From Angustibacter luteus (GTDB lineage Bacteria > Actinomycetota > Actinomycetes > Actinomycetales > Angustibacteraceae): DNA of 64,000 bases. Each line of letters opens with the position of its first letter. The first letter of the stretch is position 1. The stretch covers positions 914,447 through 978,446 of the forward strand of contig NZ_BAABFP010000005.1 in assembly GCF_039541115.1 (NCBI RefSeq). Direction: 5' to 3'. Under the pieces are notes generated by a model. The model saw nothing but the letters and a program-made list of their open reading frames with translations, searched no databases and had not been told where the DNA came from. The position numbers were made by a program, and so were the translations under genes. Below are positions 1 through 64,000 of this stretch, one piece after another.

Positions 1-597
1 TCGGTGAGCCGGCCGAACATGGCGTCGGTGGGCACCATCGTGTGGCTGTCCAGCGAGCTGATGTTCTTCGCCGGCCTGTTCGCGATGTACTTCACGATCC
101 GCTCCGTCGTTCCGGCCCTGTGGACCGAGAACACCGACAAGCTGAACGTGCCGTACGCAGCGGCGAACACGCTGATCCTGGTGATCAGCTCGGTCTGGTG
201 CCAGTTCGGCGTCTGGAAGGCCGAGCAGTTCCAGCCCGCGCGCACCGGCTCGCTGCTGCAGGTCCGGCTGTGGGGCATGCGCGAGTGGTACGCGCTGACG
301 TACGTCTTCGGGGCCATCTTCGTGTCCGGGCAGGTGCTGGAGTACGCGCACTTGGTCAGTGACGGCGTCAAGATCAACTCCGACGCCTACGGCTCGGTGT
401 TCTACCTGACGACCGGCTTCCACGCCCTGCACGTCACCGGCGGCCTGATCGCGTTCCTGCTGATCATCGGCCGCACGTTCCTGACCCGCCGGTTCGGCCA
501 CGCAGAGGCCACCGGCGCGATCGTCACGTCGTACTACTGGCACTTCGTCGATGTGGTCTGGATCGCCCTGTTCGCAACCATCTACCTGCTGAAGTGA
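1..597 (+). CDS. ctaE: Cytochrome c oxidase subunit III (5' end cut by window edge)
   Basis: This is subunit III of the membrane aa3-type cytochrome c oxidase, the end of the bcc-aa3 respiratory supercomplex. The visible 198 residues are the usual helical core, with '[18 protein letters not shown]' near the start, '[12 protein letters not shown]' in the middle and '[15 protein letters not shown]' at the end, as in actinobacterial CtaE. The frame is open to the window edge. A GTG at 4 is in frame, but mycobacterial homologues have about 20 more residues before the 'RPN' segment, so the true start is probably upstream. qcrCAB follows on the same strand after 133 bases, the standard actinobacterial order. 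Confidence 0.95.
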
Positions 598-730
598 CCG
601 GTACGGTGACCAGGGAGGCAGGCTGTCGACGGATCGCGTCGCCGCCTGCGCAACGTCCCCTCGCTCGCCGTACGCTCGCTGGACAGCCCGAGCCCCGCGC
701 TCGTGCTCGGCACGAAACGAGGATCCGCAC

Positions 731-1534
731 GTGACCGCACTCGCCGCCCGTCGGCGCCACCCCATGGCCCTGGTGCTGCTGATCGCCCTGGCCCTGCTGG
801 CGACCGGAGCCGCCTACGCCGCGCTGGCCCCCAAGCCCGCGCAGGCGTCGACGGCGTCCTCGGACGACATCGCGGAGGGCAAGAAGCTCTTCCTCGCCAA
901 CTGCGCGACGTGCCACGGGCTGAACGCCCAGGGCGGTCCGGTCAACCTGGACGACGAGACCACGGCGCCGAGCCTGATCGGGGTCGGTGCGGCGTCGGTG
1001 GACTTCCAGGTCGGCACCGGCCGCATGCCGATGGCCCAGCCCGGCCCGCAGGCACCGGAGAAGCGGGTCCAGTTCAACCAGGAGCAGATCGGTCAGCTGG
1101 CGGCGTACGTCGCCTCACTGGCTCCCGGCCCGGCGATCCCAGGTGCGGAGTACACGAGCGGTGAGGGCGGGGACGCGGCCCGAGGCGGCGCGATCTTCCG
1201 GGTCAACTGCGCGATGTGCCACAACTTCGCCGGCGCCGGCGGGGCACTGACCCGAGGCAAGTACGCGCCCAGCATCCGCGGCGTCAGCGGCACCCACATC
1301 TACGAGGCCATGGTCACCGGCCCGCAGTCGATGCCGGTGTTCAACGACCAGAACATCACGCCGGAGCGCAAGCGCGACGTGATCGCGTTCCTGAACACGA
1401 TCCAGGAGGAGCCCAACGCGAGCGGCTCCTCGCTCGGCAACCTCGGCCCGGTGCCGGAGGGGCTCTTCGTCTGGATCGTCGGCATCGGCGCCCTGATCGG
1501 CTGCGCCGTCTGGCTCGGCTCCAAGGCGGCGTGA
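731..1534 (+). CDS. qcrC: Cytochrome bcc complex diheme cytochrome c subunit
   Basis: QcrC passes electrons from the bcc complex to the oxidase inside the supercomplex, replacing a soluble cytochrome c. The 267 residues hold an N-terminal membrane anchor (about 12-33), two CxxCH heme-binding motifs (C58-H62 and C160-H164), each in its own cytochrome c domain, and a C-terminal transmembrane helix (about 246-263). Two hemes in one subunit are the actinobacterial signature. The GTG start at 731 has a purine-rich AACGAGGA stretch upstream. The stop overlaps the qcrA ATG by one base (TGATG), so the two genes are coupled. Confidence 0.95.
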   Translation: MTALAARRRHPMALVLLIALALLATGAAYAALAPKPAQASTASSDDIAEGKKLFLANCATCHGLNAQGGPVNLDDETTAPSLIGVGAASVDFQVGTGRMPMAQPGPQAPEKRVQFNQEQIGQLAAYVASLAPGPAIPGAEYTSGEGGDAARGGAIFRVNCAMCHNFAGAGGALTRGKYAPSIRGVSGTHIYEAMVTGPQSMPVFNDQNITPERKRDVIAFLNTIQEEPNASGSSLGNLGPVPEGLFVWIVGIGALIGCAVWLGSKAA

Positions 1535-2667
1535 TGGCTGACGACAGCACCACTGACGGCGTCGACGCAGGACGGACGGACATGAGCGACAACGCCCCGG
1601 CGCGGACCGAGGACGTCCCCGCACCCGAGCACGCGGTGACGCTGGCGGGCACCACGGCCGCCCCGACGCTGTTCGAGAACCCGGGCATGCCCGTCCACGT
1701 GCACCGGATGGCGGACTCGGACCCGCGCGCGGCCAAGCGCGCCGAGCGCCAGGTCGCCACCATGTTCGTGCTGTCGATGGTCGGCACCCTGGTGTTCCTG
1801 GTGTCCTACTTCGCGGTCGACCTCGACGACGTCGTGCACATCCCGTTCATCGGCGACACGTTGCTGCAGAACCTGTTGCTGGGCTGCGGCCTCGGCTTCG
1901 GGATGCTCTTCATCGGCCTCGGCGCGGTGCACTGGGCCAAGACGCTCATGCCAGATGAAGAGGTCGTCGAGGAGCGCCACGACCTGCGCAGCAGCGACGA
2001 GACCCGGGCGGACGCGGTCGCCGTGCTGGCCGAGGGCGGCGAGACCTCCGGCATCGGCCGCCGACCGCTGATCAAGCTGACCCTGGGCGGCGCGCTCGGA
2101 CTGTTCGGCCTCCCGTTCATCGTCGGTCTGCGCGACCTCGGCCCGATGCCGGGCGACTGGCTCTCGACCACGTTCTGGGAGACCGGCATGCGCCTGGTCA
2201 GCGACCCGGAGCTCGCGCCGATCAAGGCGTCCGACGTGACGATCGGCTCCGTCTTCCACGTGATGCCCGAGGGCATCGACCAGACGGACGACGTGCTCGA
2301 GCAGCAGGCGAAGGCCGCCGTGATCCTGATCCGGCTCGACCCCACGGACATCAAGAACTCCAAGGAGCTCGACTGGGGCTACGAGGGCATCGTGGCCTAC
2401 TCCAAGATCTGCACCCACGTGGGCTGCCCCGTGGGTCTGTACGAGCAGCAGACGCACCACCTGCTGTGCCCCTGCCACCAGTCCACGTTCGACGTCACCG
2501 ACGACTGCAAGGTCATCTTCGGCCCGGCCCACCGCCGGCTCCCGCAGCTGGCCATCAGCGTGGACGACGAGGGCTACCTGGTGGCCCGGCAGCCGTTCCA
2601 GGAGGCTGTCGGACCGAGCTTCCCCGAGCGTGGTCAGCGCCATCCTGTGAAGGGCCAGTCATCATGA
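1534..2667 (+). CDS. qcrA: Cytochrome bcc complex Rieske iron-sulfur subunit
   Basis: The Rieske [2Fe-2S] protein takes electrons from menaquinol in the bcc complex. Of 377 residues, the first 65 or so are a polar, acidic cytoplasmic tail. Three hydrophobic stretches follow (about 75-95, 106-133, 180-199), typical of actinobacterial QcrA, whereas most Rieske proteins have one helix. The cluster-binding boxes are 'CTHVGC' (C293, H295, C298) and 'CPCHQS' (C312, C314, H315). The chosen ATG at 1534 overlaps the qcrC stop. A second in-frame ATG at 1582 is possible. The stop overlaps the qcrB ATG by four bases. Confidence 0.95.
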   Translation: MADDSTTDGVDAGRTDMSDNAPARTEDVPAPEHAVTLAGTTAAPTLFENPGMPVHVHRMADSDPRAAKRAERQVATMFVLSMVGTLVFLVSYFAVDLDDVVHIPFIGDTLLQNLLLGCGLGFGMLFIGLGAVHWAKTLMPDEEVVEERHDLRSSDETRADAVAVLAEGGETSGIGRRPLIKLTLGGALGLFGLPFIVGLRDLGPMPGDWLSTTFWETGMRLVSDPELAPIKASDVTIGSVFHVMPEGIDQTDDVLEQQAKAAVILIRLDPTDIKNSKELDWGYEGIVAYSKICTHVGCPVGLYEQQTHHLLCPCHQSTFDVTDDCKVIFGPAHRRLPQLAISVDDEGYLVARQPFQEAVGPSFPERGQRHPVKGQSS

Positions 2668-4355
2668 GCACCCAGACGGCGTCCGGCCGGGTAGCCGGCG
2701 GCATCGGCAACTACGTCGACGAGCGCACCGGCGCGGCCGGTGCGATGCGGTACGGCCTGAAGAAGGTCTTCCCGGACCACTGGTCGTTCATGCTCGGCGA
2801 GGTGGCGATGTACAGCCTCATCGTCCTGCTGCTGACCGGCACCTTCCTGACGTTCTGGTTCATCCCGTCGGCAGGCCACGTCGTGTACGACGGCTCCTAC
2901 GTGCCGCTGAAGGGCATCGGGATGTCGGAGGCGTACAAGTCGACGCTGGACATCTCCTTCGACATCCGCGCCGGCCTGATCATCCGGCAGATCCACCACT
3001 GGTCCGCCCTGCTGTTCGTCGCCGCGATCGCCTGCCACATGTTCCGGGTGTTCTTCACCGGCGCGTTCCGCAAGCCGCGCGAGATCAACTGGGTGATCGG
3101 CATGGTGCTGGCGCTGCTGGCGCTGGTCGAGGGTTTCGCCGGCTACTCGCTGCCGGACGACCTGCTGTCCGGCACCGGCCTCTCCTTCGCCCGCGGCATG
3201 ATCCTGTCGATCCCGATCGTGGGCTCGTACGTGTCGTCGTTCGTGTTCGGTGGGCCCTACCCCGGTGAGGCGCTGATCCCCCGGCTCTACACCGTGCACG
3301 TTCTGCTGATCCCGGCCCTGCTGGTCGGGCTGTTCACCGTGCACATCATGCTCGTCGCGCTGCAGAAGCACACCCAGTACCCCGGCCCCGGCCGGACCAA
3401 CAAGAACGTGGTCGGCTTCCCGGTCATGCCGGTGTACGCGGCGAAGGCCGGCGGCTTCTTCTTCATCGTGTTCGGCGTCACGACGCTGCTCGCGGCCATC
3501 GCGCAGATCAACCCGATCTGGGCGTACGGCCCCTACAACCCCTCTCCCGTCACGGCCGGCTCGCAACCGGACTGGTACATGGGCTGGCTCGAGGGGGCGA
3601 TCCGGCTCCTGCCTGGCTGGCTGGAGTTCCAGGTCTTCGGGTGGACGTTCAGCTTCAACATCGCCATCGGCGGATTGATCCTGCCGGGCATCGTGACCAC
3701 CGTGGCCATCGCGTACCCGTTTCTCGAGGCGTGGGTGACCGGTGACAAGCGCGAGCACCATCTGCTCGACCGCCCGCGCAACGCACCGACCCGGACGGCC
3801 CTGGGCGCGATGGCGATCTCGTTCTACCTGCTGCTGTGGGCGGGTGGCGGCAACGACATCATCGCCACGCACTTCAAGCTGTCGATCAACGACATCACGA
3901 ACTTCCTGCGGATCGCGGTCTTCGTGATCCCGCCGCTGGTGTTCCTCGTCGCCAAGCGGATCTGCCTGGGACTGCAGCGCCGGGACCGGGACCTCGTCCT
4001 GCACGGCGTCGAGACCGGTCGCGTGGTGCGTCTGCCGCACGGTGAGTTCTTCGAGGTGCACGCGCCGTTGGACGAGCACGCCCGCTGGGAGCTCGTGCAG
4101 CACGACACCCACCGCCCGCTGCCGGTCGAGGACGGCGTCGACGAGAACGGCGTACGTCGGCCCGGGCACCGGGCGCAGGCGATCCGCGCGAAGCTGTCGA
4201 ACTTCTGGTTCGAGGACCGCGTCGAGGCCGTCACCCCGGCCGAGCTGGCCGCGGCACACGCCCACGGGGGGCACGACGCCATCGAGGCCCACGACGAGCA
4301 CCGTGCGGCCATCGAGGGCAGCCCCGTCGGGTCAGGCGCCGACACCCACGCCTGA
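2664..4355 (+). CDS. qcrB: Cytochrome bcc complex cytochrome b subunit
   Basis: The membrane cytochrome b carries two b hemes and the quinol-oxidation site. It has 563 residues with the normal helix pattern. Paired histidines sit in 'RQIHHWSALLF' with 'ACHMFRV', and in 'TVHVLLIP' with 'FTVHIML'. The usual PEWY quinol-site motif is PDWY at 302-305, as in mycobacteria. A C-terminal extension of roughly 150 residues, charged and His-rich at the end, follows the last helices, as in other actinobacteria. The ATG lies inside the qcrA stop (ATGA), so it is translationally coupled. It is the last gene of the block and converges on the phosphotransferase 17 bases later. Confidence 0.95.
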   Translation: MSTQTASGRVAGGIGNYVDERTGAAGAMRYGLKKVFPDHWSFMLGEVAMYSLIVLLLTGTFLTFWFIPSAGHVVYDGSYVPLKGIGMSEAYKSTLDISFDIRAGLIIRQIHHWSALLFVAAIACHMFRVFFTGAFRKPREINWVIGMVLALLALVEGFAGYSLPDDLLSGTGLSFARGMILSIPIVGSYVSSFVFGGPYPGEALIPRLYTVHVLLIPALLVGLFTVHIMLVALQKHTQYPGPGRTNKNVVGFPVMPVYAAKAGGFFFIVFGVTTLLAAIAQINPIWAYGPYNPSPVTAGSQPDWYMGWLEGAIRLLPGWLEFQVFGWTFSFNIAIGGLILPGIVTTVAIAYPFLEAWVTGDKREHHLLDRPRNAPTRTALGAMAISFYLLLWAGGGNDIIATHFKLSINDITNFLRIAVFVIPPLVFLVAKRICLGLQRRDRDLVLHGVETGRVVRLPHGEFFEVHAPLDEHARWELVQHDTHRPLPVEDGVDENGVRRPGHRAQAIRAKLSNFWFEDRVEAVTPAELAAAHAHGGHDAIEAHDEHRAAIEGSPVGSGADTHA

Positions 4356-4372
4356 CCGCCGGCTCAGCCGGT

Positions 4373-5191
4373 TCAGCGCGCGAGCAGCGAGCTGCGCGCC
4401 AGGTCGGCGTGGACCCACCACTCGGCGTCGCGGCGGGCCGCTCGGGCGTAGTCGAGGTCGACCAGCCGAGCGAACACCGGGTCGCTCCGGGCCATGTCGT
4501 CGAGGTCCGCTGCGTGGCCGCTCATCTGCCGCGCGATCGCGTCGGCCAGTGCGCGCCGTTGGCGCTTGGACGGGCCGTACCCGTCGAGGAGGCCGGCCAG
4601 GTTCCGCTCCTGGCGCCGGCGGACGTCCTCGTCGGCGCCGACCCCGTACTCGGCATGCCATCGTCGGCCGGTCATCAACGGCACCCATCGCCACGCCGCC
4701 CAGGCCAGGTCCTCGATCGGATCCCCGGGTCGGGCGAAGTCCCAGTCCAGCACGACGAGGGAGCCGTCCGGTCGACGCACGGTGTTGTACGGCGAGACGT
4801 CGTGGTGCACGATCACGTCGTCCGGCCCCAGCGCAGTCCCCTCAGCGCGCCGCCACGGCTTCGCGGGATCCACCACAAGACCCGCCTGCGCTGACTGGAA
4901 GTCGCGGATCCAACGTCCGATCGACCAGCAGCTCTCCGGCGTCCGAAACCACGCCGGCAAGGGCTCAGCCTCGGTCAGCCGTCCCACGTCGCCCGGGACG
5001 AACTCGAGGATCTCCCGATCCGCGTCGTCGATGCCGAGAACCTGTGGCGAGCCAGCGAAGCCGACCGCGGTCAGGTGGTTCAACAGGTCGTGCACGGCCG
5101 GCGTCCACGGCCCGACCGGACGCCGCACCGTCGCCCCGACGCGGACGACGACCGTGGTGTTGCCACCGGTGAGCGGTTCCTCCTCAGGCAT
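4373..5191 (-). CDS. APH-family phosphotransferase (kinase-like fold)
   Basis: A 272-residue protein of the aminoglycoside phosphotransferase/choline kinase superfamily. The catalytic loop is 'HHDVSPYN', fitting HxDxxxxN, and the metal-binding Asp is in 'LDWDFARPGDP'. The hydrophobic strand 'REILEFVPGDV' is the usual hinge before the C-lobe. The substrate cannot be read from sequence. Many actinobacterial members of this class are not resistance enzymes, and nothing here points to an antibiotic. A TAGCGT -10 box lies 15 bases before the ATG, so the leader is short. It stands between the two respiratory blocks with no obvious link to them. Confidence 0.8.
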   Translation of the reverse strand: MPEEEPLTGGNTTVVVRVGATVRRPVGPWTPAVHDLLNHLTAVGFAGSPQVLGIDDADREILEFVPGDVGRLTEAEPLPAWFRTPESCWSIGRWIRDFQSAQAGLVVDPAKPWRRAEGTALGPDDVIVHHDVSPYNTVRRPDGSLVVLDWDFARPGDPIEDLAWAAWRWVPLMTGRRWHAEYGVGADEDVRRRQERNLAGLLDGYGPSKRQRRALADAIARQMSGHAADLDDMARSDPVFARLVDLDYARAARRDAEWWVHADLARSSLLAR

Positions 5192-5206
5192 GACGGGAAG
5201 CCTCTC

Positions 5207-5212
5207 ACGCTA
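5207..5212 (-). promoter_or_regulatory. Candidate -10 box of the phosphotransferase gene
   Basis: Read on the minus strand this is TAGCGT, ending 15 bases before the ATG at 5191. It matches the TANNNT -10 form used by many genes in this window. It predicts a 5' leader of about 8 bases. Confidence 0.4.
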
Positions 5213-5254
5213 CGAGCAGCGCGCTCCCCCGCCCCCGGGGCCACCGCCAGCCGA

Positions 5255-6496
5255 TCAGCTCGCGAGGGCGGACTTCTGACCCCACTGCGCAGCCGTCTGG
5301 TTCCACATCGTGTAGCCGTTGTACTCCTCGAGCCCGCGGCTGGAGCCGACGAACTTCACGACGTCCCCCATCTTGGAGTGGTCGAAGAGCCACTTGGCGT
5401 CGGAGGGGCTCAGGTTCGTGCAGCCGTGGCTGACGTTCGCGCTGCCCTGCGAGCCGACCGACCACGGTGCGGAGTGCAGGAACTCACCGCTCCAGGTCAG
5501 GCGCATCGCCCATTCGGTCTTGAGCCGGTAGTAGCCCGGCTGACCCTTGGGGATCCCGACCGTCGTCGAGTCCATCGTGTGCTCGGACTCGCGCGACAGG
5601 ATGACCTTGATCCCGCTGCGGGTCTCGGTCTTGCTGCCGGGGCGGCCGGTGCTGACCTTGAGGGTGCGCAGCACCTTGCCGTTCTGGGTGACGGTCATCC
5701 GGTGCGTCTGGGTGTTCACCGTGCTGATCATGGCGGAGCCGACGGTGAAGGTCGTATCGGCGTTCGTCGCCGTCCAGAGGTCCTTCTTGGTCTCGATGCC
5801 AGCGACGTCGGCCGTGACGTGCACCTTGCTGCCGCTCTTCCAGTACTTGCTGGGCCGGAAGATCAGCTGACGCCCGTCCAACCATCCCCAGGTCCCCTTG
5901 ACGGCCGGGGTGGCGCTCACCGTGACGCGCTTCTCGATGTCGGCGCGCTTGTCCTTGTCGACGGGGCTCACGAACTGGATGACCACGGGCATGCCCACGC
6001 CGACCACGCCGCTGGACGGGATGACCGTGTAGTTCGCCGTGTCCTTCGGGGTCAGCGTGCGCAGGGTCGACGTCGTCGAGGTGGACGCGCCGTCAGCGTT
6101 CTCGGCCTTCGCGGTCACGGTGTACGTCGTCTTGGGCTTGAGGCCGCCGGTCGCCGTCCACACCGACTTGTCGGCGCTCAGCTCACCCTCGATGCTCGCG
6201 CCGCTCGCGGCGGTCATCGTGACCTCGCTCAGGGTGCCGTTGCTGGCCTTCACGGTGACCGGGGCATCCGGGCGCACCGACTTGGCCCCGTCGCGCGGGG
6301 TGATGGTGACGGCCGCTGCCGGCGACGTCGTCGTCGACGCCGAAGCGGACGCCGACGCGGACGGCGTCCCCTGAGCGGCAGCGTCGGGCGTGACCGACTG
6401 GCAGGCGGAGGTGGTGAGCCCGACCGTGAGCAGCACCGCGGACCACGTCAGCACGCCCTTGCGGCTCAGCAACGCGGTGGTGGTCGAACTCGTCAT
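5255..6496 (-). CDS. L,D-transpeptidase with Ig-like domains, exported
   Basis: Enzymes of this family make 3-3 cross-links in peptidoglycan. The 413 residues begin with a hydrophobic export segment (about 14-32) ending in 'TTSACQS'. They continue through an Ala/Ser/Thr-rich linker that includes an SASASASAS run, Ig-like domains (about 60-260) and a YkuD catalytic domain with 'SHGCTNLSP', which holds the nucleophile Cys. This layout matches actinobacterial Ldt proteins such as LdtMt2. The lipobox is weak, with Thr at -3, so lipidation is uncertain. ATG 6496 is chosen because AGGGG lies six bases upstream. An ATG at 6502 sits almost on that site. Confidence 0.92.
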   Translation of the reverse strand: MTSSTTTALLSRKGVLTWSAVLLTVGLTTSACQSVTPDAAAQGTPSASASASASTTTSPAAAVTITPRDGAKSVRPDAPVTVKASNGTLSEVTMTAASGASIEGELSADKSVWTATGGLKPKTTYTVTAKAENADGASTSTTSTLRTLTPKDTANYTVIPSSGVVGVGMPVVIQFVSPVDKDKRADIEKRVTVSATPAVKGTWGWLDGRQLIFRPSKYWKSGSKVHVTADVAGIETKKDLWTATNADTTFTVGSAMISTVNTQTHRMTVTQNGKVLRTLKVSTGRPGSKTETRSGIKVILSRESEHTMDSTTVGIPKGQPGYYRLKTEWAMRLTWSGEFLHSAPWSVGSQGSANVSHGCTNLSPSDAKWLFDHSKMGDVVKFVGSSRGLEEYNGYTMWNQTAAQWGQKSALAS

Positions 6497-6602
6497 GCAC
6501 ATCCCCTGTGGCTGTCCCGGGCGGGGGGCACCCAGGTGCCGCGCGCTCGACCGGGACCAGATGGACTGACCGCCGCCGTGACGCGTCCCGGCAGGGGCGT
6601 CA

Positions 6603-6624
6603 AGATCCACGACGGCGTGGATCT
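6603..6624. terminator. Short perfect hairpin between ctaF and the L,D-transpeptidase gene
   Basis: AGATCCACG pairs perfectly with CGTGGATCT around a four-base loop. It lies 70 bases after ctaF (minus strand) and before the transpeptidase gene. No T-run follows, so it may be a weak terminator or processing element for the cta transcript, or simply lie in the transpeptidase leader. Confidence 0.35.
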
Positions 6625-6636
6625 GGCGACCCTCCG

Positions 6637-6642
6637 ATTGTA
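6637..6642 (-). promoter_or_regulatory. Candidate -10 box (TACAAT) for the L,D-transpeptidase gene
   Basis: On the minus strand this reads TACAAT, close to the sigma-70 -10 consensus, in one of the more AT-rich spots of the window. No clear -35 is visible. It would give a leader of about 130 bases that contains the 6603-6624 hairpin. Confidence 0.4.
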
Positions 6643-6694
6643 GAGCACGAGGACAGGTCTGCCCTAAATCTCGCCGGCTGCCGCCGCGTCGCGC

Positions 6695-7096
6695 TCAGTG
6701 CGCGTGCACGCCACGCCAGTACTCGAACACCCAGCCGACGAGCGCGAGAGCGGCCAGCCCGACCCCGATGTAGAGCAACCACCAGCCCACGGCCAGACCC
6801 AGGAACATCACGGCGCACGAGGCGGCTAGCGGCAGTGGCCACCAGCTGTGCGGGGAGAAGAATCCGTACTCCCCCGACGCGGCCTCGATCGGCGCGGCCG
6901 GGTCGTCCTCAGGTCGCGGGTCGATGTGCCGGGCGGTGTACCAGAGGTACCAGCCGACCATCAGGGCCAGACCCGCGGTCAGGAACAGCCCCACCGGGCC
7001 GACCGGCTCGTCCCAGTGCGTGAGGATGCCGTAGATGATCCCGACCGGCGCGAAGAAGAACGCGCCGGCCCCGAACAGCCAGCTCTCGACCTTCAC
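6695..7096 (-). CDS. ctaF: Cytochrome c oxidase subunit IV (actinobacterial)
   Basis: A small actinobacteria-specific subunit of the aa3 oxidase. The 133 residues form four hydrophobic segments: two at the N terminus (starting 'WLFGAGAFFFAPVGIIYGI'), then a polar loop with 'HIDPRPEDD' and 'GFFSPHSWWPL', then two at the C terminus. The GTG at 7096 lies one base after the ctaD stop, with a GA-rich site inside the end of ctaD. Size, topology and position after ctaD all support the call. Confidence 0.9.
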   Translation of the reverse strand: MKVESWLFGAGAFFFAPVGIIYGILTHWDEPVGPVGLFLTAGLALMVGWYLWYTARHIDPRPEDDPAAPIEAASGEYGFFSPHSWWPLPLAASCAVMFLGLAVGWWLLYIGVGLAALALVGWVFEYWRGVHAH

Positions 7097-7097
7097 G

Positions 7098-8888
7098 TCA
7101 GCTTCCCTCGCCCTTCCGGTCCTGGTTCGCGGCCGTACCGTCGCCCGAGCCCACGCCACCGGACGTCGTCCCGGCGCCCTCGGCGCCGATGTCCGGCTCG
7201 CCGTAGAGGTCGTCGAGGATGGTCTTGTCAGCGGTCGGCTGGTCGAGGTTGGCGATGTCGGGGTGGTGCAGGTCGAACGCGGGACGCTCGGAGCGGATCC
7301 GCGGGATGCTGGTGAAGTTGTGCCGCGGGGGCGGGCAGGAGGTGGCCCACTCCAGCGACGCGCCGTAGCCCCAGGGGTCGTCGACCTCCACCAGCGGCGC
7401 CGTACGCCAGGTCTTCCACACGTTGTAGATGAACGGGAGCGTGGAGGCGCCGAGCAGGAAGGCGCCGATCGTGGAGAACTGGTTCTCCCAGGTGAAGCCC
7501 TCGCCCGCGACGTAGTCCGCGTAGCGACGCGGCATGCCCTCGACACCGAGCCAGTGCTGGATCAGGAACGTCATCTGGAACCCGATGAACAGCATCCAGA
7601 AGTGGATCTTGCCGAGTGTCTCGTCCAGCATGCGCCCGGTGAACTTCGGCCACCAGAAGTAGAAGCCCGCGAACATGGAGAACACCACGGTGCCGAACAC
7701 GACGTAGTGGAAGTGCGCCACCACGAAGTAGCTGTCGGTGACGTGGAAGTCCAGTGCGGGACTGGACAGGATGATGCCGGTCAGGCCACCGAACAGGAAC
7801 GTCACGAGGAAGCCGATGGACCACAGCATCGGGGTCTCGAAGCTCAGCTGGCCCCGCCACATCGTGCCGACCCAGTTGAAGAACTTCACCCCGGTCGGTA
7901 CCGCGATCAGCATCGTCATGAACGCGAAGAACGGCAGGAGCACCTGGCCGGTGGCGTACATGTGGTGGGCCCACACCGTCACCGACAGCCCGGCGATGGC
8001 GATGGTCGCGAAGACCATGCCCTTGTAGCCGAACAGCGGCTTACGGCTGAACACCGGGATGATCTCGCTGATGATGCCGAAGAACGGCAGGGCGATGATG
8101 TACACCTCGGGGTGGCCGAAGAACCAGAACAGGTGCTGCCAGAGCATGGCTCCGCCGTTGCTGGCATCGAACACGTGCGCGCCGAGTCTTCGATCCGCGC
8201 CGAGGGCGAGCAGCGCGGCCGCCAGCACCGGGAACGCCATCAGCACGAGCACGGACGTGATGAGCGTCGTCCAGCTGAACAGCGACATCCGGAACATGGT
8301 CATGCCCGGGGCGCGCATGCAGATGATCGTGGTGATGAAGTTGACGGCGCCCAGGATGGTGCCGAAGCCACCCATGGCCAGGCCGAACACCCACAGGTCC
8401 GCGCCGAGGTTGGGCGAGTAGACCAGGCTCGACAGCGGCGAGTACGCCGTCCACCCGAAGCTGGCCGCGCCCTGCGGGGTGAAGAAGCCGATCGAGGCGA
8501 TCAGGCCGCCGAACAGGTAGAGCCAGTAGGCGAACATGTTCAGGCGCGGGAACGCGACGTCCGGCGCGCCGATCTGCAAGGGCATCAGGGCGTTCGCGAA
8601 CCCAGCGAACAGCGGGGTGGCGAACAGCAGCAGCATGATCGTGCCGTGCATCGTGAAGAGCTGGTTGTACTCCTCCGGCGTGCGGACGATCTGCAGGCCC
8701 GGGGAGAACAGCTCGGCGCGGATCAGCAGCGCCAGCACACCACCGATCAGGAAGAACACGAACGAGGTGATGAAGTACAGGTTCGCGATCACCTTGTGGT
8801 CGGTGCTGGTGAACCACTTGACGACGGTGCGTCCGAGCGTGGGGCGTCGGGGCTCGACCCAGTCGGCTTCGCGGTACAGCGCGGTCAT
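7098..8888 (-). CDS. ctaD: Cytochrome c oxidase subunit I
   Basis: The catalytic heme a/a3-CuB subunit. The 596 residues begin at ATG 8888, which overlaps the ctaC stop by one base (TGATG). '[15 protein letters not shown]' opens the first helix. '[13 protein letters not shown]' holds the CuB His and the cross-linked His-Tyr pair region. '[10 protein letters not shown]' gives the two other CuB histidines. '[12 protein letters not shown]' holds the heme-binding histidines near the C terminus. Length and motifs are normal for actinobacterial CtaD. Confidence 0.97.
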
Positions 8889-9766
8889 CACTGGCCCCCC
8901 ACGTTCGGAATCTTCTCGGCCTGGCCCGGCTCGAGGTTCTCCAGGCTGAGGGAGTTGGGCAGCAGGCCGGTCTGGCCCTTGGCCTTGAGCTCCGCCATGT
9001 GCTGGTCGTAGTCGGCCTGCGAGACGACCTTCACGGAGAACAGCATCTGCGAGTGGTACGTGCCGCACAGCTCGGCGCACTTGCCCGTGTACGTGCCGAT
9101 CTCGGTCGGCGTGACCTGGAAGGTGTTCACCAGCCCGGGCAGCATGTCCATCTTCATCAGGAAGGCCGGCACCCAGAACGAGTGGATGACGTCGCGCGAC
9201 GTCAGCACGAACTGAGTGGACTTGTCGACCGGCAGGTACAGCACCGGTGCGGCCGCCTGGTCAACCCCGCCAGCCGTCACCGGGGTCTGCACGCTCGCCT
9301 CGTAGACGTCGTTGGACAGGTAGTTGAAGTCCCAGGCCCAGCGCTTCCCCACGATGTTGACCACGTTGTTGGGGTTGTCGGAGACCTTGAGCAGCGTCGC
9401 CTCGTCGCGGGCCGTGTAGTAGAAGAGCGCGCCGATCATGAACAGCGGGATGACCGAGTACAGGATCTCGATCGGCAGGTTGTACCGCAGCTGCACCGGC
9501 ACGCTGTCGTCGTCCTTGCGGCGGCGGTACGCGACCACGCAGAAGATGATCAGGCCCCAGACGAGCACCCCGACGGCGAGCGCCGCGATCCACGAGCCCA
9601 CCCAGAGGTTCGTGACGACGTCCTTGTCCGTGGTCACGCCCTTGGGCAGGAACCCGCGCTTCTGCGTGTCGGTGCACCCGGTGAGGGCCACCGCGGCCAC
9701 CGCCGCAGCGACGGCGAGTCGCGACACGCGGCCGCGACTCGGACGCGATCGAGGGAGCTGTCGCAC
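8888..9766 (-). CDS. ctaC: Cytochrome c oxidase subunit II, lipoprotein
   Basis: Subunit II carries the CuA centre that receives electrons from QcrC. The 292 residues start at GTG 9766 with AAAGG upstream. A signal sequence ends in the lipobox 'LTGC' with Cys31. Two transmembrane helices (about 55-80 and 98-117) follow, then a cupredoxin domain. The CuA ligands are H195 in 'DVIHSFWVP' and '[12 protein letters not shown]' with C230, C234, H238 and M241. It is the first gene of the leftward ctaCDF run. Confidence 0.96.
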
Positions 9767-9822
9767 GACGCACCTTTCGGACGGTAACCGCAGCGCCAGA
9801 GGGCTGCCTTCGAACAGGTCAC

Positions 9823-9828
9823 AACGTA
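9823..9828 (-). promoter_or_regulatory. Candidate -10 box of ctaCDF
   Basis: On the minus strand this reads TACGTT, about 57 bases before the ctaC GTG. It fits the TANNNT form and predicts a leader of about 50 bases containing the AAAGG ribosome-binding site. No -35 is evident, so this is tentative. Confidence 0.3.
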
Positions 9829-9864
9829 CCGCAGCGTCCCCGCTCAGCCTGGGCAGGGTGGGGC

Positions 9865-9870
9865 TAGCGT
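9865..9870 (+). promoter_or_regulatory. Leaderless -10 box of the desulfurase-like gene
   Basis: TAGCGT is followed by seven bases and then GTG 9878. This is the leaderless layout seen repeatedly in the window: transcription would start at or next to the GTG, and there is no ribosome-binding site. Confidence 0.6.
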
Positions 9871-9877
9871 TGCGCGC

Positions 9878-11038
9878 GTGCCGAACCCGCCGCAGCCAGC
9901 CCGCCGGCGCCTGCTCGACGCCGCTGCACCGCCGCTGTCGCCGGTGGCTCGCCAGACCCTGCTCGAGGCCGTCGACCTTGGCTGGGCGGACCCGCGCCGG
10001 CTCTACGCGGAGGGACGGCGGGCCCGCGCCCTGCTGGACGGTGCCCGCGAGAGCGTGGCCGGGGTGCTCGGGGTCGGCACGGACGCCGTGTCGTTCACCG
10101 GTTCCGGCACCGTCGCTCGCCAGCTCGGGCTGCGCGGGCTCCTGCGCGGCCGTCGCCGGGTCGGCGACGGGCTGGTGCTGAGCGCGGTCGAGCACTCGGC
10201 CCTGCTGCACACCGGCCAGTGGCACGCAGCCGGCGGCGGGACGACGTCCCTGGTGCCCGTGGACGGTCGGGGCCGGGTCGATCTCCTCCGGTTCACTGCC
10301 GCGGTGTCCGCCGGGGGCGTGGCGGCCGCCTGCCTGCAGGCCGCCAACGGGGAGGTCGGGACGCGGCAACCGGTGGCCGGAGCCGTCCACGCCTGCCGGA
10401 CGGCGGGTGTGCCGCTGCTGCTGGACGCGACGGGGACGCTCGGGCGCGACGACCTGCCGGGCGGCGCCGACGTCGTCGTCGCGGACGCGCGGTCCTGGGC
10501 CGGGCCGCCCGGGGTCGGGGTGCTGGCAGTCCGGACGGGCGTCCGGTGGCGCTCGGACGGGCCCGCCGACGAGCACGAGCACGGACGGGTGCCGGGGGAA
10601 CCGGACGTCCCGGCGGTGCTGGCCGCCGCGGCGGCGCTGCTGGACGCGGAGGAGCACCGGGCCCGACGCGCGAGTGTCGCGCACGCGTTGGTGGAGCGGA
10701 TCCGGGCTGCGGCCGCGGCGGTCCCGGACACGGAGGTGGTCGGCGACCCGGTGGACCGGCTCCCCCACGTGTCGACGTTCTCGTTCCTGTTCGTCGACGG
10801 CGAGGCGCTGGTGCACGAGCTCGACCGGCGCGGCTTCGCGGTGGCCAGCGGGTCCGCGTGCACCGCGAGCACCCTCGAGCCCAGCCACGTGCTGGCCGCG
10901 ATGGGGGTGCTCACCCACGGCAACCTGCGGGTCACCCTCCCGCTGGAACCGGTCGAGGCCGACGTCGACGCGTTCTGCGCGGTGCTGCCCGAGACGGTGG
11001 CCCAGGTACGGCGGGTGCTGGGCACGGAGGGGCTGTGA
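9878..11038 (+). CDS. Cysteine desulfurase-like protein lacking the PLP lysine
   Basis: A 386-residue class V aminotransferase-fold protein that aligns with IscS/NifS along its length. It keeps 'EHSALLHT', 'NGEVGTRQPV', the PLP-pyridine Asp (D183 in 'LLDATGTLG') and the mobile catalytic Cys loop 'SGSACTAS' (C328) followed by 'PSHVLAAMG'. The PLP-binding lysine, normally in an 'HKxxGPKG' context, is Ser206 in 'ARSWAGPPG'. If read correctly, it cannot form the internal aldimine. It may be a non-catalytic sulfur-transfer partner or use an unusual mechanism. It is coupled by a GTGA overlap to the TusA-like gene, so a sulfur relay is likely. The start is set by the leaderless TAGCGT box. Confidence 0.82.
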   Translation: MPNPPQPARRRLLDAAAPPLSPVARQTLLEAVDLGWADPRRLYAEGRRARALLDGARESVAGVLGVGTDAVSFTGSGTVARQLGLRGLLRGRRRVGDGLVLSAVEHSALLHTGQWHAAGGGTTSLVPVDGRGRVDLLRFTAAVSAGGVAAACLQAANGEVGTRQPVAGAVHACRTAGVPLLLDATGTLGRDDLPGGADVVVADARSWAGPPGVGVLAVRTGVRWRSDGPADEHEHGRVPGEPDVPAVLAAAAALLDAEEHRARRASVAHALVERIRAAAAAVPDTEVVGDPVDRLPHVSTFSFLFVDGEALVHELDRRGFAVASGSACTASTLEPSHVLAAMGVLTHGNLRVTLPLEPVEADVDAFCAVLPETVAQVRRVLGTEGL

Positions 11039-11316
11039 GCGACCAGCCGGTGGTGGTGGACGCTCGTGGCCTGCGCTGCCCGCTGCCGGTGGTCCGGCTC
11101 GCGCAGGCAGTGGCCGACCTGCCCGCCGGCAGCGTGGTGGTGGTGCGCGCCACCGACCCGGCGGCGCAGCACGACGTGCCCGCCTGGGCCCGGATGCGTG
11201 GGCACGAGTGGCTCGGCGCGGAACCGGACGAGCCCGACGGCCTGCGCCTCACCGTCCGGATCGGCCCATCCGGTTCGGCCGGTCCGTCGGTGGGCCGTCC
11301 TAGGGTGGTCCCGTGA
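11035..11316 (+). CDS. TusA-family sulfur carrier protein
   Basis: A 93-residue protein with 'DARGLRCPLPVVRLA', the CPxP motif of TusA/SirA carriers. Cys15 would hold the persulfide. The GTG at 11035 overlaps the stop of the desulfurase-like gene (GTGA), with GGAGG five bases upstream. Fusion or adjacency of cysteine desulfurase and TusA domains is known in actinobacteria, so the pair most likely works together. The sulfur acceptor is unknown. The last 20 or so residues are low-complexity and may be unstructured. Confidence 0.88.
   Translation: MSDQPVVVDARGLRCPLPVVRLAQAVADLPAGSVVVVRATDPAAQHDVPAWARMRGHEWLGAEPDEPDGLRLTVRIGPSGSAGPSVGRPRVVP
11301..11306 (+). promoter_or_regulatory. Leaderless -10 box of the PPOX-type flavoprotein gene
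   Basis: TAGGGT, six bases, then GTG 11313. It lies inside the end of the TusA-like gene, so the next gene can be transcribed on its own despite the GTGA overlap. Confidence 0.55.
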
Positions 11317-11978
11317 GCGCCTCCACGAACGACGAAACGCCCATCGATACCACCCCGGTCACCGAGATCAGCAGCCTCGAGCAGCTGCGCGCCCTGGTCG
11401 GCGAGCCGATGGCACGGGCCGCGGCGAAGGACCGTCCCGCCCTCGAGGACGTGCACCGCCGCTGGCTCGCCGCCGCGCCGATGTGCTTCCTGGCCACCGC
11501 AGCCGCCGACGGCACCTGCGACGTGTCTCCGAAGGGTGACCCGGCCGGCGACCTGGCGCTGGTGCTCGACGAGCGCACGCTGGCGATCGCCGAGCGGCCG
11601 GGCAACCGTCGCGTGGACGGCTACCAGAACGTGCTGAGCAACCCGCACGTCGGTCTGATCTTCGTGATCCCCGGAAGGGACGACACGCTGCGGGTCAACG
11701 GGCGAGCCCGACTGGTGTCGGACGCACCCTGGTTCGACGACATGGTGGTCAAGGGGCACCGGCCGCTGCTGGCCCTGGTCGTGGACGTCGAGCAGGTGTT
11801 CTTCCACTGCGCCAAGGCGTTCCTGCGCTCGCGGCTGTGGGACCCCTCGACGTGGCAGCCCGAGGCAATGGAGTCCCGGGCCAGGATCGCCGCGGAGGTC
11901 GAGCGGTCCGACCAGAGCCTGGCCGAGCTCGAGGAGTACTACGGCCCGTCGTACGCCGAGCGCCTCTACCGCGGCTAG
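11313..11978 (+). CDS. Pyridoxamine 5'-phosphate oxidase-type flavoprotein (MSMEG_1061-like)
   Basis: A 221-residue split-barrel FMN-binding protein. Recognisable stretches are 'MCFLATAAADGTCDVSPKGDP', 'LAIAERPGNRRVDGYQNV', 'IPGRDDTLRVNGRARLV' and 'FFHCAKAFLRS'. These match the actinobacterial PPOX subfamily with an MSMEG_1061-like C terminus. Such proteins bind FMN or F420. The reaction is unknown, and it is not the classic PdxH. It overlaps the TusA gene by four bases but has its own leaderless box. Confidence 0.82.
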   Translation: MSASTNDETPIDTTPVTEISSLEQLRALVGEPMARAAAKDRPALEDVHRRWLAAAPMCFLATAAADGTCDVSPKGDPAGDLALVLDERTLAIAERPGNRRVDGYQNVLSNPHVGLIFVIPGRDDTLRVNGRARLVSDAPWFDDMVVKGHRPLLALVVDVEQVFFHCAKAFLRSRLWDPSTWQPEAMESRARIAAEVERSDQSLAELEEYYGPSYAERLYRG

Positions 11979-11996
11979 CGGGCGGCTGGTCGGCGC

Positions 11997-12674
11997 CTAC
12001 CCGAAGGGCACCGGGAGCGGCAGCTCCAGCGCTGCCTCGAGCCGTCGCAGGTACTCGGCTCGGGAGACCTCCCTCACCCCGAGGGTGGCCAGGTGCTCGG
12101 TGCGCCACTGGACGTCGAGCAGCCGGTCGCCGGAGTCACCCGCCGCACGCAGGAGGTCGACGAGGCCAGCCAGCGCGACCTTCGAGGCGTCCCGCGTGCG
12201 GTGGAACATCGACTCCCCCGCGAACAGCCCCCCGATCGCCAAGCCGTAGAGGCCACCGACGAGCTCGCCGTCCTGCCACGCCTCCACGGAGTGCGCCCAA
12301 CCGAGGTCGTACAGCCGCTGGTAGGCCACCGCGACCGCCGGCGTGATCCAGGCGCCGTCCCGGTGCGGGTCGGCGCAGCCTCGCACGACGTCCGCGAAGG
12401 CCGTGTCCACGCGCAGCTCGAATCGTGGCAGCGCCCGGCGCAGGGACCGGCTCAACCGCAGCTCGTCCAGCACCAGCACGCCGCGCGGGTCCGGCGACCA
12501 CCAGCCCAGCGGCGCCCGACCGCCGGACCCGACGCCCATCGGGAACAGCCCGCGGCGGTACGCCGCCAGGACCGTGCCCGGCTCGAGGTCCGCGCCGACG
12601 CCGACCAGGTCCTCACCGGGCTCGGGATCGACGTCCAGGTCCCAGCTGGACGGCGCTGGCTCGGCCGGGCTCAC
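11997..12674 (-). CDS. aat: Leucyl/phenylalanyl-tRNA-protein transferase
   Basis: Aat adds Leu or Phe to proteins with N-terminal Arg/Lys, marking them for ClpS/ClpAP. The 225 residues contain 'YRRGLFPMG', 'WWSPDPRGV', 'GCADPHRDGAWITPA', 'YDLGWAHSVEAW', 'GGLYGLAIGGLFAGESMF' and 'DVQWRTEHLATLGV', all family signatures. The GTG start at 12674 has GGGGGAG upstream. It lies 26 bases after adoK on the same strand, so co-transcription is likely. Confidence 0.95.
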   Translation of the reverse strand: MSPAEPAPSSWDLDVDPEPGEDLVGVGADLEPGTVLAAYRRGLFPMGVGSGGRAPLGWWSPDPRGVLVLDELRLSRSLRRALPRFELRVDTAFADVVRGCADPHRDGAWITPAVAVAYQRLYDLGWAHSVEAWQDGELVGGLYGLAIGGLFAGESMFHRTRDASKVALAGLVDLLRAAGDSGDRLLDVQWRTEHLATLGVREVSRAEYLRRLEAALELPLPVPFG

Positions 12675-12700
12675 CGCGCGCTCCCCCGCTGGCGTCCTGC

Positions 12701-13687
12701 TCAGACCCGGCTGATCGCCAGGTGCGGCTCGACCTCGGCCGCGGCGTCCGGGCCGTAGGCGTCGGCGAAGCGCTGCAGGAAGCCGCCCCGACCCAGCTCG
12801 TACTCCTGGGTGCCGACGGTCTCGATGACGTACGTAGCCAGCATCGACCCCACCTGGGCGCACCGGGTCAGGTCCAGGTCCCAGGACAGCCCCGCGAGGA
12901 ACCCGGCGCGGAACGCGTCGCCCACCCCCGTCGGGTCCGCCTTGCGCAGCTCCTGCGCGACCGCGACCTCGATGGGCTCGACGCCGGCTCGCTCGATCCG
13001 TACGCCGTTGGCCCCGAGCGTGGTGACCCGGGTGCCGACCCTGGTGAGGATCTCGTCGGCGGTCCAGCCGGTCTTCTGCTCCGTGAGGTGCGCCTCGTAC
13101 TCGTTGCTGAACAGGTACGTCGCACCGTCGATGAGCCGGCGGATGAAGGGCCCGTCGGCGAAGGCCAGCTGCTGCGACGGGTCGGCGGCGAAGGCGTAGC
13201 CGCGGGTGCGGCACTCCTCGGTGTGCCGCAGCATCGCCTCGGGGTCGTTCGCGCCGATGAGCACCAGGTCGAGGCCGCCGCGGGCGGTCGCGAGCGGGGT
13301 GAGCTCGATGTCGCGCGCCTCGCTCATCGCGCCCGGGTAGAAGGACGCGATCTGGGCCTGGTCGGAGTCCGTGGTGCAGATGAACCGTGCGGTGTGCCGC
13401 AGCTCGCTGGTCCGCACGCCCCCGCAGTCGACGCCGTGCCGCTCCAGCCACGCCCGGTACTCGACGAAGTCCGCGCCGACGGCCCCGACCAGCAGGGGGC
13501 GCAGACCGAGGTTCGCCAGGCCGAACGCGATGTTCGCCGCCACTCCCCCGCGGCGGATCTCCAGGTCGTCGACGAGGAACGACAGCGAGATCTTGTCCAG
13601 CTGCTCGACGACGAGGGAGTCCGCGAAGCGGCTCGGGAAGGTCATCAGGTGGTCAGTGGCGATGGAGCCGGTGATTGCGATCTGCAC
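12701..13687 (-). CDS. adoK: Adenosine kinase (PfkB family, AdoK type)
   Basis: Phosphorylates adenosine to AMP with ATP in purine salvage. The 328 residues closely follow mycobacterial AdoK: 'ITGSIATDHLM', 'KISLSFLVDDL', 'RRGGVAANIAFGL', 'QIASFYPGAMSEARDI', 'LIGANDPEAM' and the catalytic 'DPTGVGDAFRAGFLAG' with the PfkB base Asp. The substrate call rests on resemblance to AdoK, which is unlike typical eukaryotic adenosine kinase. The GTG start at 13687 follows a leaderless TAGTGT box. Confidence 0.88.
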   Translation of the reverse strand: MQIAITGSIATDHLMTFPSRFADSLVVEQLDKISLSFLVDDLEIRRGGVAANIAFGLANLGLRPLLVGAVGADFVEYRAWLERHGVDCGGVRTSELRHTARFICTTDSDQAQIASFYPGAMSEARDIELTPLATARGGLDLVLIGANDPEAMLRHTEECRTRGYAFAADPSQQLAFADGPFIRRLIDGATYLFSNEYEAHLTEQKTGWTADEILTRVGTRVTTLGANGVRIERAGVEPIEVAVAQELRKADPTGVGDAFRAGFLAGLSWDLDLTRCAQVGSMLATYVIETVGTQEYELGRGGFLQRFADAYGPDAAAEVEPHLAISRV

Positions 13688-13694
13688 GGCGGCG

Positions 13695-13700
13695 ACACTA
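13695..13700 (-). promoter_or_regulatory. Leaderless -10 box of adoK
   Basis: On the minus strand this is TAGTGT, then seven bases, then GTG 13687. It is back to back with the rightward box at 13738, so the two divergent genes share a 62-base control region. Confidence 0.6.
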
Positions 13701-13737
13701 CCGTCCGCCGCTGCTGGAGTACCCGCCGGTAACGGCC

Positions 13738-13743
13738 TACGTT
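13738..13743 (+). promoter_or_regulatory. Leaderless -10 box of a small gene
   Basis: TACGTT, six bases, then ATG 13750. It fits the leaderless layout of the neighbours and is the main support that the following small frame is a gene. Confidence 0.45.
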
Positions 13744-13749
13744 CAGTCC

Positions 13750-13950
13750 ATGAGCAGTGCGACGACGGTGCCCGGACGCCGCTCCGGCCTGGACGAGGGT
13801 TCCGTGCACGACCTCTGGGTGGACGCCGCCCAAGTGGTCGTGCCGGTCAGTACGCCGCAGCGGCCGCACCTGTCGCCCGCGCAGGACTCCCTCGTCGTCC
13901 CGCAGGACGCGGCCGACCTCGTCGGCGGCATCGCCACCTACGGGAGCTGA
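13750..13950 (+). CDS. Small hypothetical protein, 66 residues
   Basis: I do not recognise this protein. It starts at ATG 13750 after a TACGTT box at leaderless spacing, and ends 18 bases before a strong hairpin. It is mostly polar ('DEGSVHDLWVDAAQVVVPVS') with no signal peptide or helix and no cysteines. The promoter-ORF-terminator unit argues that it is real, but the length leaves doubt. Confidence 0.5.
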   Translation: MSSATTVPGRRSGLDEGSVHDLWVDAAQVVVPVSTPQRPHLSPAQDSLVVPQDAADLVGGIATYGS

Positions 13951-13968
13951 GCGCTCCCGAACGCAGCG

Positions 13969-14005
13969 AAGCGGGGTACCCGACGTGACGTCGGGTACCC
14001 CGCTT
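13969..14005. terminator. Perfect 17-bp hairpin, bidirectional terminator
   Basis: Bases 13969-13985 (AAGCGGGGTACCCGACG) are perfectly complementary to 13989-14005 around a TGA loop. The stem continues outward with one mismatch. It sits exactly between the ends of the small rightward gene and the leftward erpA gene, so it probably stops transcription from both sides. No long T-run is present, as is common in actinobacteria. Confidence 0.75.
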
Positions 14006-14026
14006 CTCTGCTGGGTGCGGAGCGGG

Positions 14027-14401
14027 TCAGCTGAAGCTGTCACCGCACGCGCAGCTGCTGCCCGCGTTCGGGTTGTCGATCGTGAAGCCCTGCTTCTCGA
14101 TGGTGTCCGCGAAGTCGATCGTGGCGCCGCCCAGGTACGGGGCGCTCATCCGGTCGACGACGACCTCGACCCCGCCGAACGCCTCGACCAGGTCACCGTC
14201 GAGGTCACGCTCGTCGAAGTACAGCTGGTAGATCAGGCCCGAGCAGCCACCGGGCTGCACGCCGATCCGCAGCCGCAGGTCCTCGCGGCCCTCCTGCTCG
14301 AGCAGGCTCTTGACCTTCTGCGCAGCCACGTCCGTCAGGACCACACCGTGGGCGGGTGCCTCGGTCGCGGTCTGGTCGGTGGACTGGGTGGTCTCGGTCA
14401 T
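14027..14401 (-). CDS. erpA: Iron-sulfur cluster insertion protein (HesB/IscA/ErpA type)
   Basis: An A-type Fe-S carrier of 124 residues. It has 'LRLRIGVQPGGCSGLIYQL' with the first conserved Cys and the C-terminal 'SSCACGDSF' pair (CxC). 'MSAPYLGGATIDFAD' is typical of the family. The first 20 or so residues are a Thr-rich tail. ATG 14401 is the only sensible start. It may share a sulfur economy with the TusA/desulfurase-like pair 3 kb away, but that is inference. Confidence 0.92.
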   Translation of the reverse strand: MTETTQSTDQTATEAPAHGVVLTDVAAQKVKSLLEQEGREDLRLRIGVQPGGCSGLIYQLYFDERDLDGDLVEAFGGVEVVVDRMSAPYLGGATIDFADTIEKQGFTIDNPNAGSSCACGDSFS

Positions 14402-14518
14402 TCGCGCATCCCTACTCGTCGACTCGTCGATCTGGCGGCCACCAGCGGCAACCACCAGTGCGCTCGGCATGTTCCCGGTGCTCGGGAGAACTTCGCGCTC
14501 GCCGTCCAGCGTACGTCG

Positions 14519-15670
14519 TCACCGCGACCAGGTGCGCGCGACCCGACGGGCGCGGCGGGCCAGGGCGCCGGCGGGGTCGCGTTGCACGTCCGCCAGCCAG
14601 CCCTGCCGGTCTGCCACCGCGTAGGCGCCGGACACCCCCAGGTTGAGGGTCTCGCGGCGCCCGACCTCGACCTCGACGGCGAGCACGACGACCGGCAGCC
14701 CGACGGCCAGCGCCGACTCCGCCACCGAGGCGACGACCCCACCGCGCATCGAGTGCCAGCCGAACACCGACTCGCCGGTGACCACCAGGTCCGCCCCGCT
14801 CAGCCGCTGCGCGAATCCGGTGGCCGCGAGCACCTCCTGGACGCCGTCGACGCGGGTGGCGCCGAGCAGCAGCAGCGCGAAGCCGATCCCGCCACCCGCG
14901 CCCGCGCCCGCCACGCCCGCCATCCCGCTGCCGCCCAGTGAGCGCCCGGCGACCTGGGAGCGCTGCGCCACGTGGGCAAAGTGGCCCAGCGCGGCCTCGA
15001 GCTGCTGGGCCTGCTCCGGGGTCGCACCGCGCCGCTCCGCGTCCGTGGCGCTCGCGCCGTGGAAGCCCAGCAACGGCAGGTCGGACGACGTCGCCGCCAC
15101 GAGCTGGACGCCGCGCAGCCGCTGGCGCACGGCGTCGAGCCCGCTGAGCGCATCGGCCGTCAGGTCGGCCAGCGCACCGCCGCCCCCGCCGAGCAGCTCG
15201 GCCGGACCGGCCCCCAGTGCCGCCAGGATGCCCGCGCCCCCGTCGTGCGACGCCGAGTCGCCGATGCCGATGACGACGCGGGTGGCCCCCGTCTGCACGG
15301 CGGCCTGGACGAGCTCGCCGACCCCGGTGCTGGTGGCCCGCCAGGCGTCGCGCCGCTCGGGCGCGAGCAGGTGCAGCCCGCAGGCCTGGCTCGCCTCGAG
15401 GTAGGCGGTCCGGCTGCCGTCGGTCTCGGTGACGACCAGCACCGCGGCCGGGACAGGCTCGCCGAGGGGCCCGCTGACCGTGACGGGCACGAGCTCGCCG
15501 CCACGGGCGGACAGCACGACGTCGACGAGGCCGGGTCCGCCGTCCGAGAGCGGGGTGGTGGTGAGCTGGTCGGATGGCGCCTGCTCGGCCCAGCCGGCCG
15601 CGATGGCGTCAGCGGCCTGCTGGGCGTCGAGGTGGCCGGCGAAGGTGTCAGGGGCGATCAGGACGCGCAC
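14519..15670 (-). CDS. Glycerate kinase
   Basis: Phosphorylates D-glycerate with ATP (GarK/GlxK family). The 383 residues start 'RVLIAPDTFAGHLDA', a slightly altered form of the usual SFKGSL N terminus. They contain 'PLSDGGPGLVD', 'VVIGIGDSASHDGGAGI' and 'DLVVTGESVFGWHSM', all family motifs. The central and C-terminal parts are Gly/Ala rich. GTG 15670 has GGGAGGA about eight bases upstream. It is divergent from nadA with 74 bases between them. Confidence 0.9.
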   Translation of the reverse strand: MRVLIAPDTFAGHLDAQQAADAIAAGWAEQAPSDQLTTTPLSDGGPGLVDVVLSARGGELVPVTVSGPLGEPVPAAVLVVTETDGSRTAYLEASQACGLHLLAPERRDAWRATSTGVGELVQAAVQTGATRVVIGIGDSASHDGGAGILAALGAGPAELLGGGGGALADLTADALSGLDAVRQRLRGVQLVAATSSDLPLLGFHGASATDAERRGATPEQAQQLEAALGHFAHVAQRSQVAGRSLGGSGMAGVAGAGAGGGIGFALLLLGATRVDGVQEVLAATGFAQRLSGADLVVTGESVFGWHSMRGGVVASVAESALAVGLPVVVLAVEVEVGRRETLNLGVSGAYAVADRQGWLADVQRDPAGALARRARRVARTWSR

Positions 15671-15744
15671 GTCGGCATCCTCCCAGGTCAGGGTCGTCGG
15701 TCCGGACGGATGTCGGTCCGGGGCCCTGTGCGACGATCGTGGAC

Positions 15745-16941
15745 GTGAGCACCTTCGCCGAACCGGCTGCCACTCCTGCCGCACTGCTGCTGCTCGGTCG
15801 CGGCCGTGACCTGGCCAGCGAGCGCGGCGTGGAGTGCCCCGGCGACCTGCCCGCGCCGTCCGACCCCGGACTGGTGGAGCGAGCACGGGCGGCGAAGGCG
15901 GCGCTCGGCGACCAGGTCTTCGTACTCGGGCACCACTACCAGCGCGACGAGGTCATCGAGTTCGCCGACGTCACGGGCGACTCGTTCAAGCTCGCGCAGC
16001 AAGCGGCGGCTCGGCCGGACTCGCCGTACATCGTGTTCTGCGGCGTGCACTTCATGGCCGAGAGCGCCGACGTGCTGACCGCCGAGCACCAGCAGGTCGT
16101 GCTGCCGGACCTCGCGGCCGGCTGCTCGATGGCGGACATGGCCGCGATCAGCCAGGTCGAGGACGCGTGGGACGACCTGGTGGACGCCGGCGTGGCCGAC
16201 GACGTCGTGCCGGTGTCGTACATGAACTCGACGGCGGCCATCAAGGCGTTCACCGGGCGGCACGGCGGGACGATCTGCACGTCCTCCAACGCCCGGACGG
16301 CACTGGACTGGGCGTTCGCGCAGCGCCCGGCCGGCCGCGGCAAGGTGCTGTTCCTGCCCGACCAGCACCTGGGTCGCAACACCGCGGTGCTCGAGCTGGG
16401 CCTCTCCCTCGGCGACTGCGTGCTGTTCGACCCGCACAAGCCGATGGGCGGCCTGACCCGCGAGCAGCTGCAGAACGCCCGGATGATCCTGTGGCGCGGG
16501 CACTGCTCGGTGCACGGGCGGTTCAGCCTGGACTCGGTCAACGACGTGCGCGAGCGGGTGCCCGGCGTCCAGGTGCTGGTGCACCCGGAGTGCCGGCACG
16601 AGGTCGTCTCGGCGGCCGACCACGTGGGCTCGACGGAGAAGATCATCCAGACCCTCGCCGCCGCGCCCGCCGGGTCGTCGTGGGCGATCGGCACCGAGCT
16701 GAACCTGGTGCGCCGGCTGGCCCGGGAGAACCCGCAGCTCGACGTGACGTTCCTGGACCGCACGGTCTGCTTCTGCTCGACCATGAACCGCATCGACCTG
16801 CCGCACCTGGTGTGGTCGCTCGAGTCGCTCGCCGCCGGCCGGGTGGTGAACCGGATCGTCGTCGACCCGGACGTCGCGCACTGGGCGCGGGTGGCGCTGG
16901 ACCAGATGCTGGCGCTGCCTGGGATCACCGCGAAGGACTGA
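15745..16941 (+). CDS. nadA: Quinolinate synthase
   Basis: NadA condenses iminoaspartate and dihydroxyacetone phosphate to quinolinate with a [4Fe-4S] cluster. The 398 residues contain 'VLGHHYQRDEVIEFAD', 'FCGVHFMAESADVL' (first cluster Cys), 'PVSYMNSTAAIKAF', 'VLFLPDQHLGRNTA', 'VLVHPECRHEVV' (second Cys) and 'DRTVCFCSTMN' (third). GTG 15745 is chosen because a weak GACGAT box lies seven bases upstream. A GTG at 15739 is also in frame. nadB and nadC are not next to it, although they often are in actinobacteria. Confidence 0.95.
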   Translation: MSTFAEPAATPAALLLLGRGRDLASERGVECPGDLPAPSDPGLVERARAAKAALGDQVFVLGHHYQRDEVIEFADVTGDSFKLAQQAAARPDSPYIVFCGVHFMAESADVLTAEHQQVVLPDLAAGCSMADMAAISQVEDAWDDLVDAGVADDVVPVSYMNSTAAIKAFTGRHGGTICTSSNARTALDWAFAQRPAGRGKVLFLPDQHLGRNTAVLELGLSLGDCVLFDPHKPMGGLTREQLQNARMILWRGHCSVHGRFSLDSVNDVRERVPGVQVLVHPECRHEVVSAADHVGSTEKIIQTLAAAPAGSSWAIGTELNLVRRLARENPQLDVTFLDRTVCFCSTMNRIDLPHLVWSLESLAAGRVVNRIVVDPDVAHWARVALDQMLALPGITAKD

Positions 16942-16962
16942 CCCTCGTCGAGCGACCCGTGG

Positions 16963-17286
16963 TCAGCCGACGGCGATGTAGAGCTTGCGCAGGGGTTCGT
17001 GGACGACCCAGGTAGTCCGGTCGCCGGCGTTCAGCCGGACCGCCGAGCCGGGGGCGAGCTCGAGCGTCTCGGCACCCTCGACGCTGACCGACGCCCGACC
17101 GGACAGGACGACGAACACCTCGTCCACCTCGGTGTCCCGGGCCACCCCGAGGTCGATGGACCAGACGCCGATCTCGGTGTCCCCCAACGTGTCCAGCGTC
17201 GCCGCCGCGGTGCGCGGCTCGTCGTCGACCGGGTCGGCGGCCGTGAGCGCCAGGGCACCGACGTCCGGGCTGAGCAGGCGGCTCAC
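16963..17286 (-). CDS. Small cupin-domain protein
   Basis: A 107-residue single-domain cupin: 'EVDEVFVVLSGRASVSVEG' (motif 1), then 'LAPGSAVRLNAGDRTTWVV' (motif 2). It resembles the EutQ/DUF861 branch. Motif 1 has few metal-binding His residues, so metal binding is uncertain. GTG 17286 overlaps the stop of the M20 peptidase gene (GTGA), so the two are translated together. No function can be assigned. Confidence 0.8.
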   Translation of the reverse strand: MSRLLSPDVGALALTAADPVDDEPRTAAATLDTLGDTEIGVWSIDLGVARDTEVDEVFVVLSGRASVSVEGAETLELAPGSAVRLNAGDRTTWVVHEPLRKLYIAVG

Positions 17287-18659
17287 GAACCCAGCCCGCC
17301 GAGCCGCTCGAGGAGCACGGCCTCCGCGACGCAGACCCGCTCGAACTCGCCCAGGTGCAGGCTCTCGTCGGCGCCGTGGGCTCGGGTGTCCGGGTCCTCG
17401 ACGCCGGTGACCAGGATCGCGGCATCCGGGTAGATGGCGGCGAAGTCCGCGATGAACGGGATCGAGCCGCCGATGCCCATGTCGACCGGCTCGACGCCCC
17501 AGGCGTCCGCGAACGCGGCGCGGGCCGCGTCGTACGCCGGCCCGTTCACGTCCGCCGCGAACGGCTGGCCCGTCTCGCGGACGACGACGTCGACCTTGAC
17601 GCCCCATGGGGCGTGCGAGCGCAGGTGCTCGGCGAGCAGCTCGTACGCCTCGTTCGCGTCCTGACCGGGCGCGACGCGCATCGAGATCTTCGCCTTCGCC
17701 TTGGCGGCCAACGTGTTCGACGCCTTCGCCGTGGACGTCGCGTCGAATCCGACGACGGTCAGCGCCGGCTTGGTCCACAGCCGCGACGTCAGCGACCCCG
17801 TACCGATCAGCTCGACGCCGTCCAGCACGCCGGCGTCCGCGCGCAGCTGCTCCTCGGTCAGGTCCAGGTCAGCGGCCTCACCGCCGACCAACCCCTGCAC
17901 CGCAACGTCTCCGGCGTCGTCGTGCAGCGTGGCCAGCAGCCGGATCATCGCGGTCACCGCGTCGATCGCCGCGCCGCCGTACATGCCGCTGTGCACCGCG
18001 TGGTCCAGGGTGCGCACCTCGACGTAGGCCTCGACCAGGCCCCGCAGGCTGGTGGTCAGCGCGGGCACGCCGATCTTCCAGTTCGTCGAGTCCGCGAGCA
18101 CGAGGACGTCGGCGGTCAGCTTGTCCCGGTGGGCCTCGAGGATCCGGCCCAGTGACGGCGAGCCGGACTCCTCCTCGCCCTCGACGAAGATCGTCAGCCC
18201 CACCGGCGGCTTGCCGCCGTGCGCCCGGATCGCGGCCAGGTGCGCCATCACGCCGGCCTTGTCGTCCGCGGCGCCACGGCCGTAGAGGCGGCCGTCGCGC
18301 TCGACCGGCTCGAACGGCGCCGACGTCCAGTCCGCGTCCTCCCCCGGCGGCTGGACGTCGTGGTGGGCGTACAGCAGGACCTGCGGGGCGCCGTCCGGAC
18401 CGGGCAGGTGCCCGACGACGGCCGGCGCGCCGCCCTCCGTGAGGATCTCGACGTCCTGCATCCCGGCCCCGCGCAGCAGCTCCGCCACCGCCTGCGCACT
18501 GTCCGCCACGTGGGCCTGGTCGAACGCCTTCTCCGACACGCTCGGGATCCGGACGAGCGACTCGAGGTCGCTGCGCACTCGGGGCATCTCACGGGCCACC
18601 GCGGCGCGCAGCTCGGCGAGGCGGTCGGCAGACAGGTCAGCAGGGGCCGTCGACGTCAT
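17283..18659 (-). CDS. M20-family dipeptidase
   Basis: A zinc metallopeptidase of 458 residues. 'LLYAHHDVQPPGEDADW' has the first His/Asp pair, 'LYGRGAADDKAGVMAHLAA' the bridging Asp, and 'VEGEEESGSPSLG' the catalytic Glu pair. 'LDHAVHSGMYGGA' begins the dimerisation domain. It is close to the carnosinase-like dipeptidases common in actinobacteria. The start is fixed by a leaderless TAGGGT box at 18667-18672, which favours ATG 18659 over an ATG at 18668. Confidence 0.92.
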   Translation of the reverse strand: MTSTAPADLSADRLAELRAAVAREMPRVRSDLESLVRIPSVSEKAFDQAHVADSAQAVAELLRGAGMQDVEILTEGGAPAVVGHLPGPDGAPQVLLYAHHDVQPPGEDADWTSAPFEPVERDGRLYGRGAADDKAGVMAHLAAIRAHGGKPPVGLTIFVEGEEESGSPSLGRILEAHRDKLTADVLVLADSTNWKIGVPALTTSLRGLVEAYVEVRTLDHAVHSGMYGGAAIDAVTAMIRLLATLHDDAGDVAVQGLVGGEAADLDLTEEQLRADAGVLDGVELIGTGSLTSRLWTKPALTVVGFDATSTAKASNTLAAKAKAKISMRVAPGQDANEAYELLAEHLRSHAPWGVKVDVVVRETGQPFAADVNGPAYDAARAAFADAWGVEPVDMGIGGSIPFIADFAAIYPDAAILVTGVEDPDTRAHGADESLHLGEFERVCVAEAVLLERLGGLGS

Positions 18660-18666
18660 GCGGGTC

Positions 18667-18672
18667 ACCCTA
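18667..18672 (-). promoter_or_regulatory. Leaderless -10 box of the M20 dipeptidase gene
   Basis: On the minus strand this reads TAGGGT, then seven bases, then ATG 18659. It is divergent from the CDF gene box only eight bases away. Confidence 0.62.
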
Positions 18673-18680
18673 GCCAGGCG

Positions 18681-18686
18681 TAGCGT
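18681..18686 (+). promoter_or_regulatory. Leaderless -10 box of the CDF transporter gene
   Basis: TAGCGT, seven bases, then GTG 18694. The two divergent boxes leave no room for separate -35 elements that do not overlap the other promoter. Confidence 0.6.
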
Positions 18687-18693
18687 TCAGCCG

Positions 18694-19710
18694 GTGGCGC
18701 AGGAGCAGGACGACCAACCGGACAGTGTCGGCACCGTCCTGGTCGCGCTCGCCGCCAACGCGGGCATCGCCGTCGCGAAGGGCGTGGCCGCCGTGGTGTC
18801 CGGCTCGGCGGCGATGGCGTCCGAGACGGCGCACTCGGTCGCGGACACCGCGAACGAGGTCATCCTGCTGGTCGCGCTGCGCCGCAGCGACCGCCCGCCG
18901 GACCGCGACCACCCGTTCGGCTACGGCCCGGAGCGCTTCTTCTGGTCCTTCGTGGCGGCGGTGTCGATCTTCGTCTCCGGCGCGGTCTTCGCCGCCATCG
19001 AGGGCATCGACACCCTGCTCGGCCCGGCGGAGGAGTCCGCCGGGCTGGTCATCTCCTCGGTCGTGCTCGCCCTGGCGTTCGTGCTGGAGGGGATCAGCTG
19101 GGTGCGCGCCACCCGGCAGGTGCGGTCCGAGGCCCGCCAGCACGACCAGACCGTCCGCCAGCTGCTGCGCTCGACCGACGACCCGACCGTGAAGACCGTC
19201 TTCTACGAGGACTCGGCTGCGCTGGTCGGGGTGGTGCTCGCCTTCGCCGGCATCTGGCTGCACCACCTCACCGGGTCGTCGGTGCCGGACGCCGTCGCCT
19301 CCCTGCTCATCGCAGCGCTGCTAGCGGTGGTCGCGTTCTTCCTCGCGCGCACCAACAAGAACCTGCTGGTGGGCAGCCAGGCCGACCCGCGGCTGATCCG
19401 CGCCGTCGGTGCCTGGCTGGCGTCCCAGCCGCACGTGGACGCCCTGGTCGACCTGATGACCCAGCGGATCGGCACGGACCGGGTGCTCGTCTGCGCGCGG
19501 CTCGACTTCGCCGACGACCTGGACGCCGCCACCCTCGAGGTCGTGGCCCTGGACATGGACCGCGAGCTGCGGGTGGTCTTCCCGGACGTGGCCGAGGTCT
19601 TCCTCGAGCCCGTCCCCCGGCACGACGCCCAGCTGAGGTCGGAGGTCCGGGCCCGGTACGGCGACCGGGTGGCCGCCGCGCTGGCGGAGGCGGGCCGCGA
19701 GCCCAGGTAG
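18694..19710 (+). CDS. Cation diffusion facilitator metal transporter
   Basis: A 338-residue CDF protein that exchanges divalent metal for protons at the membrane. Six hydrophobic segments carry 'SETAHSVADTANEVILL' (metal site in TM2), 'HPFGYGPERFFWSF' (the loop after TM2) and 'FYEDSAALVGVVLAFAG' (metal site in TM5). The cytoplasmic C-terminal domain follows at about 240-338. The TM2 site has His-x3-Asp in place of the usual Asp/His-x3-Asp. The metal cannot be read safely from sequence. GTG 18694 is set by the leaderless box. Confidence 0.9.
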   Translation: MAQEQDDQPDSVGTVLVALAANAGIAVAKGVAAVVSGSAAMASETAHSVADTANEVILLVALRRSDRPPDRDHPFGYGPERFFWSFVAAVSIFVSGAVFAAIEGIDTLLGPAEESAGLVISSVVLALAFVLEGISWVRATRQVRSEARQHDQTVRQLLRSTDDPTVKTVFYEDSAALVGVVLAFAGIWLHHLTGSSVPDAVASLLIAALLAVVAFFLARTNKNLLVGSQADPRLIRAVGAWLASQPHVDALVDLMTQRIGTDRVLVCARLDFADDLDAATLEVVALDMDRELRVVFPDVAEVFLEPVPRHDAQLRSEVRARYGDRVAAALAEAGREPR

Positions 19711-19713
19711 GAT
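19708..19713 (+). promoter_or_regulatory. Leaderless -10 box of the DUF3043 gene
   Basis: TAGGAT, six bases, then GTG 19720. Its TAG is also the stop codon of the CDF gene. Confidence 0.55.
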
Positions 19714-19719
19714 CGCCGC

Positions 19720-20328
19720 GTGCTCGGACGACGCAAGACCAGCGAGAACGTAGCCCCTGCCCCCGTCAAGGAGGGCCCCGGCAAGAACCAGCCGACCCCG
19801 AAGCGACGCGAGGTCGAGGCGGCGCGCCGCCAGCCGCTCGTCGCGCCGACCAGGCCCACCGGCAAGGGCAAGGGCGGCAAGGCCACCAAGGAAGAGAAGG
19901 TGGCTGCGCGCGAGGCCCGCGTGGTGTCCCGCCAGCGGATGATGGCCGGCGAGGAGAAGTACCTGCCGGTCCGCGACCGTGGCCCCGTCCGCAAGTTCGC
20001 CCGGGACTTCGTGGACGCCCGCTGGAACGTCGGCGAGGTCCTGCTGCCGGTGATGTTCCTCTTCCTGATCCTGTCCTTCCTGGGCAACGGCGTCATCAAG
20101 AACCAGAGCGTGTTCGGCGGGCTGGTCGCCGCCACCTACGTTCTGGTCCTGATGTCCGCCGTCGACGCGTTCTGGATGCAGCGCCGGGCCAAGAAGGCCC
20201 TGCGGGCCAAGTTCGGCGACGCCGTCGACCTGGGCGGCATCGCCTGGTACTGCGTGATGCGGTCCTTCCAGATCCGTCGCACCCGGGTGCCGCGCGCCCT
20301 CGTCAAGCGCGGCGAGTTCCCGGTCTAG
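19720..20328 (+). CDS. DUF3043 membrane protein
   Basis: A 202-residue actinobacterial protein of unknown function. The N-terminal 90 residues are Lys/Arg/Pro rich and likely cytoplasmic, with the conserved 'RRQPLVAPTRP' and 'EEKYLPVRDRGPVRKFARD'. Two transmembrane helices (about 105-150) follow, then a basic C terminus with 'MQRRAKKALRAKFG'. It has no known reaction. GTG 19720 fits the leaderless box overlapping the previous stop. Confidence 0.88.
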   Translation: MLGRRKTSENVAPAPVKEGPGKNQPTPKRREVEAARRQPLVAPTRPTGKGKGGKATKEEKVAAREARVVSRQRMMAGEEKYLPVRDRGPVRKFARDFVDARWNVGEVLLPVMFLFLILSFLGNGVIKNQSVFGGLVAATYVLVLMSAVDAFWMQRRAKKALRAKFGDAVDLGGIAWYCVMRSFQIRRTRVPRALVKRGEFPV

Positions 20329-20335
20329 CGCCGCC

Positions 20336-21133
20336 GTGGCCGACGCCTTCTCCGCGGGCCGCGAGCCCTGGCTCGCCCGCCAGGGAAACCTGCGCAACGT
20401 CGTCCGCCAGGAGCTCGTCAGCCGTCAGCTCGCGAGCCATCTCGACCCGGCCCCCGCGCGGGTGCTGGACGTCGGCGCCGGCCAGGGCACGCAGGCGATC
20501 CGGCTCGCCCGCCTGGGCTACGACGTCCTGGCCACGGAGCCGGACGGCCAGATGCGCGCCGCCTGCGAGGCTGCCCTGCTCGGCGAGCCGGCAGAGGTGG
20601 CCGGGCGGGTCCGGCTGGGCGCGACGCCGGTGGAGTCGCTCCTGGACGACCTGGAACCGCAGTCGTTCGACGTCGTGCTGTGCCACGGCGTCCTGATGTA
20701 CCTGGACGAGCCCGGCCCGGCGCTGTGGGCCCTGGCCGACCTGGTCGCTCCGGGCGGCGTCCTGTCGGTACTGGCCCGCAACGCCGACGGCATGGCGCTG
20801 CGCCCCGGCCTCCGCCGGCAGTGGGCTGACGTCCTCGACCTGCTCGACGAGGCGCGAGAGCCCTCGCCGCACTACGTGAACGAGCTCGGCGTGCGGGCCC
20901 GCGCGGACCGCCTCGAGGAGCTCGCGTCGTACATCTCCGGACGGCGCATGCACGTCGAGGCCTGGTACGGCGTCCGGGTGCTGACCGACGGGGTCCCGGT
21001 CGACGAGCCGGCGCCGTCCGACCCCGACGAGCTCGCCGCGCTGCTGGACGCCGAGGAGCAGGTCGGGCGAACCGATCCCTACCGGCGGGTCGGCACGCTG
21101 CTGCACGTGGTGGGACGGCGTCCCGCGCAGTAG
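20336..21133 (+). CDS. SAM-dependent methyltransferase
   Basis: A 265-residue class I methyltransferase. Motif I is 'RVLDVGAGQGTQAIRLARL', motif II 'DVLATEPDGQM', and the post-I region 'SFDVVLCHGVLMYLDEP'. The C-terminal half includes 'YGVRVLTDG', as in CmoM/SmtA-like tRNA methyltransferases. The resemblance is moderate and the substrate is not certain. GTG 20336 lies seven bases after the DUF3043 stop. Confidence 0.85.
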   Translation: MADAFSAGREPWLARQGNLRNVVRQELVSRQLASHLDPAPARVLDVGAGQGTQAIRLARLGYDVLATEPDGQMRAACEAALLGEPAEVAGRVRLGATPVESLLDDLEPQSFDVVLCHGVLMYLDEPGPALWALADLVAPGGVLSVLARNADGMALRPGLRRQWADVLDLLDEAREPSPHYVNELGVRARADRLEELASYISGRRMHVEAWYGVRVLTDGVPVDEPAPSDPDELAALLDAEEQVGRTDPYRRVGTLLHVVGRRPAQ

Positions 21134-21162
21134 AAAGGGTGCACCCGAGCGAGGAGTCGAGC

Positions 21163-21498
21163 ATGAAGCTGGCGTTCGTGTACGCACCCGTGACCGACCT
21201 GGACCAGGGGGCCGCGTTCTACCGCGACACGCTGGGCTGGGCGGAGGCCTGGCGCGACGGCGACGACACGGTCGCCTTCGCCATCCCGGACTCCGACGTC
21301 CAGGTCATGGTGTCGACCACCCCGCAGGAGGCCGGGCCGATGTACCTCGTCGACGACGTGGCCGAGTTCCTGGCAGCGCATGCGGACCTGCCGGTCGTCG
21401 TCGACCCCTTCGCGATCCCCGACGGCCAGGTGGCCGGCGTCGCCGACCCGGCAGGCAACGTGCTGTACGTGTTCGACCAGGCCGGCGGCGAGTCGTGA
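21163..21498 (+). CDS. VOC-fold (glyoxalase/bleomycin-resistance-like) protein
   Basis: A 111-residue single VOC domain: 'VYAPVTDLDQGAAFYRDTLG' at the start, 'DVQVMVSTT' in the middle and 'VAGVADPAGNVLYVFDQ' at the end. Few metal ligands are recognisable. ATG 21163 is chosen for the GAGGAG site nine bases upstream. An ATG at 21139 would add eight unlikely residues. The stop overlaps the next gene (GTGA). Confidence 0.85.
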   Translation: MKLAFVYAPVTDLDQGAAFYRDTLGWAEAWRDGDDTVAFAIPDSDVQVMVSTTPQEAGPMYLVDDVAEFLAAHADLPVVVDPFAIPDGQVAGVADPAGNVLYVFDQAGGES

Positions 21499-22064
21499 CC
21501 GCGCTCCTGGACGTGCTCACCGCCGGGTACGTCGGCGACCGGGTGGCCGGGACGGTCACCCTCGTCCGGGACGGGGCGCTGGTCGCCGTGATCGACCCCG
21601 GCATGGTGGCCGACCGCGACCGGATCCTCGGCCCGCTGACCGACCTCCAGGTCGCACCCGGCGACGTGACCGACGTGGTCTTCAGCCACCACCACCCGGA
21701 CCACACCGTCAACGCGGCGCTCTTCCCGAACGCCCGCATCCACGACTTCCAGGCCACCTACGTGGACGACCAGTGGATCGACCGCGAGTTCGAGGACGAC
21801 GTCGCGCTGCTGTCGCTGTCCGTCCGGCTGATGCTCACCCCCGGCCACACGCCGCAGGACGTCACCACGCTGGTGGACACCGACCGCGGGCTGGTCGCCT
21901 GCACGCACCTGTGGTGGTCGGCCGGCGGCCCGCTGGAGGACCCGTACGCCGAGGACGCCGCCACCCTGCGAGCCTCCCGCCAGCGGGTGCTCGACCTGAA
22001 GCCGACGTTGATCGTCCCGGGGCACGGCGCGCCGTTCGTCCCGCTCCCCTCCACCCCGTTGTGA
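21495..22064 (+). CDS. Metallo-beta-lactamase-fold hydrolase
   Basis: A 189-residue MBL protein with the metal motif 'FSHHHPDHTVNA' (HxHxDH), 'LMLTPGHTPQDVTTLV' (third His) and 'TLIVPGHGAPFVP' (last His). It is small, like MBLAC1-type enzymes. The substrate is unknown. It overlaps the VOC gene and the LanC-like gene by four bases on each side, so the three are almost certainly made together. Confidence 0.88.
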   Translation: MTALLDVLTAGYVGDRVAGTVTLVRDGALVAVIDPGMVADRDRILGPLTDLQVAPGDVTDVVFSHHHPDHTVNAALFPNARIHDFQATYVDDQWIDREFEDDVALLSLSVRLMLTPGHTPQDVTTLVDTDRGLVACTHLWWSAGGPLEDPYAEDAATLRASRQRVLDLKPTLIVPGHGAPFVPLPSTPL

Positions 22065-23302
22065 CGCTGGACGCTCAGCAGACCGCGCAGGAGCTCGCCG
22101 AACGCGGATTGCACTGGCTGGCGCAGCAGCCCGTCGATGACGACCTCAGCCTGTACAGCGGCCTCGCGGGCGTCGTCCTCGCGCTGCTGGAGGGGCACGG
22201 GGACAGCGGTTTCGAGGCGTACGCCGACGCGGCCCTCGAGGGTGCACGGGCCCTGGCCAGCTCCGTGGAGGGCACCGAGAGCAGCTCGCTCTACTTCGGG
22301 AACACCGGGACCGCGTTCTGCCTGCGCGCCGTCCACCAGGTGCTCGGGGACGACGACGCCGGCCGCGCGGCGGACCGCGCCCTGATGCTGGTGCGGGAGC
22401 GGTTCGACGGCGAGCGCTGGAACGAGATGACCGAGCTGCTGGTCGGCAACGCCGGGATCGCGCTCGGTGCCCTGGCCGCCGGCGACGAGGAGCTCGCGCT
22501 GACCGCGGTCACGCCGTACCTGCGGCTCGCCGACCCGACGCCGGGTGGCGTCAACTGGAAGGTGCGGCCGAGCGAGGCCCGCTCGCACCACGTCGCCCAC
22601 GGCACGCTCGGCATCGTGCTGGCCCTGGCCACCGTCGGTGCGGCGACCGGTCGAGCCGACCTGGTCGAGCTCGCACTGGCCGGCGCCGCCGACGTGGTGG
22701 GCCGGGACGAGGCGGGCCCGGACGGTTTCCTCGTTCCGCACTCGGACCCGCCGCACCGACCTGAGCTGATCGAGCGGTACAGCTACGGCTGGTGCAACGG
22801 ACCGGCCGGCGACGCGCAGGTGTTCCGCCGACTCGCAGCAGTCACCGGCGACCCTCGCTGGGACGAGCTCCAGGACCGCTGCTGGAACACCGTGGTGGAG
22901 TCGGGACTACCCGCCCGGCTGCGTCCGGGGTTCTGGGACAACAACGGCCGCTGCTGCGGCACCGCTGGGGTGCTCGCACTGGCCTGCGACCGGTACGCCG
23001 AGGGCCGCGGCACGCTGGGGTTCGCCGGGGTGCTGGTCGACGACCTCGCCACGAGGGCGACGGTGGACGGCGCCGGGGCACGCTGGTCGAACGACGAGCA
23101 CCGCGCGACCCCGAGCCGGCTGCCTCCCCGGAACGGCTGGGCCATGGGCAACGCCGGCATCGTCCGCGAGCTGCTGCGGTTCCACCGGCTCGCCGGCGGC
23201 GGCGACCCCGGATACGCCGTGTGCCTGCCCGACCAACCCGCGCTCGCCGGTACGGATCCCTACCACCCGGAGCCGGGACGCGAGCAGAATGCGGTGAAGT
23301 GA
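22061..23302 (+). CDS. LanC-like cyclase-fold protein with a Cys-Cys zinc motif
   Basis: A 413-residue alpha/alpha-barrel protein of the LanC superfamily. Repeats of the type 'LYSGLAGVVLALL', 'LYFGNTGTAFCL', 'LLVGNAGIALGAL', 'VAHGTLGIVLALA' and 'GWAMGNAGIVREL' mark the barrel. Zinc ligands are C245 in 'YGWCNGPAG' and C298-C299 in 'GRCCGTAG', where most LanC proteins have Cys-His. H180 is the likely catalytic His. No dehydratase or lanthipeptide precursor is nearby. LanC-like proteins outside lanthipeptide clusters have poorly known roles, including thiol addition to dehydroamino acids. GTG 22061 overlaps the MBL stop. Confidence 0.85.
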   Translation: MTLDAQQTAQELAERGLHWLAQQPVDDDLSLYSGLAGVVLALLEGHGDSGFEAYADAALEGARALASSVEGTESSSLYFGNTGTAFCLRAVHQVLGDDDAGRAADRALMLVRERFDGERWNEMTELLVGNAGIALGALAAGDEELALTAVTPYLRLADPTPGGVNWKVRPSEARSHHVAHGTLGIVLALATVGAATGRADLVELALAGAADVVGRDEAGPDGFLVPHSDPPHRPELIERYSYGWCNGPAGDAQVFRRLAAVTGDPRWDELQDRCWNTVVESGLPARLRPGFWDNNGRCCGTAGVLALACDRYAEGRGTLGFAGVLVDDLATRATVDGAGARWSNDEHRATPSRLPPRNGWAMGNAGIVRELLRFHRLAGGGDPGYAVCLPDQPALAGTDPYHPEPGREQNAVK

Positions 23303-23325
23303 CCGGCCCCGGCTAGGGAGCGCGC

Positions 23326-23778
23326 ATGCGACTCGACCCACTCTGCGACGTGACCTGGCAGTACGACCTGCTGCACGAGCTCCAGCCGTCCGAGCGGGGT
23401 GACGGCCGGGTGTACGGCCAGGGGGTCGGCACGTTCACCGGGCGCCTCGCTGGGCAGGCCCGATGGTCCAACTTCCCCCGGCTGCGCGGCGGGTTTGCCT
23501 ACCCGGACGCGCGGGGCGCCATCCAGGTCGAGGGTGGGGCGACGGTGCTGTTCACCCTCACCGGCATGTCGTCGCTCACGAACGGCAGTGGCGTGCACGT
23601 GCTGACGTTCGAGGCCGAGGACGACGACCACCGCTGGCTCAACGACGTGATCGCGGTCGGCGAGGGCAGCATCGACCGCGAGCGGGCGGCCCTGTCCATG
23701 CGCTACTACGTCTGCCTCGTCGACCACCTTCCCGGCATCGCGCCACCCGGACCAGACGGATCCGCCGTGGCCCCGTAG
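23326..23778 (+). CDS. DUF3237 family protein
   Basis: A 150-residue protein with DUF3237 features: '[14 protein letters not shown]'-like strands and the repeated beta-rich pattern around '[17 protein letters not shown]' and '[10 protein letters not shown]'. No catalytic residues are known. ATG 23326 follows TAGGGAG, which could act as a ribosome-binding site or a weak -10. It probably follows the LanC operon with 23 bases between them. Confidence 0.7.
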
Positions 23779-23781
23779 GGT
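23776..23781 (+). promoter_or_regulatory. Leaderless -10 box of the aldo/keto reductase gene
   Basis: TAGGGT, seven bases, then ATG 23789. The TAG of the box is also the stop codon of the DUF3237 gene. Confidence 0.62.
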
Positions 23782-23788
23782 CGGGATC

Positions 23789-24799
23789 ATGGAATTTCGC
23801 TACCTCGGCAACTCAGGCCTGAAGATCTCCGAGATCACCTACGGCAACTGGCTGACCCACGGCTCCCAGGTGGAGAACGACGTCGCCACCCAGTGCGTGC
23901 ACGCCGCGCTCGACGTGGGGATCACCACCTTCGACACCGCCGACGTCTACGCCAACACCAAGGCGGAGACCGTGCTCGGCGAGGCGCTGAAGGGCCAGCG
24001 CCGCGAGGGGCTGGAGATCTTCACCAAGGTCTACTGGCCGACCGGGCCGGGCGGACCCAACGACAGCGGACTGTCCCGCAAGCACATCCTGGAGTCCATC
24101 AACGGCTCGCTGACCCGCCTGCAGACCGACTACGTCGACCTCTACCAGGCGCACCGGTACGACACCGAGACGCCGCTCGAGGAGACGATGCAGGCGTTCG
24201 CGGACGTCGTCCGGCAGGGCAAGGCGCTCTACATCGGCGTGAGCGAGTGGACCGCGGACCAGATCCGCGCCGGTCACGCCATCGCCCGTGACCTGGGCAT
24301 CCAGCTCATCTCGAGCCAGCCCCAGTACTCGATGCTGTGGCGCGTCATCGAGGAGGAGGTCGTCCCGACCTCGCGCGAGCTGGGCGTCAGCCAGATCGTC
24401 TGGTCGCCGATCGCGCAGGGCGTGCTGACCGGCAAGTACCTGCCCGGCCAGGCCCCGCCCGAGGGCTCGCGGGCGACCGACACCGCCGGCGGCGCCGACA
24501 TGATCTCGCGCTGGATGCGCGACGACGTGCTGACCCGCGTGCAGGACCTCAAGCCCATCGCCGACGAGCTCAGCCTCAGCATGGCCCAGCTCGCCGTCGC
24601 GTGGGTGCTGCAGAACGACAACGTGGCCGCCGCGCTGGTCGGGGCGTCGCGTCCCGAGCAGGTGCACGACAACGTGAAGGCCGCGGGTGTCCGGATCCCG
24701 GCCGAGGCGATGGCCAGCATCGACACCGCACTCGGCTCGATCGTGACGTCCGACCCGGCGATGACCGCGGAGAACTCCCCGAAGAAGCGTCCGAGCTGA
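23789..24799 (+). CDS. Aldo/keto reductase (Kv-beta-like)
   Basis: An NADPH-dependent TIM-barrel reductase of 336 residues. 'FDTADVYANTKAETVLGEAL' carries the catalytic Asp and Tyr. 'IFTKVYWP' carries the Lys, and 'LYQAHRYDTETPLEETM' has the active-site His. The cofactor loop is 'SPIAQGVLTGKYLPG', and 'VLQNDNVAAALVGASRPEQV' ends the barrel. It is closest to the potassium-channel beta-subunit/YghZ branch. The physiological substrate is unknown. Confidence 0.92.
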   Translation: MEFRYLGNSGLKISEITYGNWLTHGSQVENDVATQCVHAALDVGITTFDTADVYANTKAETVLGEALKGQRREGLEIFTKVYWPTGPGGPNDSGLSRKHILESINGSLTRLQTDYVDLYQAHRYDTETPLEETMQAFADVVRQGKALYIGVSEWTADQIRAGHAIARDLGIQLISSQPQYSMLWRVIEEEVVPTSRELGVSQIVWSPIAQGVLTGKYLPGQAPPEGSRATDTAGGADMISRWMRDDVLTRVQDLKPIADELSLSMAQLAVAWVLQNDNVAAALVGASRPEQVHDNVKAAGVRIPAEAMASIDTALGSIVTSDPAMTAENSPKKRPS

Positions 24800-24801
24800 G
24801 C

Positions 24802-27294
24802 ATGCGTCCCCTCACCCAGGCCGAGGCACTGGCCCGGTTCGCCCAGCTGGACGTCGAGTCGTACACGATCGACCTCGACCTGTCCGGCGCCGAGTCCGAG
24901 CCGACCTTCGACTCGACGGTCGTCATCCGGTTCGCCGCGTCGTCGTCCGAGCCCACCTGGCTGGACGTCCAGCCCGTCGAGCTCCTCGAGGCCGAGCTCA
25001 ACGGCCAGCCGCTGGATACCTCGGCCTGGGCCGATGGCCGGCTGCCGGTCGTGGGGCACGTGGGCGACGGCGTGAACGAGCTGCGACTGAAGGCCCGCTT
25101 CGCCTACTCCCGCACCGGTGAGGGGCTGCACCGCTACGTCGACCCCGAGGACGGCCGTACGTACCTGTACAGCCAGGCGTTCCTGGACGACGCCACGCGG
25201 ATCTTCGGCTGCTTCGACCAGCCGGACCTCAAGGCGACCCTGACCGTGACGGTCGCCGCGCCGCCGGACTGGACGGTGCTGGGCAACACCACGGGCACCG
25301 AGACCGGCCCGGGGCAGTGGCAGTTCGCCACCACCGAGGTGCTCCCGACGTACCTGTTCGCCGTGGTGGCCGGGCCGTACCACGGGGTGCGGGAGGTGCA
25401 CGACGGGATCGAGATCGGGGTCTGGTGCCGCCAGTCCTGGGCACCGCACCTGGACTCCGCGCGGCTGCTGGGCACCACCCGGTCCGGCTTCGACTACTTC
25501 CACGGGCTCTTCGGGGTCCGCTACCCGTTCGGCAAGTACGACCAGGTGTTCGTGCCGGAGTTCAACGCGGGCGCGATGGAGAACCCCGGCCTGGTCACCT
25601 TCCGGGACGAGTACTACCTGCAGCGCGGCACGGTCACGGACGACGACCGCGAGGAGGTCGCGAACACCCAGCTGCACGAGATGGCGCACATGTGGTTCGG
25701 CGACCTCGTGACCATGAAGTGGTGGAACGACCTGTGGCTCAACGAGTCCTTCGCCGAGTACATGGCCTACCGGTCGGCTGCGGAGGCGACGGAGCACACC
25801 GGCTCGTGGACGACGTTCCTGGCCAAGCGCAAGACCTGGGGCTACCTGGCGGACCAGTTCTCCACCACGCACCCGATCGCCGGTGAGTCCGACGACACCG
25901 CCGCGGCGCTGCTGAACTTCGACGGCATCTCGTACGCGAAGGGCGCCAGCGCGCTGCGCCAGCTCGTCGAGTGGGTCGGCGACGAGGCGTTCCTCGTCGC
26001 GCTGCGCCAGCACTTCGCCGACCACGCCTACGGCAACGCCTCGCTCGCGGACCTGGTCGCCGCGCTGACCGCCTCGAGCGGGCGCGACGTCGACGCGTGG
26101 TCGCGGGCCTGGCTGCGCACCAGTGGGGTGAGCACCCTCGGGATGGAGCTGTCGGTCGGTCCCGACGGGCACTACACGTCCGCAGCGATGCGGCAGAGCT
26201 CCCCGAACGGGCCGCGCCCGCACCGGGTACGGGTCGGCCTGTACGACCTGGACGGCGAGCGGCTCGTCCGGCGCACCAGCCTGGACGTCGACCTGCCAGC
26301 CGTGGACCGGCACGACATCGCGGCCCTCGTCGGCGAGCCCGCCGCGGCTCTGGTGCTGCCGAACGACGGGGACCTCACGTTCGCCGTGCTGGACCTAGAT
26401 AACGCGTCGCTGGCAACGGTACGCACCCACCTGCGCGGACTCGGCGACCCGCTGGCCCGCGCACTGGTCTGGTTCGCCCTGGTGGAGATGGTGGCGGCCG
26501 GCCGGCTGGCGCCGTCCGGTCTGGTCGAGCTCGTCACCACCTCGATCACGGCGGACGACCCGGAAGCCGTCACGGACCGGCTGCTGCGCGCGACCGTGGT
26601 CGCCGCCGACCGCTGGGCGGACGCCGGCACCCGCTCGGCGCTGCTGGCCGACCTGGCCCGTTGGCTGGACGCGGAGACGCGGTCGGCCGAGCCGGGCAGT
26701 GACCGCCAGCTCGCCCTGGCTCGCACCCTCGTCCGGATCCAGCAGGACACCGCCGCCCTGCAGGCCTGGCAGCGCGGCACCGACCTGCCGGACGGGCTGA
26801 CGGTGGACGCGGACCTGCGCTGGCGGGTCGTGCACCGCCTCGCCACGTTGGGCGCCGTCGATGAGGACGGCATCGCCGCCGAGCGCGAGCGGGACCGGTC
26901 CACCGCCGGCGCAAACTTCGCGCTCACCGCCCGCGCTGCCATGCCGACGGCCGCGGCCAAGGAGTGGGCGTGGTCGAGCGCGGTGGGCGGCAGCCTCAGC
27001 AACCACGAGCTCGTCGCCGTGGCCACGGGCTTCTGGAGCGCCGACCAGGCCGAGCTGCTGGCGCCCTACGTCGGGCGGTTCGCCGCCGAGTACCCGCCGT
27101 TCGCGAAGAAGCAGTCGACGGAGATGGTGCAGCTCTTCGGACGGCTGATGTTCCCGGCCACCGTCGTGGCCGACTCGACGGTGCAGGTCGCCCAGGCCCT
27201 GCTCGACGAGGCCGACCTGCCGAGCTCGGCCCGACGCATGGTCGCCGAGGGCCGGGACGAGGTGCAGCGCGGCCTGCGCGCCCGCAACGCCTGA
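24802..27294 (+). CDS. pepN: Aminopeptidase N (M1 family)
   Basis: A zinc aminopeptidase of 830 residues. The exopeptidase motif is 'NAGAMENPG', and the zinc site 'QLHEMAHMWFGDLVTMKWWNDLWLNESFAEYM' region gives HExxH-x18-E in the expected spacing, at about residues 290-320. The ERAP-type C-terminal helical domain fills the last 350 residues. ATG 24802 lies two bases after the reductase stop. Length is normal for actinobacterial PepN (about 850). Confidence 0.95.
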   Translation: MRPLTQAEALARFAQLDVESYTIDLDLSGAESEPTFDSTVVIRFAASSSEPTWLDVQPVELLEAELNGQPLDTSAWADGRLPVVGHVGDGVNELRLKARFAYSRTGEGLHRYVDPEDGRTYLYSQAFLDDATRIFGCFDQPDLKATLTVTVAAPPDWTVLGNTTGTETGPGQWQFATTEVLPTYLFAVVAGPYHGVREVHDGIEIGVWCRQSWAPHLDSARLLGTTRSGFDYFHGLFGVRYPFGKYDQVFVPEFNAGAMENPGLVTFRDEYYLQRGTVTDDDREEVANTQLHEMAHMWFGDLVTMKWWNDLWLNESFAEYMAYRSAAEATEHTGSWTTFLAKRKTWGYLADQFSTTHPIAGESDDTAAALLNFDGISYAKGASALRQLVEWVGDEAFLVALRQHFADHAYGNASLADLVAALTASSGRDVDAWSRAWLRTSGVSTLGMELSVGPDGHYTSAAMRQSSPNGPRPHRVRVGLYDLDGERLVRRTSLDVDLPAVDRHDIAALVGEPAAALVLPNDGDLTFAVLDLDNASLATVRTHLRGLGDPLARALVWFALVEMVAAGRLAPSGLVELVTTSITADDPEAVTDRLLRATVVAADRWADAGTRSALLADLARWLDAETRSAEPGSDRQLALARTLVRIQQDTAALQAWQRGTDLPDGLTVDADLRWRVVHRLATLGAVDEDGIAAERERDRSTAGANFALTARAAMPTAAAKEWAWSSAVGGSLSNHELVAVATGFWSADQAELLAPYVGRFAAEYPPFAKKQSTEMVQLFGRLMFPATVVADSTVQVAQALLDEADLPSSARRMVAEGRDEVQRGLRARNA

Positions 27295-27297
27295 GCC

Positions 27298-27513
27298 CTA
27301 CTGGGCCGGGCGCAGGCTCATCGGTCCGTAGATCTCCTGCTCCCCCTGCTGCAGGTGCACGGCGTCCACCCCGGCGTCGAGCAGCGTGCGCCACTCCTCG
27401 CCGAGCCAGCTCTCGGCGTCCGACTGGGTGGGGAAGCCGGTGGACGGCGAGCCGTCGGGGACGAACGTCGCGCCGTCGGCGTCGACGTACCGCCAGGTCC
27501 AGGTCTCACTCAT
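27298..27513 (-). CDS. Small conserved-type protein, 71 residues
   Basis: I recognise the type but not a function. It is a short acidic, Trp-rich protein beginning 'MSETWTWRYVDADG', with 'GFPTQSDAESWLGEEWRTLL' and 'GVDAVHLQQGEQEIYGPMS'. Similar small proteins are widespread in actinobacteria without assigned roles. The start is fixed by a leaderless TAGGGT box, which places it at the second Met of the open frame. Confidence 0.8.
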   Translation of the reverse strand: MSETWTWRYVDADGATFVPDGSPSTGFPTQSDAESWLGEEWRTLLDAGVDAVHLQQGEQEIYGPMSLRPAQ

Positions 27514-27520
27514 GCGCACG

Positions 27521-27526
27521 ACCCTA
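27521..27526 (-). promoter_or_regulatory. Leaderless -10 box of the 71-residue protein gene
   Basis: TAGGGT on the minus strand, seven bases, then ATG 27513. Confidence 0.62.
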
Positions 27527-27535
27527 CGGCCTGCC

Positions 27536-28069
27536 TCACGCCTGGGCCTCCTCGGCCATCGACAGCACCTTCGTCACCGTGCGCCAGTTGCGGGCCGTAC
27601 CGACCTTGCCGAACCGGCGGTCCGCGCCGGACTTCAGGAAGCCCTGGCCGAGCCCGTTCGGCGTCAGCAGGTACGCGTGGTCACCGACCACCTCGAGCTG
27701 CGCGTCGTTGATCAGCGCGGCCTGCAGGTCCTTGACCTCGGCGCGCTCGGCTCCGGACACCAGGAAGGACACGTGCGCCTGGTCGGCGTCCTCGAACGGC
27801 AGGCCGTCCACGACGTCCCGCAGCTGCTTCGGGGTGCGGACCACGACGACGACCGGGAAGCCGAAGTGCTCCTCGATCCGCTGCTCGAGCAGCGCGCGGA
27901 CCTTCGCGGCCGAGCGCAGCGGCGAGGAGAAGAGCAGGTTGCCGCTGGCGATGTAGGTGCGGACGTCGGTCAGCCCGGCGTCCTCGCACAGCGAGCGCAG
28001 CTCGGCCATCGGGACCTTGCGGTGACCGCCGACGTTGATGCCGCGCAGGAACCCCACCCAGACCGCCAC
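27536..28069 (-). CDS. DUF1697 family protein
   Basis: A 177-residue protein. The family start 'VGFLRGINVGGHRKVPMAEL', 'VRTYIASGNLLFSS' and the end 'TARNWRTVTKVLSMA' are clear DUF1697 signatures. No reaction is known. GTG 28069 lies nine bases after the cobA stop. TAGGGC six bases before the GTG could be a weak leaderless box. Without it, this gene would be the tail of the cobB-cobC-bluB/cobT-cobA operon. Confidence 0.9.
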   Translation of the reverse strand: MAVWVGFLRGINVGGHRKVPMAELRSLCEDAGLTDVRTYIASGNLLFSSPLRSAAKVRALLEQRIEEHFGFPVVVVVRTPKQLRDVVDGLPFEDADQAHVSFLVSGAERAEVKDLQAALINDAQLEVVGDHAYLLTPNGLGQGFLKSGADRRFGKVGTARNWRTVTKVLSMAEEAQA

Positions 28070-28078
28070 GAGACCGCC

Positions 28079-29323
28079 CTACCCGATCCCCGGGATGCCC
28101 TCGGACACCCCGGCGACTGCACCGATGACGACGACCGCGGGTGCGGTCACCTGCTCGCGGACCATCATGTCGGCGGCCCCCGACAGCGGCGACCGGCTGA
28201 CCCGCTGGGTGGGCAGCCCGCCGTCCTGCACGGCCACGACGGGGGTGGCCGGGTCGACGCCGTCAGCCAGTAGCGCCGCCGCGATGTCGGGCATGGTGTG
28301 CACGGCCATCAGGCAGACGATCGTCAAACCGCTGCGTCCCAGCGCCGTCCAGTCGACCGAGCTGTCCGGGTGGCCCGGCGGCAGGTGGCCGGAGACGACG
28401 CAGAAGCCCTGCGAGACACCGCGATGGGTGACCGGCACACCGGCCAGCTCGGGCACGGCCACGGCGCTGGTGACGCCGGGGACCACCTCGACCGCGATAC
28501 CCGCCGCGGCGCAGGCGAGCGCCTCCTCCATGCCGCGGCCGAACACGAACGGGTCGCCGCCCTTGAGCCGCACCACGGTGCGCCCCGCGGCGGCGTGCTG
28601 CACCAGCAGGTCGTTGATCGCCTCCTGCGGGGTGAAGCGCCCGCGGGGCACCTTGGACACGTCGATCACCTCGACGTCCTCGCGCAGCCCGTCCAGCACG
28701 GCCAGCGGCGCCAGCCGGTCGACCAGCACCACGTCCGCCTCCGCCAGCCACTCGTAGCCCCGCCGGGTCAGCAGCCCGGGGTCGCCGGGGCCGCCGCCGA
28801 CCAGCACCACCCGACCCCCGGTCCGGGGCGTGCGGCTCGGTTCGGCCCGGCGGCCGTGCAGCTCGGCCTCGACGGCGGCCAGCGCGGCGTCGCGCAGCGC
28901 CACCGAACGGCGCGGGTCGCGCCCGGACAGCACCGCCACCGTCGCCGGGCCGGTCCGGGCGGTGGCCGGCGTCCACGCGGTCGCGCCGAGGGCGTCGTCC
29001 GCGCGCGAGCACCAGATCCGCCGGGCGGTCGCGTCCGCGACGACCTGCGCGTTCACCGCGGGGTCGTCGGTGCAGGCGAAGACCAGCCACGCCTCGTCGA
29101 CGTCCTGCTCGGCGTACGGGCGCTGGGCCCAGTGCAGCCGGCCGCGGTCGGCCAGGTCCCCCAGCGCAGCCTCGACGGCCGGGGAGACGAGGTGGACGTC
29201 GGCACCGGACTCGAGCAGTCCGGCGACCCGGCGCAGGGCGACGTGTCCGCCGCCGACCACGAGCACCCGACGTCCCTCCAGGCGCAGCCCGAGCGGGAAG
29301 GCCGGCAGCTCGGCGTCCGTCAT
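28079..29323 (-). CDS. cobA: Uroporphyrinogen-III C-methyltransferase with precorrin-2 dehydrogenase domain (CysG-like)
   Basis: Supplies precorrin-2, the branch point to cobalamin and siroheme. The 414 residues have two parts. Residues 1-160 are a SirC-type NAD-dependent dehydrogenase domain ('RVLVVGGGHVALRRVAGLL', 'WLVFACTDDPAVNAQV'). From about 170 to the end is the SAM methyltransferase ('VVLVGGGPGDPGLLTRRG', 'VVRLKGGDPFVFGRGMEE', 'GVPVTHRGVSQGFCVVSGH'). This suggests both precorrin-2 and sirohydrochlorin can form. ATG 29323 overlaps the bluB/cobT stop (ATGA). Confidence 0.94.
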   Translation of the reverse strand: MTDAELPAFPLGLRLEGRRVLVVGGGHVALRRVAGLLESGADVHLVSPAVEAALGDLADRGRLHWAQRPYAEQDVDEAWLVFACTDDPAVNAQVVADATARRIWCSRADDALGATAWTPATARTGPATVAVLSGRDPRRSVALRDAALAAVEAELHGRRAEPSRTPRTGGRVVLVGGGPGDPGLLTRRGYEWLAEADVVLVDRLAPLAVLDGLREDVEVIDVSKVPRGRFTPQEAINDLLVQHAAAGRTVVRLKGGDPFVFGRGMEEALACAAAGIAVEVVPGVTSAVAVPELAGVPVTHRGVSQGFCVVSGHLPPGHPDSSVDWTALGRSGLTIVCLMAVHTMPDIAAALLADGVDPATPVVAVQDGGLPTQRVSRSPLSGAADMMVREQVTAPAVVVIGAVAGVSEGIPGIG

Positions 29324-31083
29324 GGCGACACCTCGCCGGCGCGGCCCGCCGCGCCCTTGTCGGCGACCCCCGCCGAGTCGAACGTGGCCACCTCGGCGAG
29401 GGTACGGGCCGCGGCCTGCACCAGCGGCACGGCGAGCACCGCGCCCGAACCCTCGCCCAGCCGCAGGTCGAGGTCGACCAGCGGGCGCAGCCCGAGGGCG
29501 TCCAGTGCGGCGGCGGCGCCCGGCTCGGTCGAGCGGTGTCCGGCGACCCAGCAGTCCACGGCGTCCGGAGCGATGGCTCGGGCCACCAGGGCCGCGGCAC
29601 CTGCGATCACGCCGTCCAGGACGACCGGCACGCGGGCGGCCGCTGCGGCGAGCAGCAGCCCGGCGATGGCCGCGTGCTCCAGGCCTCCGACGGCAGCGAG
29701 CACCGCGATCGGGTCCTGCGGGTCGCGCCGGTGCAGGTCCAGGGCACGGCGCACGACGGTGACCTTGTGGGCCAGCATCGCGTCGTCCACGCCGGTCCCC
29801 CGGCCGGTGACCTCCGCCGGGTCCAGGCCGCAGAAGGTCGCGACCAGGGCGGCGGACGCCGTGGTGTTGGCGATCCCCATGTCGCCGGCGACGAGCAGCC
29901 GGTTGCCGGCGGTAACCAGGTCGCGGCCGACCTCGATGCCGACCTCGAGCGCGGCGACCGCCTCGTCGCGGGTCATGGCCGGACCGACCGACAGGTCCGC
30001 CGTGCCGGCGCGCACCCGGCGCCGGAGCAGCCCCGGCGCGTCGTCCAGCGGTGGGCCGGCGACCCCGACGTCCACGACGCAGAGCTCGGCCCCGATCTGG
30101 CGGGAGAACGCGTTCACCACGGCGCCGCCGCCGAGGATGTTCGCGACCATCTGGCCGGTGACCTCCTGCGGCCACGGCGTCACGCCCTGCGCGTGCACGC
30201 CGTGGTCGGCGGCGAACACAGCGACCGCGACCGGCTCGGGCAGCGGCGGCGGGCAGGCGCCGGCGATCCCGGACAGCCGGGCACCGACCTCCTCCAGCAC
30301 ACCCAGGGCGCCCCGGGGCTTGGTCAGCGCGTGCTGGCGCTCCCAGGCCGCGGCGACCGCCTTCGGGTCGGCCGGACGCACCGCGTCGACGGTCTGCTGG
30401 ATCACGGACACTGCCTCTCCTCGTTGCCGGCGACGGCCCCACGCCTCATGGTGCACGGCCCAGCCGAGCGGCCGCTGTCGTGCCCAGCCCTCGAGCGCCA
30501 GCTCCGGGGCCGGCCCGAACTCCTGGACGTGGCCGACGCACAGGTAGGCGACCACCTCGACGTGCTCCGGCAGCCCGAGCTCGGCCGCGAGCTCGCCCGG
30601 GTCGACGAAGCTGACCCAGCCGACACCCAGCCCCTCGGCCCGGGCGGCCAACCACAGATTCTGCACCGCCAGGGCGGTGCTGAACGAGGCGGTCCGCGGG
30701 TCGGCGTGCCGGCCGAGCACGTGCCGACCGCCGCGGGTCGGGTCGCAGGTGACCACGACGTTGAGCGGGGTGTCCAGGATGGCCTCGACCTTGAGGGCGG
30801 CGAACGCCCGCGCCCGGGCCGGCGGCAGGGACTCGGCGAACGCCGCGCGCTGGGCGTGCACCAGCCCGGCGACCCGCTCGCGCACACCGCGGTCACGGAT
30901 CACCAGGAAGTCCCACGGCTGGGTGAGACCGACGCTCGGTGCGCGGTGCGCAGCAGTGAGCACCCGCTCGAGGACGTCGTCGTCGACGCCGTCGGGCAGG
31001 AACCCGCGCCGCACGTCGCGGCGCTCGGCGATCACCCGGTGCACGGCCTCGCGGTCGGCGTCGTCGTACGGGGGGTGGCTCAT
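29320..31083 (-). CDS. BluB-CobT fusion: DMB synthase plus DMB phosphoribosyltransferase
   Basis: One uninterrupted 587-residue frame joins two enzymes of lower-ligand assembly. Residues about 1-205 are BluB, which breaks FMN to 5,6-dimethylbenzimidazole ('IAERRDVRRGFLPD', 'APSVGLTQPWDFLVI', 'GLGVGWVSFVDP'). Residues about 225-587 are CobT, which makes alpha-ribazole phosphate ('TKPRGALGVLEEVGARL', 'FAADHGVHAQGVTPWP', 'GDMGIANTTASAAL', 'LGEGSGAVLAVPL' with the catalytic Glu). Fusion would channel the base directly. A second full CobT is encoded at 59856-60947. ATG 31083 overlaps the cobC stop. Confidence 0.92.
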   Translation of the reverse strand: MSHPPYDDADREAVHRVIAERRDVRRGFLPDGVDDDVLERVLTAAHRAPSVGLTQPWDFLVIRDRGVRERVAGLVHAQRAAFAESLPPARARAFAALKVEAILDTPLNVVVTCDPTRGGRHVLGRHADPRTASFSTALAVQNLWLAARAEGLGVGWVSFVDPGELAAELGLPEHVEVVAYLCVGHVQEFGPAPELALEGWARQRPLGWAVHHEAWGRRRQRGEAVSVIQQTVDAVRPADPKAVAAAWERQHALTKPRGALGVLEEVGARLSGIAGACPPPLPEPVAVAVFAADHGVHAQGVTPWPQEVTGQMVANILGGGAVVNAFSRQIGAELCVVDVGVAGPPLDDAPGLLRRRVRAGTADLSVGPAMTRDEAVAALEVGIEVGRDLVTAGNRLLVAGDMGIANTTASAALVATFCGLDPAEVTGRGTGVDDAMLAHKVTVVRRALDLHRRDPQDPIAVLAAVGGLEHAAIAGLLLAAAAARVPVVLDGVIAGAAALVARAIAPDAVDCWVAGHRSTEPGAAAALDALGLRPLVDLDLRLGEGSGAVLAVPLVQAAARTLAEVATFDSAGVADKGAAGRAGEVSP

Positions 31084-32171
31084 CGGGACTCCGGGGGCAT
31101 CGGGCGGGCGTCGGCAAGGGCGGCCTCGAGGGCGGTGCCGAGGGCCTTGGTGAAGGCGTCGGTGACCTCCTCGCTGCGGACGGCGAGGCGCAGCCAGTCG
31201 GGCCCGAGGCCGGGGAACGTGTCGCAGCGTCGGACGGCGAACCCGTTGTCCCGCAGAGCCTGGCGCACGGCCAGGCCGTCGGGCACCGGAACGAGCACGA
31301 ACGGCGCCGCCGCCGGCTGCACCGGGTCGAGCCCCAGCCGACCGAGCGCGGCCAGCAGGTGCGCCCGGCGGTCGACGAGCTCCTCGGCGGCCCGCTCCGC
31401 CTCCGCGACGGCCCGGGGTGCGCTGCACGCGACCGCCGCCACCGCCGCGAGGGAGGACACCGACCAGGGCGGCTGCGCGGACGCGCAGCGACGGACCAGC
31501 GCGGCGTCACCGAGCAGGTAGCCGGCCCGAAGCCCTGCCAGCCCCCACGTCTTGGTCAGGCTGCGCACCACGACCAGCCCCGGCGTCCCGGACTCGGCCG
31601 CCAGGGACTCCTGCTCCCCCGGCACGGCGTCCATGAACGCCTCGTCCACGACGACGGTCCGGTCGGGGCGCAGCAGAGCGCGGACGACGTCCGCCGGGTG
31701 CAGCACGGACGTCGGGTTCGTCGGGTTGCCGAGCACCACGAGGTCGGCGGTGTCGGGCACCCGGGCGGGGTCGAGCGTGAAGCCGTCCGCGGCGCGCAGC
31801 AGCAGCCGGTCGACGTGGTGGCCGGCCGCGGCGAGCGCGGCCTCCGGCTCGGTGAACTGCGGGTGCACGACGACGGCGTGCCGGACGTCGACACCGGGCC
31901 GCAGCGCCCGGGCGAGCAAGGTGAACGCCTCGGCTCCCCCGGCGGTCACCAGCACCTCGTCGGTCGCGCGGCCGTGCCGCGCAGCGATCGCCTGGAGGGC
32001 GGCGGTGGGGTCCGGGTAGGCGGCGAGGTCGTCCACGGCGGCGACCAACCGCGCGCGCAGCCACTCCGGAGCCGGCCCGCGCACGTTCACCGCGAGGTCG
32101 ACCAGTCCCGGGCCGACCTCCTGGTCGCCGTGGTGGTGCAGGTCCGGTGGTGCCGGCTGGCCGTCAGCCAC
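31080..32171 (-). CDS. cobC: Threonine-phosphate decarboxylase-like PLP enzyme (CobC)
   Basis: A fold-type I aminotransferase of 363 residues in the histidinol-phosphate aminotransferase family. In cobalamin clusters this position supplies aminopropanol phosphate for the nucleotide loop. The PLP lysine is in 'RSLTKTWGLAGLRAGYLLG', the Asp in 'VVVDEAFMDAVPG', and the 'LGNPTNPTSVL' loop is typical. The Rv2231c-like N terminus 'HHHGDQEVGPGLVDLAVNVRG' supports the call. GTG 32171 overlaps the cobB stop by eight bases. Confidence 0.88.
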   Translation of the reverse strand: MADGQPAPPDLHHHGDQEVGPGLVDLAVNVRGPAPEWLRARLVAAVDDLAAYPDPTAALQAIAARHGRATDEVLVTAGGAEAFTLLARALRPGVDVRHAVVVHPQFTEPEAALAAAGHHVDRLLLRAADGFTLDPARVPDTADLVVLGNPTNPTSVLHPADVVRALLRPDRTVVVDEAFMDAVPGEQESLAAESGTPGLVVVRSLTKTWGLAGLRAGYLLGDAALVRRCASAQPPWSVSSLAAVAAVACSAPRAVAEAERAAEELVDRRAHLLAALGRLGLDPVQPAAAPFVLVPVPDGLAVRQALRDNGFAVRRCDTFPGLGPDWLRLAVRSEEVTDAFTKALGTALEAALADARPMPPESR

Positions 32172-33552
32172 GGACCGGCTCCAGGTGCTGCACGGCGGCG
32201 GCGACCAGCCGCTGGGCCGCCGACGGGCTCCCAGCCCAGTGCACGTGCAGGTAGGACGCGTGCAGGGTCGGCGTGCTGAAGCCGTCGACGCGTCCGCCGT
32301 AGCCGGTGTCGGCGAACGACCAAGCGGCGTCCGGGCCGTGCGGCGGTTCCACGCGGGTGCGGTGGAACTCGTGTCCGCTGACCTGCTCGCCCGCGGGCGC
32401 GGCGGGCGAACCGCGCTCGGCCTCGGCCCGGCGGTAGCCGAGGGTGAGCCGCCCGGTCATGGCGGCAGTGGCGTCGATCGCCCCGATCATCGGCAGCCCG
32501 TCGAGCTCGCGGCACAGGTACAGCAGCCCCGCGCACTCGGCGACCACCGGCAGACCGCCCGCGATCCGGCTGGCCAGGTGCGCTCGGAGCGCGGTGTTCG
32601 CCGAGAGCTGGGCCGCGTAGACCTCGGGGAAGCCACCGCCGAGGTAGAGCCCCGAGGTGCCTTCGGGGAGCTCGCCGTCGTGCAGCGGGTCGACGTCCAC
32701 CACCTGAGCACCGGCGGCGGTCAGCAGCTCGTCGGTCTCGGTGTACCGGAAGCTGAAGGCGCTACCGCCCGCGCACGCGATGACCGGAGCCGGGCCCTCG
32801 TGTCGGATGACCTCGGCCTGCGGGTCCCAGGGCTCGTCCGGCAGCGGTGCGGCGGAGTGGGCGACCCGCAGCACGGCGTCCAGGTCCACGCCCTGGGCGA
32901 CCCGCTCGCCGAGCAGTCGGACCGCGGAGCGGGCCTCGTCGGCCCGCTCGACCGCGGGCACCAGGCCCAGGTGGCGGCTCGGGGTGGCCAGCGCCTCGTC
33001 GCGACCGAGGGAGCCGAGCACCGGGATGCCGATCGGCGCGAGCGCGGCGCGGATCTCGTCCTCGTGCCGCTGGCTGGCCACCCGGTTCAGGACGACACCG
33101 GCGATGCGGACCTGCGGGTCGTAGCTGGCGAACCCGAGCACGGTGGCCGCCACGCTCCGGCTGGCTCCGGAGACGTCCACGACCAGCACGACCGGCGCGT
33201 CGATGAGCCGGGCGACGTGCGCGGTCGAGCTCACCCCACCGGTGCCGATGGCGCCGTCGAACAGGCCCATCACCCCCTCGACCACCGCGACGTCCGCCGG
33301 CCTCGGCTGCAGCGCGCCGTGCAGGAACAGCGGGGCGACGCGGTGCTCGCCCTGGAGCACCGGGTCCAGGTTGCGGGGCGGGCGTCCGGTCGCCAGGGCG
33401 TGGTAGCCGGGATCGATGTAGTCCGGCCCGATCTTGTGCCCGGACACCTCCAGGCCGCGTGCTCGCAGCGCCGCCATGAGTCCGGTCGCGACGGTGGTCT
33501 TCCCGTGGCCGGATCCTGGCGCCGCGACCACGAGCCGGGGGACCTGCAGCAC
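32164..33552 (-). CDS. cobB: Cobyrinate a,c-diamide synthase
   Basis: Glutamine-dependent amidation of side chains a and c. The 462 residues have an N-terminal ATPase domain ('LVVAAPGSGHGKTTVATGL' P-loop, 'KIGPDYIDPGYH', 'VEGVMGLFDG') and a C-terminal class I glutaminase-like domain ('LYLGGGFPEVYA', 'VVAECAGLLYL' with the Cys, 'GHEFHRTRVEP'). GTG 33552 has AAGGA seven bases upstream. A GTG at 33570 is in frame but lacks a site. It is divergent from cobL. Confidence 0.95.
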   Translation of the reverse strand: MLQVPRLVVAAPGSGHGKTTVATGLMAALRARGLEVSGHKIGPDYIDPGYHALATGRPPRNLDPVLQGEHRVAPLFLHGALQPRPADVAVVEGVMGLFDGAIGTGGVSSTAHVARLIDAPVVLVVDVSGASRSVAATVLGFASYDPQVRIAGVVLNRVASQRHEDEIRAALAPIGIPVLGSLGRDEALATPSRHLGLVPAVERADEARSAVRLLGERVAQGVDLDAVLRVAHSAAPLPDEPWDPQAEVIRHEGPAPVIACAGGSAFSFRYTETDELLTAAGAQVVDVDPLHDGELPEGTSGLYLGGGFPEVYAAQLSANTALRAHLASRIAGGLPVVAECAGLLYLCRELDGLPMIGAIDATAAMTGRLTLGYRRAEAERGSPAAPAGEQVSGHEFHRTRVEPPHGPDAAWSFADTGYGGRVDGFSTPTLHASYLHVHWAGSPSAAQRLVAAAVQHLEPVRG

Positions 33553-33623
33553 CGGCCGATCCTTGCACACCAGGGGCCGCCCGGTTCCGGTCGCCCGGCT
33601 GCGGTCGCCCTGTGCCGGGTCGG

Positions 33624-33629
33624 TAGCGT
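33624..33629 (+). promoter_or_regulatory. Leaderless -10 box of cobL
   Basis: TAGCGT, seven bases, then ATG 33637, with no ribosome-binding site. It drives cobL-cobM. Confidence 0.6.
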
Positions 33630-33636
33630 CGCGGCC

Positions 33637-34851
33637 ATGGGTGAGCTGGTGGTGCCGATCGACGTGGTGGGTCTCGGCGCGGACGGTGCACCTGGCGTAT
33701 CGGAGGCTGCGCGGTCCGCCCTGCTGGCGGCGGACGTGGTCATCGGCAGCGAGCGACAGCTGGCCCTGCTGCCCGACGACGTCGGCGCCGAGCGGGTGGC
33801 CCTCCCCCGCCCGCTGCTGCCTGGCCTCGGCGACCTGCTCGACGGTGCGGACGGACGGCGGATCGTCGTGCTGGCCAGCGGCGACCCGTCCTGGCACGGC
33901 ATCGGTTCCACCCTGGTGCGGCTGGTCGGCCCGGGAGCCGTGCGCACCCACCCGGCACCGTCCACCTTGTCGCTGGCCTGCGCGCGACTCGGGTGGCCGG
34001 CCGAGCACGTCACGACCGTGAGCCTGCTGACCGGACCCGCCGCGTCGATCATCGCCGCCCTGCAGCCGGGACGGCACCTGCTCGTCCTGCTCGCGGCTGC
34101 AGCCGACCTCCCTGGTGTCGCCGACCTGCTGTGCCGCAACGGTTTCGGCGCGAGCGCGCTGACCCTGCTGGCCGACCTCGGGGCGCATGACGAGACGGTG
34201 CGGACCGGCACCGCGAGGATGCCCCCGATGCCCACCGGGAGGTTGACCGCTGTCGCGATCGACTGCGCGGCCGAGCCCGGAGCCACCTGGTGGCCGAGCG
34301 GGCCGGGGTTGCCGGACGAGGCGTTCGAGCACGACGGGCAGCTGACCAAGCGCGACCTGCGGGCGAGTGCCCTGGCCCGGCTCGCGCCGGCGCCCGGCCA
34401 GCTCCTGTGGGACGTCGGTGCCGGGGCCGGCAGCGTGGGGATCGAGTGGATGCGGCACGGGCCGACCTGCCGGACCATTGCCGTCGAGCGGCACGCGGAG
34501 CGCGCCGAACGCCTGGGCCGCAACGCCTCTCGGCTCGGGGTGCCTGGGCTGCAGGTCGTGGTCGGCCCCGCACCCGACGTGCTCACCGGGCTCGACCGAC
34601 CGGACGCCGTGTTCGTCGGTGGCGGTGCGACGTCCGCCGGTCTGCTGGATGCCTGCTGGGCGGCACTCGCGCCCGGCGGCCGCCTCGTGGTGCACGCGGT
34701 GACGGCGGAGTCCGAGGCGGCGCTGGTCGGTCAGCGCTCGACCCGCGGCGGCGAGCTGGTGCGGATCGGTGTCGAGCACCTGGAACCGTTGGGTGGCTTC
34801 AGTGGGTGGCGGCCGGCCCGCGCGGTGACGCAGTGGGCGGTGACCCGATGA
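33637..34851 (+). CDS. cobL: Precorrin-6Y C5,15-methyltransferase (decarboxylating), CbiE-CbiT fusion
   Basis: A 404-residue two-domain enzyme. The N-terminal CbiE-type methyltransferase runs to about 200 ('[18 protein letters not shown]', 'VVLASGDPSWHGIG', 'HPAPSTLSLACARLGWP'). The C-terminal CbiT-type domain starts near 225 ('LTKRDLRASALARLAP', 'LLWDVGAGAGSVGIEWMR', 'VFVGGGATSAGLLDACW'). It methylates C5 and C15 and removes the C12 acetate carboxyl. ATG 33637 follows the leaderless box. The stop overlaps cobM (ATGA). Confidence 0.95.
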   Translation: MGELVVPIDVVGLGADGAPGVSEAARSALLAADVVIGSERQLALLPDDVGAERVALPRPLLPGLGDLLDGADGRRIVVLASGDPSWHGIGSTLVRLVGPGAVRTHPAPSTLSLACARLGWPAEHVTTVSLLTGPAASIIAALQPGRHLLVLLAAAADLPGVADLLCRNGFGASALTLLADLGAHDETVRTGTARMPPMPTGRLTAVAIDCAAEPGATWWPSGPGLPDEAFEHDGQLTKRDLRASALARLAPAPGQLLWDVGAGAGSVGIEWMRHGPTCRTIAVERHAERAERLGRNASRLGVPGLQVVVGPAPDVLTGLDRPDAVFVGGGATSAGLLDACWAALAPGGRLVVHAVTAESEAALVGQRSTRGGELVRIGVEHLEPLGGFSGWRPARAVTQWAVTR

Positions 34852-35603
34852 CGGTGCACTTCATCGGCGCCGGCCCCGGGGCGGCCGACCTGCTGACCGT
34901 GCGGGCCACCCGGCTGCTCGCCGCCTCGCCGGTCTGCCTGTACGCCGGCAGCCTGGTCCCGGCCGAGGTCCTCGACCACTGCCCGGAGGGTGCCCGGCTG
35001 GTGGACACCGCGGACCTCACGCTGGACCAGATCGTCTCCGAGCTGACCGCGGCTCACGAGCGTGGCCTGGACGTCGCCCGGCTCTGCTCCGGCGACCCGT
35101 CGGTGTGGAGCGCCCTGACCGAGCAGGTCCGCCGGCTGCGCGCCGCGGGCGTCCCCTACGACGTCACGCCCGGCGTTCCGGCGTTCGCGGCGGCCGCAGC
35201 GGCCCTGGGCGTCGAGCTCACCGTGCCGACCGTGGGCCAGAGCGTGGTGCTGACCCGGACGCAGGCCCGCTCGAGCCCGATGCCGGACGGCGAGCGGCTG
35301 GCGTCCTTCGCCGCGACCGGGGCGACGTTGGCTCTGCACCTTGCGGTGCAACGCATCGAGGAGCTGGCGACCGAGCTGGCCGGGCACTACGGCGGGGACT
35401 GCCCGGTCGCGGTGGTCGCGCGCGCGTCCCAGCCCGACGAGCTGGTGCTGCGCGGCACGCTGGCCGACATCGCGGACGCGGTGCGCGAGGCAGGCGTGCG
35501 ACGTACCGCCGTCGTGCTGGTCGGCCCGGTGCTGGGCGCGGCGACGTTCCCGGACAGCTACCTCTACTCGCCGGCACGTCCGCGGGGCTCGGACTCCTCG
35601 TGA
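34848..35603 (+). CDS. cobM: Precorrin-4 C11-methyltransferase
   Basis: A 251-residue SAM enzyme methylating C11. Motifs are 'VHFIGAGPGAADLLTVRA', 'CLYAGSLVPAEVL', 'ARLCSGDPSVWSAL', 'YDVTPGVPAFAAAAAALG' and 'LALHLAVQRIEEL'. The last 13 codons run through the 3' end of the opposing cbiD gene: the two genes overlap tail to tail by 40 bases. Confidence 0.95.
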   Translation: MTVHFIGAGPGAADLLTVRATRLLAASPVCLYAGSLVPAEVLDHCPEGARLVDTADLTLDQIVSELTAAHERGLDVARLCSGDPSVWSALTEQVRRLRAAGVPYDVTPGVPAFAAAAAALGVELTVPTVGQSVVLTRTQARSSPMPDGERLASFAATGATLALHLAVQRIEELATELAGHYGGDCPVAVVARASQPDELVLRGTLADIADAVREAGVRRTAVVLVGPVLGAATFPDSYLYSPARPRGSDSS

Positions 35604-36661
35604 CCGGCCCGGCCGATCACGGCGCCCGCCCGGTCGATCACCACGACGTCGACGTGCACGGGCGACCCGCTCAGCACGGCCGCGCAGGTGTCGAGGGCGG
35701 CTCGGGCGACGGCTGCGCCGAGGTCCACCCCGGCGGACTGGGCCAGGCGCAGCGCGTGCAGGGCCGTCGTCCCCGCTTCGATCTGGCTCGCGAGCTCGTC
35801 GCCGCCGAGCGGTCGGGCCAGGTCGGCGAGGGCCGGCAGGTCGACCTGGGAACGCCCCGAGTGCAGGTCCAGCTGGCCCTGCCCGAGCTTGCTCAGCTTG
35901 CCGAACCCGCCTGCGATCGTCAGGCGCTGCACGGGGTGGCGGCGCACGTACTTCAGGACCGCGCCGGCGAAGTCGCCCATGTCCAGCAGCGCGAGCTGCG
36001 GCAGACCGTAGAGCTCGGCGACCGTGCGTTCCGAGGTGCTGCCCGTGGCCCCGGCCAGGTGCTGCAGGCCGGCCGCGCGGGCGACGTCCACCCCGCGCCG
36101 GATGCTGTCGATCCACGCCGAGCAGGAGTACGGGACGACGACGCCGGTGGTGCCAAGGATGGACAGGCCGCCGAGGATGCCGAGCCGCGGGTTCCAGGTG
36201 TGCTGGGCGATCTCCTCGCCGTGGTCGACGGAGATCTCGATCACCAGGTCGGGGGTGGAGCCGCCGGCGACCTCGGTCACCGCGTCGCGCATCAGCTGGC
36301 GGGGTACGGGGTTGATGGCGGGCTCCCCCACGTCCAGCGGCAGTCCGGGAAGGGTCACCGTGCCCACGCCGGGGCCGGCCACGAACTGGATCCCGCTGCC
36401 CGCCGGGCCGGGTCGCACGGTCGAGCGGATCAGCGCGAGGTGCGTGACGTCCGGGTCGTCGCCGGCGTCCTTGACGACGCCGGCCATCGCGGAGCCGTCG
36501 TCCAGGCGTTCGACGGCGAGCGCGAAGGAGGGGGTCTGCCCGCGCGGCAGCACGATCTGCACCGGGTCCGGGAACTCGCCGGTGAGCAGCGCCGTGTACG
36601 CGGCCTTGGTGGCGGCGGTCGCGCAGGCGCCCGTCGTCCAGCCCCGCCGCAGCTCGGTCAT
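35564..36661 (-). CDS. cbiD: Cobalt-precorrin-5B C1-methyltransferase
   Basis: CbiD methylates C1 in the early-cobalt (anaerobic) route. Here it stands in for CobF. The 365 residues begin 'LRRGWTTGACATAATKAAY', followed by 'PAINPVPRQLMRDAV', 'NPRLGILGGLSILGTTGVV', 'YSCSAWIDSIRRGVDVA' and 'GGFGKLSKLGQGQLDLHSG'. The length is normal. It is a single leftward gene, divergent from cobK with 29 bases between starts. Its last 13 codons lie antisense to the end of cobM. Confidence 0.94.
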   Translation of the reverse strand: MTELRRGWTTGACATAATKAAYTALLTGEFPDPVQIVLPRGQTPSFALAVERLDDGSAMAGVVKDAGDDPDVTHLALIRSTVRPGPAGSGIQFVAGPGVGTVTLPGLPLDVGEPAINPVPRQLMRDAVTEVAGGSTPDLVIEISVDHGEEIAQHTWNPRLGILGGLSILGTTGVVVPYSCSAWIDSIRRGVDVARAAGLQHLAGATGSTSERTVAELYGLPQLALLDMGDFAGAVLKYVRRHPVQRLTIAGGFGKLSKLGQGQLDLHSGRSQVDLPALADLARPLGGDELASQIEAGTTALHALRLAQSAGVDLGAAVARAALDTCAAVLSGSPVHVDVVVIDRAGAVIGRAGHEESEPRGRAGE

Positions 36662-36690
36662 GGGGTCAGTGTGCCGGGCGGCGGTGACCG

Positions 36691-37458
36691 GTGAGCGGGG
36701 CGGTGCTGGTGGTCGGCGGGACCGGCGAGGCCCGGGACCTGGCGGGGCGGCTCGTCGACAGCGGCATCGGGGTGCTGACCTCGCTGGCCGGTGCGGTGGC
36801 CCGGCCCCGGCTGCCCGAGGGTGAGGTGCGGATCGGCGGGTTCGGCGGGCCGGACGGCCTGCGGGACTGGTTGGTCGGGCACCGACCGCTCGCCGTGGTG
36901 GACGCCAGCCACCCGTTCGCGGCTCGGATCTCCCGGTCCTGCGTGGTCGCCTGTGCGGCGACCGAGGTGCCGCTGCTGCGGTTGGAGCGACCGGCGTGGG
37001 CACCCGGCGAGGGCGATCGCTGGCACGAGGTGGACGACGTCCGCGAGGCGGCGGAGGTCGCCTCCCGGTTGGGCCGCAGCCTGCTGGTCACCACCGGACG
37101 GCGCGACCTGGCGCCGTTCGCCGCGTTGACCGAGGTGCGGGTGCTCGCGCGGTGCGTGGACCCGCCGACGCAGCCGCTGCCGTCGCACGTCGAGGTGCTG
37201 CTGGACCGCGGGCCCTACACCGTGGACGGCGAGCAGGCCCTGATGCGCGAGCACGGGGTCGACGTCCTGGTGACGAAGAACAGCGGCGGCCCGCTGGTCG
37301 CGGCCAAGCTGCGCGCCGCGCGTGAGCTCGGGGTCGCGGTGGTGATGATCCGGCGGCCGGCCCCCGCCGGAGCACCGACCGTGCCGGACGTCGACGCCGC
37401 CCTGGCATGGGTCCAGGGCCGTCTGCCCGACGACGTGGCAACCTCGCATCGCCCGTGA
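36691..37458 (+). CDS. cobK: Precorrin-6A reductase
   Basis: An NADPH-dependent reductase of the macrocycle, 255 residues. 'VLVVGGTGEARDLAGRL' is the nucleotide-binding start. 'VVDASHPFAARISRS', 'PLLRLERPAW', 'LLVTTGRRDLAPF' and 'VDVLVTKNSGG' are family motifs. GTG 36691 is used. It ends just inside a hairpin that separates it from cobIJ. Confidence 0.93.
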   Translation: MSGAVLVVGGTGEARDLAGRLVDSGIGVLTSLAGAVARPRLPEGEVRIGGFGGPDGLRDWLVGHRPLAVVDASHPFAARISRSCVVACAATEVPLLRLERPAWAPGEGDRWHEVDDVREAAEVASRLGRSLLVTTGRRDLAPFAALTEVRVLARCVDPPTQPLPSHVEVLLDRGPYTVDGEQALMREHGVDVLVTKNSGGPLVAAKLRAARELGVAVVMIRRPAPAGAPTVPDVDAALAWVQGRLPDDVATSHRP

Positions 37459-37472
37459 GGCGAGGCTGCCAC
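37435..37472. terminator. 13-bp hairpin between cobK and cobIJ ends
   Basis: Bases 37435-37447 (GTGGCAACCTCGC) pair with 37460-37472 (GCGAGGCTGCCAC) with one mismatch. It overlaps the last codons of cobK and lies eight bases before the cobIJ stop, so it probably ends transcription of both convergent genes. Confidence 0.65.
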
Positions 37473-37479
37473 GTTCTGG

Positions 37480-39051
37480 TCAGGTGCTCGGGTAGTGGCG
37501 GGGGGTGAGAACCAGGGGCTGACCCGGGTCGCCGTTCACCCCCGGGCGCGCCAGCACCTGAGTCGTCGACGAGCCGATGATCAGCAGGCACCGCATGTCG
37601 ATTGACGACGGATCGAGGTCGCCCAACGTCACCACCCGCACTGTCTCGGCCGGCCCACCGACGTCCCGGCCGACGACCACCGGGGTGGTCGCCTGGCGAT
37701 GACGCAGCAGCACCTGCTGAGCTGCCTCGACCTGCCAGGTGCGGGAGCGCGACGCCGGGTTGTAGATCGCGATGGCCAGGTCGGCCGCCGCGAGAGCGTC
37801 GAGCCGCCGCTCGATGACGTCCCAGGGCTTGAGGCGGTCGCTGAGCGACACGACGGCGTAGTCGTGGCCGAGCGGCGCCCCGACCCGGCTGGCCACCGCC
37901 TGCGCCGCGGTCAGGCCGGGAACGACCCGGACGCCGACCGCGGCCCAGCGCTCGTCCGCCGCCTGCTCGACGACGGCCGCCGCCATCGCGAACACGCCGG
38001 GATCGCCGGACGACACCACCGCGACCCGAGCGCCGGACGCGGCCAGTGCGAGCGCGTGGTCGGCGCGGTCGGCCTCCACCGTGTTGCCCGAGGCGTGCCG
38101 GGTCTGCCCGCTGCGCACCGGGACGCGGTCGAGGTAGGTCCGGTAGCCCACGAGGTGGTCCGCCCGCTCGAGCTCGCGCTTCGCCTGCGGGGTCAACCAG
38201 CCCTCCTCCCCCGGGCCGAGGCCGACCACCACCACTTCGCCGGGGGCGCACGGTGGCGCAAGGCCGTTGCCGGACAACGGCTCTGGCACCACGGCGCCGA
38301 TCGCCGACTGGCCCATCGAACGCTGGCCGGTAGGACTGGGCAACAGCGCGAGCGAGAAGTACGGGACGGTCTGCGGGTCGACGTCGCGCAGGGCAGTGGT
38401 GCGCTGGTCGGGAGTGGACGCACGCTCGACGTACCAGGCGGACGGCCCCCGTCCGGCGTCCTCGATCGCGCCCGAGACGGTGCCGAACGTGCGGCCGAGC
38501 TTGAGCACCGCAGCCGAGTCGGTGTCGGCCAGCCGCCGCGCGAGCTCGGCCCGCGGCAGGGTCCCGGGCAGGATCGTAAGCACCTCGTCGCGCTCGACCA
38601 GGGGCCGGCCGAGCGCGGCGGCCGCGGCGCTCACCGAGGTGACACCGGGCACGACCTGCGTCTCGTAACGGCCGGCGAGCCGCTCGTGGGTGTACATGTA
38701 CGAGCCGTAGAACATCGGGTCGCCCTCGCACAGCACCACGACGTCCCGCCCGGCGTCCAGGTGCCCGGCCAGCCGCACGGCGACCTCGTCGTAGAAGTCG
38801 CGGACGGCCCCTTCGTAGCCGTCGGGGTGCGCCGTCGTCCCTGTCGTCACCGGGTAGACCAGCGGCTCCTCGATCTGCCCGTCGCGCACGTAGGGGTCGG
38901 CGATCCGGCGGGCGATGCTGCGCCCGTGCGGTCCGGAGTGAAAGGCCAGCACGTCCGCGGCGCCGACCAGCCGGGCCGCCTTCACCGTCACCAGCTCCGG
39001 GTCGCCCGGCCCGAGCCCGACGCCCCACAACCGTCCGCGCGCCATGCTCAC
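37480..39051 (-). CDS. cobIJ: Fused precorrin-2 C20- and precorrin-3B C17-methyltransferases
   Basis: A 523-residue fusion of two SAM methyltransferases. CobI fills about 1-250 ('[18 protein letters not shown]', '[17 protein letters not shown]', '[19 protein letters not shown]'). CobJ, the ring-contraction methyltransferase, starts near 270 ('[18 protein letters not shown]', '[18 protein letters not shown]', '[17 protein letters not shown]', '[15 protein letters not shown]'). This fusion is common in actinobacteria. GTG 39051 overlaps the cobH stop (GTGA). An ATG two codons later is also possible. Confidence 0.95.
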
Positions 39052-39716
39052 TCCCTCACGTCCGCGATGGCGTTGACCGCCGCCGCCGTCATCGCACTAC
39101 CGCCGCGACGGCCGTGCACGACCAGGTACGGGACCCCGTGGCCCCCGGTCGCCAACGCGGCCTTCGACTCCGCGGCCCCGATGAACCCCACCGGGATGCC
39201 GACCACGGCCGCCGGGCGCGGCGCCCCGGCCGCCAGCATCTCCAGCAGGTGGAACAGCGCCGTCGGCGCGTTCCCGATGGCCACGACCGCGCCCGCCAGC
39301 CGTGGCCGCCAGAGCTCGAGCGCGGCGGCGCTGCGGGTGGTCCCGAGCCGCGCCGCCAGCTCCGGCACCTGCGGGTCGGACAGCGTGCAGACCACGTCGT
39401 TGTCCGCCGGCAACCGGGAGCGGGTGATCCCCGAGGCGACCATCTGCGCGTCGCACAGGACGGGTGCGCCGTCCCGCAGGGCCTGTCGTGCCTGCCGCAC
39501 GGCACCCGGCGATGCCGCGACATCCGCCGGGAGGTCGACCATGCCGCAGGCGTGGATCATCCGGACGACGACCGGCGCCAGGTCCCCCGGCAGGCCGGTC
39601 AGGTCGGCCTCGGCGCGGATGGTCGCGAACGACTGCCGGTAGATCTCGGCGCCGTCTCGGACGTAGTCCCACGTCGGCGTCGGCGCGTCCCGCATCGGCA
39701 CGGTCTCGGTGCTCAC
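39048..39716 (-). CDS. cobH: Precorrin-8X methylmutase
   Basis: Moves the C11 methyl to C12 to give hydrogenobyrinate. The 222 residues contain '[15 protein letters not shown]' with the catalytic His, '[18 protein letters not shown]', '[16 protein letters not shown]', '[18 protein letters not shown]' and '[15 protein letters not shown]'. GTG 39716 overlaps the cobG stop, and AAGGAG lies upstream inside cobG. Confidence 0.95.
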
Positions 39717-40987
39717 TCGGTACTCCTTCGTGGATCTGCTGCGGTCGGGTCCACTCGACCCTCGATGAGCCCTCGGGTGGTGGCCACGACCTCGTCGTGC
39801 GGGCCGGCCGGGTGCCCGCAGCGGCGCTCGCAGCCGCTGTAGTGCAACGGACTCGGCTCGCCTGTTGCGTCGGACGCCGCGACCCGAAGCCCGACGGACC
39901 GGTACGCCAGCGCCCGGACGTCGACCAGCGCGCGGGCGCAGCCGGGTCGCCCCGCGCACGCGGAGACCCCGCGCCAACCGGAGGTGCCGGTCACGTCCAG
40001 TCCGAGCCCGGACAGCTCGCGGACGAGGTTGCGCGCCGCTGACGCCGTCAGGTCGGGCACGAGCACCTCACGCCACGGTGTGAGGACGACGCCTTCCGCC
40101 GACCGAGCCATCACCCGGGCGGCCGCCGTCGACAGCCGGCCGAGCGGGACGAGGACGGCGAGCGCGGACCGGCCGTCGTGCTGGACCAGCACGCCGAGTT
40201 CCGGGAGCCGGGTGCGAGCCGGCGGCAGGGCGACCGGAGCTGCGGTCGTCGTCGACGGTTCCGCCTGCAGCACCAGGGATGTCGCCCGCTCGACACCGTC
40301 GGGGAGCTCGCCGATCCGCCAGGCTGCGGCCCCTCCGACGCGCGCGTCCTGCGCCCGGCGGGCGACGAACGCCCGCGCTACGGCGAGCAGGGCCGGCACC
40401 GCTCGGGGCAGGGTCAGGCGGACTCCGGTGTCGCGTCCGGAGACCACCAGAGCGCCCACCGGCACGGCCCCCGGGTCGTCGCCCGAGCTCGGGAGAGCCC
40501 ACCACCCCACGTCCGCGCCGAGCCCGACCACGTCGCCGGTGCCGTCGTCCAGCGCGAACAGGAAGCGCCCGGGCAGGGCCGGCAGCAGGCGGTCCTGGCA
40601 GAGCTGCCGATCCAGCTCGCGCGCCGCCCCGGTCAGGTCGACCAGCCCACCGAGCCGGCCGGTACCGGGCGACACGAGGACGTTGCGGACCAGCTCGTGG
40701 CTTGGTGACGAGAGCAGCCCCGCACCCTGAATCGCCTGCACCACCACGGGATCGAGACCCTGACCGACGGCCCGGAGGGCGCGCAGCTGCACGTTGCCGC
40801 GGGACGTCAGGTGCAGTGCGCCGTCCCCGTGCCGGTCCGCCAGGTCGGCCAGCGCAGCCAGCGAACGGGACGCCAGCACCCCGCCGATCATCCTCAGCCG
40901 GACCATGGCGCCGTCCGCCGCCAGGTGCGGGCGCAGCGCACCCGGGCAGGCGTCCGCGGCGGTCCTTCCCCGCGCCGCAGGGCCCAT
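39713..40987 (-). CDS. cobG: Precorrin-3B synthase
   Basis: An oxygen-dependent hydroxylase related to sulfite reductase, used before ring contraction in the aerobic route. The 424 residues have ferredoxin-like repeats ('[14 protein letters not shown]') and the Fe-S/siroheme cysteine sets '[10 protein letters not shown]' and '[11 protein letters not shown]'. Its presence shows the aerobic type of ring contraction. ATG 40987 overlaps the stop of the upstream gene (TGATG). GTG 40990 is equally coupled. Confidence 0.92.
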
Positions 40988-41502
40988 CACGCGCTCCACC
41001 GCAGGGCACGGCGTCCGGGTCGCAGGGTGAGCTCGACCACGGCCAGCGGCTCGACGTCCAGCCGCCAGAATCCTTGCGGCGCAACACCCGCCGTCACGCA
41101 CACCACGGCCCGCACCCAAGGGCCCGGTGCCACCGCGACCAACCGGCCGCGTCGCCGGTCTGCGACGCCGTCCAGCCATCGACCGGCTCGTTCCTGCAGC
41201 GCCAGCAGGGACTCGCCGCCGTGCGCGTCGAACGTCGGGTCGGTCAGCCACCGTTCAGCCAGGTCGGGCTCGGCCGCGGCGAGGACGTCGATGTCCTGGC
41301 CGGTCCACCGGCCGAGGTCCCAGTCCGTCAGGTCCGCTGCCACCGGGACGGGCTCGACGAGCCCGGCGAGCGCGCTCGCTCTGGCGCACTCGGAGCCTGG
41401 CCCACGGACGGCGTCCCAGCCGGCGAATGCGCCGGTCAGGCGGTGCGCACGGTTCGCGTCCGCGGGTCGACCGGCACTGATCAGGCTGAGCCGCAACGTC
41501 AT
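40987..41502 (-). CDS. Histidine phosphatase-like protein lacking both catalytic histidines
   Basis: A 171-residue protein with the fold pattern of phosphoglycerate mutase/CobC-type phosphatases. The usual RHG at the first strand is 'SAG' (S9-A10-G11), and the second His, normally in a VsHG context, is Pro126 in 'VAPGPWVRA'. The acidic 'HGGESLLALQERAGRWL' helix remains. Either it has lost phosphatase activity or it binds a corrinoid or nucleotide. As first gene of the cobG-cobH-cobIJ operon, a structural or regulatory role in the pathway is possible. ATG 41502 has AAAGGAT eight bases upstream. Confidence 0.75.
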   Translation of the reverse strand: MTLRLSLISAGRPADANRAHRLTGAFAGWDAVRGPGSECARASALAGLVEPVPVAADLTDWDLGRWTGQDIDVLAAAEPDLAERWLTDPTFDAHGGESLLALQERAGRWLDGVADRRRGRLVAVAPGPWVRAVVCVTAGVAPQGFWRLDVEPLAVVELTLRPGRRALRWSA

Positions 41503-41512
41503 GGCGCATCCT

Positions 41513-41542
41513 TTGACACCGTCGTCAGGACGGCCCTAGTGT
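41513..41542 (+). promoter_or_regulatory. Promoter of the cbtBA riboswitch transcript
   Basis: TTGACA (41513-41518) and TAGTGT (41537-41542) are separated by 18 bases, one of the best -35/-10 pairs in the window. Transcription would start near 41549, just before the aptamer. The minus strand shows TAGGGC at 41533-41538, a possible -10 for the opposite operon that overlaps this one. Confidence 0.6.
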
Positions 41543-41548
41543 CAGCGC

Positions 41549-41660
41549 CACCCTGACGTTGTGAGGCAGCCGGTGAGATTCCGGCGCGGTCGCGCCACTG
41601 TGTCCGGCGTTCGAGCCCACGGCCCGAGCATCGGGAGCCAGACCCTGCGACGTCATCCGA
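41549..41660 (+). promoter_or_regulatory. Cobalamin riboswitch upstream of cbtBA
   Basis: The conserved core is present: CCGGTGAGATTCCGG, then the B12 box GCCACTG (41594-41600), then GGGAGCCAGACCC near the 3' end. A closing stem is visible, TGACGT (41554-41559) with ACGTCA (41650-41655). It should sense adenosylcobalamin and reduce expression of the cobalt transporter when the cofactor is plentiful. The SD GGAGG lies downstream at about 41685. Confidence 0.93.
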
Positions 41661-41696
41661 TCCGTCCCGGACGCTCGATCCGCAGGAGGTCTTTCC

Positions 41697-41906
41697 GTGA
41701 GTCATCCCACCGTTTCCGCGCAGCCCACCGCTGCCCCCATCCCGCTGCGTGAGGTCGCCCCCTGGGCGGCGTTCGCGCTGCTGCTCGCGCTCGTCGTGCT
41801 GTACTTCGTGTCCTCCGAGCAGGGAGCGGTCTCCGTGTTCTCCGGCGCCGGCGTGCACGAGTTCCTGCACGACGGTCGCCACCTGCTCGGCTTCCCCTGC
41901 CACTGA
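41697..41906 (+). CDS. cbtB: Cobalt transporter small subunit CbtB
   Basis: A 69-residue protein with one transmembrane helix ('WAAFALLLALVVLYFV') and the conserved C-terminal His-rich end 'VHEFLHDGRHLLGFPCH', the presumed cobalt site. GTG 41697 has CAGGAGG upstream. CbtA follows after 12 bases, and a cobalamin riboswitch precedes, the classic CbtAB setting. Confidence 0.95.
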   Translation: MSHPTVSAQPTAAPIPLREVAPWAAFALLLALVVLYFVSSEQGAVSVFSGAGVHEFLHDGRHLLGFPCH

Positions 41907-41918
41907 GGGGCGGCCGAC

Positions 41919-42683
41919 ATGACCAGGTCCTTCCTGATCCGCGGCCTGCTCGTCGGGCTGCTCGCCGGTGCGGTCGCCTTCGTGGTCGCGCACTTCCTCG
42001 GTGAGCCGTCCGTCGCCTCCGCGATCGCGGTGGAGGAGTCCGGCCACGCCGCCGAGCACGCTGCCGGGCTCGTCGCCGAGCACACCCACGGCGAAGAGGC
42101 ACCCCTCGTCAGCCGAGGCGTGCAGAGCTCCATCGGGCTGCTGACCGCGCTGCTGCTGTTCGGCGCTGCGCTCGGCGGCCTCTTCGGCATCGGCGCGGCC
42201 ACGGCGCAGGGCCGGCTCGGCCGGCTCGGTGCCCGGGCGACGTCCGCGCTGCTGGCCCTGGCCGGCTTCGTCACCGTCTCGCTGGTGCCGTTCCTGAAGT
42301 ACCCCGCGAACCCGCCCGCGGTCGGCGACCCGTCCAGCATCGGGCGCCGGTCCGGGCTGTACTTCGCGATGCTCGCGCTGTCCGTGCTGTTCGCCGTCGC
42401 GGCGGTGTGGGTGGCGCGTCGGTTGCGCACGGCGTCGACCTGGAACCGTTGCCTCGCAGGCGTTGGCACCTTCGTGGTCCTCGTCGGCGTGGCGTACGCG
42501 GTGCTGCCCGCCGTGGACGAGCTGGGTGCCTTCCCGGCGGACGTCCTGTGGCGCTTCCGGCTGGGTTCGCTGGCCACCCAGCTGGCGGTCTGGACGACGC
42601 TCGGGCTGGCGTTCGGCGCGCTCACAGAGCGGGCGGCAGCATCGCCAGCGGTCGCCGGTGACCGCCCGCTCGCCGCGGTCTGA
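41919..42683 (+). CDS. cbtA: Cobalt transporter subunit CbtA
   Basis: A 254-residue membrane protein with about six helices. It has 'IRGLLVGLLAGAVAFVVAHFLGEPSV', a His-containing loop ('EESGHAAEHAAGLVAEHTHGEE') that may hold metal, and the 'FLKYPANPPAVGDP' motif characteristic of CbtA. With CbtB it is predicted to bring in cobalt for corrin synthesis. It ends just before a terminator hairpin. Confidence 0.93.
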   Translation: MTRSFLIRGLLVGLLAGAVAFVVAHFLGEPSVASAIAVEESGHAAEHAAGLVAEHTHGEEAPLVSRGVQSSIGLLTALLLFGAALGGLFGIGAATAQGRLGRLGARATSALLALAGFVTVSLVPFLKYPANPPAVGDPSSIGRRSGLYFAMLALSVLFAVAAVWVARRLRTASTWNRCLAGVGTFVVLVGVAYAVLPAVDELGAFPADVLWRFRLGSLATQLAVWTTLGLAFGALTERAAASPAVAGDRPLAAV

Positions 42684-42704
42684 CGCGGTCCGGCAGGCGT
42701 TCTG

Positions 42705-42743
42705 GGGTCGGCGGGGCATCACCACTCGATGCCCCGCTGACCC
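42705..42743. terminator. 16-bp bidirectional hairpin between cbtA and cobO
   Basis: Bases 42705-42720 pair with 42728-42743 (16 bp, one mismatch: GGGTCGGCGGGGCATC against GATGCCCCGCTGACCC). It overlaps the last codons of the leftward cobO gene and lies after the rightward cbtA, fitting a shared terminator. Confidence 0.72.
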
Positions 42744-43333
42744 TTGGCCCCGTCGTCCATGGGGTGCTTGACCTTGGTCATCTCGACCACCAGGTCGGCC
42801 GCCTCGACCAGGCGTGGATCGGCCCGGCGTCCGGTGATCACGACGTGCTGGTGGCCGGGCCGGTCGCGGAGGGTCTGCACGACCTCGTCGACGTCCACCC
42901 AGCCCCAGCCCATCGGGTAGGTGAACTCGTCGAGCACGTACAGCCCGTGCTGCTCGGCAGCGAGGCGGCGCTGGATCTCTCGCCACCCCTCCAGCGCGGC
43001 GGCCGCGTGGTCGTCCTCGCTGCCCTGCTTGCGAGTCCAGGACCACCCCTCGCCCATCTTCTGCCAGTCCACCGGGCCGCCCTCACCGGTCTGCTCATGC
43101 AGCCGTCCCAGGGCCCGCAGCGCGGCTTCCTCGCCCACCTTCCACTTGGCGCTTTTGACGAACTGGAAGACGCCCACGTCCCAGCCCTGGTTCCAGCCGC
43201 GCAGGGCGAGGCCGAACGCCGCCGTGGACTTCCCCTTCATGTCGCCGGTGTGCACGATCAGCAGCGGCCGGTTGCGGCGTTGCCGGGTGGTGAGCCCGTC
43301 CTGCGGGACCGTCGTCGGCTGCCCCTGCGGCAT
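42719..43333 (-). CDS. cobO: Cob(I)yrinic acid a,c-diamide adenosyltransferase
   Basis: Attaches the 5'-deoxyadenosyl group from ATP to cobalt. The 204 residues carry the P-loop variant 'HTGDMKGKSTAAFGLALRG', 'FQFVKSAKWKVGE', 'VLDEFTYPMGWGWVD' and 'VITGRRADPRLVEAADLV'. It is the BtuR/CobA type, not PduO. ATG 43333 is one base after the chlID stop. Confidence 0.95.
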   Translation of the reverse strand: MPQGQPTTVPQDGLTTRQRRNRPLLIVHTGDMKGKSTAAFGLALRGWNQGWDVGVFQFVKSAKWKVGEEAALRALGRLHEQTGEGGPVDWQKMGEGWSWTRKQGSEDDHAAAALEGWREIQRRLAAEQHGLYVLDEFTYPMGWGWVDVDEVVQTLRDRPGHQHVVITGRRADPRLVEAADLVVEMTKVKHPMDDGAKGQRGIEW

Positions 43334-43334
43334 G

Positions 43335-45380
43335 TCAGGCCACCTTCCCGTGGGACTGCCGGTCGCGGACCACCTGGGTCAACGAGCCGGCCGCCAGGTC
43401 GGGCAGGGCCAGGTACTCGGCTGCCAGGTCGTCCGCGAGCTGTCGGGCGAGGCCGAGCGAGACCGTGCCGAAACCCGTTGCCTCGCAGTCGATCACGACG
43501 GTGGCGATGCCGCGCTCACGAATCAGCTGGGCGGCGGCCCGGGACCGGCGGACCGCATCGGGGCCGGCAGTGGCCCGGCCGTCGGTGACCACCACGAGCA
43601 GCGGGCGCCGGGTGGCGTCCTTGAGCTGCTCGACCCGGACGACGTCCGCGGCGCGCAGCAGTCCCTCGGCCAGCGGGGTGCGTCCCCCGGCCGTCAGGTG
43701 CCGCAGCCGCGCGGCGGCCGCCTCGACGCTGGACGTCGGCGGCAGCACGAGCTCGGCCCCCGTCCCGCGGAAGGTGACGAGCCCGACCTTGTCGCGACGC
43801 TGGTAGGCGTCGAGGAGCAGGCTGAGCACGGCGGTCTTGACCTCTCGCAGCCGTTGCCGCGCCGCCATCGAGCCGCTCGCGTCCACCGCGAGCAGCACCA
43901 GGTTTCCCTCGCGGCCCTCGCGGACGGGTAGCCGCAGGTCCGACCGGTGCACCAGCAGGCCGGGGCCGGTCCGGCCGCGGGCCCGCTGGTGCGGGGCGGC
44001 CGTGCTGAGCGTCGCGAGCAGGTGCGGCCGGCCGCCTTCGCCGGCGTCCGGGCGGCGGGCGCCCACCGTGCGTCCGGTGCTCGTGATCGCGCGGCCGCGA
44101 CGTCCGGACACGCCGACCCCGCTGCCCGACACCGTCAGCAGACGCGCGCGGTAGGGCTCCCCCGCCTCCGCGTGCGCCCTTTGCTTGGCACGGGGGTCCC
44201 CCGCGCCACTAGGTTCGTCACTGGGTGCCCCCGCTCCATCCGGAAGTGCGTCGCTGGGGGCCCCCACTTCATCGGTGGGGCTGGGGTCCGCGCCGTTGCC
44301 GCCGTCGGGGCCGGGGTCCGGCGGGGTGGGGTCATCATCCGGGTCATCGTCCGGGGGCTGCGGCGCACCGGCATCGAGCGCGTCCTCGAGTCGCTGCTCG
44401 TCCAGGCCGGGCGGGTCGAACGGGTCACGGCGCGCCCGGTGCGGCAGGGCCAGCCGCGCGGCCGCCCGGACGTCCTCGGTCTCCACGACCCGCCGTCCGT
44501 GCCACGCGGCGTGCGCCACCGCGGCGCGGGCGGTCACCAGGTCGGCGCGCAGCCCGTCGACCCCGAACGCCGCGCACACCTCGGCGACCTGCCGCAGCGC
44601 CGCATCGGTCAGGACGACGTCCGCGACCAGCCGCTGCGCGCGGGCGATGCGCGCGGCCAGCTCGGTCTCGTCGTCCGCCCAACGCTGCGCGAAGGCGGCC
44701 GGGTCGGCCTCGTACGTCAGCCGCCGCCGAACCACCTCGACCCGGCTCGCCGCGTCCCGGCTGGCCGCGACCTGCACCGTGAGCCCGAACCGGTCCAGCA
44801 GCTGCGGTCGCAGCTCGCCCTCCTCCGGGTTCATCGTGCCGACGAGCACGAACCGCGCCGCGTGGGACGCCGAGACCCCTTCACGCTCCACGGTCGAGCG
44901 GCCCATCGCCGCGGCGTCCAGGAGCACGTCGACCAGGTGGTCGGCGAGCAGGTTGACCTCGTCGACGTAGAGCACGCCGCGGTGCGCCCCGGCCAGCAGC
45001 CCCGGCTCGTAGACGGTCTCGCCGTGCGCCAGGGCGCGCTCCAGGTGCAGGGACCCGAGCACGCGGTCCTCGGTGGCCCCCACGGGCAGCTCCACGAGCC
45101 GGGCCGGACGGCGTGCGGCCGACACCGGCGGGGGGTGCGGGCCGTCAGGGCAGTCCGGGTCGGGCGTCACGGGGTCGCAGGAAAACCGGCAGCCGCTGAC
45201 GACGTCCACGTCGGGCAGCAGCCCGGCCAGGGCGCGGACCATCGTGGACTTGGCCGTGCCCTTCTCGCCGCGCACCAGCACCCCGCCGACCGCTGGGGAC
45301 ACGGCGCTGAGCACCAGGGCGAGCCGCAGGTCGTCCATGCCGACGACCGCCGTGAACGGGTAGCGCGTCGAGATGCTCAT
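43335..45380 (-). CDS. Mg-chelatase-like ChlI-ChlD fusion, putative cobaltochelatase motor subunit
   Basis: A 681-residue AAA+ plus VWA protein. The AAA+ part (about 1-320) has 'VLVRGEKGTAKSTMVRAL' (Walker A), 'VLYVDEVNLLADHLVDVLL' (Walker B) and 'FVLVGTMNPEEGELRPQLLDRF'. An acidic, Pro/Gly-rich linker (about 340-430) follows, then a VWA domain with MIDAS 'AVDASGSMAARQR'. In actinobacteria this fusion replaces CobS and CobT-type chelatase subunits and works with CobN. Its ATG overlaps the cobN stop (ATGA). Confidence 0.92.
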   Translation of the reverse strand: MSISTRYPFTAVVGMDDLRLALVLSAVSPAVGGVLVRGEKGTAKSTMVRALAGLLPDVDVVSGCRFSCDPVTPDPDCPDGPHPPPVSAARRPARLVELPVGATEDRVLGSLHLERALAHGETVYEPGLLAGAHRGVLYVDEVNLLADHLVDVLLDAAAMGRSTVEREGVSASHAARFVLVGTMNPEEGELRPQLLDRFGLTVQVAASRDAASRVEVVRRRLTYEADPAAFAQRWADDETELAARIARAQRLVADVVLTDAALRQVAEVCAAFGVDGLRADLVTARAAVAHAAWHGRRVVETEDVRAAARLALPHRARRDPFDPPGLDEQRLEDALDAGAPQPPDDDPDDDPTPPDPGPDGGNGADPSPTDEVGAPSDALPDGAGAPSDEPSGAGDPRAKQRAHAEAGEPYRARLLTVSGSGVGVSGRRGRAITSTGRTVGARRPDAGEGGRPHLLATLSTAAPHQRARGRTGPGLLVHRSDLRLPVREGREGNLVLLAVDASGSMAARQRLREVKTAVLSLLLDAYQRRDKVGLVTFRGTGAELVLPPTSSVEAAAARLRHLTAGGRTPLAEGLLRAADVVRVEQLKDATRRPLLVVVTDGRATAGPDAVRRSRAAAQLIRERGIATVVIDCEATGFGTVSLGLARQLADDLAAEYLALPDLAAGSLTQVVRDRQSHGKVA

Positions 45381-48300
45381 GAGCCCTCCCCCTCGAGGTC
45401 GCCCTCGGTCTCCAAGATGGCGTCCTGCAGGACCTGCATCGACTCAGGTGACGGCTCGGCCCACAGGCCGCGCTGCGCTGCCTCGACCAGCCGTTCCGCG
45501 ATCCCCTTGCGGGCCCACGGGTTCGAGCGCTTCATGAAGGCGCTGACCTCCGGGTCCTGCACGTACTCGCGGGTCAGGCTCTCGTACATCCAGTCGTCGA
45601 CCACACCGGCCGTGGCGTCGTAGCCGAACAGGTAGTCCACCGTCGCGGCCATCTCGAAGGCACCCTTGTAGCCGTGCCGCTGCATCGCGGCGATCCACCG
45701 CGGGTTCACCACCCGCGCGCGGAACACCCGCTTCGTCTCCTCGCCGAGGGTGCGGGTGCGGACCTGGTCCGGCACGGCCGAGTCGCCGACGTACGCGGCG
45801 GGGTCGCTGCCGGTCAGGTGCCGCACCATCGCGACCATCCCGCCGTGGTACTGGAAGTAGTCGTCCGAGTCGACGATGTCGTGCTCGCGGGTGTCCTGGT
45901 TCTTGGCCGCGACCTGCATCCGCGCGTAGGTGCGCTCCATGTCGCCGCGGGCCGGGGCACCGTCCAGTCCGCGGCCGTAGGCGTAGCCGCCCCACACGGC
46001 GTACACCTCGGCGAGGTCGGCGTCCGAGCGCCAGGACCGCGAGTCCATCAGCGGCAGCAGACCGGCGCCGTAGGCCCCCGGCTTCGAACCGAACACCCGC
46101 GCACTGGCTCGACGGGGCTCGACGCCGGCCGCCACGTCGGCGCCGACGTGCGCCCGCACGTAGTTGTCGTCGGCCGCCTCGTCGAGCTCGGCGACCAGCT
46201 GCACGGCGTCGTCCAGCATCGTCACGACGTGCGGGAACGCCTCGCGGAAGAAGCCTGAGATGCGGATCGTGACGTCGACCCGCGGCCGACCGAGCTCGGC
46301 CAGCGGCACGACCTCGAGGCCGGTGACCCGCCGCGAGGCGTCGTCCCAGACCGGCCGGACGCCCAGCAGCCAGAGCAGCTCCGCGACGTCGTCCCCCTGG
46401 GTGCGCATGCAGGCGGTGCCCCAGACCGACAGGCCCACCGAGCGGGGGCACGCGCCGGTGTCCGCGACGTGCCGGGCGATCAGCGACTCGGCCAGTGCGA
46501 CGCCGGTGTCCCAGGACGTGCGGGACGGCACGGCCTTCGGGTCGACCGCGTAGAAGTTGCGGCCGGTCGGCAGCACGTTCACCAATCCGCGGGTCGGCGA
46601 GCCCGACGGGCCGGCCGGCACGAAGCCGCCGCCGAGCGCGTGCAGCACGTTGTCCACCTCGTCGGTGGTCCTCGCCAGCCGCGGCACCACCTCGGTCGCA
46701 CCGAACTCCAGCACCCGCACGACCTCGGAGACCTTCTCCCCCAGCACTTCCACGCTCACGTCCGCGCAGCGGTCCGGCGCCCAGCCGAGCGTCTCCATCG
46801 AGAGGACGAGTCGCCGTGCGAGACCTTCCAAAAGGTCGACGACGTCCGCGCCGGTGCGGCACGGACCGTCCACCAGCCTCGACAGCGCCGACGCCCCCAG
46901 CACGTCGGCGCCGTCGAGGGCGGCCCCCGGCTCGCGTAGCAGCACGGCCTCGTCCAACCCCACCCAGGACGCGATCGCGCTGCGCAGCCCCGGGAACGCC
47001 TGGGTGCGGCCGCCCCAGACCTGGGCGGCCCGCAGCACGGCCAGGACGAGGTTGACCCGGCCCTCGCCGACCGGGCCCTGCCCGAGCACGTGCAGACCGT
47101 CCCGGATCTGCACGTCCTTCACCTCGCAGAGGTAGCCGTCGATGTGCAGCACGAAGTCGTCGAACGCCTCGTCGTCGGGTGCCTCCTGCACGTGCAGGTC
47201 GTGGTGCAGCTGCGCCGTCTGCACGAGATCCCAGATCTGCGCGCGCAGCACCGGGGTCTTGTCCGGGTCGAGGGCCTGCACGAGCGCGTACTCGTCGAGC
47301 AGCTGCTCGAGCTTGGCCATGTCCCCGTACGTCTCGGCCCGGGCCATCGGCGGCACCAGGTGGTCGACCACGGTGGCGTGCGCCCGCCGCTTGGCCTGGG
47401 TGCCCTCCCCCGGGTCGTTGACGATGAACGGGTACACCAGCGGCAGGTCGCCGAGGACCGCGTCCGGCGCGCAGGAGGCCGACAGCCCGATCCCTTTGCC
47501 CGGCAACCACTCCAGCGTGCCGTGCTTGCCGAGGTGCACCACGGCGTGCGCACCGAAACCGCCGTCCTCCGGCGACGCCTCCAGCCAGCGGTAGGCGGCG
47601 AGGTAGTGGTGCGAGGGCGCCATGTCCGGGTCGTGGTAGATCGCCACCGGGTTCTCGCCGAAGCCGCGCGGCGGCTGGATCATCAGCACCACGTTGCCGA
47701 ACTGCAGCGCGGCCATCGCGATGGCCGGCTCGTCGCCGGACTCGTCCACGTAGAGCCGGCCGGGCGCCTCGCCCCAGGCCTGCTCCATCGCTGCCCGCAG
47801 CTCGGGGGTGAGCCGACCGAACCACCGCCGGTACGTCGCGCCCGGCACCTTGGCGACGGCGGAGGCGAGCTGCTCGTCCGTGAGCCACTCGACGTCGTGG
47901 CCTCCGGCAGCGATCAGCGCATGGATCAACGCGTCGCCGTCCCCGTCGAAGCCACCGCCGACGTCGTACCCGCTGCGCCGCAGCGCATCCAGCAGGACGA
48001 CGGCACTGGCCGGGGTGTCCAGGCCCACCGCGTTGCCGATCCGCGCGTGCTTGGTCGGGTAGGACGAGAGCACCAGGGCGATGCGGCGCTCGGCCGCCGG
48101 GACGTGCCGCAGGCGACCCATCGCGACGGCGAGGCCGGCCAGGCGCAGGCAGCGCTCGACGTCCGGCACGTACAGCGGCACCGGCCCCCGGTCGAGCTCC
48201 TTGAACGAGAACGGGACGCCGATCAGCCGGCCGTCGAACTCCGGGATCGCCACCTGGGTCGCGGCGTCGAGCGGGCTCACGGCAGCGTCGGAGGCGAGCC

Positions 48301-49108
48301 ACGCCGCCCGCGAGCTGGTCAGGGCCAGACCCTGCAGGACCGGCACGTCCAGCGAGGCCAGCGCCCCGGCGTCCCAGGTCTCGTCCTCGCCGCCGGCGCC
48401 GGCGGCCGCCGCGACCGTGCCGCCGGACGCCAGCACGGTCGTCACCAGGACGTCGCACCGCCGCAGGTGCTCGAGCAGCTCGGCGCCGTCCGGGTCGTCG
48501 AGCGAGAGCCCGCGCAGGGACCCGCAGAAGATCGGCAGTGGCTGGCCACCGCGGGCCACGACGGCCTCGCAGAGTCCGTCCACGAACGCGGTGTTCCCGC
48601 TGAGCTCGTGCGCGCGGTAGAAGACGATGCCCACCACCGGGCGGACGCCGGCCACGTCGAGGACCGGCGCGACCGGCGTCCACTCGTGCACGCCGTGCTG
48701 CGGCATCGCCTGCGGCGGCTCGAAGCAGGCACCGTCCAGCAGCACCGTGTCGCCCAGGAACGCGGCGAGCTCGCGCAGGTTGTCGACGCCACCCTCGACG
48801 AGGTAGCTCAGGGCCTCGGTGACCAGCCCGGACGGCATCGTGCTCAGGGCCTGCAGGGGCGCATCGGGGCCGCCCTCCCCGCTCATCACGGCCACCGGGA
48901 GACGCGTGGCGAGCAGCGCGTCCAGGCCCTCCGGCCAGGCCTGACGACCACCGAGCAGCCGGACGACGACGAGGTCGACACCGTGCAGCAGGTCGGGGAC
49001 GTCGTCCACCGTCAGCCGGGCGGGGTTGGCCACCTGCCACGCACCGCTGCGATGGGCAGCCAGCAGGTCCGTGTCGGAGGTGGAGAGCAAAAGCAGTCGC
49101 GAGGCCAC
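45377..49108 (-). CDS. cobN: Cobaltochelatase large subunit CobN
   Basis: Inserts cobalt into hydrogenobyrinate diamide with the ChlID-type ATPase. The 1243 residues begin 'RLLLLSTSDTDLLAAHRSG', typical of CobN, and keep 'GIVFYRAHELSGNTAFVDGL', 'LSSYPTKHARIGNAVGLDTP', 'HLGKHGTLEWLPGKGIGLS' and 'VSIRISGFFREAFPHV'-like strands. GTG 49108 is chosen because the family start lies there. GGAGG is 11 bases upstream, rather far. Upstream sequence belongs to the riboswitch, not to the protein. Confidence 0.95.
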   Translation of the reverse strand: MASRLLLLSTSDTDLLAAHRSGAWQVANPARLTVDDVPDLLHGVDLVVVRLLGGRQAWPEGLDALLATRLPVAVMSGEGGPDAPLQALSTMPSGLVTEALSYLVEGGVDNLRELAAFLGDTVLLDGACFEPPQAMPQHGVHEWTPVAPVLDVAGVRPVVGIVFYRAHELSGNTAFVDGLCEAVVARGGQPLPIFCGSLRGLSLDDPDGAELLEHLRRCDVLVTTVLASGGTVAAAAGAGGEDETWDAGALASLDVPVLQGLALTSSRAAWLASDAAVSPLDAATQVAIPEFDGRLIGVPFSFKELDRGPVPLYVPDVERCLRLAGLAVAMGRLRHVPAAERRIALVLSSYPTKHARIGNAVGLDTPASAVVLLDALRRSGYDVGGGFDGDGDALIHALIAAGGHDVEWLTDEQLASAVAKVPGATYRRWFGRLTPELRAAMEQAWGEAPGRLYVDESGDEPAIAMAALQFGNVVLMIQPPRGFGENPVAIYHDPDMAPSHHYLAAYRWLEASPEDGGFGAHAVVHLGKHGTLEWLPGKGIGLSASCAPDAVLGDLPLVYPFIVNDPGEGTQAKRRAHATVVDHLVPPMARAETYGDMAKLEQLLDEYALVQALDPDKTPVLRAQIWDLVQTAQLHHDLHVQEAPDDEAFDDFVLHIDGYLCEVKDVQIRDGLHVLGQGPVGEGRVNLVLAVLRAAQVWGGRTQAFPGLRSAIASWVGLDEAVLLREPGAALDGADVLGASALSRLVDGPCRTGADVVDLLEGLARRLVLSMETLGWAPDRCADVSVEVLGEKVSEVVRVLEFGATEVVPRLARTTDEVDNVLHALGGGFVPAGPSGSPTRGLVNVLPTGRNFYAVDPKAVPSRTSWDTGVALAESLIARHVADTGACPRSVGLSVWGTACMRTQGDDVAELLWLLGVRPVWDDASRRVTGLEVVPLAELGRPRVDVTIRISGFFREAFPHVVTMLDDAVQLVAELDEAADDNYVRAHVGADVAAGVEPRRASARVFGSKPGAYGAGLLPLMDSRSWRSDADLAEVYAVWGGYAYGRGLDGAPARGDMERTYARMQVAAKNQDTREHDIVDSDDYFQYHGGMVAMVRHLTGSDPAAYVGDSAVPDQVRTRTLGEETKRVFRARVVNPRWIAAMQRHGYKGAFEMAATVDYLFGYDATAGVVDDWMYESLTREYVQDPEVSAFMKRSNPWARKGIAERLVEAAQRGLWAEPSPESMQVLQDAILETEGDLEGEGS

Positions 49109-49122
49109 GTAGGGCCGTCCCT

Positions 49123-49145
49123 CCTCGGGGTACCGCGCCCCGAAG
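49123..49145 (-). promoter_or_regulatory. SD-sequestering hairpin in the cobN leader
   Basis: On the minus strand CTTCGGGG pairs with CCCCGAGG (one G-T wobble) around a seven-base loop. The right arm contains the first half of the GAGGAGG ribosome-binding site of cobN, so the hairpin could block translation. It lies directly after the cobalamin aptamer and is a natural expression platform. Confidence 0.55.
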
Positions 49146-49155
49146 CCGAAGGTCG

Positions 49156-49326
49156 CGACGGCTGCAGTCTCCTGACTCCCGGATCGACGCGGTCGCTCCG
49201 CCTTCCCGGGGGCAAGCCCCCAGTGGCTGCTCCGCCGGTCATACCCGGCGGTGCGTGGTGCGACCACTCCCCGGTCACAGTGGCGGGACCGTCCCGGATT
49301 CTCACCGGGTTCCTGCCGTGCCGTCG
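49156..49326 (-). promoter_or_regulatory. Cobalamin riboswitch upstream of cobN
   Basis: On the minus strand the core reads CCGGTGAGAATCCGGGAC, then CCCGCCACTG (B12 box at 49278-49284), and the 3' end GGGAGTCAGGAGACTGC. The closing stem is CGACGGC (49320-49326) with GCCGTCG (49156-49162). A TAGGGT -10 box at 49340-49345 places the RNA start near 49333. It should lower cobN-chlID-cobO expression when B12 is abundant. Confidence 0.94.
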
Positions 49327-49339
49327 TTGGTCAGGGCCG

Positions 49340-49345
49340 ACCCTA
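49340..49345 (-). promoter_or_regulatory. -10 box of the cobN riboswitch transcript
   Basis: TAGGGT on the minus strand, about seven bases before the presumed first base of the riboswitch. No -35 is obvious. Confidence 0.5.
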
Positions 49346-49381
49346 TCGGCCCGGCCCCCTGCCCAGCCACCCACCCAGCGG

Positions 49382-49765
49382 TCACGCGCTGGTCAGGTCA
49401 GAGCCTTCCCTTCGGGGCGGCCGACGCAGGTCGATGGGCCGGCCGAGCACCGCCTCGAACTCACGCGCGCGCCTCGTCGCCGTCACGAGGACGTCCTCCG
49501 ACTCCCTGGGTGAGATGGGCAGGACACGGCCGCCGTGCAGGGCGTCCAGCGCCTGCTCGACGTCGTCCTGCGCGCCGATGTCGCGCGCGAGCAGCAGCGC
49601 CTTCACCAGCCGGGCGGGGTAGGCCTGGTAGTGCCAGAGGTACACGTCACCGGAGCCCACATCACCCTCTGCGAGCAGCAGTCGGCAGAGCTCTCGCCTG
49701 CTCGTCACGAGCGCGACGGCCCGACCCAGGCCCGCCGCGAGGCCCTCCACCAGGCCGGTCGCCAC
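49382..49765 (-). CDS. Uncharacterised protein, 127 residues
   Basis: I do not recognise this protein. It is helix-rich with 'VTSRRELCRLLLAEGDVG' and 'VYLWHYQAYPARLVKALLLARD' and a basic C terminus. The GTG start lies 23 bases after the stop of the preceding small frame and has no ribosome-binding site. It could be the second half of one gene with the 77-residue frame upstream, split by a frameshift. It is the last of four leftward genes after cobQ. Confidence 0.5.
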   Translation of the reverse strand: MATGLVEGLAAGLGRAVALVTSRRELCRLLLAEGDVGSGDVYLWHYQAYPARLVKALLLARDIGAQDDVEQALDALHGGRVLPISPRESEDVLVTATRRAREFEAVLGRPIDLRRPPRREGSDLTSA

Positions 49766-49788
49766 GCGGCTGGCCGTCGGCCAGGCGG

Positions 49789-50022
49789 CTACGGTCCCGT
49801 CCGGGTTCCCGGTCCGCGGACGAAACGCCAGCGAGACCCCGAGGCGAGGTAGACCACGTACCTGAGGCCGTGCTCGTCCCAGGTGGCGGTCCGCTTGCGC
49901 GCGTCGACTGCGGCGTCCTGAGGGATCACTCCCGCAGGGACCAGGGCGCTCAGGATCTTCGACGTGGGCGTACGGCGCGCGACCGCATGCCTCCTGCCGG
50001 ATATCTGCGTCCCGCTCGACAC
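49789..50022 (-). CDS. Uncharacterised small protein, 77 residues
   Basis: I do not recognise it. GTG 50022 lies two bases after the stop of the previous gene. The sequence 'SKILSALVPAGVIPQDAAV' then 'WDEHGLRYVVYLASGSRW' looks like a real folded domain, with a helix followed by strands. Its frame differs from both neighbours. It ends abruptly at 'GTRTGP', so it may be a short gene or the front part of a frameshifted longer one. Confidence 0.4.
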   Translation of the reverse strand: MSSGTQISGRRHAVARRTPTSKILSALVPAGVIPQDAAVDARKRTATWDEHGLRYVVYLASGSRWRFVRGPGTRTGP

Positions 50023-50024
50023 GA

Positions 50025-50588
50025 CTATCGCGGGTCGTTCTGCAGCTGGAACTGGCCGTTCCCCGCGATCGCCAGCAGCCGTAGCCCGCCGGCTGCCGAC
50101 TCCCGGACCCCCCGCGAGTGGTAGCGCAGCACCGAGTCGGTCGCTCCGGTGAACGGAAGGGTCAGCGTCACGGGTGCCCGCGTGAGAGAGCGCTTGGCTC
50201 GGGTGAGCGCCGTCCGCCACATCTGCGCGACCTCCGGGGACGTCGAGCAACCGTCGAGCGAGGCTTCGCGCAGTCCCTCCTCGTTCGAGATCGGAAGCGT
50301 CAGCCGCAGTGCATCCGGGTGACGACGGAGGAAGTCGGTTGAGCGGTCGACCGGCTGCCGAATGCCACCGACGACCAGGTTCAAGCGGTCGACCGAGAGG
50401 CCACCGGTAACCGCTTGCGCCCACCCGTCGTCACGCCTCAGCTCGTGAACGGCGTACTCCGGGAAGAAGGTCTCCGCGGCCAGCGTGCCGCTGAGCCCTT
50501 CGGTCCACGCCGCGAAGAGGCCCGCTGCCTCGTCGGGCAGGCAGTGGAACTGCAGATGGGTCGTCGCCACCGGTCTGTTGTACCGCAT
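50025..50588 (-). CDS. Uncharacterised protein, 187 residues
   Basis: I do not recognise this protein. It begins around 'THLQFHCLPDEAAGLFAAW' and continues with 'ETFFPEYAVHELRRDD', 'VVGGIRQPVDRSTDFLRRHP' and 'VTLTLPFTGATDSVLRYHSRG', a mixed alpha/beta pattern. The start is uncertain: ATG 50588, or GTG 50570 giving 'VATTHLQF'. Neither has a clear ribosome-binding site. It lies 41 bases after the DUF4265-like gene and two bases before the next small frame. Confidence 0.55.
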   Translation of the reverse strand: MRYNRPVATTHLQFHCLPDEAAGLFAAWTEGLSGTLAAETFFPEYAVHELRRDDGWAQAVTGGLSVDRLNLVVGGIRQPVDRSTDFLRRHPDALRLTLPISNEEGLREASLDGCSTSPEVAQMWRTALTRAKRSLTRAPVTLTLPFTGATDSVLRYHSRGVRESAAGGLRLLAIAGNGQFQLQNDPR

Positions 50589-50629
50589 CGACAGCGTCGG
50601 TCGGGGGGCCGGAGCTTGCCTGTCCCGCT

Positions 50630-51103
50630 CTACTCCTGCTCGGGAACCCACCAGTTGAGGGGCGTCTCGCCGTCCTCGTCGTAGACGTTGCCGTAGAACC
50701 ACTCGACCTCCGGATGCCGCTGCGTGAGGCCGTTGGCCAGCCCCTCGATGGCGGCGAAACCCGCGGTCACGGGGATCGAGAAGATGGTCAGCTGCGGAGC
50801 CCGACCATCCAGGGCGCCGCCGAGCTGGGCGACCTGGTCAACGAGCGTGTCCGCCACCGCGTGCGGCCCGTGCACCTGAAACGCGACGACGCCCCCACGC
50901 CGGACGACCTCGACGCGTTCTCGCGAGCGATCGAAGCGCACGACGTCGTCGCGGGCGACGCCCAGGACCAACCCCGGCGAACGCAGGAGTCGGTACGTGC
51001 CTTCGGGAGTCCGTTCCACCAACAGGCTCTCGTAGACCGGCGTCCCGTCCTGCTTGTGGCCACTGATCACCCGGATGGTCGTCGAGCCCATCCCCTCGCT
51101 CAT
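50630..51103 (-). CDS. DUF4265-like protein
   Basis: A 157-residue protein resembling DUF4265: 'PVYESLLVERTPEGTYRLLRSPGLVLGVARDD' region early, 'VVRRGGVVAFQVHG' centrally and 'EGLANGLTQRHPEVEWFYGNVYDEDG' near the end. No function is established. ATG 51103 overlaps the cobQ stop by four bases (ATGA), so its translation is tied to a cobalamin gene. A start at 51091 is also possible. Confidence 0.65.
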   Translation of the reverse strand: MSEGMGSTTIRVISGHKQDGTPVYESLLVERTPEGTYRLLRSPGLVLGVARDDVVRFDRSRERVEVVRRGGVVAFQVHGPHAVADTLVDQVAQLGGALDGRAPQLTIFSIPVTAGFAAIEGLANGLTQRHPEVEWFYGNVYDEDGETPLNWWVPEQE

Positions 51104-52581
51104 CTGGACCGCCCGCCCTCGATCAGCCGCCAGATCGCGTCAGTGTCGAGATTCTCCTCGACCGCGTCGGCGAGCCGGTCGATCATCTGCTCGCGGACCT
51201 CGACGAAACCCGGTGCACCAGAAGGCGTCCAGCGCAGCCCGGCCTGAAGCGCCGCCTGCTCCAGCCAGGCCCGCCGGAACGCGTCGTTCTCGAAGGCACC
51301 GTGCCAGGTGGTCCCCCAGACCGGTCCGCGCCGCCACCCGTCGAGAAACGGTTCGACGTCGTCCGCCGACGCGAGCTTGTGCGCGACGCCGTGGTGGATC
51401 TCGTACGCGGTCACGGGGGTACCCTGCCAGCTGCCGGTCGGCCGGCCCAGCACCTTGGCCCGCTCGAAGGTCACTGCGGTCGGCAGCAGGTCCAAGCCAG
51501 GCACCAGCCCGACCCCGGACTCCACGTCGTCCTCGATGGTGCGCGCCAGCATCTGGTAGCCGCCACAGATCCCCAGCACCGGTCGCCCGGCCCGCGCCCG
51601 CGCCACGACCGCGTCGGCCAGCCCCCGCTCTCGCAGCCACGCCAGGTCCGTTGCGGTGGAGCGGCTTCCGGGCAGGATGGCGATGTCCGCCGCCGCGACC
51701 ACGTCGGGGTCCGCGGTGACCTCGACGGCGACACCGGGCTCGAGCGCGAGCGCGTCGACGTCCGTGGCGTTCGACACCCGGGGGAAGCGGACGACGGCGA
51801 CGCGCAGCGTGCGCCCGACGGGTCGGCCATCCGGTCTACCCCGCCAACCGGCGACGGCGAGCGCGTCCTCGGAGTCGATCCACACGTCGTCCAGCCAGGG
51901 CAGCACGCCCAGCACGGGGCGTCCGGTGCGTTCGGTCAGCGTGTCCAGTCCCGGCAGCAGCAGCCCGACGTCCCCGCGGAACTTGTTGACGACCCAGCCG
52001 GCGATCAGGGCCTGGTCGGCGAGGTCGAGCAGGGCGAGCGTCCCGTACATCGCGGCCAGGACGCCCCCGCGGTCGATGTCGCCGACCACCACGACCGGTA
52101 GCCGGCCGTGCTGGGCCAGCCCCATGTTCACGTAGTCCCCGTCGCGCAGGTTGACCTCCGCCGGACTCCCAGCCCCCTCAGCCACGACGACGTCCACCCG
52201 CGAGCGCAGGTCGTCGAAGGCGGCGTAGGCGGCCTCGGCCAGGACCCGTCGTCCGGTGGCGAACTCGCCCGCCTCCAGCTCGCCGTACGGCTGACCCATC
52301 AGGACCACGTGGCTGCGCCGATCACTGCCGGGCTTGAGCAGCACCGGGTTCATCGCCACCTCGGGCTCCCGCCGCGCCGCGATCGCCTGCAGCCACTGCG
52401 CGCGGCCGATCTCGCCGCCGTCCGCGCAGACCATCGAGTTGTTCGACATGTTCTGCGACTTGAACGGGGCGACGGCCACCCCCTGCCGGGCCAGCCAGCG
52501 GCACAACGCCGTGGTGACCAGGGACTTCCCGGCGTCCGACGTCGTCCCGGCCACGAGCAGCGCGCCGCGTCGCCGGTTCAC
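51100..52581 (-). CDS. cobQ: Cobyric acid synthase
   Basis: Amidates side chains b, d, e and g using glutamine. The 493 residues open with 'ALLVAGTTSDAGKSLVTTAL' (P-loop), then 'FKSQNMSNNSMV', 'VVVAEGAGSPAEVNLRDGD', and in the glutaminase domain 'ILPGSRSTATDLAWLRERG', 'VLGICGGYQMLA' with the active Cys, and 'YEIHHGV'. GTG 52581 is chosen because it overlaps the cobD stop (GTGA). GTG 52602 would add seven residues. Confidence 0.95.
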   Translation of the reverse strand: MNRRRGALLVAGTTSDAGKSLVTTALCRWLARQGVAVAPFKSQNMSNNSMVCADGGEIGRAQWLQAIAARREPEVAMNPVLLKPGSDRRSHVVLMGQPYGELEAGEFATGRRVLAEAAYAAFDDLRSRVDVVVAEGAGSPAEVNLRDGDYVNMGLAQHGRLPVVVVGDIDRGGVLAAMYGTLALLDLADQALIAGWVVNKFRGDVGLLLPGLDTLTERTGRPVLGVLPWLDDVWIDSEDALAVAGWRGRPDGRPVGRTLRVAVVRFPRVSNATDVDALALEPGVAVEVTADPDVVAAADIAILPGSRSTATDLAWLRERGLADAVVARARAGRPVLGICGGYQMLARTIEDDVESGVGLVPGLDLLPTAVTFERAKVLGRPTGSWQGTPVTAYEIHHGVAHKLASADDVEPFLDGWRRGPVWGTTWHGAFENDAFRRAWLEQAALQAGLRWTPSGAPGFVEVREQMIDRLADAVEENLDTDAIWRLIEGGRSR

Positions 52582-53528
52582 CGACGCCGTCCCAGCACCC
52601 ACGCGACACCCCCTGCGAGCAGCACCGCCAGCGCGTCGACGGCGACGGACAGCCGCACCGCGCGCTCCAGGTCCGGCCGCGCGGGGGGTCGTCCGTCCCC
52701 AAGGTAGCCCCGGTCCTCGACCCGCCCCGCGTAGACGTTGGCGCCGCCGAGCCGTAGGCCCAGGGCCCCGGCGAAGGCGGCCTCGACCGGACCGGCGTTC
52801 GGGCTGGGGTGCTGGCCGGCGTCTCGGCGCCAGGCCACCAGGGACGCGGAGGGACGTCGGCCGGCCAGGGCAGCGAGCGCGGCGCTGACCCGGGCGGGCA
52901 GGAAGTTGGCGACGTCGTCCAGCCGCGCCGACGCCCAGCCGAACCGTTCGTACCGGAGCGAGCGGTGACCGACCATGGCGTCCAGCGTGTTCACCGCGCG
53001 GTAGCCGACGAGGCCGGGGACGCCGGCCACCGCGCCCCAGAGCAGCGGGGCGACGACGGCGTCGGAGGTGTTCTCGGCGAGCGACTCGACGCTGGCGCGA
53101 CTGAGCCCGGCAGCATCCAGCCCCGCCGGGTCGCGCCCGGCCAGGTGGGACAGGCGCTCGCGGGCCGGGCCGAGGTCGCCGTCCCCCTCCGCGTCCGCGA
53201 GCAGCGCGGCCATCACCCGTCCCTCCACGGCGAGGCTGCGGGCGCCGAGCACGGCCCAGGTCGCCGCAGCGGTGAGCACGGTGCGCACCACCGGGTTCGT
53301 CGCCCGGCGCTCCAGCGCGGCCGCGAGGACGACGGGGACGCCGACCGCGATCCCGGTGAAGACGGCGCCGCGACGCCGTGAGTCGGCCCAGAGCCGCCCT
53401 TCCAGGGATCGGGCGGCCCGCCCGAAGCCGGCGACGGGGTGGCCGCGCCGGGGGTCGCCGAACGCCGCGTCCAGTGCGGCGCCGAGCACGAGCCCGAGCG
53501 CTCGCGAGGTCCTGAGGGGCAACAGCAC
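52578..53528 (-). CDS. cobD: Adenosylcobinamide-phosphate synthase
   Basis: The membrane enzyme (CbiB/CobD) that attaches aminopropanol (phosphate) to cobyric acid. It has 316 residues with several helices and the signatures 'ALDAAFGDPRRGHPVAGFG', 'GRDPAGLDAAGLSRASVESLAENTSDAV' region, 'NTLDAMVGHRSLRYERFGWASARLDDV' region and 'HPSPNAGPVEAAFAGALGLRLGG' region. GTG 53528 is the best start. It heads the leftward cobD-cobQ-DUF4265 run and is divergent from the ECF operon. Confidence 0.93.
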   Translation of the reverse strand: MLLPLRTSRALGLVLGAALDAAFGDPRRGHPVAGFGRAARSLEGRLWADSRRRGAVFTGIAVGVPVVLAAALERRATNPVVRTVLTAAATWAVLGARSLAVEGRVMAALLADAEGDGDLGPARERLSHLAGRDPAGLDAAGLSRASVESLAENTSDAVVAPLLWGAVAGVPGLVGYRAVNTLDAMVGHRSLRYERFGWASARLDDVANFLPARVSAALAALAGRRPSASLVAWRRDAGQHPSPNAGPVEAAFAGALGLRLGGANVYAGRVEDRGYLGDGRPPARPDLERAVRLSVAVDALAVLLAGGVAWVLGRRR

Positions 53529-53549
53529 CCGGACAGTCTGCCCGGCGCT

Positions 53550-53579
53550 TTGACAGTGCTCATGCCCCGGTGGCACGGT
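53550..53579 (+). promoter_or_regulatory. Candidate promoter of the ECF/cobUTS riboswitch transcript
   Basis: TTGACA (53550-53555) is followed 18 bases later by CACGGT (53574-53579). The -35 is perfect and the -10 is weak. Transcription would start near 53586, just before the aptamer. Confidence 0.4.
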
Positions 53580-53585
53580 TGCGGC

Positions 53586-53690
53586 ACCTGACACCCTTGG
53601 CGCGGGGAAGCCGGTCCGAGTCCGGCGCTGACCCGCAACCGTAGGCCGGACCCCGCACACGGGCACGGCAAGCCGGAGCACCGCACCTGG
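53586..53690 (+). promoter_or_regulatory. Cobalamin riboswitch upstream of the ECF/cobU operon
   Basis: The core GGGGAAGCCGGTCCGAGTCC followed by GGCGCTGACCCGCAACCGTAGG is the actinobacterial variant of the B12 box, with GCAACCGT in place of GCCACTG. GGCAAGCCGGAGCACCGC closes the aptamer. Ends are approximate. Downstream, GGCTCCG (53696-53702) pairs with CGGAGCC (53727-53733), enclosing a CCGC/GCGG stem, a likely expression-platform hairpin. Confidence 0.9.
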
Positions 53691-53826
53691 GACCAGGCTC
53701 CGACACATCCGCCGAGGTCTGCGGCACGGAGCCGGACGTTGGTGCGCTCGCCGGAGGAACTGGTCCCCACGGACCCGTGACTCGAGCGCACCGACCTCCC
53801 GCGCCCACCGCGAGGAGGTACCGAAC

Positions 53827-54552
53827 GTGAACGCCCATCCCCGCACCACCCTGCTGCGCGCGCTCCGGCTCATGGCAGTGCTCGTCGTCGCTGCCGTCGC
53901 CGGACTCGTGGTGGCGAGCCCTGCCCACGCCGACGCGTACCGCTACTGGGGCTACTACCAGCTCAAGGACGGCGCCTGGACCTTCGCCCAGAAGGGCCCG
54001 GCCGAGACCACACCGGCCGACGGTGCCGTCGAGGGGTGGCGGTTCGCGGTCGCCGACGAGTCCTCCACCCGCACCCCGCGCCTCGTGCCCACCTTCGACA
54101 GCCTGTGCGGCACGACGGACAAGACGGCCGGCAACAAGCTGGTCGCGCTCGTGGTGGACTTCGGCCGTCCGGCCGACGGACCGGACGGGACGTCGGCCCC
54201 GCCGGCTCCCATCGCCCAGTGCGTCAGCGTGCCGACCGCAGCGACCGGATCGGACGTGATGGCCGCTGCCGGGCTCACGCTGCGGTTGGACAAGAGCCTG
54301 ACCTGCGCGATCAACGGCTGGCCGGCCACCGGCTGCGGCGACCCGGTCGACCCGGTCCCGGCCGCCGCGGCCAGCCCGGACACCTCGATCACGCTGCCCG
54401 CCGCCGAGCCGACCAGCGCCTCGAGCAGCACGGCGTCGGACGACGACGGGGGCATCCCCACGGCCGCCTGGGTCGGCATCGGTGTGGCGGTCGTCGGCGG
54501 CGCGGTGCTGGCGCTGCTGGCGATGCGCCGCGGCAGCGAGCTCAAGGACTGA
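53827..54552 (+). CDS. Secreted membrane-anchored protein (SCO2322-like) in the ECF operon
   Basis: A 241-residue exported protein. The signal peptide ends near 'ASPAHADAYRYWGYYQL'. The extracellular domain (about 36-175) has four cysteines that could form disulfides ('DSLCGT', 'IAQCVSV', 'LTCAINGWPATGCGD'). A Ser/Thr/Pro-rich linker, one transmembrane helix ('AAWVGIGVAVVGGAVLALLA') and a short basic tail follow. It resembles the SCO2322 family found next to ECF transporters in Streptomyces. Its position directly after a B12 riboswitch suggests it helps capture a corrinoid. That is inference. GTG 53827 has GAGGAGG-like GAGGAGGTACCGAAC upstream. Confidence 0.75.
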   Translation: MNAHPRTTLLRALRLMAVLVVAAVAGLVVASPAHADAYRYWGYYQLKDGAWTFAQKGPAETTPADGAVEGWRFAVADESSTRTPRLVPTFDSLCGTTDKTAGNKLVALVVDFGRPADGPDGTSAPPAPIAQCVSVPTAATGSDVMAAAGLTLRLDKSLTCAINGWPATGCGDPVDPVPAAAASPDTSITLPAAEPTSASSSTASDDDGGIPTAAWVGIGVAVVGGAVLALLAMRRGSELKD

Positions 54553-54573
54553 CGACTCCCCGGTGACCCGCGC

Positions 54574-55746
54574 ATGAACCCCCTGCTCCGCAGCCTCACA
54601 CTGCCCCGGATGCTGCATCCGGCGGCGTGGTGGCTGTGGGCGATCGGGCTCGCCACAGCGGCCAGCCGCACCACGAACCCGTTGCTGCTGCTGCTGGTGG
54701 TGGCGGTCGCCGGCTACGTGGTGTCCGCCCGGCGCGAGGCGGGGACGTCGTCCCCGTTCGGCGCGTTCCTGCGGCTCGGGCTGTTCGTGATCGCGATGCG
54801 GGTGGTGCTCCAGGCGCTGCTCGGTGGCGGGGTGCCGGGGACCACCATCCTGCTGCGGCTGCCCGAGGTGCCGCTGCCCGCGGCGGCCGGCGGCGTGCGG
54901 CTCGGCGGACCGGTCTCGCTGGAGGAGGTGCTGGCCGCGGCCTACGACGGCGCGCGGCTGGCGGCGGTCCTGGCGTGCATCGGGGCGGCGAACGCGCTGG
55001 CCAGCCCGCGGCGGCTGCTGCGGTACGTGCCGGCCACGTTGTACGACGTCGGCACCGCGCTCGTCGTGGCCCTGACCTACGCTCCGCAGATGGTCGACGA
55101 CGCGCGCCGGGTCCGGGCCGCGCGCCGGTTGCGCGGCCACGCCGGGCGGGGGCCTCGCGAGCTGGCCCGGTTGGCCGTGCCCGTGCTCGACGGCGCGCTG
55201 GAGCGCTCGCTCGAGCTCGCCGCCTCGATGGAGTCCCGCGGCTACGGACGCACCGTGTTCCGGGACGACCGCTCGCGCCGGTGGGCGACGTCCCTGACCA
55301 TGCTGGGCCTCGGCGGGGTGGTCGCCGGCACGTACGGGGTGCTGGACGGTGGGTCGAGTCCGCTGCTCGGGCTGCCCCTGCTCGCGGTGGGCGCGGTCGC
55401 GGTCCTGGCGGCGCTGCTCGTGGGGGCGCGTCGCGACCCGCGCTCGCGGTACCGGCCGGATCCGTGGGCCGTGCCCGAGTGGCTGACCGTGCTGTGCGGC
55501 GTCACCGCGGCGGGGCTGGTGATCGCGGCGGCGCAGCGCGGCACCCCGGGCCTGGTGCCGATCACGGTTCCGGCGCAGTGGCCCACGCTGCCCTGGCTCC
55601 CGGCGGCCGGCGTCCTCTTCGCCCTGCTGCCCGCGTGGTTCACCCCGATGCCCCCAGCCCGGGCGGCGTTGCGCGCCGGGCTGCGCGCGGACGCCACCGC
55701 GGCCGGGACCGACCGCAGCGGCAGCACGCTCGGGACCGCGGCATGA
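54574..55746 (+). CDS. ECF transporter transmembrane (T) component
   Basis: A CbiQ-like protein of 390 residues. The coupling helices carry the Arg motifs 'AARRLRGHAG' and 'AASMESRGYGRT', the contacts for the ATPase subunits. About six to eight hydrophobic segments surround them. The C-terminal third adds further helices compared with minimal EcfT. ATG 54574 is chosen. The stop overlaps the ATPase gene (ATGA). Confidence 0.9.
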   Translation: MNPLLRSLTLPRMLHPAAWWLWAIGLATAASRTTNPLLLLLVVAVAGYVVSARREAGTSSPFGAFLRLGLFVIAMRVVLQALLGGGVPGTTILLRLPEVPLPAAAGGVRLGGPVSLEEVLAAAYDGARLAAVLACIGAANALASPRRLLRYVPATLYDVGTALVVALTYAPQMVDDARRVRAARRLRGHAGRGPRELARLAVPVLDGALERSLELAASMESRGYGRTVFRDDRSRRWATSLTMLGLGGVVAGTYGVLDGGSSPLLGLPLLAVGAVAVLAALLVGARRDPRSRYRPDPWAVPEWLTVLCGVTAAGLVIAAAQRGTPGLVPITVPAQWPTLPWLPAAGVLFALLPAWFTPMPPARAALRAGLRADATAAGTDRSGSTLGTAA

Positions 55747-57380
55747 TCCGGTTCGAGCAGGTGGGCGTGCGCTACGACGGCGCCGATGGTCCGGTGCTGC
55801 GGGACGTCGACCTCACCATCGACGAGGGCGAGCTGGCCCTCGTGGTCGGGGCGACCGGAAGCGGCAAGACGACCCTGCTGCGGTGCGTCAACGGGCTGGT
55901 GCCGCACTTCAGCGGCGGCACGCTGTCCGGGCGCGTGCTCGTGGACGGTCGCGACACCCGCACCCACCGACCACGCGACCTCGCGGACGTCGTCGGCATC
56001 GTGGGCCAGAACCCGACCGCGGCCTTCGTGACGGACACCGTCGAGGAGGAGCTCGCGTACGGCCTCGAGACGTTGGGGCTGCCGGGCGACGTGATGCGCA
56101 AGCGGGTCGAGGAGACGCTCGACCTGATGGGCCTGGCCGACCTGCGGGGCCGGGCGCTGCGCACCCTGTCCGGCGGGCAGGCGCAGCGCGTCGCCATCGG
56201 CGGCGTCCTCGCGGCGCACCCGCGCATCCTGGTGCTCGACGAGCCGACGTCCGCCCTGGATCCCGTTGCGGCAGAGGAGGTCCTGGCCGCGCTGACCCGA
56301 CTGGTGCACGACCTGGGACTGACCGTGCTGCTGGCCGAGCACCGGCTCGAGCGCGTGGTCCAGTACGCCGACCGCGTGGTGATCGTGGCCGACGGGCTCG
56401 TGTGCCACGACGACCCGCGACGCGCGATGGCGACCTCGCCGGTCGCCCCGCCCGTGGTGACCCTGGGGCGGATGGCCGGCTGGGAGCCGCTGCCGCTCTC
56501 GGTGCGCGAGGCCCGACGTCATGCCGAGCCGTTGCGCCGCCGGCTGGCGGACCGCCCCGGTGCCACCGCCGCGTCGCCGACCGCTTCGTCCATCACGCCG
56601 CTGCCGGTGGCCGCGGCGAGCCCGCCGGCGCTGCTGGCCGAGCGGCTCGTCGTCGAGCGCGGGCGGACCCCCGTGCTGCGCGGCGTCGACCTTGCCGTGC
56701 ACGCCGGTGAGGTGGTGGCCCTGATGGGCCGCAACGGCGCCGGCAAGTCGACCCTGCTGGCGGCGGCCGCCGGTCAGCTCGCGGTCGTCAAGGGACGGCT
56801 GCGCAGCGACGGCCAGGACCCGGCCACCCTGCGGCCGGCCGAGCTCGTCCGGCACGTCGGCCTGGTGCCGCAGGACCCCGGACTGCTGCTGTACGCGGAC
56901 AGCGTCGGCGCGGAGTGCCGCTCCGGGGACGCCGACATGTCCGTGCCGGCCGGGACGGTGCGCGCACTGCTGGCCGACCTCGCACCGGACGTCGCCGACG
57001 ACACCCACCCGCGGGACCTGTCGGAGGGTCAACGCCTCGCCCTCGCCCTGTCGATCGTGCTGGCCGGCCGGCCGCCGCTGCTGCTGCTGGACGAACCGAC
57101 CCGCGGGCTGGACTACGGAGCGAAGGCGCGGCTCGTGCTGAGCCTGCGCGCGATGGCCGACGCCGGACGTGCCGTGCTGCTCGCCACCCACGACGTCGAG
57201 CTCGTGGCGGACGTCGCGGACCGCGTCGCACTGCTCGCCGAGGGCGAGATCGTCGCGGACGGCGCGACCGTCGACGTGCTGGGCGGCTCCCCTGCGTTCG
57301 CCCCTCAGGTGGCCAAGGTCATGCACCCGCAGCCGTGGCTCACGGTCGCCGACCTGACGGCCGCACTGGAGGCGTCGTGA
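55743..57380 (+). CDS. ECF transporter fused double ATPase (EcfA-EcfA')
   Basis: Two ABC ATPase domains in one 545-residue chain. Domain 1 (about 1-235) has Walker A 'GATGSGKTT', signature 'LSGGQAQRV', Walker B 'ILVLDEPTSALD' and the switch His in 'LLAEHRLE'. Domain 2 (about 295-515) has 'GRNGAGKST', an altered signature 'LSEGQRLAL', 'LLLLDEPTRGLD' and 'LATHDVELV'. It drives the transporter formed with the genes on either side. It overlaps both by four bases. Confidence 0.92.
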   Translation: MIRFEQVGVRYDGADGPVLRDVDLTIDEGELALVVGATGSGKTTLLRCVNGLVPHFSGGTLSGRVLVDGRDTRTHRPRDLADVVGIVGQNPTAAFVTDTVEEELAYGLETLGLPGDVMRKRVEETLDLMGLADLRGRALRTLSGGQAQRVAIGGVLAAHPRILVLDEPTSALDPVAAEEVLAALTRLVHDLGLTVLLAEHRLERVVQYADRVVIVADGLVCHDDPRRAMATSPVAPPVVTLGRMAGWEPLPLSVREARRHAEPLRRRLADRPGATAASPTASSITPLPVAAASPPALLAERLVVERGRTPVLRGVDLAVHAGEVVALMGRNGAGKSTLLAAAAGQLAVVKGRLRSDGQDPATLRPAELVRHVGLVPQDPGLLLYADSVGAECRSGDADMSVPAGTVRALLADLAPDVADDTHPRDLSEGQRLALALSIVLAGRPPLLLLDEPTRGLDYGAKARLVLSLRAMADAGRAVLLATHDVELVADVADRVALLAEGEIVADGATVDVLGGSPAFAPQVAKVMHPQPWLTVADLTAALEAS

Positions 57381-58228
57381 GCGTCGCACCGGCCCGGTCG
57401 GCCGCGCTGATCGCCGTCCGCTGGCGGTCCTCCGTCGTCCTGGTCGCCACGATGCTGGTGGGCTTCGCGGCCTTCGCCTGGCCGTTCGTCGTCCGGCCCG
57501 GCACGGGCCTCGCCCACGGCGGCGACGCGCCCTGGCTGTTCGTCGTGCTGCTCGCGCTGATGGCGGCGCTCGTGGTCTCGGAGCTGGCCAGCGGCGGGCT
57601 GGACGCCAAGACCGTGTCGGTCCTGGGCGTCCTCGCGGCGCTCGGCGGTGCGTTGCGGGTGCTCGGCGCCGGCACCGCCGGGTTGGAACCGATGTTCTTC
57701 CTGCTGGTCGTCTCCGGTCGGGTGCTCGGCCGCGGCGCCGGCTTCGTCCTCGGGGCGCTGTCCGTGCTGGTCGGGGCGTTCCTCACCGGCGGCGTGGGAC
57801 CGTGGGCGCCGTTCCAGATGGTCGCCGCCGGCATGGTGGGCTTCTTCGCCGGCTCGCTGCCCCGGGCCACCGGACGGCACGAGCGCTGGCTCCTGGCGGC
57901 CTACGGCTTCGTCGCCGGTCTGGCCTACGGCGTGGTGATGAACCTGTGGTTCTGGCCCTTCCTGGCCAGCGCGGTCGGCGACGCGACGACTTTTGTCCCA
58001 GGAGATCCCGTAGGTGCCAACCTCGGCCGCTACGCTGCGTTTTACCTCGCCACCAGCTTGGGGTGGGATCTGCCGCGAGGGCTGCTCACTGCTGCGCTCG
58101 TGCTCGGAGCCGGCCGGCCCGTGCTGGCTTCCCTGCGACGCGGCGCACGGCGGGCGGCCTTCGCGACAGCGGGAACGTTCGAGCCGCCGTCGTCCCTGTC
58201 GTCGGCTCAGGCACGGATGGACGAATGA
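57377..58228 (+). CDS. ECF transporter substrate-binding (S) component, probably corrinoid
   Basis: A 283-residue membrane protein with about six to seven helices. 'LGVLAALGGALRVLGAGTAGLEPMFFLLVV' region and 'GALSVLVGAFLTGGVGPWAPFQMVAAGMVGF' region are typical S-component segments, like CbrT. A cobalamin riboswitch and cob genes in the same operon point to B12 or cobinamide as substrate. The sequence alone does not prove it. GTG 57377 overlaps the ATPase stop, and the stop overlaps the next gene. Confidence 0.85.
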   Translation: MSVAPARSAALIAVRWRSSVVLVATMLVGFAAFAWPFVVRPGTGLAHGGDAPWLFVVLLALMAALVVSELASGGLDAKTVSVLGVLAALGGALRVLGAGTAGLEPMFFLLVVSGRVLGRGAGFVLGALSVLVGAFLTGGVGPWAPFQMVAAGMVGFFAGSLPRATGRHERWLLAAYGFVAGLAYGVVMNLWFWPFLASAVGDATTFVPGDPVGANLGRYAAFYLATSLGWDLPRGLLTAALVLGAGRPVLASLRRGARRAAFATAGTFEPPSSLSSAQARMDE

Positions 58229-59859
58229 TGCGCGTACGGCTTCTCGGCACCGGCTCCGCCGACGGCTGGCCCAATGCCTTCTGCGAGTGCGCCTCCTGCC
58301 TGGCCGCCCAGCACGCCCAGCAGTGGCGCGGCCCGACGTCCGCGCTGGTCGACGGCCGGATCCTGCTCGACTGCGGCCCCGAGACACCGCGCGCGGCCCT
58401 GCGGTTCGAGGGCGGCCTGCAGCAGGTCACGCACATCCTGGTCACCCACGACCACCCCGACCACAGCGCGCCCATGGCCCTGCTGTCTCGGGCCTGGGCC
58501 GGGCGCACCGAACCCCTCACGGTCGTCGGTCCGGCGCCGGTCATCGCGTCGTGGTGCCTGTGGGCCGCACCGGATGCGCCGGTGCGCTGGCAGGCGGTGC
58601 TGCCGGGCGACGTCCTGCAGGCGGACGGCTACACCGTCCGCGTGCTGGCCGGCGCCCACGGCGAGGAGGAGGCCGTCGTCTACGACCTGACCGGCCCGGG
58701 CGGCGAGCGGATGCTCTACGCGACGGACACCGGCCCCCTGCCCGAGGCCACCATCACCGCCACGACTGACGCCGAGTTCGACCTCGTGCTGCTCGAGGCG
58801 ACCTTCGGTGACCGTCGCGGTCCCGGTGCGCCGAGCGGCACCGACCACCTCGACCTGTCCACCTTCGCGGACCAGATGGTGCGGTTGCGCGGCGCTCGGG
58901 CACTGACCCGAGGCAGCCGCATCGCCGCCGTCCACCTGTCCCACCACAGCCCGGTCGACCTGCGCCCGCGCCTGGGTGCCTGGGGCGTGCAGGTGGTCGA
59001 CGACGGGCACGCCTTCCAGCTCGACCGGGCGGCCAGCCGCGCCCGGGCCCGCGCCGCGCAGCCGGCCGAAGCCATGACCGGGCTCGTGGGGGGCGACGAC
59101 GAACCGCGCCGCACGTTGTTGCTCGGTGGGGTGCGGTCCGGCAAGTCCAGCGTGGCCGAGGCCCTGTTCGCGGCGGACGCACCGGTCACCTACGTGGCCA
59201 CCGGGTACGTCCCGGACGGCGACGACCACGAGTGGCTGGAACGCGTGGCGGCGCACCAGCTGCGTCGTCCGGCGCACTGGACCACGCTGGAGACCACCGA
59301 CCTCGGAGCGGCCCTGCGCGGCGCGCAGGGGCCGGTGATCATCGACTGCCTCGGGATGTGGATGACCAGCGTGCTGTCCCGCTGCGGCGCCTGGGAGCAG
59401 GCCCCGGGGTGGCAGCACGCCGTCGACCAGCACGTCGACGCGCTCGTCGAGGCCTGGCACGCGGTGCGCGTACCGGTGGTGGCGGTCAGCAACGAGGTCG
59501 GCTCGGGGGTCGTGCCGGGCTCGTGGTCGGGCCGGGTGTTCCGGGACCAGCTGGGCCGGCTGAACACCCGCATCTCCGCGGCCAGCGAGCGGGTGCTGCT
59601 GGTGGTGGCCGGGCGGGTGCTCGACCTCGCCGCGCTCGGCTCCCCCGCCGCGGCAACCGGGTCCGCGGATGAGACCGGGCAGCCGGCCGAGGTCTCCCGC
59701 CCCCACCGCGCGCTCGACGTCCCGGCACCCTCCACCGACCCGGCCGACATCTCGTCGACCCCTGGACGGCACGCCGCGGTCCGCACCGCACTGCACCCCG
59801 TGCTCGACCTGACCCGCCACGCCAGCACCGCCGACTCCCTCGAACAGGACACTGCATGA
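58225..59859 (+). CDS. MBL-fold hydrolase fused to CobU (cobinamide kinase/guanylyltransferase)
   Basis: A 544-residue fusion. Residues about 1-270 form a PhnP-like metallo-beta-lactamase domain with a Cys cluster 'CECASC', the metal motif 'VTHDHPDHS', and 'VHLSHHSP' near its end. Residues about 285-544 are CobU: '[18 protein letters not shown]' (P-loop), '[14 protein letters not shown]', '[13 protein letters not shown]' and '[14 protein letters not shown]'. CobU phosphorylates and guanylylates adenosylcobinamide. The MBL half may remove the phosphate of alpha-ribazole phosphate or cobalamin phosphate, since no active phosphatase is seen. That is inference. ATG 58225 overlaps the previous stop. 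Confidence 0.88.
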
Positions 59860-60947
59860 CCTCGATCGACCTGACCGCACTGCGCGAGGCCGTCAGCCTT
59901 CGCGACTGGGACGCGGCCAGCGACACCCGCCTGCGCCTGGACGGCCTGGTGAAGCCGCTCGGCTCCCTCGGCCGCCTCGAGCAGCTGGCCGCCTGGCTGT
60001 CCGGGGTCCAGGGCGCCTCACCGCCCCGGCCGCTGGACGACGTCCGCGTCGTGGTGTTCGCCGGCGACCACGGCATCGCGAGGTCGGGGGTCTCGGCGTA
60101 CCCGCCCGAGGTGACCGCCGCGATGGTGCGCACGTTCCTCGCCGGTGCGGCCGGGGTGAACGCCCTGGCCACGTTGCACGGTGCGAAGGTGCGGGTGCTG
60201 GACCTCGGCGTCGACGCCGACACCGACGACCTGCCGGCCGCCGTGACCGAGCACAAGGTGCGCCGCGGGTCCGGCTCGATCGACGTCGAGGACGCCCTGA
60301 CCGACGACGAGGTCGAGCGCGCCTTCGTCAGCGGCCAGCGGATCGCGGACGAGGAGGTCGACAGCGGCGCCGACCTGCTGATCGCCGGCGACATGGGCAT
60401 CGGGAACACGACGGTCGCCGCCGCGCTCGTCGCGGTGCTGCTCGACCTGCAGCCACTGGACGTCGTCGGCACCGGGACGGGTATCGACGACGACGCCTGG
60501 GCCCGCAAGGTCGGCGCTCTGCGTGATGCCGCCTACCGCGGGCGCGCCGTCCGCGAGGACCCGTTGGCGGTGCTGCGCACCGTCGGCAGCGCCGACACCG
60601 CCGCGATGACCGGCTTCCTCGTGCAGGCCGCCGTCCGGCGCACCCCCGTGCTCCTGGACGGCGTGGTCTCGTGCGCGTGCGCACTCGTCGGCCGCCGGCT
60701 GGTCGACAGCGCCAGCCACTGGTGGCTGGCTGGGCACCGTTCCACCGAGCCGGCCCAGCACCGGGTGCTCGACGTGCTCGGCCTGGAACCCTTGGTAGAC
60801 CTAGGAATGCGGCTCGGCGAGGGCACCGGCGCACTCACCGCGCTGCCGATCCTGCGGGCCGCGCAGGCGATGTGCGCGGACATGGGACTGCTGGCCGACC
60901 TGCTGCCGCCGGACCCGATGGCCGGGCTGCCCGCCGACGCGACGTGA
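59856..60947 (+). CDS. cobT: Nicotinate-nucleotide-dimethylbenzimidazole phosphoribosyltransferase
   Basis: A stand-alone CobT of 363 residues that makes alpha-ribazole 5'-phosphate. '[16 protein letters not shown]', '[20 protein letters not shown]', '[18 protein letters not shown]', '[16 protein letters not shown]' and '[14 protein letters not shown]' (catalytic Glu) are all present. It duplicates the function of the CobT half of the fusion at 29320-31083. ATG 59856 overlaps the CobU stop (ATGA). Confidence 0.94.
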
Positions 60948-61717
60948 GCCGCCCCGGCGCCCTACGCGACGGCGTCCGGCTGGCGACGGGCACCCTCACC
61001 GTGCTGCCCGTCCCCGCGCCGGTCACCGTCGACCGGGAGGCGGCCGGCCGGGCCATGGCGCTGGCCGGGCTGGTGGCCCTGCTGCCCGGCTCACTCGTGG
61101 CACTGGTGGGCTGGGCCGGGTCGGCCCTGGGCGCCCCGCCGTTGCTGGTCGGCGCCGTCGCCGTCGGCGCCCTCGCGTGGTCGAGCCGGGGCCTGCACCT
61201 GGACGGCCTGGCCGACACCGCCGACGGGCTGGCCGCCAGCTACGACCGCGAACGGGCGCTGGCAGTGATGCGTACCGGGGACGTCGGCCCGATCGGCGCC
61301 GCCACGCTGGTGCTCGTGCTCCTCGCGCAGGTGGCGTGCGTGGCCGCGCTGGTCGAGCAGCCGCTGCTCTCGGGCGCCGCGGTGGTCGTCTCACGCGCCG
61401 TGCTCGCGCTGGCCTGCGCCTCGGGGGTTCCCGCCGCGCGCAGTGACGGGTTGGGAGCCATGGTCGCCGGGTCCGTGCCCCGCTGGGCCGCCGGTTCCGC
61501 CGTCCTGCTGGCTGGGGTCGTGGTGACCCTCGCCGCGCTCGCCTCCGGCACGCCGTGGTGGTCCGGCCCGCTCGCCGCGGCGCTCGCCGTGCTGGCCGCC
61601 GGCGCCGTCCTGGTCCGCTGCACCCGCCGGCTGGGTGGCATCACCGGTGACGTCCTCGGCGCCCTGGTCGAGGTGTCCCTGGCAGCGACGCTCGCCGTCC
61701 TCGCGACCGCCGCCTGA
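60944..61717 (+). CDS. cobS: Cobalamin synthase (adenosylcobinamide-GDP ribazoletransferase)
   Basis: The integral-membrane enzyme that joins GDP-cobinamide and alpha-ribazole. It has 257 residues with about seven helices. The Asp-rich active segment is '[17 protein letters not shown]', followed by '[17 protein letters not shown]' and near the end '[16 protein letters not shown]'. GTG 60944 overlaps the cobT stop (GTGA). It is the last gene of the riboswitch-controlled operon. Confidence 0.95.
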
Positions 61718-61720
61718 GTC

Positions 61721-62866
61721 TCAGCGGGTCTGCACGTCCACGAACGGCGGCTTCACCACCCGGCAGCGCAGCGCCCGACCACGGACGTCGACGACGACGT
61801 CGTCGCCCTCGGCCACCGACCGCTCCAGCAGCGCCAGGGCGATGCCCTGCTTCAGCGTGGGCGAGAAGGTACCGGACGTCGTCACGCCGACCTCGTCTCC
61901 GTCCAGACCGTCGCGCTTGACGACGAAGCCGTCGCGCGGGATGCCGCGGTCCAGCGCGAGCAGCCCCCACAGCAAGCGCGACGCGCCCGCCTGCTTCTCG
62001 GCCACCAGTGCGTCCCGCCCCCAGAAGTCCGGCTTCCTCCAGCCGACCGCCCACCCGGCCCGGGCCTGGACCGGCGAGATGTCCAGGCTCAGCTCGTGAC
62101 CGTGCAGCGGGTAGCCCATCTCGGTGCGCAGCGTGTCGCGGGCCCCCAGCCCGGCCACCCGGCCCCCCGCGACGGTCACCGCCTCGACCAGGGCGTCCCA
62201 CAGCTGGGCCGTCGCGTCCCACGGCGGCAGCAGCTCGTAGCCCCGCTCCCCCGTGTATCCGGTGCGGCACACCACGACCGGCACGCCCTGCCAGTCGGCG
62301 TCCACGAAGCTCATGTAGTCGTGACCGGTGGGCAGTCCGAGCGCCTCGAGCACCTGGTCGGACAGCGGCCCCTGCACCGCGAGCACGCCGTACGCCTCGT
62401 GCTGGCCCTCGACCTCGACCCCGTCCGGCGCGGCGCCCTGCATCCGGCGGACCACCTCGGCGGTGTTGGCCGCGTTCGGCACCAGCAGCACGTCGTCGTC
62501 AGCGCGCAGGTAGGCGATCAGGTCGTCGACCACACCGCCGGAGCGGTCGCAGCACATCGTGTACTGCGCCTTGCCGGGCCCGATCCGAGCGAGGTCGTTG
62601 GTCAGCACCGCGTTCACGAAGTCGGCCGCCCCCGGCCCGGCGACCCGCGCCTTGCCGAGGTGGCTGACGTCGAACAGGCCGACCCGCTCGCGCACGGCCG
62701 CGTGCTCGGCGACGACGCCGCCACCGGCGTACTCGATCGGCATCGACCAGCCACCGAAGTCCGCCATCTTCGCGCCGGCTGCCTCGTGGCGCTCGTGCAG
62801 CGGCGAGCGGCGAAGGGGCGAGCCGGAGGACGTGCTGGACTCGGGCGAATGGGTGGTGTCGGCCAT
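61721..62866 (-). CDS. gcvT: Glycine cleavage system aminomethyltransferase (T protein)
   Basis: Transfers the methylene group from the lipoyl H protein to tetrahydrofolate. The 381 residues contain '[20 protein letters not shown]', '[14 protein letters not shown]', '[17 protein letters not shown]'-like strands, '[14 protein letters not shown]' and '[21 protein letters not shown]', with the folate-binding Glu/Arg set. ATG 62866 is fixed by a leaderless TAGGTT box, not the earlier ATG-like codon at 62911. gcvP and gcvH are not in view. Confidence 0.94.
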
Positions 62867-62873
62867 GCGGGGA

Positions 62874-62879
62874 AACCTA
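62874..62879 (-). promoter_or_regulatory. Leaderless -10 box of gcvT
   Basis: TAGGTT on the minus strand, seven bases, then ATG 62866. No glycine riboswitch is present in the 92 bases between gcvT and the next gene. Confidence 0.6.
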
Positions 62880-62905
62880 CCGTTCGCGGCGCACCGCCCG
62901 GCGTC

Positions 62906-62911
62906 TAGCAT
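62906..62911 (+). promoter_or_regulatory. Candidate -10 box of the leucyl aminopeptidase gene
   Basis: TAGCAT, predicting a transcript start near 62918 and a 41-base leader with GGAAGGA before GTG 62959. Unlike its divergent neighbour, this gene has a leader. Confidence 0.45.
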
Positions 62912-62958
62912 CAGGGGCGGATCGTGACCCGGTCCTCAACCCTGCGGAAGGACCCTCG

Positions 62959-64000
62959 GTGACCTCGCTCAGCCTGTCCGACAAGGACGTCAAGTCCATC
63001 AAGACCGACACTCTGGTGGTCGGTGTGGCGAGCTCGGCCGATGGGCCGGTCCTGGTCGACGGCGGGGTGCTGCCGCGCGCCCTGCGCACCAGCCTGTCCG
63101 GTGCGCTCGCGGGCATCGGGGTCACCGGTGCGACCGACCAGGTGGTGCGGATCCCGGCCGGCAAGGACGTCGCCGCCATCGCGATCGCGTTCACCGGGCT
63201 GGGCAAGGCCGTGACCGGACGCACCTCGACGTACGACCTCGAGACGCTGCGCCGTGCCGCCGGCGCCGCCACCCGCGCCCTGCCCGGGACGACGTCCGTC
63301 GCCTTCGCCCTGCCCGCCAAGACGGCGGACGCCGTGGCCGCGGTGAGCGAGGGCGCCCTGCTCGGCGCCTACTCGTTCACCCGCCACCGCGCGCGCACCG
63401 CGGACGACGTCAAGGCGCCGGTCTCCGACGTCACCGTCCTCACCCCGCTGGCCGCCGACAAGGCGGCCAACGCCGCCGCCAGCCGCGCCCAGGAGATCGC
63501 CAAGGCCGTGCACCTGGTCCGCGACCTGGTCAACACCGCCCCCGGCGACCTGCCCCCCGCCGCCTTCGCCGACGAGGTCGTCGCGGCCGCGAAGGCCCAC
63601 CCGGTCAAGGTGGAGGTGCTGGACGAGAAGGCGCTCGCCAAGGGTGGCTACGGCGGCATCCTCGGCGTCGGCCTGGGCTCGAGCCGCCCGCCTCGCCTGG
63701 TCAAGATCACCTACGCACCGCGCGGGGCGAAGAAGCACCTGGCCCTGATCGGCAAGGGCATCACGTTCGACACGGGCGGTATCTCGCTCAAGCCGCCGGC
63801 GGGCATGGAGACCATGAAGTCCGACATGGCCGGCGGTGCCACCGTGGCCGCGGCCGTGCTCGCGCTGGCCCGGCTGCGCACCAAGGTCAAGGTGACCGCG
63901 TGGGTGCCGCTGGCCGAGAACATGCCGTCCGGCACGGCCCAGCGCCCGTCCGACGTGCTGACCACCTACGGCGGACGCACCGTCGAGGTCCTGAACACGG
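62959..64000 (+). CDS. pepA: Leucyl aminopeptidase (M17), 3' end cut by window edge
   Basis: A manganese/zinc cytosolic aminopeptidase. About 347 residues are visible. An N-terminal regulatory domain (to about 165) is followed by the catalytic domain: 'LVRDLVNTAPGDLPP', 'LGVGLGSSRPPRLV', 'LIGKGITFDTGGISLKP' with the metal-binding Lys and Asp, and 'MKSDMAGGATVAAAVLAL'. The frame runs off the window before the NTDAEGR-type motif. GTG 62959 has GGAAGGA eight bases upstream. Confidence 0.93.
   Translation, partial: MTSLSLSDKDVKSIKTDTLVVGVASSADGPVLVDGGVLPRALRTSLSGALAGIGVTGATDQVVRIPAGKDVAAIAIAFTGLGKAVTGRTSTYDLETLRRAAGAATRALPGTTSVAFALPAKTADAVAAVSEGALLGAYSFTRHRARTADDVKAPVSDVTVLTPLAADKAANAAASRAQEIAKAVHLVRDLVNTAPGDLPPAAFADEVVAAAKAHPVKVEVLDEKALAKGGYGGILGVGLGSSRPPRLVKITYAPRGAKKHLALIGKGITFDTGGISLKPPAGMETMKSDMAGGATVAAAVLALARLRTKVKVTAWVPLAENMPSGTAQRPSDVLTTYGGRTVEVLNT

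Follow-up and report, generated by a model that had tools for sequence, protein, structure and literature searches.

The locus examined here raises the question of what a cysteine desulfurase homolog may still do for a cell once the lysine that binds its PLP cofactor has been replaced. To our knowledge, PLP enzymes seldom persist once this lysine is lost. A single fixed locus that holds Lys-bearing and Lys-less orthologs in many families makes the step from enzyme to nonenzyme open to direct comparison, and it could reveal which part of a desulfurase stays worthwhile without the chemistry and whether Cys328 relays sulfur without PLP. Further, an automatic "cysteine desulfurase" annotation would mislead for a large Lys-less group.

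In the window (the whole stretch of 64,000 nucleotides of Angustibacter luteus DNA that was analysed), the gene encoding this homolog, protein P0001, occupies positions 9878 to 11038 of the forward strand and is an intact open reading frame of 386 amino acids with a GTG start and a stop codon at 11036 to 11038. The gene for a TusA-like sulfurtransferase of 93 amino acids (P0002; 11035 to 11316, forward strand) begins with a GTG at 11035 that overlaps this stop codon as GTGA, with GGAGGGG just before it. Together with the match of P0002 to PF01206 (72.6 bits; cut-off, 28.6), this overlap bears out the coupling to TusA that the first-pass annotation had proposed. P0002 carries a CPLP motif whose putative acceptor cysteine, Cys15, is encoded by the TGC at 11077 to 11079 on the forward strand; against the TusA equivalog NF001423 it scored 46 bits, below the cut-off of 78. 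A PNPOx_N (PF01243) gene at 11313 to 11978 on the forward strand, for which none of the other compared loci, the same-genus locus included, yielded a homolog, has a GTG that overlaps the tusA stop codon, again as GTGA, giving an apparent three-gene operon.

P0001 is a type-I protein that can be aligned with IscS/NifS from end to end and scores closest to NifS. It passed the cut-off for class-V aminotransferases (PF00266; 95 bits versus 21.5), and it scored below the curated cut-offs of the NifS model TIGR03402 (200 bits versus 530.75) and of the IscS NCBIfam equivalog (108 bits versus 643). Its AlphaFold model, built from 8 sequences only and with a mean pLDDT of 71.5, matches IscS structures from Mycobacterium tuberculosis, human, Archaeoglobus fulgidus, and Escherichia coli (Foldseek E value of 2e-28; VIA-align Z of about 36). 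Residues 326 to 347, the Cys-loop region, were modeled with low confidence, as expected of a mobile loop; in crystals of IscS, the tip of this loop is likewise disordered (PMC2854127).

At the position of the Schiff-base lysine (Lys206 of IscS), the alignment with IscS/NifS places Ser206 of P0001 (codon TCC, 10493 to 10495, forward strand), just as the first-pass annotation had read it. The surrounding motif, D203-A-R-S-W-A-G-P-P-G-V (10484 to 10516, forward strand), stands in for the S-x-H-K-x-x-G-P-x-G-x of active desulfurases; the corresponding stretch of L003, a Lys-bearing IscS encoded in the same genome, reads T-G-H-K-L-G-G-P. A sequencing or frameshift error was rejected, as DARS recurs in another genome of the genus (76% identity) and the lysine is missing in some 60 further genomes of the order. 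Another lysine reaching the PLP site, which the earlier annotation had asked to be considered, is likewise excluded: P0001 and P0002 contain no lysine in their whole sequences, and an internal PLP aldimine is impossible in P0001 because there is no lysine anywhere in the protein. Among 80 Lys-less homolog entries (a few loci are duplicated), 49 are lysine-free across the whole domain, and no lysine column reaches 8 of the 80.

The loss of the lysine is accompanied by other changes. Relative to E. coli IscS, Gln183 is replaced by Gly186, Asn155 by Gly158, Ser203 by Asp203, and His205 by Arg205, so that the earlier view of one residue selectively lost among otherwise conserved ones does not hold, and the PLP pocket is broadly relaxed instead. 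We take Thr76, Ser203, and His205 of IscS to be contacts of the PLP phosphate. Thr76, His104, Asp180, Glu156, Cys328, and Arg354 of IscS are kept in P0001 as Thr78, His106, Asp183, Glu159, Cys328, and Arg351, which agrees with the earlier reading that the catalytic cysteine (within GSACTASTLEPS) and Asp183 (within LLLDA) are retained. The Cys loop, S324-G-S-A-C328-T-A-S-T-L-E-P-S336 (10847 to 10885, forward strand), has the length of that in E. coli IscS, and Arg351 (10928 to 10930, forward strand) corresponds to the Arg354 that binds the substrate carboxylate in the active enzyme (PMC9978102).

In E. coli IscS, the K206A, H104Q, Q183E, and D180G variants are inactive, and changes of Gln183 abolish activity (PMC9978102). 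Hence, by inference from the sequence, desulfurase chemistry has almost certainly been lost in P0001. Retained PLP chemistry, with the cofactor held as an external aldimine or noncovalently and another base serving the proton transfers, seems very improbable. K206A IscS does still hold some PLP, and P0001 keeps the equivalents of Thr76, His104, and Asp180; however, K206A IscS is inactive (PMC9978102), Gln183, Ser203, and His205 are all changed in P0001 along with the absence of any lysine, and the His104 position is Arg in most Lys-less relatives.

Orthologs of P0001 were found across the class Actinomycetes at 40 to 76% identity. The lysine is present in 65 of them, as S-A-H-K-W-G-G-P or a close variant, and absent in every one of the 60 full-length orthologs examined from the order of the window, where D, S, T, A, or G takes its place; these Lys-less orthologs span at least seven families, Kineosporiaceae and Cellulomonadaceae among them. 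Thirteen further Lys-less orthologs belong to other families (L131, L133, L143, L144, L149 to L152, L155 to L157, L159, and L160). The gene order ctaD-ctaC, desulfurase homolog, tusA, pfkB, erpA, glycerate kinase, nadA is common to Lys-bearing and Lys-less loci. In the window, the conserved neighbors include ctaD, for cytochrome c oxidase subunit I (7098 to 9080, reverse strand; PF00115), a gene for an erpA-like A-type Fe-S carrier (14027 to 14470, reverse strand; PF01521), and nadA, for the Fe-S enzyme quinolinate synthase (15574 to 16941, forward strand; PF02445). Because this gene order is conserved, the Lys-less and Lys-bearing genes are orthologs, and paralogy was ruled out. Lys-bearing orthologs at the same locus, such as that of Nocardioides litoris (L015), share with P0001 50 to 60% identity, the gene order, the TusA partner, and the Cys loop, and differ in keeping S-A-H-K-W-G-G-P.

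In a family tree of 141 extracted sequences, from which the pocket columns were excluded, the Lys-less members of the order form one branch (support, 99/93), and the loss of the lysine in this order is ancient. Mapped on the best tree, the Lys-less state requires six changes, at least three of which are forced by supported branches, and a single change was found in 0% of the bootstrap trees, which makes it less likely that all Lys-less forms arose only once. Repeated loss in other families of Actinomycetes is therefore favored by the tree and yet not proven, as an approximately unbiased (AU) test with all Lys-less sequences constrained to one clade gave a p value of 0.085 and does not reject a single origin. 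In some Lys-bearing orthologs (L158, L052, L124, L038, and L126), His205 is already gone and the motif reads SAAK, SSAK, or SARK; these may possibly represent intermediates toward lysine loss.

Is the Lys-less protein, then, a relic? Pairwise dN/dS is 0.09 to 0.25 for Lys-less pairs, similar to the 0.13 to 0.28 among the first 25 Lys-bearing pairs listed; for the window's own pair, it is 0.26 (0.177/0.678). No in-frame stop codons were found in the ortholog matches of the order. Comparison of 74 Lys-less with 65 Lys-bearing orthologs identified 16 columns that are invariant in the Lys-less set (D14, W36, N157, E159, Q164, R276, G289, G319, S324, G325, S326, C328, S336, V338, L339, and R351), and 8 of the 16 fall within the 30-residue Cys-loop segment 322 to 351 (hypergeometric p = 6e-6, a descriptive value, as the sequences are related). 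Cys328 is invariant in both sets, and Arg351 does not vary in the family. The columns of Thr76, His104, Ser203, His205, and Lys206, in contrast, are fixed in the 65 Lys-bearing orthologs and drift in the Lys-less ones, where K206 is changed to D, S, A, T, or G, 40 of the 74 have R at the H104 position, and 55 of the 74 have D at the S203 position. Position 158 is His or Gln in Lys-bearing orthologs and Gly in most Lys-less ones. Within the order of the window, conservation extends to D198 and to a new motif, D203-P/A. The conserved columns outside the pocket include R47, R57, and D38-P39.

These patterns support purifying selection on the Lys-less group, with the Cys328 loop and the substrate arginine retained. 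The low dN/dS, the absence of stop codons, the kept synteny, and the invariance of the Cys loop agree with the earlier claim of a retained role as opposed to simple decay. Slow decay, in which catalysis was lost first and the rest of the gene is a fading relic, is already hard to hold, and we consider it improbable. It might account for the finding that, of the 297 genomes sampled from the order, no more than 72 yielded an ortholog at an E value of 1e-48 or less, for a degenerate second copy in one genome (L111, described below), and for the neighboring TusA having been lost in about seven changes within the Lys-less rows versus two within the Lys-bearing rows, a difference that is not significant in paired tests. 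Against it stand the selection estimates and intact reading frames, the enrichment of invariant columns in the Cys loop, and the retention of the locus in at least seven families.

TusA is adjacent or fused to the desulfurase homolog at 62 of the 65 Lys-bearing loci, 47 of the 61 Lys-less loci of the order, and 7 of the 13 other Lys-less loci. All 116 of these adjacent or fused TusAs, including 47 of 47 beside Lys-less homologs of the order, retain the CPxP cysteine, and P0002 is the only PF01206 match in the window's genome. A second TusA cysteine (A-W-C) is present in 62 of 62 TusAs with Lys-bearing partners and gone in 35 of the 47 with Lys-less partners of the order; the sulfur chemistry may therefore have changed. 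In those 35, the window's P0002 among them, Ala, Thr, or Gly occupies the position. At loci without an adjacent TusA, a TusA domain is encoded elsewhere in some of the genomes; in four Lys-less genomes (G341, G542, G065, and G220) no PF01206 protein was detected, and Cys328 is still kept. Because Cys328 is kept where TusA is absent, transfer to TusA is not the whole reason for its retention, and the role that the first-pass annotation had suggested, tied to the coupled TusA, is too narrow for the several Lys-less lineages that have lost the neighboring TusA. The counts hint at a link between lysine loss and loss of the adjacent TusA, and between TusA absence and changes at L333 or H347; independent-pair tests of these links were not significant (best median p of about 0.125).

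Based on the observed absence of the lysine, relaxation of the pocket, invariance of the Cys loop and arginine, purifying selection, synteny, and coupling to TusA, we tentatively favor the hypothesis that P0001 is a conserved pseudo-desulfurase, a PLP-free protein that handles or relays persulfide, or docks partners, and is loaded by another sulfur source. Such a protein would keep the IscS/NifS fold, very likely as a dimer, and would form no PLP aldimine and have no desulfurase activity, while its mobile Cys328 loop would still carry or exchange sulfane sulfur. Cys328 might receive its sulfur in trans from a Lys-bearing desulfurase of the same cell, such as SufS or IscS, or from a small persulfide accommodated in the old substrate pocket with its retained Arg351. 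The lysine is kept in four further class-V proteins of the genome, namely SufS (next to SufU), IscS (next to MnmA), L002, and L004, and any of them could act as sulfur donor to P0001. The sulfur would then pass from Cys328 to Cys15 of the cotranslated TusA, as it passes in E. coli from IscS Cys328 to TusA Cys19, the two being about 4 Å apart (PMC2854127); in lineages without TusA, Cys328 would serve another acceptor. P0001 resembles E. coli IscS and its complex with TusA (3LVJ) in the fold, the length of the Cys328 loop, the GSAC and LEPS residues, and the CPxP-bearing TusA partner, and differs from it at Lys206, Gln183, Ser203, His205, and Asn155. Of the IscS residues needed for TusA binding, Trp45, Glu49, and Asp52 (PMC2854127), the last is matched by Asp54 of P0001, and the first two are replaced by Arg and Ala.

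Extended to a full account, loading by a small persulfide would make P0001 a PLP-free persulfide transferase, in which the Arg351 pocket binds a carboxylate-bearing persulfide (e.g., cysteine hydropersulfide) and Cys328 takes the sulfane sulfur without a cofactor and passes it to TusA or other acceptors, the change having arisen independently in several lineages of Actinomycetes. We regard this version as unlikely.

A purely structural or regulatory part, in which P0001 binds TusA or forms mixed dimers that tune an active desulfurase and Cys328 serves loop structure or redox sensing, is quite unlikely in our judgment. Pseudoenzymes often act as such partners, and both the kept fold and the conserved R47, R57, and D38-P39 outside the pocket are compatible with this role. 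However, Cys328 and Arg351 are strictly invariant in 74 sequences whose surroundings have diverged, which argues for chemistry or ligand binding.

The group is not the first Lys-less IscS, because the IscS of A. fulgidus and IscS1 of Methanosarcina acetivorans precede it. A. fulgidus IscS has Asp in place of the PLP lysine, has no desulfurase activity, and uses its cysteine to ligate a [2Fe-2S] cluster on IscU; the PLP lysine is likewise missing from M. acetivorans IscS1 (PMC7585200). The A. fulgidus protein (PDB 4eb5 and 4hvk; mutant 4r5f) resembles P0001 in its type-I fold, kept Cys loop, and replaced lysine, and has Ala at the Gln183 position, where P0001 has Gly; a lysine has been put back into the archaeal protein as D199K. 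A comparable function in the window's group, in which Cys328 would ligate a cluster during its assembly on ErpA, on SufU, or in the NadA pathway without delivering sulfur, would account for the retention of Cys328 without TusA. It is in line with A. fulgidus IscS providing the nearest PDB entries to P0001 by sequence (2e-40) and with the presence of erpA and nadA at the same locus across Actinomycetes. Yet no IscU or SufU gene was found at the locus, the genome's only NifU_N protein adjoining SufS, from where it might still form a complex in trans; the coupled partner is TusA and not a scaffold; and the substrate arginine, which is Leu in A. fulgidus IscS, is invariant in the Lys-less group. 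Hence, we consider a cluster-ligand role rather unlikely, and pseudo-desulfurase persulfide handling remains our preferred reading. The archaeal proteins are IscU-paired cluster ligands of anaerobes, whereas the group described here is bacterial and TusA-paired. This group departs from the A. fulgidus precedent in the host group, the TusA partner, the invariant Arg351, the wider pocket change with its new D203-rich motif, and the number of lineages. No description of the actinobacterial Lys-less group was found among the open-access papers searched, where a search for pseudo-desulfurases returned only an unrelated survey.

Single-chain fusions of the desulfurase homolog with TusA occur among both Lys-bearing and Lys-less proteins (L041, L042, L043, L047, L049, and L050, of family f25, as well as L011 and L159); L011 is a Lys-less protein fused to TusA. 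One small genome (G430) carries two Lys-less copies, L110 and L111. The Cys loop of L111 reads GCGCTCGRHPSGPC, and its TusA is without the CPxP motif (GLGNPTT), possibly reflecting joint decay of both partners.

Follow-up and report, generated by a model that had tools for sequence, protein, structure and literature searches.

A standalone LanC-like protein with a Cys-Cys-Gly zinc motif in Angustibacter luteus belongs to an actinobacterial clade and is a candidate thiol-addition enzyme

The window analysed here is a stretch of 64,000 nucleotides from the genome of Angustibacter luteus (contig NZ_BAABFP010000005.1, positions 914,447 to 978,446). Within it, a block of genes for a VOC protein, an MBL-fold hydrolase, a LanC-like protein and a DUF3237 protein lies between a methyltransferase gene and an aldo/keto reductase gene. 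The features that concern us are given below in window numbering.

21134..23788, no strand: block between the methyltransferase and aldo/keto reductase genes, missing from genome G002; G001 has other genes in its place
21163..21498, + strand: VOC (glyoxalase-like) protein, ~111 aa from the ATG, with a GTG at 21139 also possible as start (PF00903, E = 1.3e-5)
21495..22064, + strand: MBL-fold hydrolase, 189 aa (PF00753, E = 1.2e-17)
22061..23302, + strand: standalone LanC-like protein, 413 aa, with a CCG zinc motif (PF05147, E = 4e-32; LanC fold in the predicted model)
22598..22600, + strand: His180 codon, HG-motif His matching the LanC proton donor (74/75 homologues; role taken from PMC9934072)
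22793..22795, + strand: Cys245 codon, predicted first zinc ligand, motif GWCNG (74/75 homologues, 27/27 standalone CCG proteins)
22952..22957, + strand: Cys298-Cys299 codons, predicted second and third zinc ligands, motif RCCGTAG (74/75 homologues, 27/27 standalone CCG proteins)
23326..23778, + strand: weak match to DUF3237, 150 aa, the final gene in the inserted block (PF11578, E = 7e-7)

A preliminary description of the sequence had placed a LanC-like protein at 22061–23302. The open reading frame is in place, running from a GTG start at 22061 to a stop codon at 23300–23302, and the 413-aa product matches the LANC_like profile with 111.6 bits against a gathering score of 23.2, which assigns it to the superfamily. 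The nearest NCBIfam models were those for LanL, LanM and LanKC, and the protein scored far under the cut-off of each (88 versus 650 bits for LanL). Searching the PDB with the single sequence gave no match, and a search by profile returned weak LanC-family matches alone. An AlphaFold2 model built with 31 sequences has a mean pLDDT of 88.7, with a low-confidence loop (residues 288–291 and 293–297) directly before the CCG motif. When compared with solved structures, this model gave Z scores of 32–38 over 335–369 residues and has the LanC alpha/alpha toroid fold. Its top match was CuvL (Z 37.6, 3.0 A over 344 residues, 23% identity), and Z scores were 35.3 for GCR2, 34.9 for LanCL2, 34.2 for MadC, 33.9 for LanCL1 and 32.4 for NisC.

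In order to place the protein among its relatives, species genomes were scanned and LanC domains compared in a tree. The scan found 114 relatives; the 80 top-scoring ones, which were those listed, are 56–72% identical over the best segment and come from Streptomyces, Actinoplanes/Paractinoplanes, Nocardioides, Terrabacter, Intrasporangium and other genera. The protein is uncommon, being present in 3 of 99 near relatives (window genome counted) and, phylum-wide, in 7 of 396 genomes. Of the latter, three carry the window's subfamily (the window genome, G419 and G465), two that of a paralogue described below (G247 and G266) and one a distant subfamily (G388), and G218 holds a broken remnant. When 197 genomes of the class were searched, the 30 LANC_like loci listed as top matches all carried CHG. 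A further 18 lower-scoring loci, picked by hand, comprise nine with CCG that are standalone in the tree, two fused with CCG, five with CHG and two with neither motif. The tree comprises 62 LanC domains. A branch with support of 99/98, found in 100% of 200 bootstrap trees, separates from the rest the 27 CCG proteins tagged standalone (a rough label, like 'fused', set by the length of the open frame upstream of the domain). These labels produce some oddities: L184, L185 and L187 carry the tag fused yet cluster with LanC, and L194 is tagged standalone with an open frame of 738 aa. Two of the 20 regions fetched for the tree, L204 and L205, were omitted since their matches were split over frames. 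The standalone CCG clade splits into three subfamilies and is set apart both from class I LanC proteins and from fused synthetases; the rows nearest to it are fused synthetases, with a weaker join (94/86). One of its subfamilies, comprising L199–L202 and L109, is distant and has the motif QCCG. We conclude that the standalone CCG proteins are one coherent and distinct actinobacterial clade with a scattered distribution. A clade made up of the LanC copies of G000, G001 and G003, all from a single family, is rejected (AU test, P = 0.0008, for a group chosen by taxonomy yet after a tree had been seen), which fits repeated acquisition.

The cysteines of the protein are at positions 87, 245, 274, 298, 299, 309 and 388, and an HG motif is found at position 180. 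C245, C298 and C299 had been named as zinc ligands in the preliminary description; the residues and both motifs are as it gave them, the ligand role being predicted. Of the 75 aligned homologues, 74 retain them together with H180, and the remaining one is a fragment that falls short of those columns (nine further fetched loci, missed by the gene caller, are uncounted); conservation to this extent indicates that the motif is not due to chance. Within the standalone CCG clade, all 27 members share the zinc ligands and 23 keep the HG histidine; the four rows lacking it probably belong to the distant QCCG subfamily, and His180 is kept in all rows of the window gene's own subfamily that reach that column. 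By motif, His180 corresponds to His219 of LanCL1. The second histidine of the LanCL type, His277 in LanCL1, which stabilises the enolate, is absent from the window protein and is replaced, again by motif, by Asn246; across the 27 clade members this position is His 14 times, Asn 9 times and Ser 4 times, and the matching residue is reported to vary among bacterial enzymes (PMC9934072). Residues outside the zinc site that are invariant across the clade include W120, W292, W342 and R348. CCG had been taken as the type of certain promiscuous ProcM-like LanM enzymes. C298-C299-G300 is indeed present, but the motif is not confined to those enzymes: profile alignment shows CCG also in the cyclase domain of kinase-fused CuvL (8car), and CCG alone therefore does not make a protein ProcM-like. 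CCC (CCG) cyclases have been described within lanthipeptide synthetases (PMC11251773).

We assessed the genome for the enzymes that would supply a LanC-type cyclase with dehydrated peptide. Neither the LanB dehydratase (PF04738) nor the LanM dehydratase (PF13575, DUF4135) has a match in the whole genome, and the 413-aa protein is not fused to a LanM dehydratase; the built-in controls for both profiles are silent in the window's genome, while PF04738 matches G592 and G712 and PF13575 matches G866. The only PF05147 genes in the genome are the window gene and a second standalone CCG copy, about 40% identical, at L004:10419-11741, which excludes LanKC and LanL as well. The absence of a dehydratase, stated in the preliminary description, thus holds for LanB and LanM genome-wide. 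Among 11 carriers of the standalone clade, one of which (G003) is only 62% complete, LanB was found in two (G592 and G712) and a LanM dehydratase in none. As to the accompanying claim that a precursor is missing, a search directed at Cys-rich frames gave, among the frames listed, no small unassigned ORF with at least four Cys for 16.0–29.5 kb of the window.

Since the GTG start of the LanC-like gene overlaps the MBL stop codon by 4 nt (GTGA) and the MBL gene, also starting with GTG, overlaps the VOC stop likewise, co-translation of the three is probable here. The preliminary description had taken these two neighbours as a sign of a glyoxalase-type system and had proposed conservation of the gene order as a check, with a lack of it in relatives counting as a refutation. 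The order VOC-MBL-LanC was seen in this genome only and is absent from every relative examined, and BLAST searches with the window VOC and MBL proteins against the other LanC loci gave no match. Using NCBIfam models of the glyoxalase system, the VOC protein had no match and the MBL protein scored 24.8 bits with the hydroxyacylglutathione hydrolase model, compared with a cut-off of 200.8. The glyoxalase-type argument consequently falls: the order is not conserved, neither gene is a recurrent neighbour and neither product reaches a glyoxalase-system cut-off. In G001 (same genus) and G003 (same family), the LanC gene is located elsewhere with other neighbours; in G001 it is on another contig, beside NUDIX-hydrolase-like and CTP-synthase-like genes (both judged by eye). 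The flanks of the window's block are conserved in G001 (M20, cation efflux, DUF3043 and methyltransferase genes on one side, aldo/keto reductase and aminopeptidase genes on the other), with other genes in between. In G002, the reductase gene is separated by only 10 nt from what is probably a methyltransferase remnant (a homologue with about 30% identity), and an MBL homologue is found at another location without LanC. The site between methyltransferase and aldo/keto reductase (L127:4527-7532; L128 around 4342) is thus empty in G002, filled with other genes in G001 and occupied by VOC-MBL-LanC-DUF3237 here; it is an insertion-prone spot.

This picture extends to the wider set of loci. Of 75 LanC-like genes (a set that takes in the paralogue, two genes of the paralogue's kind and one fragment), 54 have no same-strand neighbour within 60 nt. 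When 107 of 109 deduplicated neighbours were scanned with Pfam, two short ones being left out, no family was found more than three times and glyoxalase matches were found twice. A conserved operon partner was also sought without success, the largest neighbour families being limited to groups of loci (a 146-aa protein at 21 loci, the phoU locus at 12). VOC-MBL-LanC as a functional operon was accordingly rejected as a general link, for want of any relative with the order and of recurrence of the neighbours; VOC and MBL are lineage-specific neighbours, and the LanC-like orthologue is a roaming single gene. The paralogue at L004:10419-11741 is followed after 24 nt by a gene for a two-domain VOC protein (11766-12599), so that both LanC-like copies of the window's genome are near a VOC gene; the related loci L105 and L106 are without a homologue of the paralogue's VOC.

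One group of Streptomyces loci carries the LanC-like gene near phoU. In G592, G609 and G712, phoR is divergent from genes for PhoU, a 51-aa Cys-rich peptide, a SCO4226 homologue, a 121-aa protein, the LanC-like protein and an AraC protein; in S. coelicolor-type genomes the LanC-like gene takes fifth place among these six. Compared with PDB 4oi3, the SCO4226-type protein is 100% identical over the matched length in G592 and G609 and 99% in G712. Published labels give phoU as SCO4228 (PMC4991794), SCO4226 as an 82-aa nickel protein (PMC4186839) and SCO4223 as an AraC regulator (PMC3897704), which leaves the slot of SCO4224 to the LanC-like gene by position, the synteny being read in close relatives of S. 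coelicolor rather than in the A3(2) genome itself. SCO4224 is thereby an orthologue of the window gene by synteny. Its product is described as uncharacterised, and S. lividans is stated to have shown restricted growth in oxidative stress when the gene was deleted (PMC7581861, citing Darbon 2012); in an AbrB mutant, both SCO4224 and ahpD were down-regulated (PMC7581861). Oxidative-stress resistance has elsewhere been credited to SCO4223 with the same source cited (PMC3897704), and the attribution or polarity of the SCO4224 phenotype therefore needs care; a polar effect on the AraC gene SCO4223 is possible. By extension from the synteny, the phenotype would apply to the window's gene too. Region L143 has the other five genes of the locus and no LanC, indicating that the LanC-like enzyme is dispensable to the phoU locus. 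The 51-aa Cys/Gly-rich peptide (core CGCGSGCGCGCQSG; L077:5110-5265), probably SCO4227 by position, is conserved after phoU in Streptomyces and looks metallothionein-like. As a LanC precursor it was rejected: of the 20 regions L140–L159, 19 have the peptide (the exception being L152) and only 3 have LanC, so the peptide is not a dedicated LanC substrate.

Taken together, a solo gene that travels without a peptide and a probable Streptomyces relative reported as protective in oxidative stress suggest that the protein may be a repair or detoxification enzyme like human LanCL. Our main reading, to which we give a probability of about one half and which draws on analogy with LanCL, is that it would be a standalone, zinc-activated thiol-addition enzyme that quenches electrophiles of oxidative stress. 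For LanCL1, zinc is reported to activate the thiolate of glutathione and a His to protonate the enolate, whereby dehydroalanine and dehydrobutyrine are removed from proteins (PMC9934072). By this analogy, the predicted Cys-Cys-Cys zinc site would bind a thiol and activate the thiolate, which would add to an electrophile (a Michael acceptor, for example a dehydroalanine or dehydrobutyrine residue), and His180 would donate the proton. The thiol partner would probably be a free one, mycothiol or cysteine, and not a cysteine of the same peptide, and electrophiles formed under oxidative stress would be quenched in the way that eukaryotic LanCL does with glutathione. Zinc binding, thiol addition and the identity of thiol and electrophile are points that we infer. 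Mycothiol is a plausible thiol given that the window's genome encodes MshC with a score above cut-off, as one of 9 such genomes among the 11 carriers; G388, of the distant subfamily, has none above cut-off. SigR-type promoters, sought by their consensus, are not enriched upstream of the genes (0 of 74 versus 6 of 700 controls), which weakens a direct link to the thiol-stress regulon. A role in thiol addition or detoxification had been put forward in the preliminary description; it agrees with the invariance of the zinc site, with the lack of LanB and LanM dehydratases and with the SCO4224 phenotype, known at second hand, but the VOC/MBL argument offered for it does not stand. The standalone clade and the link to SCO4224 are stronger evidence than the operon argument, and the detoxification role is plausible.

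We considered whether the protein might instead close rings in trans, on a peptide encoded elsewhere that is dehydrated by an unrecognised enzyme of class V or another kind. The predicted fold and active site would suit this reading, being those of lanthipeptide cyclases; ProcM-type CCG cyclases act on peptides scattered over the genome (PMC11251773), new RiPP classes are suspected among unclassified LanC-like proteins (PMC7268733), and a conserved Cys/Gly-rich peptide does lie near LanC at the phoU-linked loci. However, LanB and LanM are absent from the window's genome, no neighbour is conserved at LanC-like loci and the distribution of the 51-aa peptide is not that of a dedicated substrate, so that we regard a cyclase acting in trans as unlikely. 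A local glyoxalase-like detoxification operon of LanC with VOC and MBL, as initially suggested, would account for the 4-nt overlaps with their probable translational coupling and for the VOC gene downstream of the paralogue. It is nevertheless very improbable, since no VOC or MBL homologue occurs at any other LanC locus, the gene has other surroundings in G001 and G003, the MBL homologue of G002 is without LanC, glyoxalase matches make up just 2 of 107 neighbours and the VOC of the paralogue is without a homologue at the paralogue-type loci L105 and L106.

Alternatively, the zinc-thiolate site may have been kept for another reaction, such as thiol transfer to or hydrolysis of a small metabolite, or for non-catalytic sensing or binding. 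That the proteins form a standalone clade of their own, share invariant residues outside the zinc site (W120, W292, W342 and R348 among them) and lack the catalytic-type His in 4 of 27 rows is consistent with such a change, but the invariance of the zinc ligands and the retention of His180 in the window's subfamily are what LanC chemistry would lead one to expect, and we consider a different activity doubtful.

Compared with known systems, the protein resembles LanCL1 and LanCL2, the eukaryotic glutathione transferases acting on dehydroalanine and dehydrobutyrine, in being a standalone LanC fold (Z about 33–35) with a zinc thiol site and no peptide partner, and like LanCL-type proteins it occurs without a lanthipeptide cluster; it differs from them in having three Cys where they have a Cys/His ligand set, in sharing about 15% identity and in having Asn246 (His or Ser in relatives) in place of LanCL1 His277. 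With the class I LanC proteins NisC and MadC it shares the fold, the separate polypeptide, and the zinc and acid residues, but its genome has no LanB, no precursor is seen nearby, the motif is CCG rather than CHG and the tree branch is separate. ProcM-type LanM enzymes and CuvL, the latter being the closest solved structure, have the CCG motif as well; theirs is fused to a dehydratase or kinase part, whereas the window protein is standalone.

Numerous bacterial LanC-like proteins lack a lanthipeptide partner. A RefSeq survey counted 3052 unclassified proteins among 12,705 LanC-like ones, 1392 of them unexplained (PMC7268733). The window protein resembles that set in being a LANC_like protein without lanthipeptide neighbours, and the passages of the survey on such proteins neither describe the clade nor give it a function (PMC7268733); a literature search covering titles and the beginnings of abstracts, mostly from journals free of subscription, found no account of the clade or of a detoxification role for a bacterial LanC. 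The standalone clade is now set apart and tied by synteny to a model-organism gene with a reported oxidative-stress phenotype, and this tie makes electrophile repair of the LanCL type by a bacterial enzyme directly testable in S. coelicolor or S. lividans. A wider proposal, which we advance tentatively and hold to be possible rather than probable, is that Actinobacteria would own a LanCL, the horizontally spread standalone CCG clade conjugating mycothiol or cysteine to dehydroamino acids from oxidative damage and to related electrophiles. If true, protein-repair chemistry so far described for eukaryotes would exist in Actinobacteria, with SCO4224 as a genetic handle.

Decay of the gene can also be observed. 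At L110:8453-8677 lies a LanC-like remnant with a match of ~80 residues, and it adjoins a gene for a 146-aa protein, perhaps the same as that of intact Streptomyces loci.
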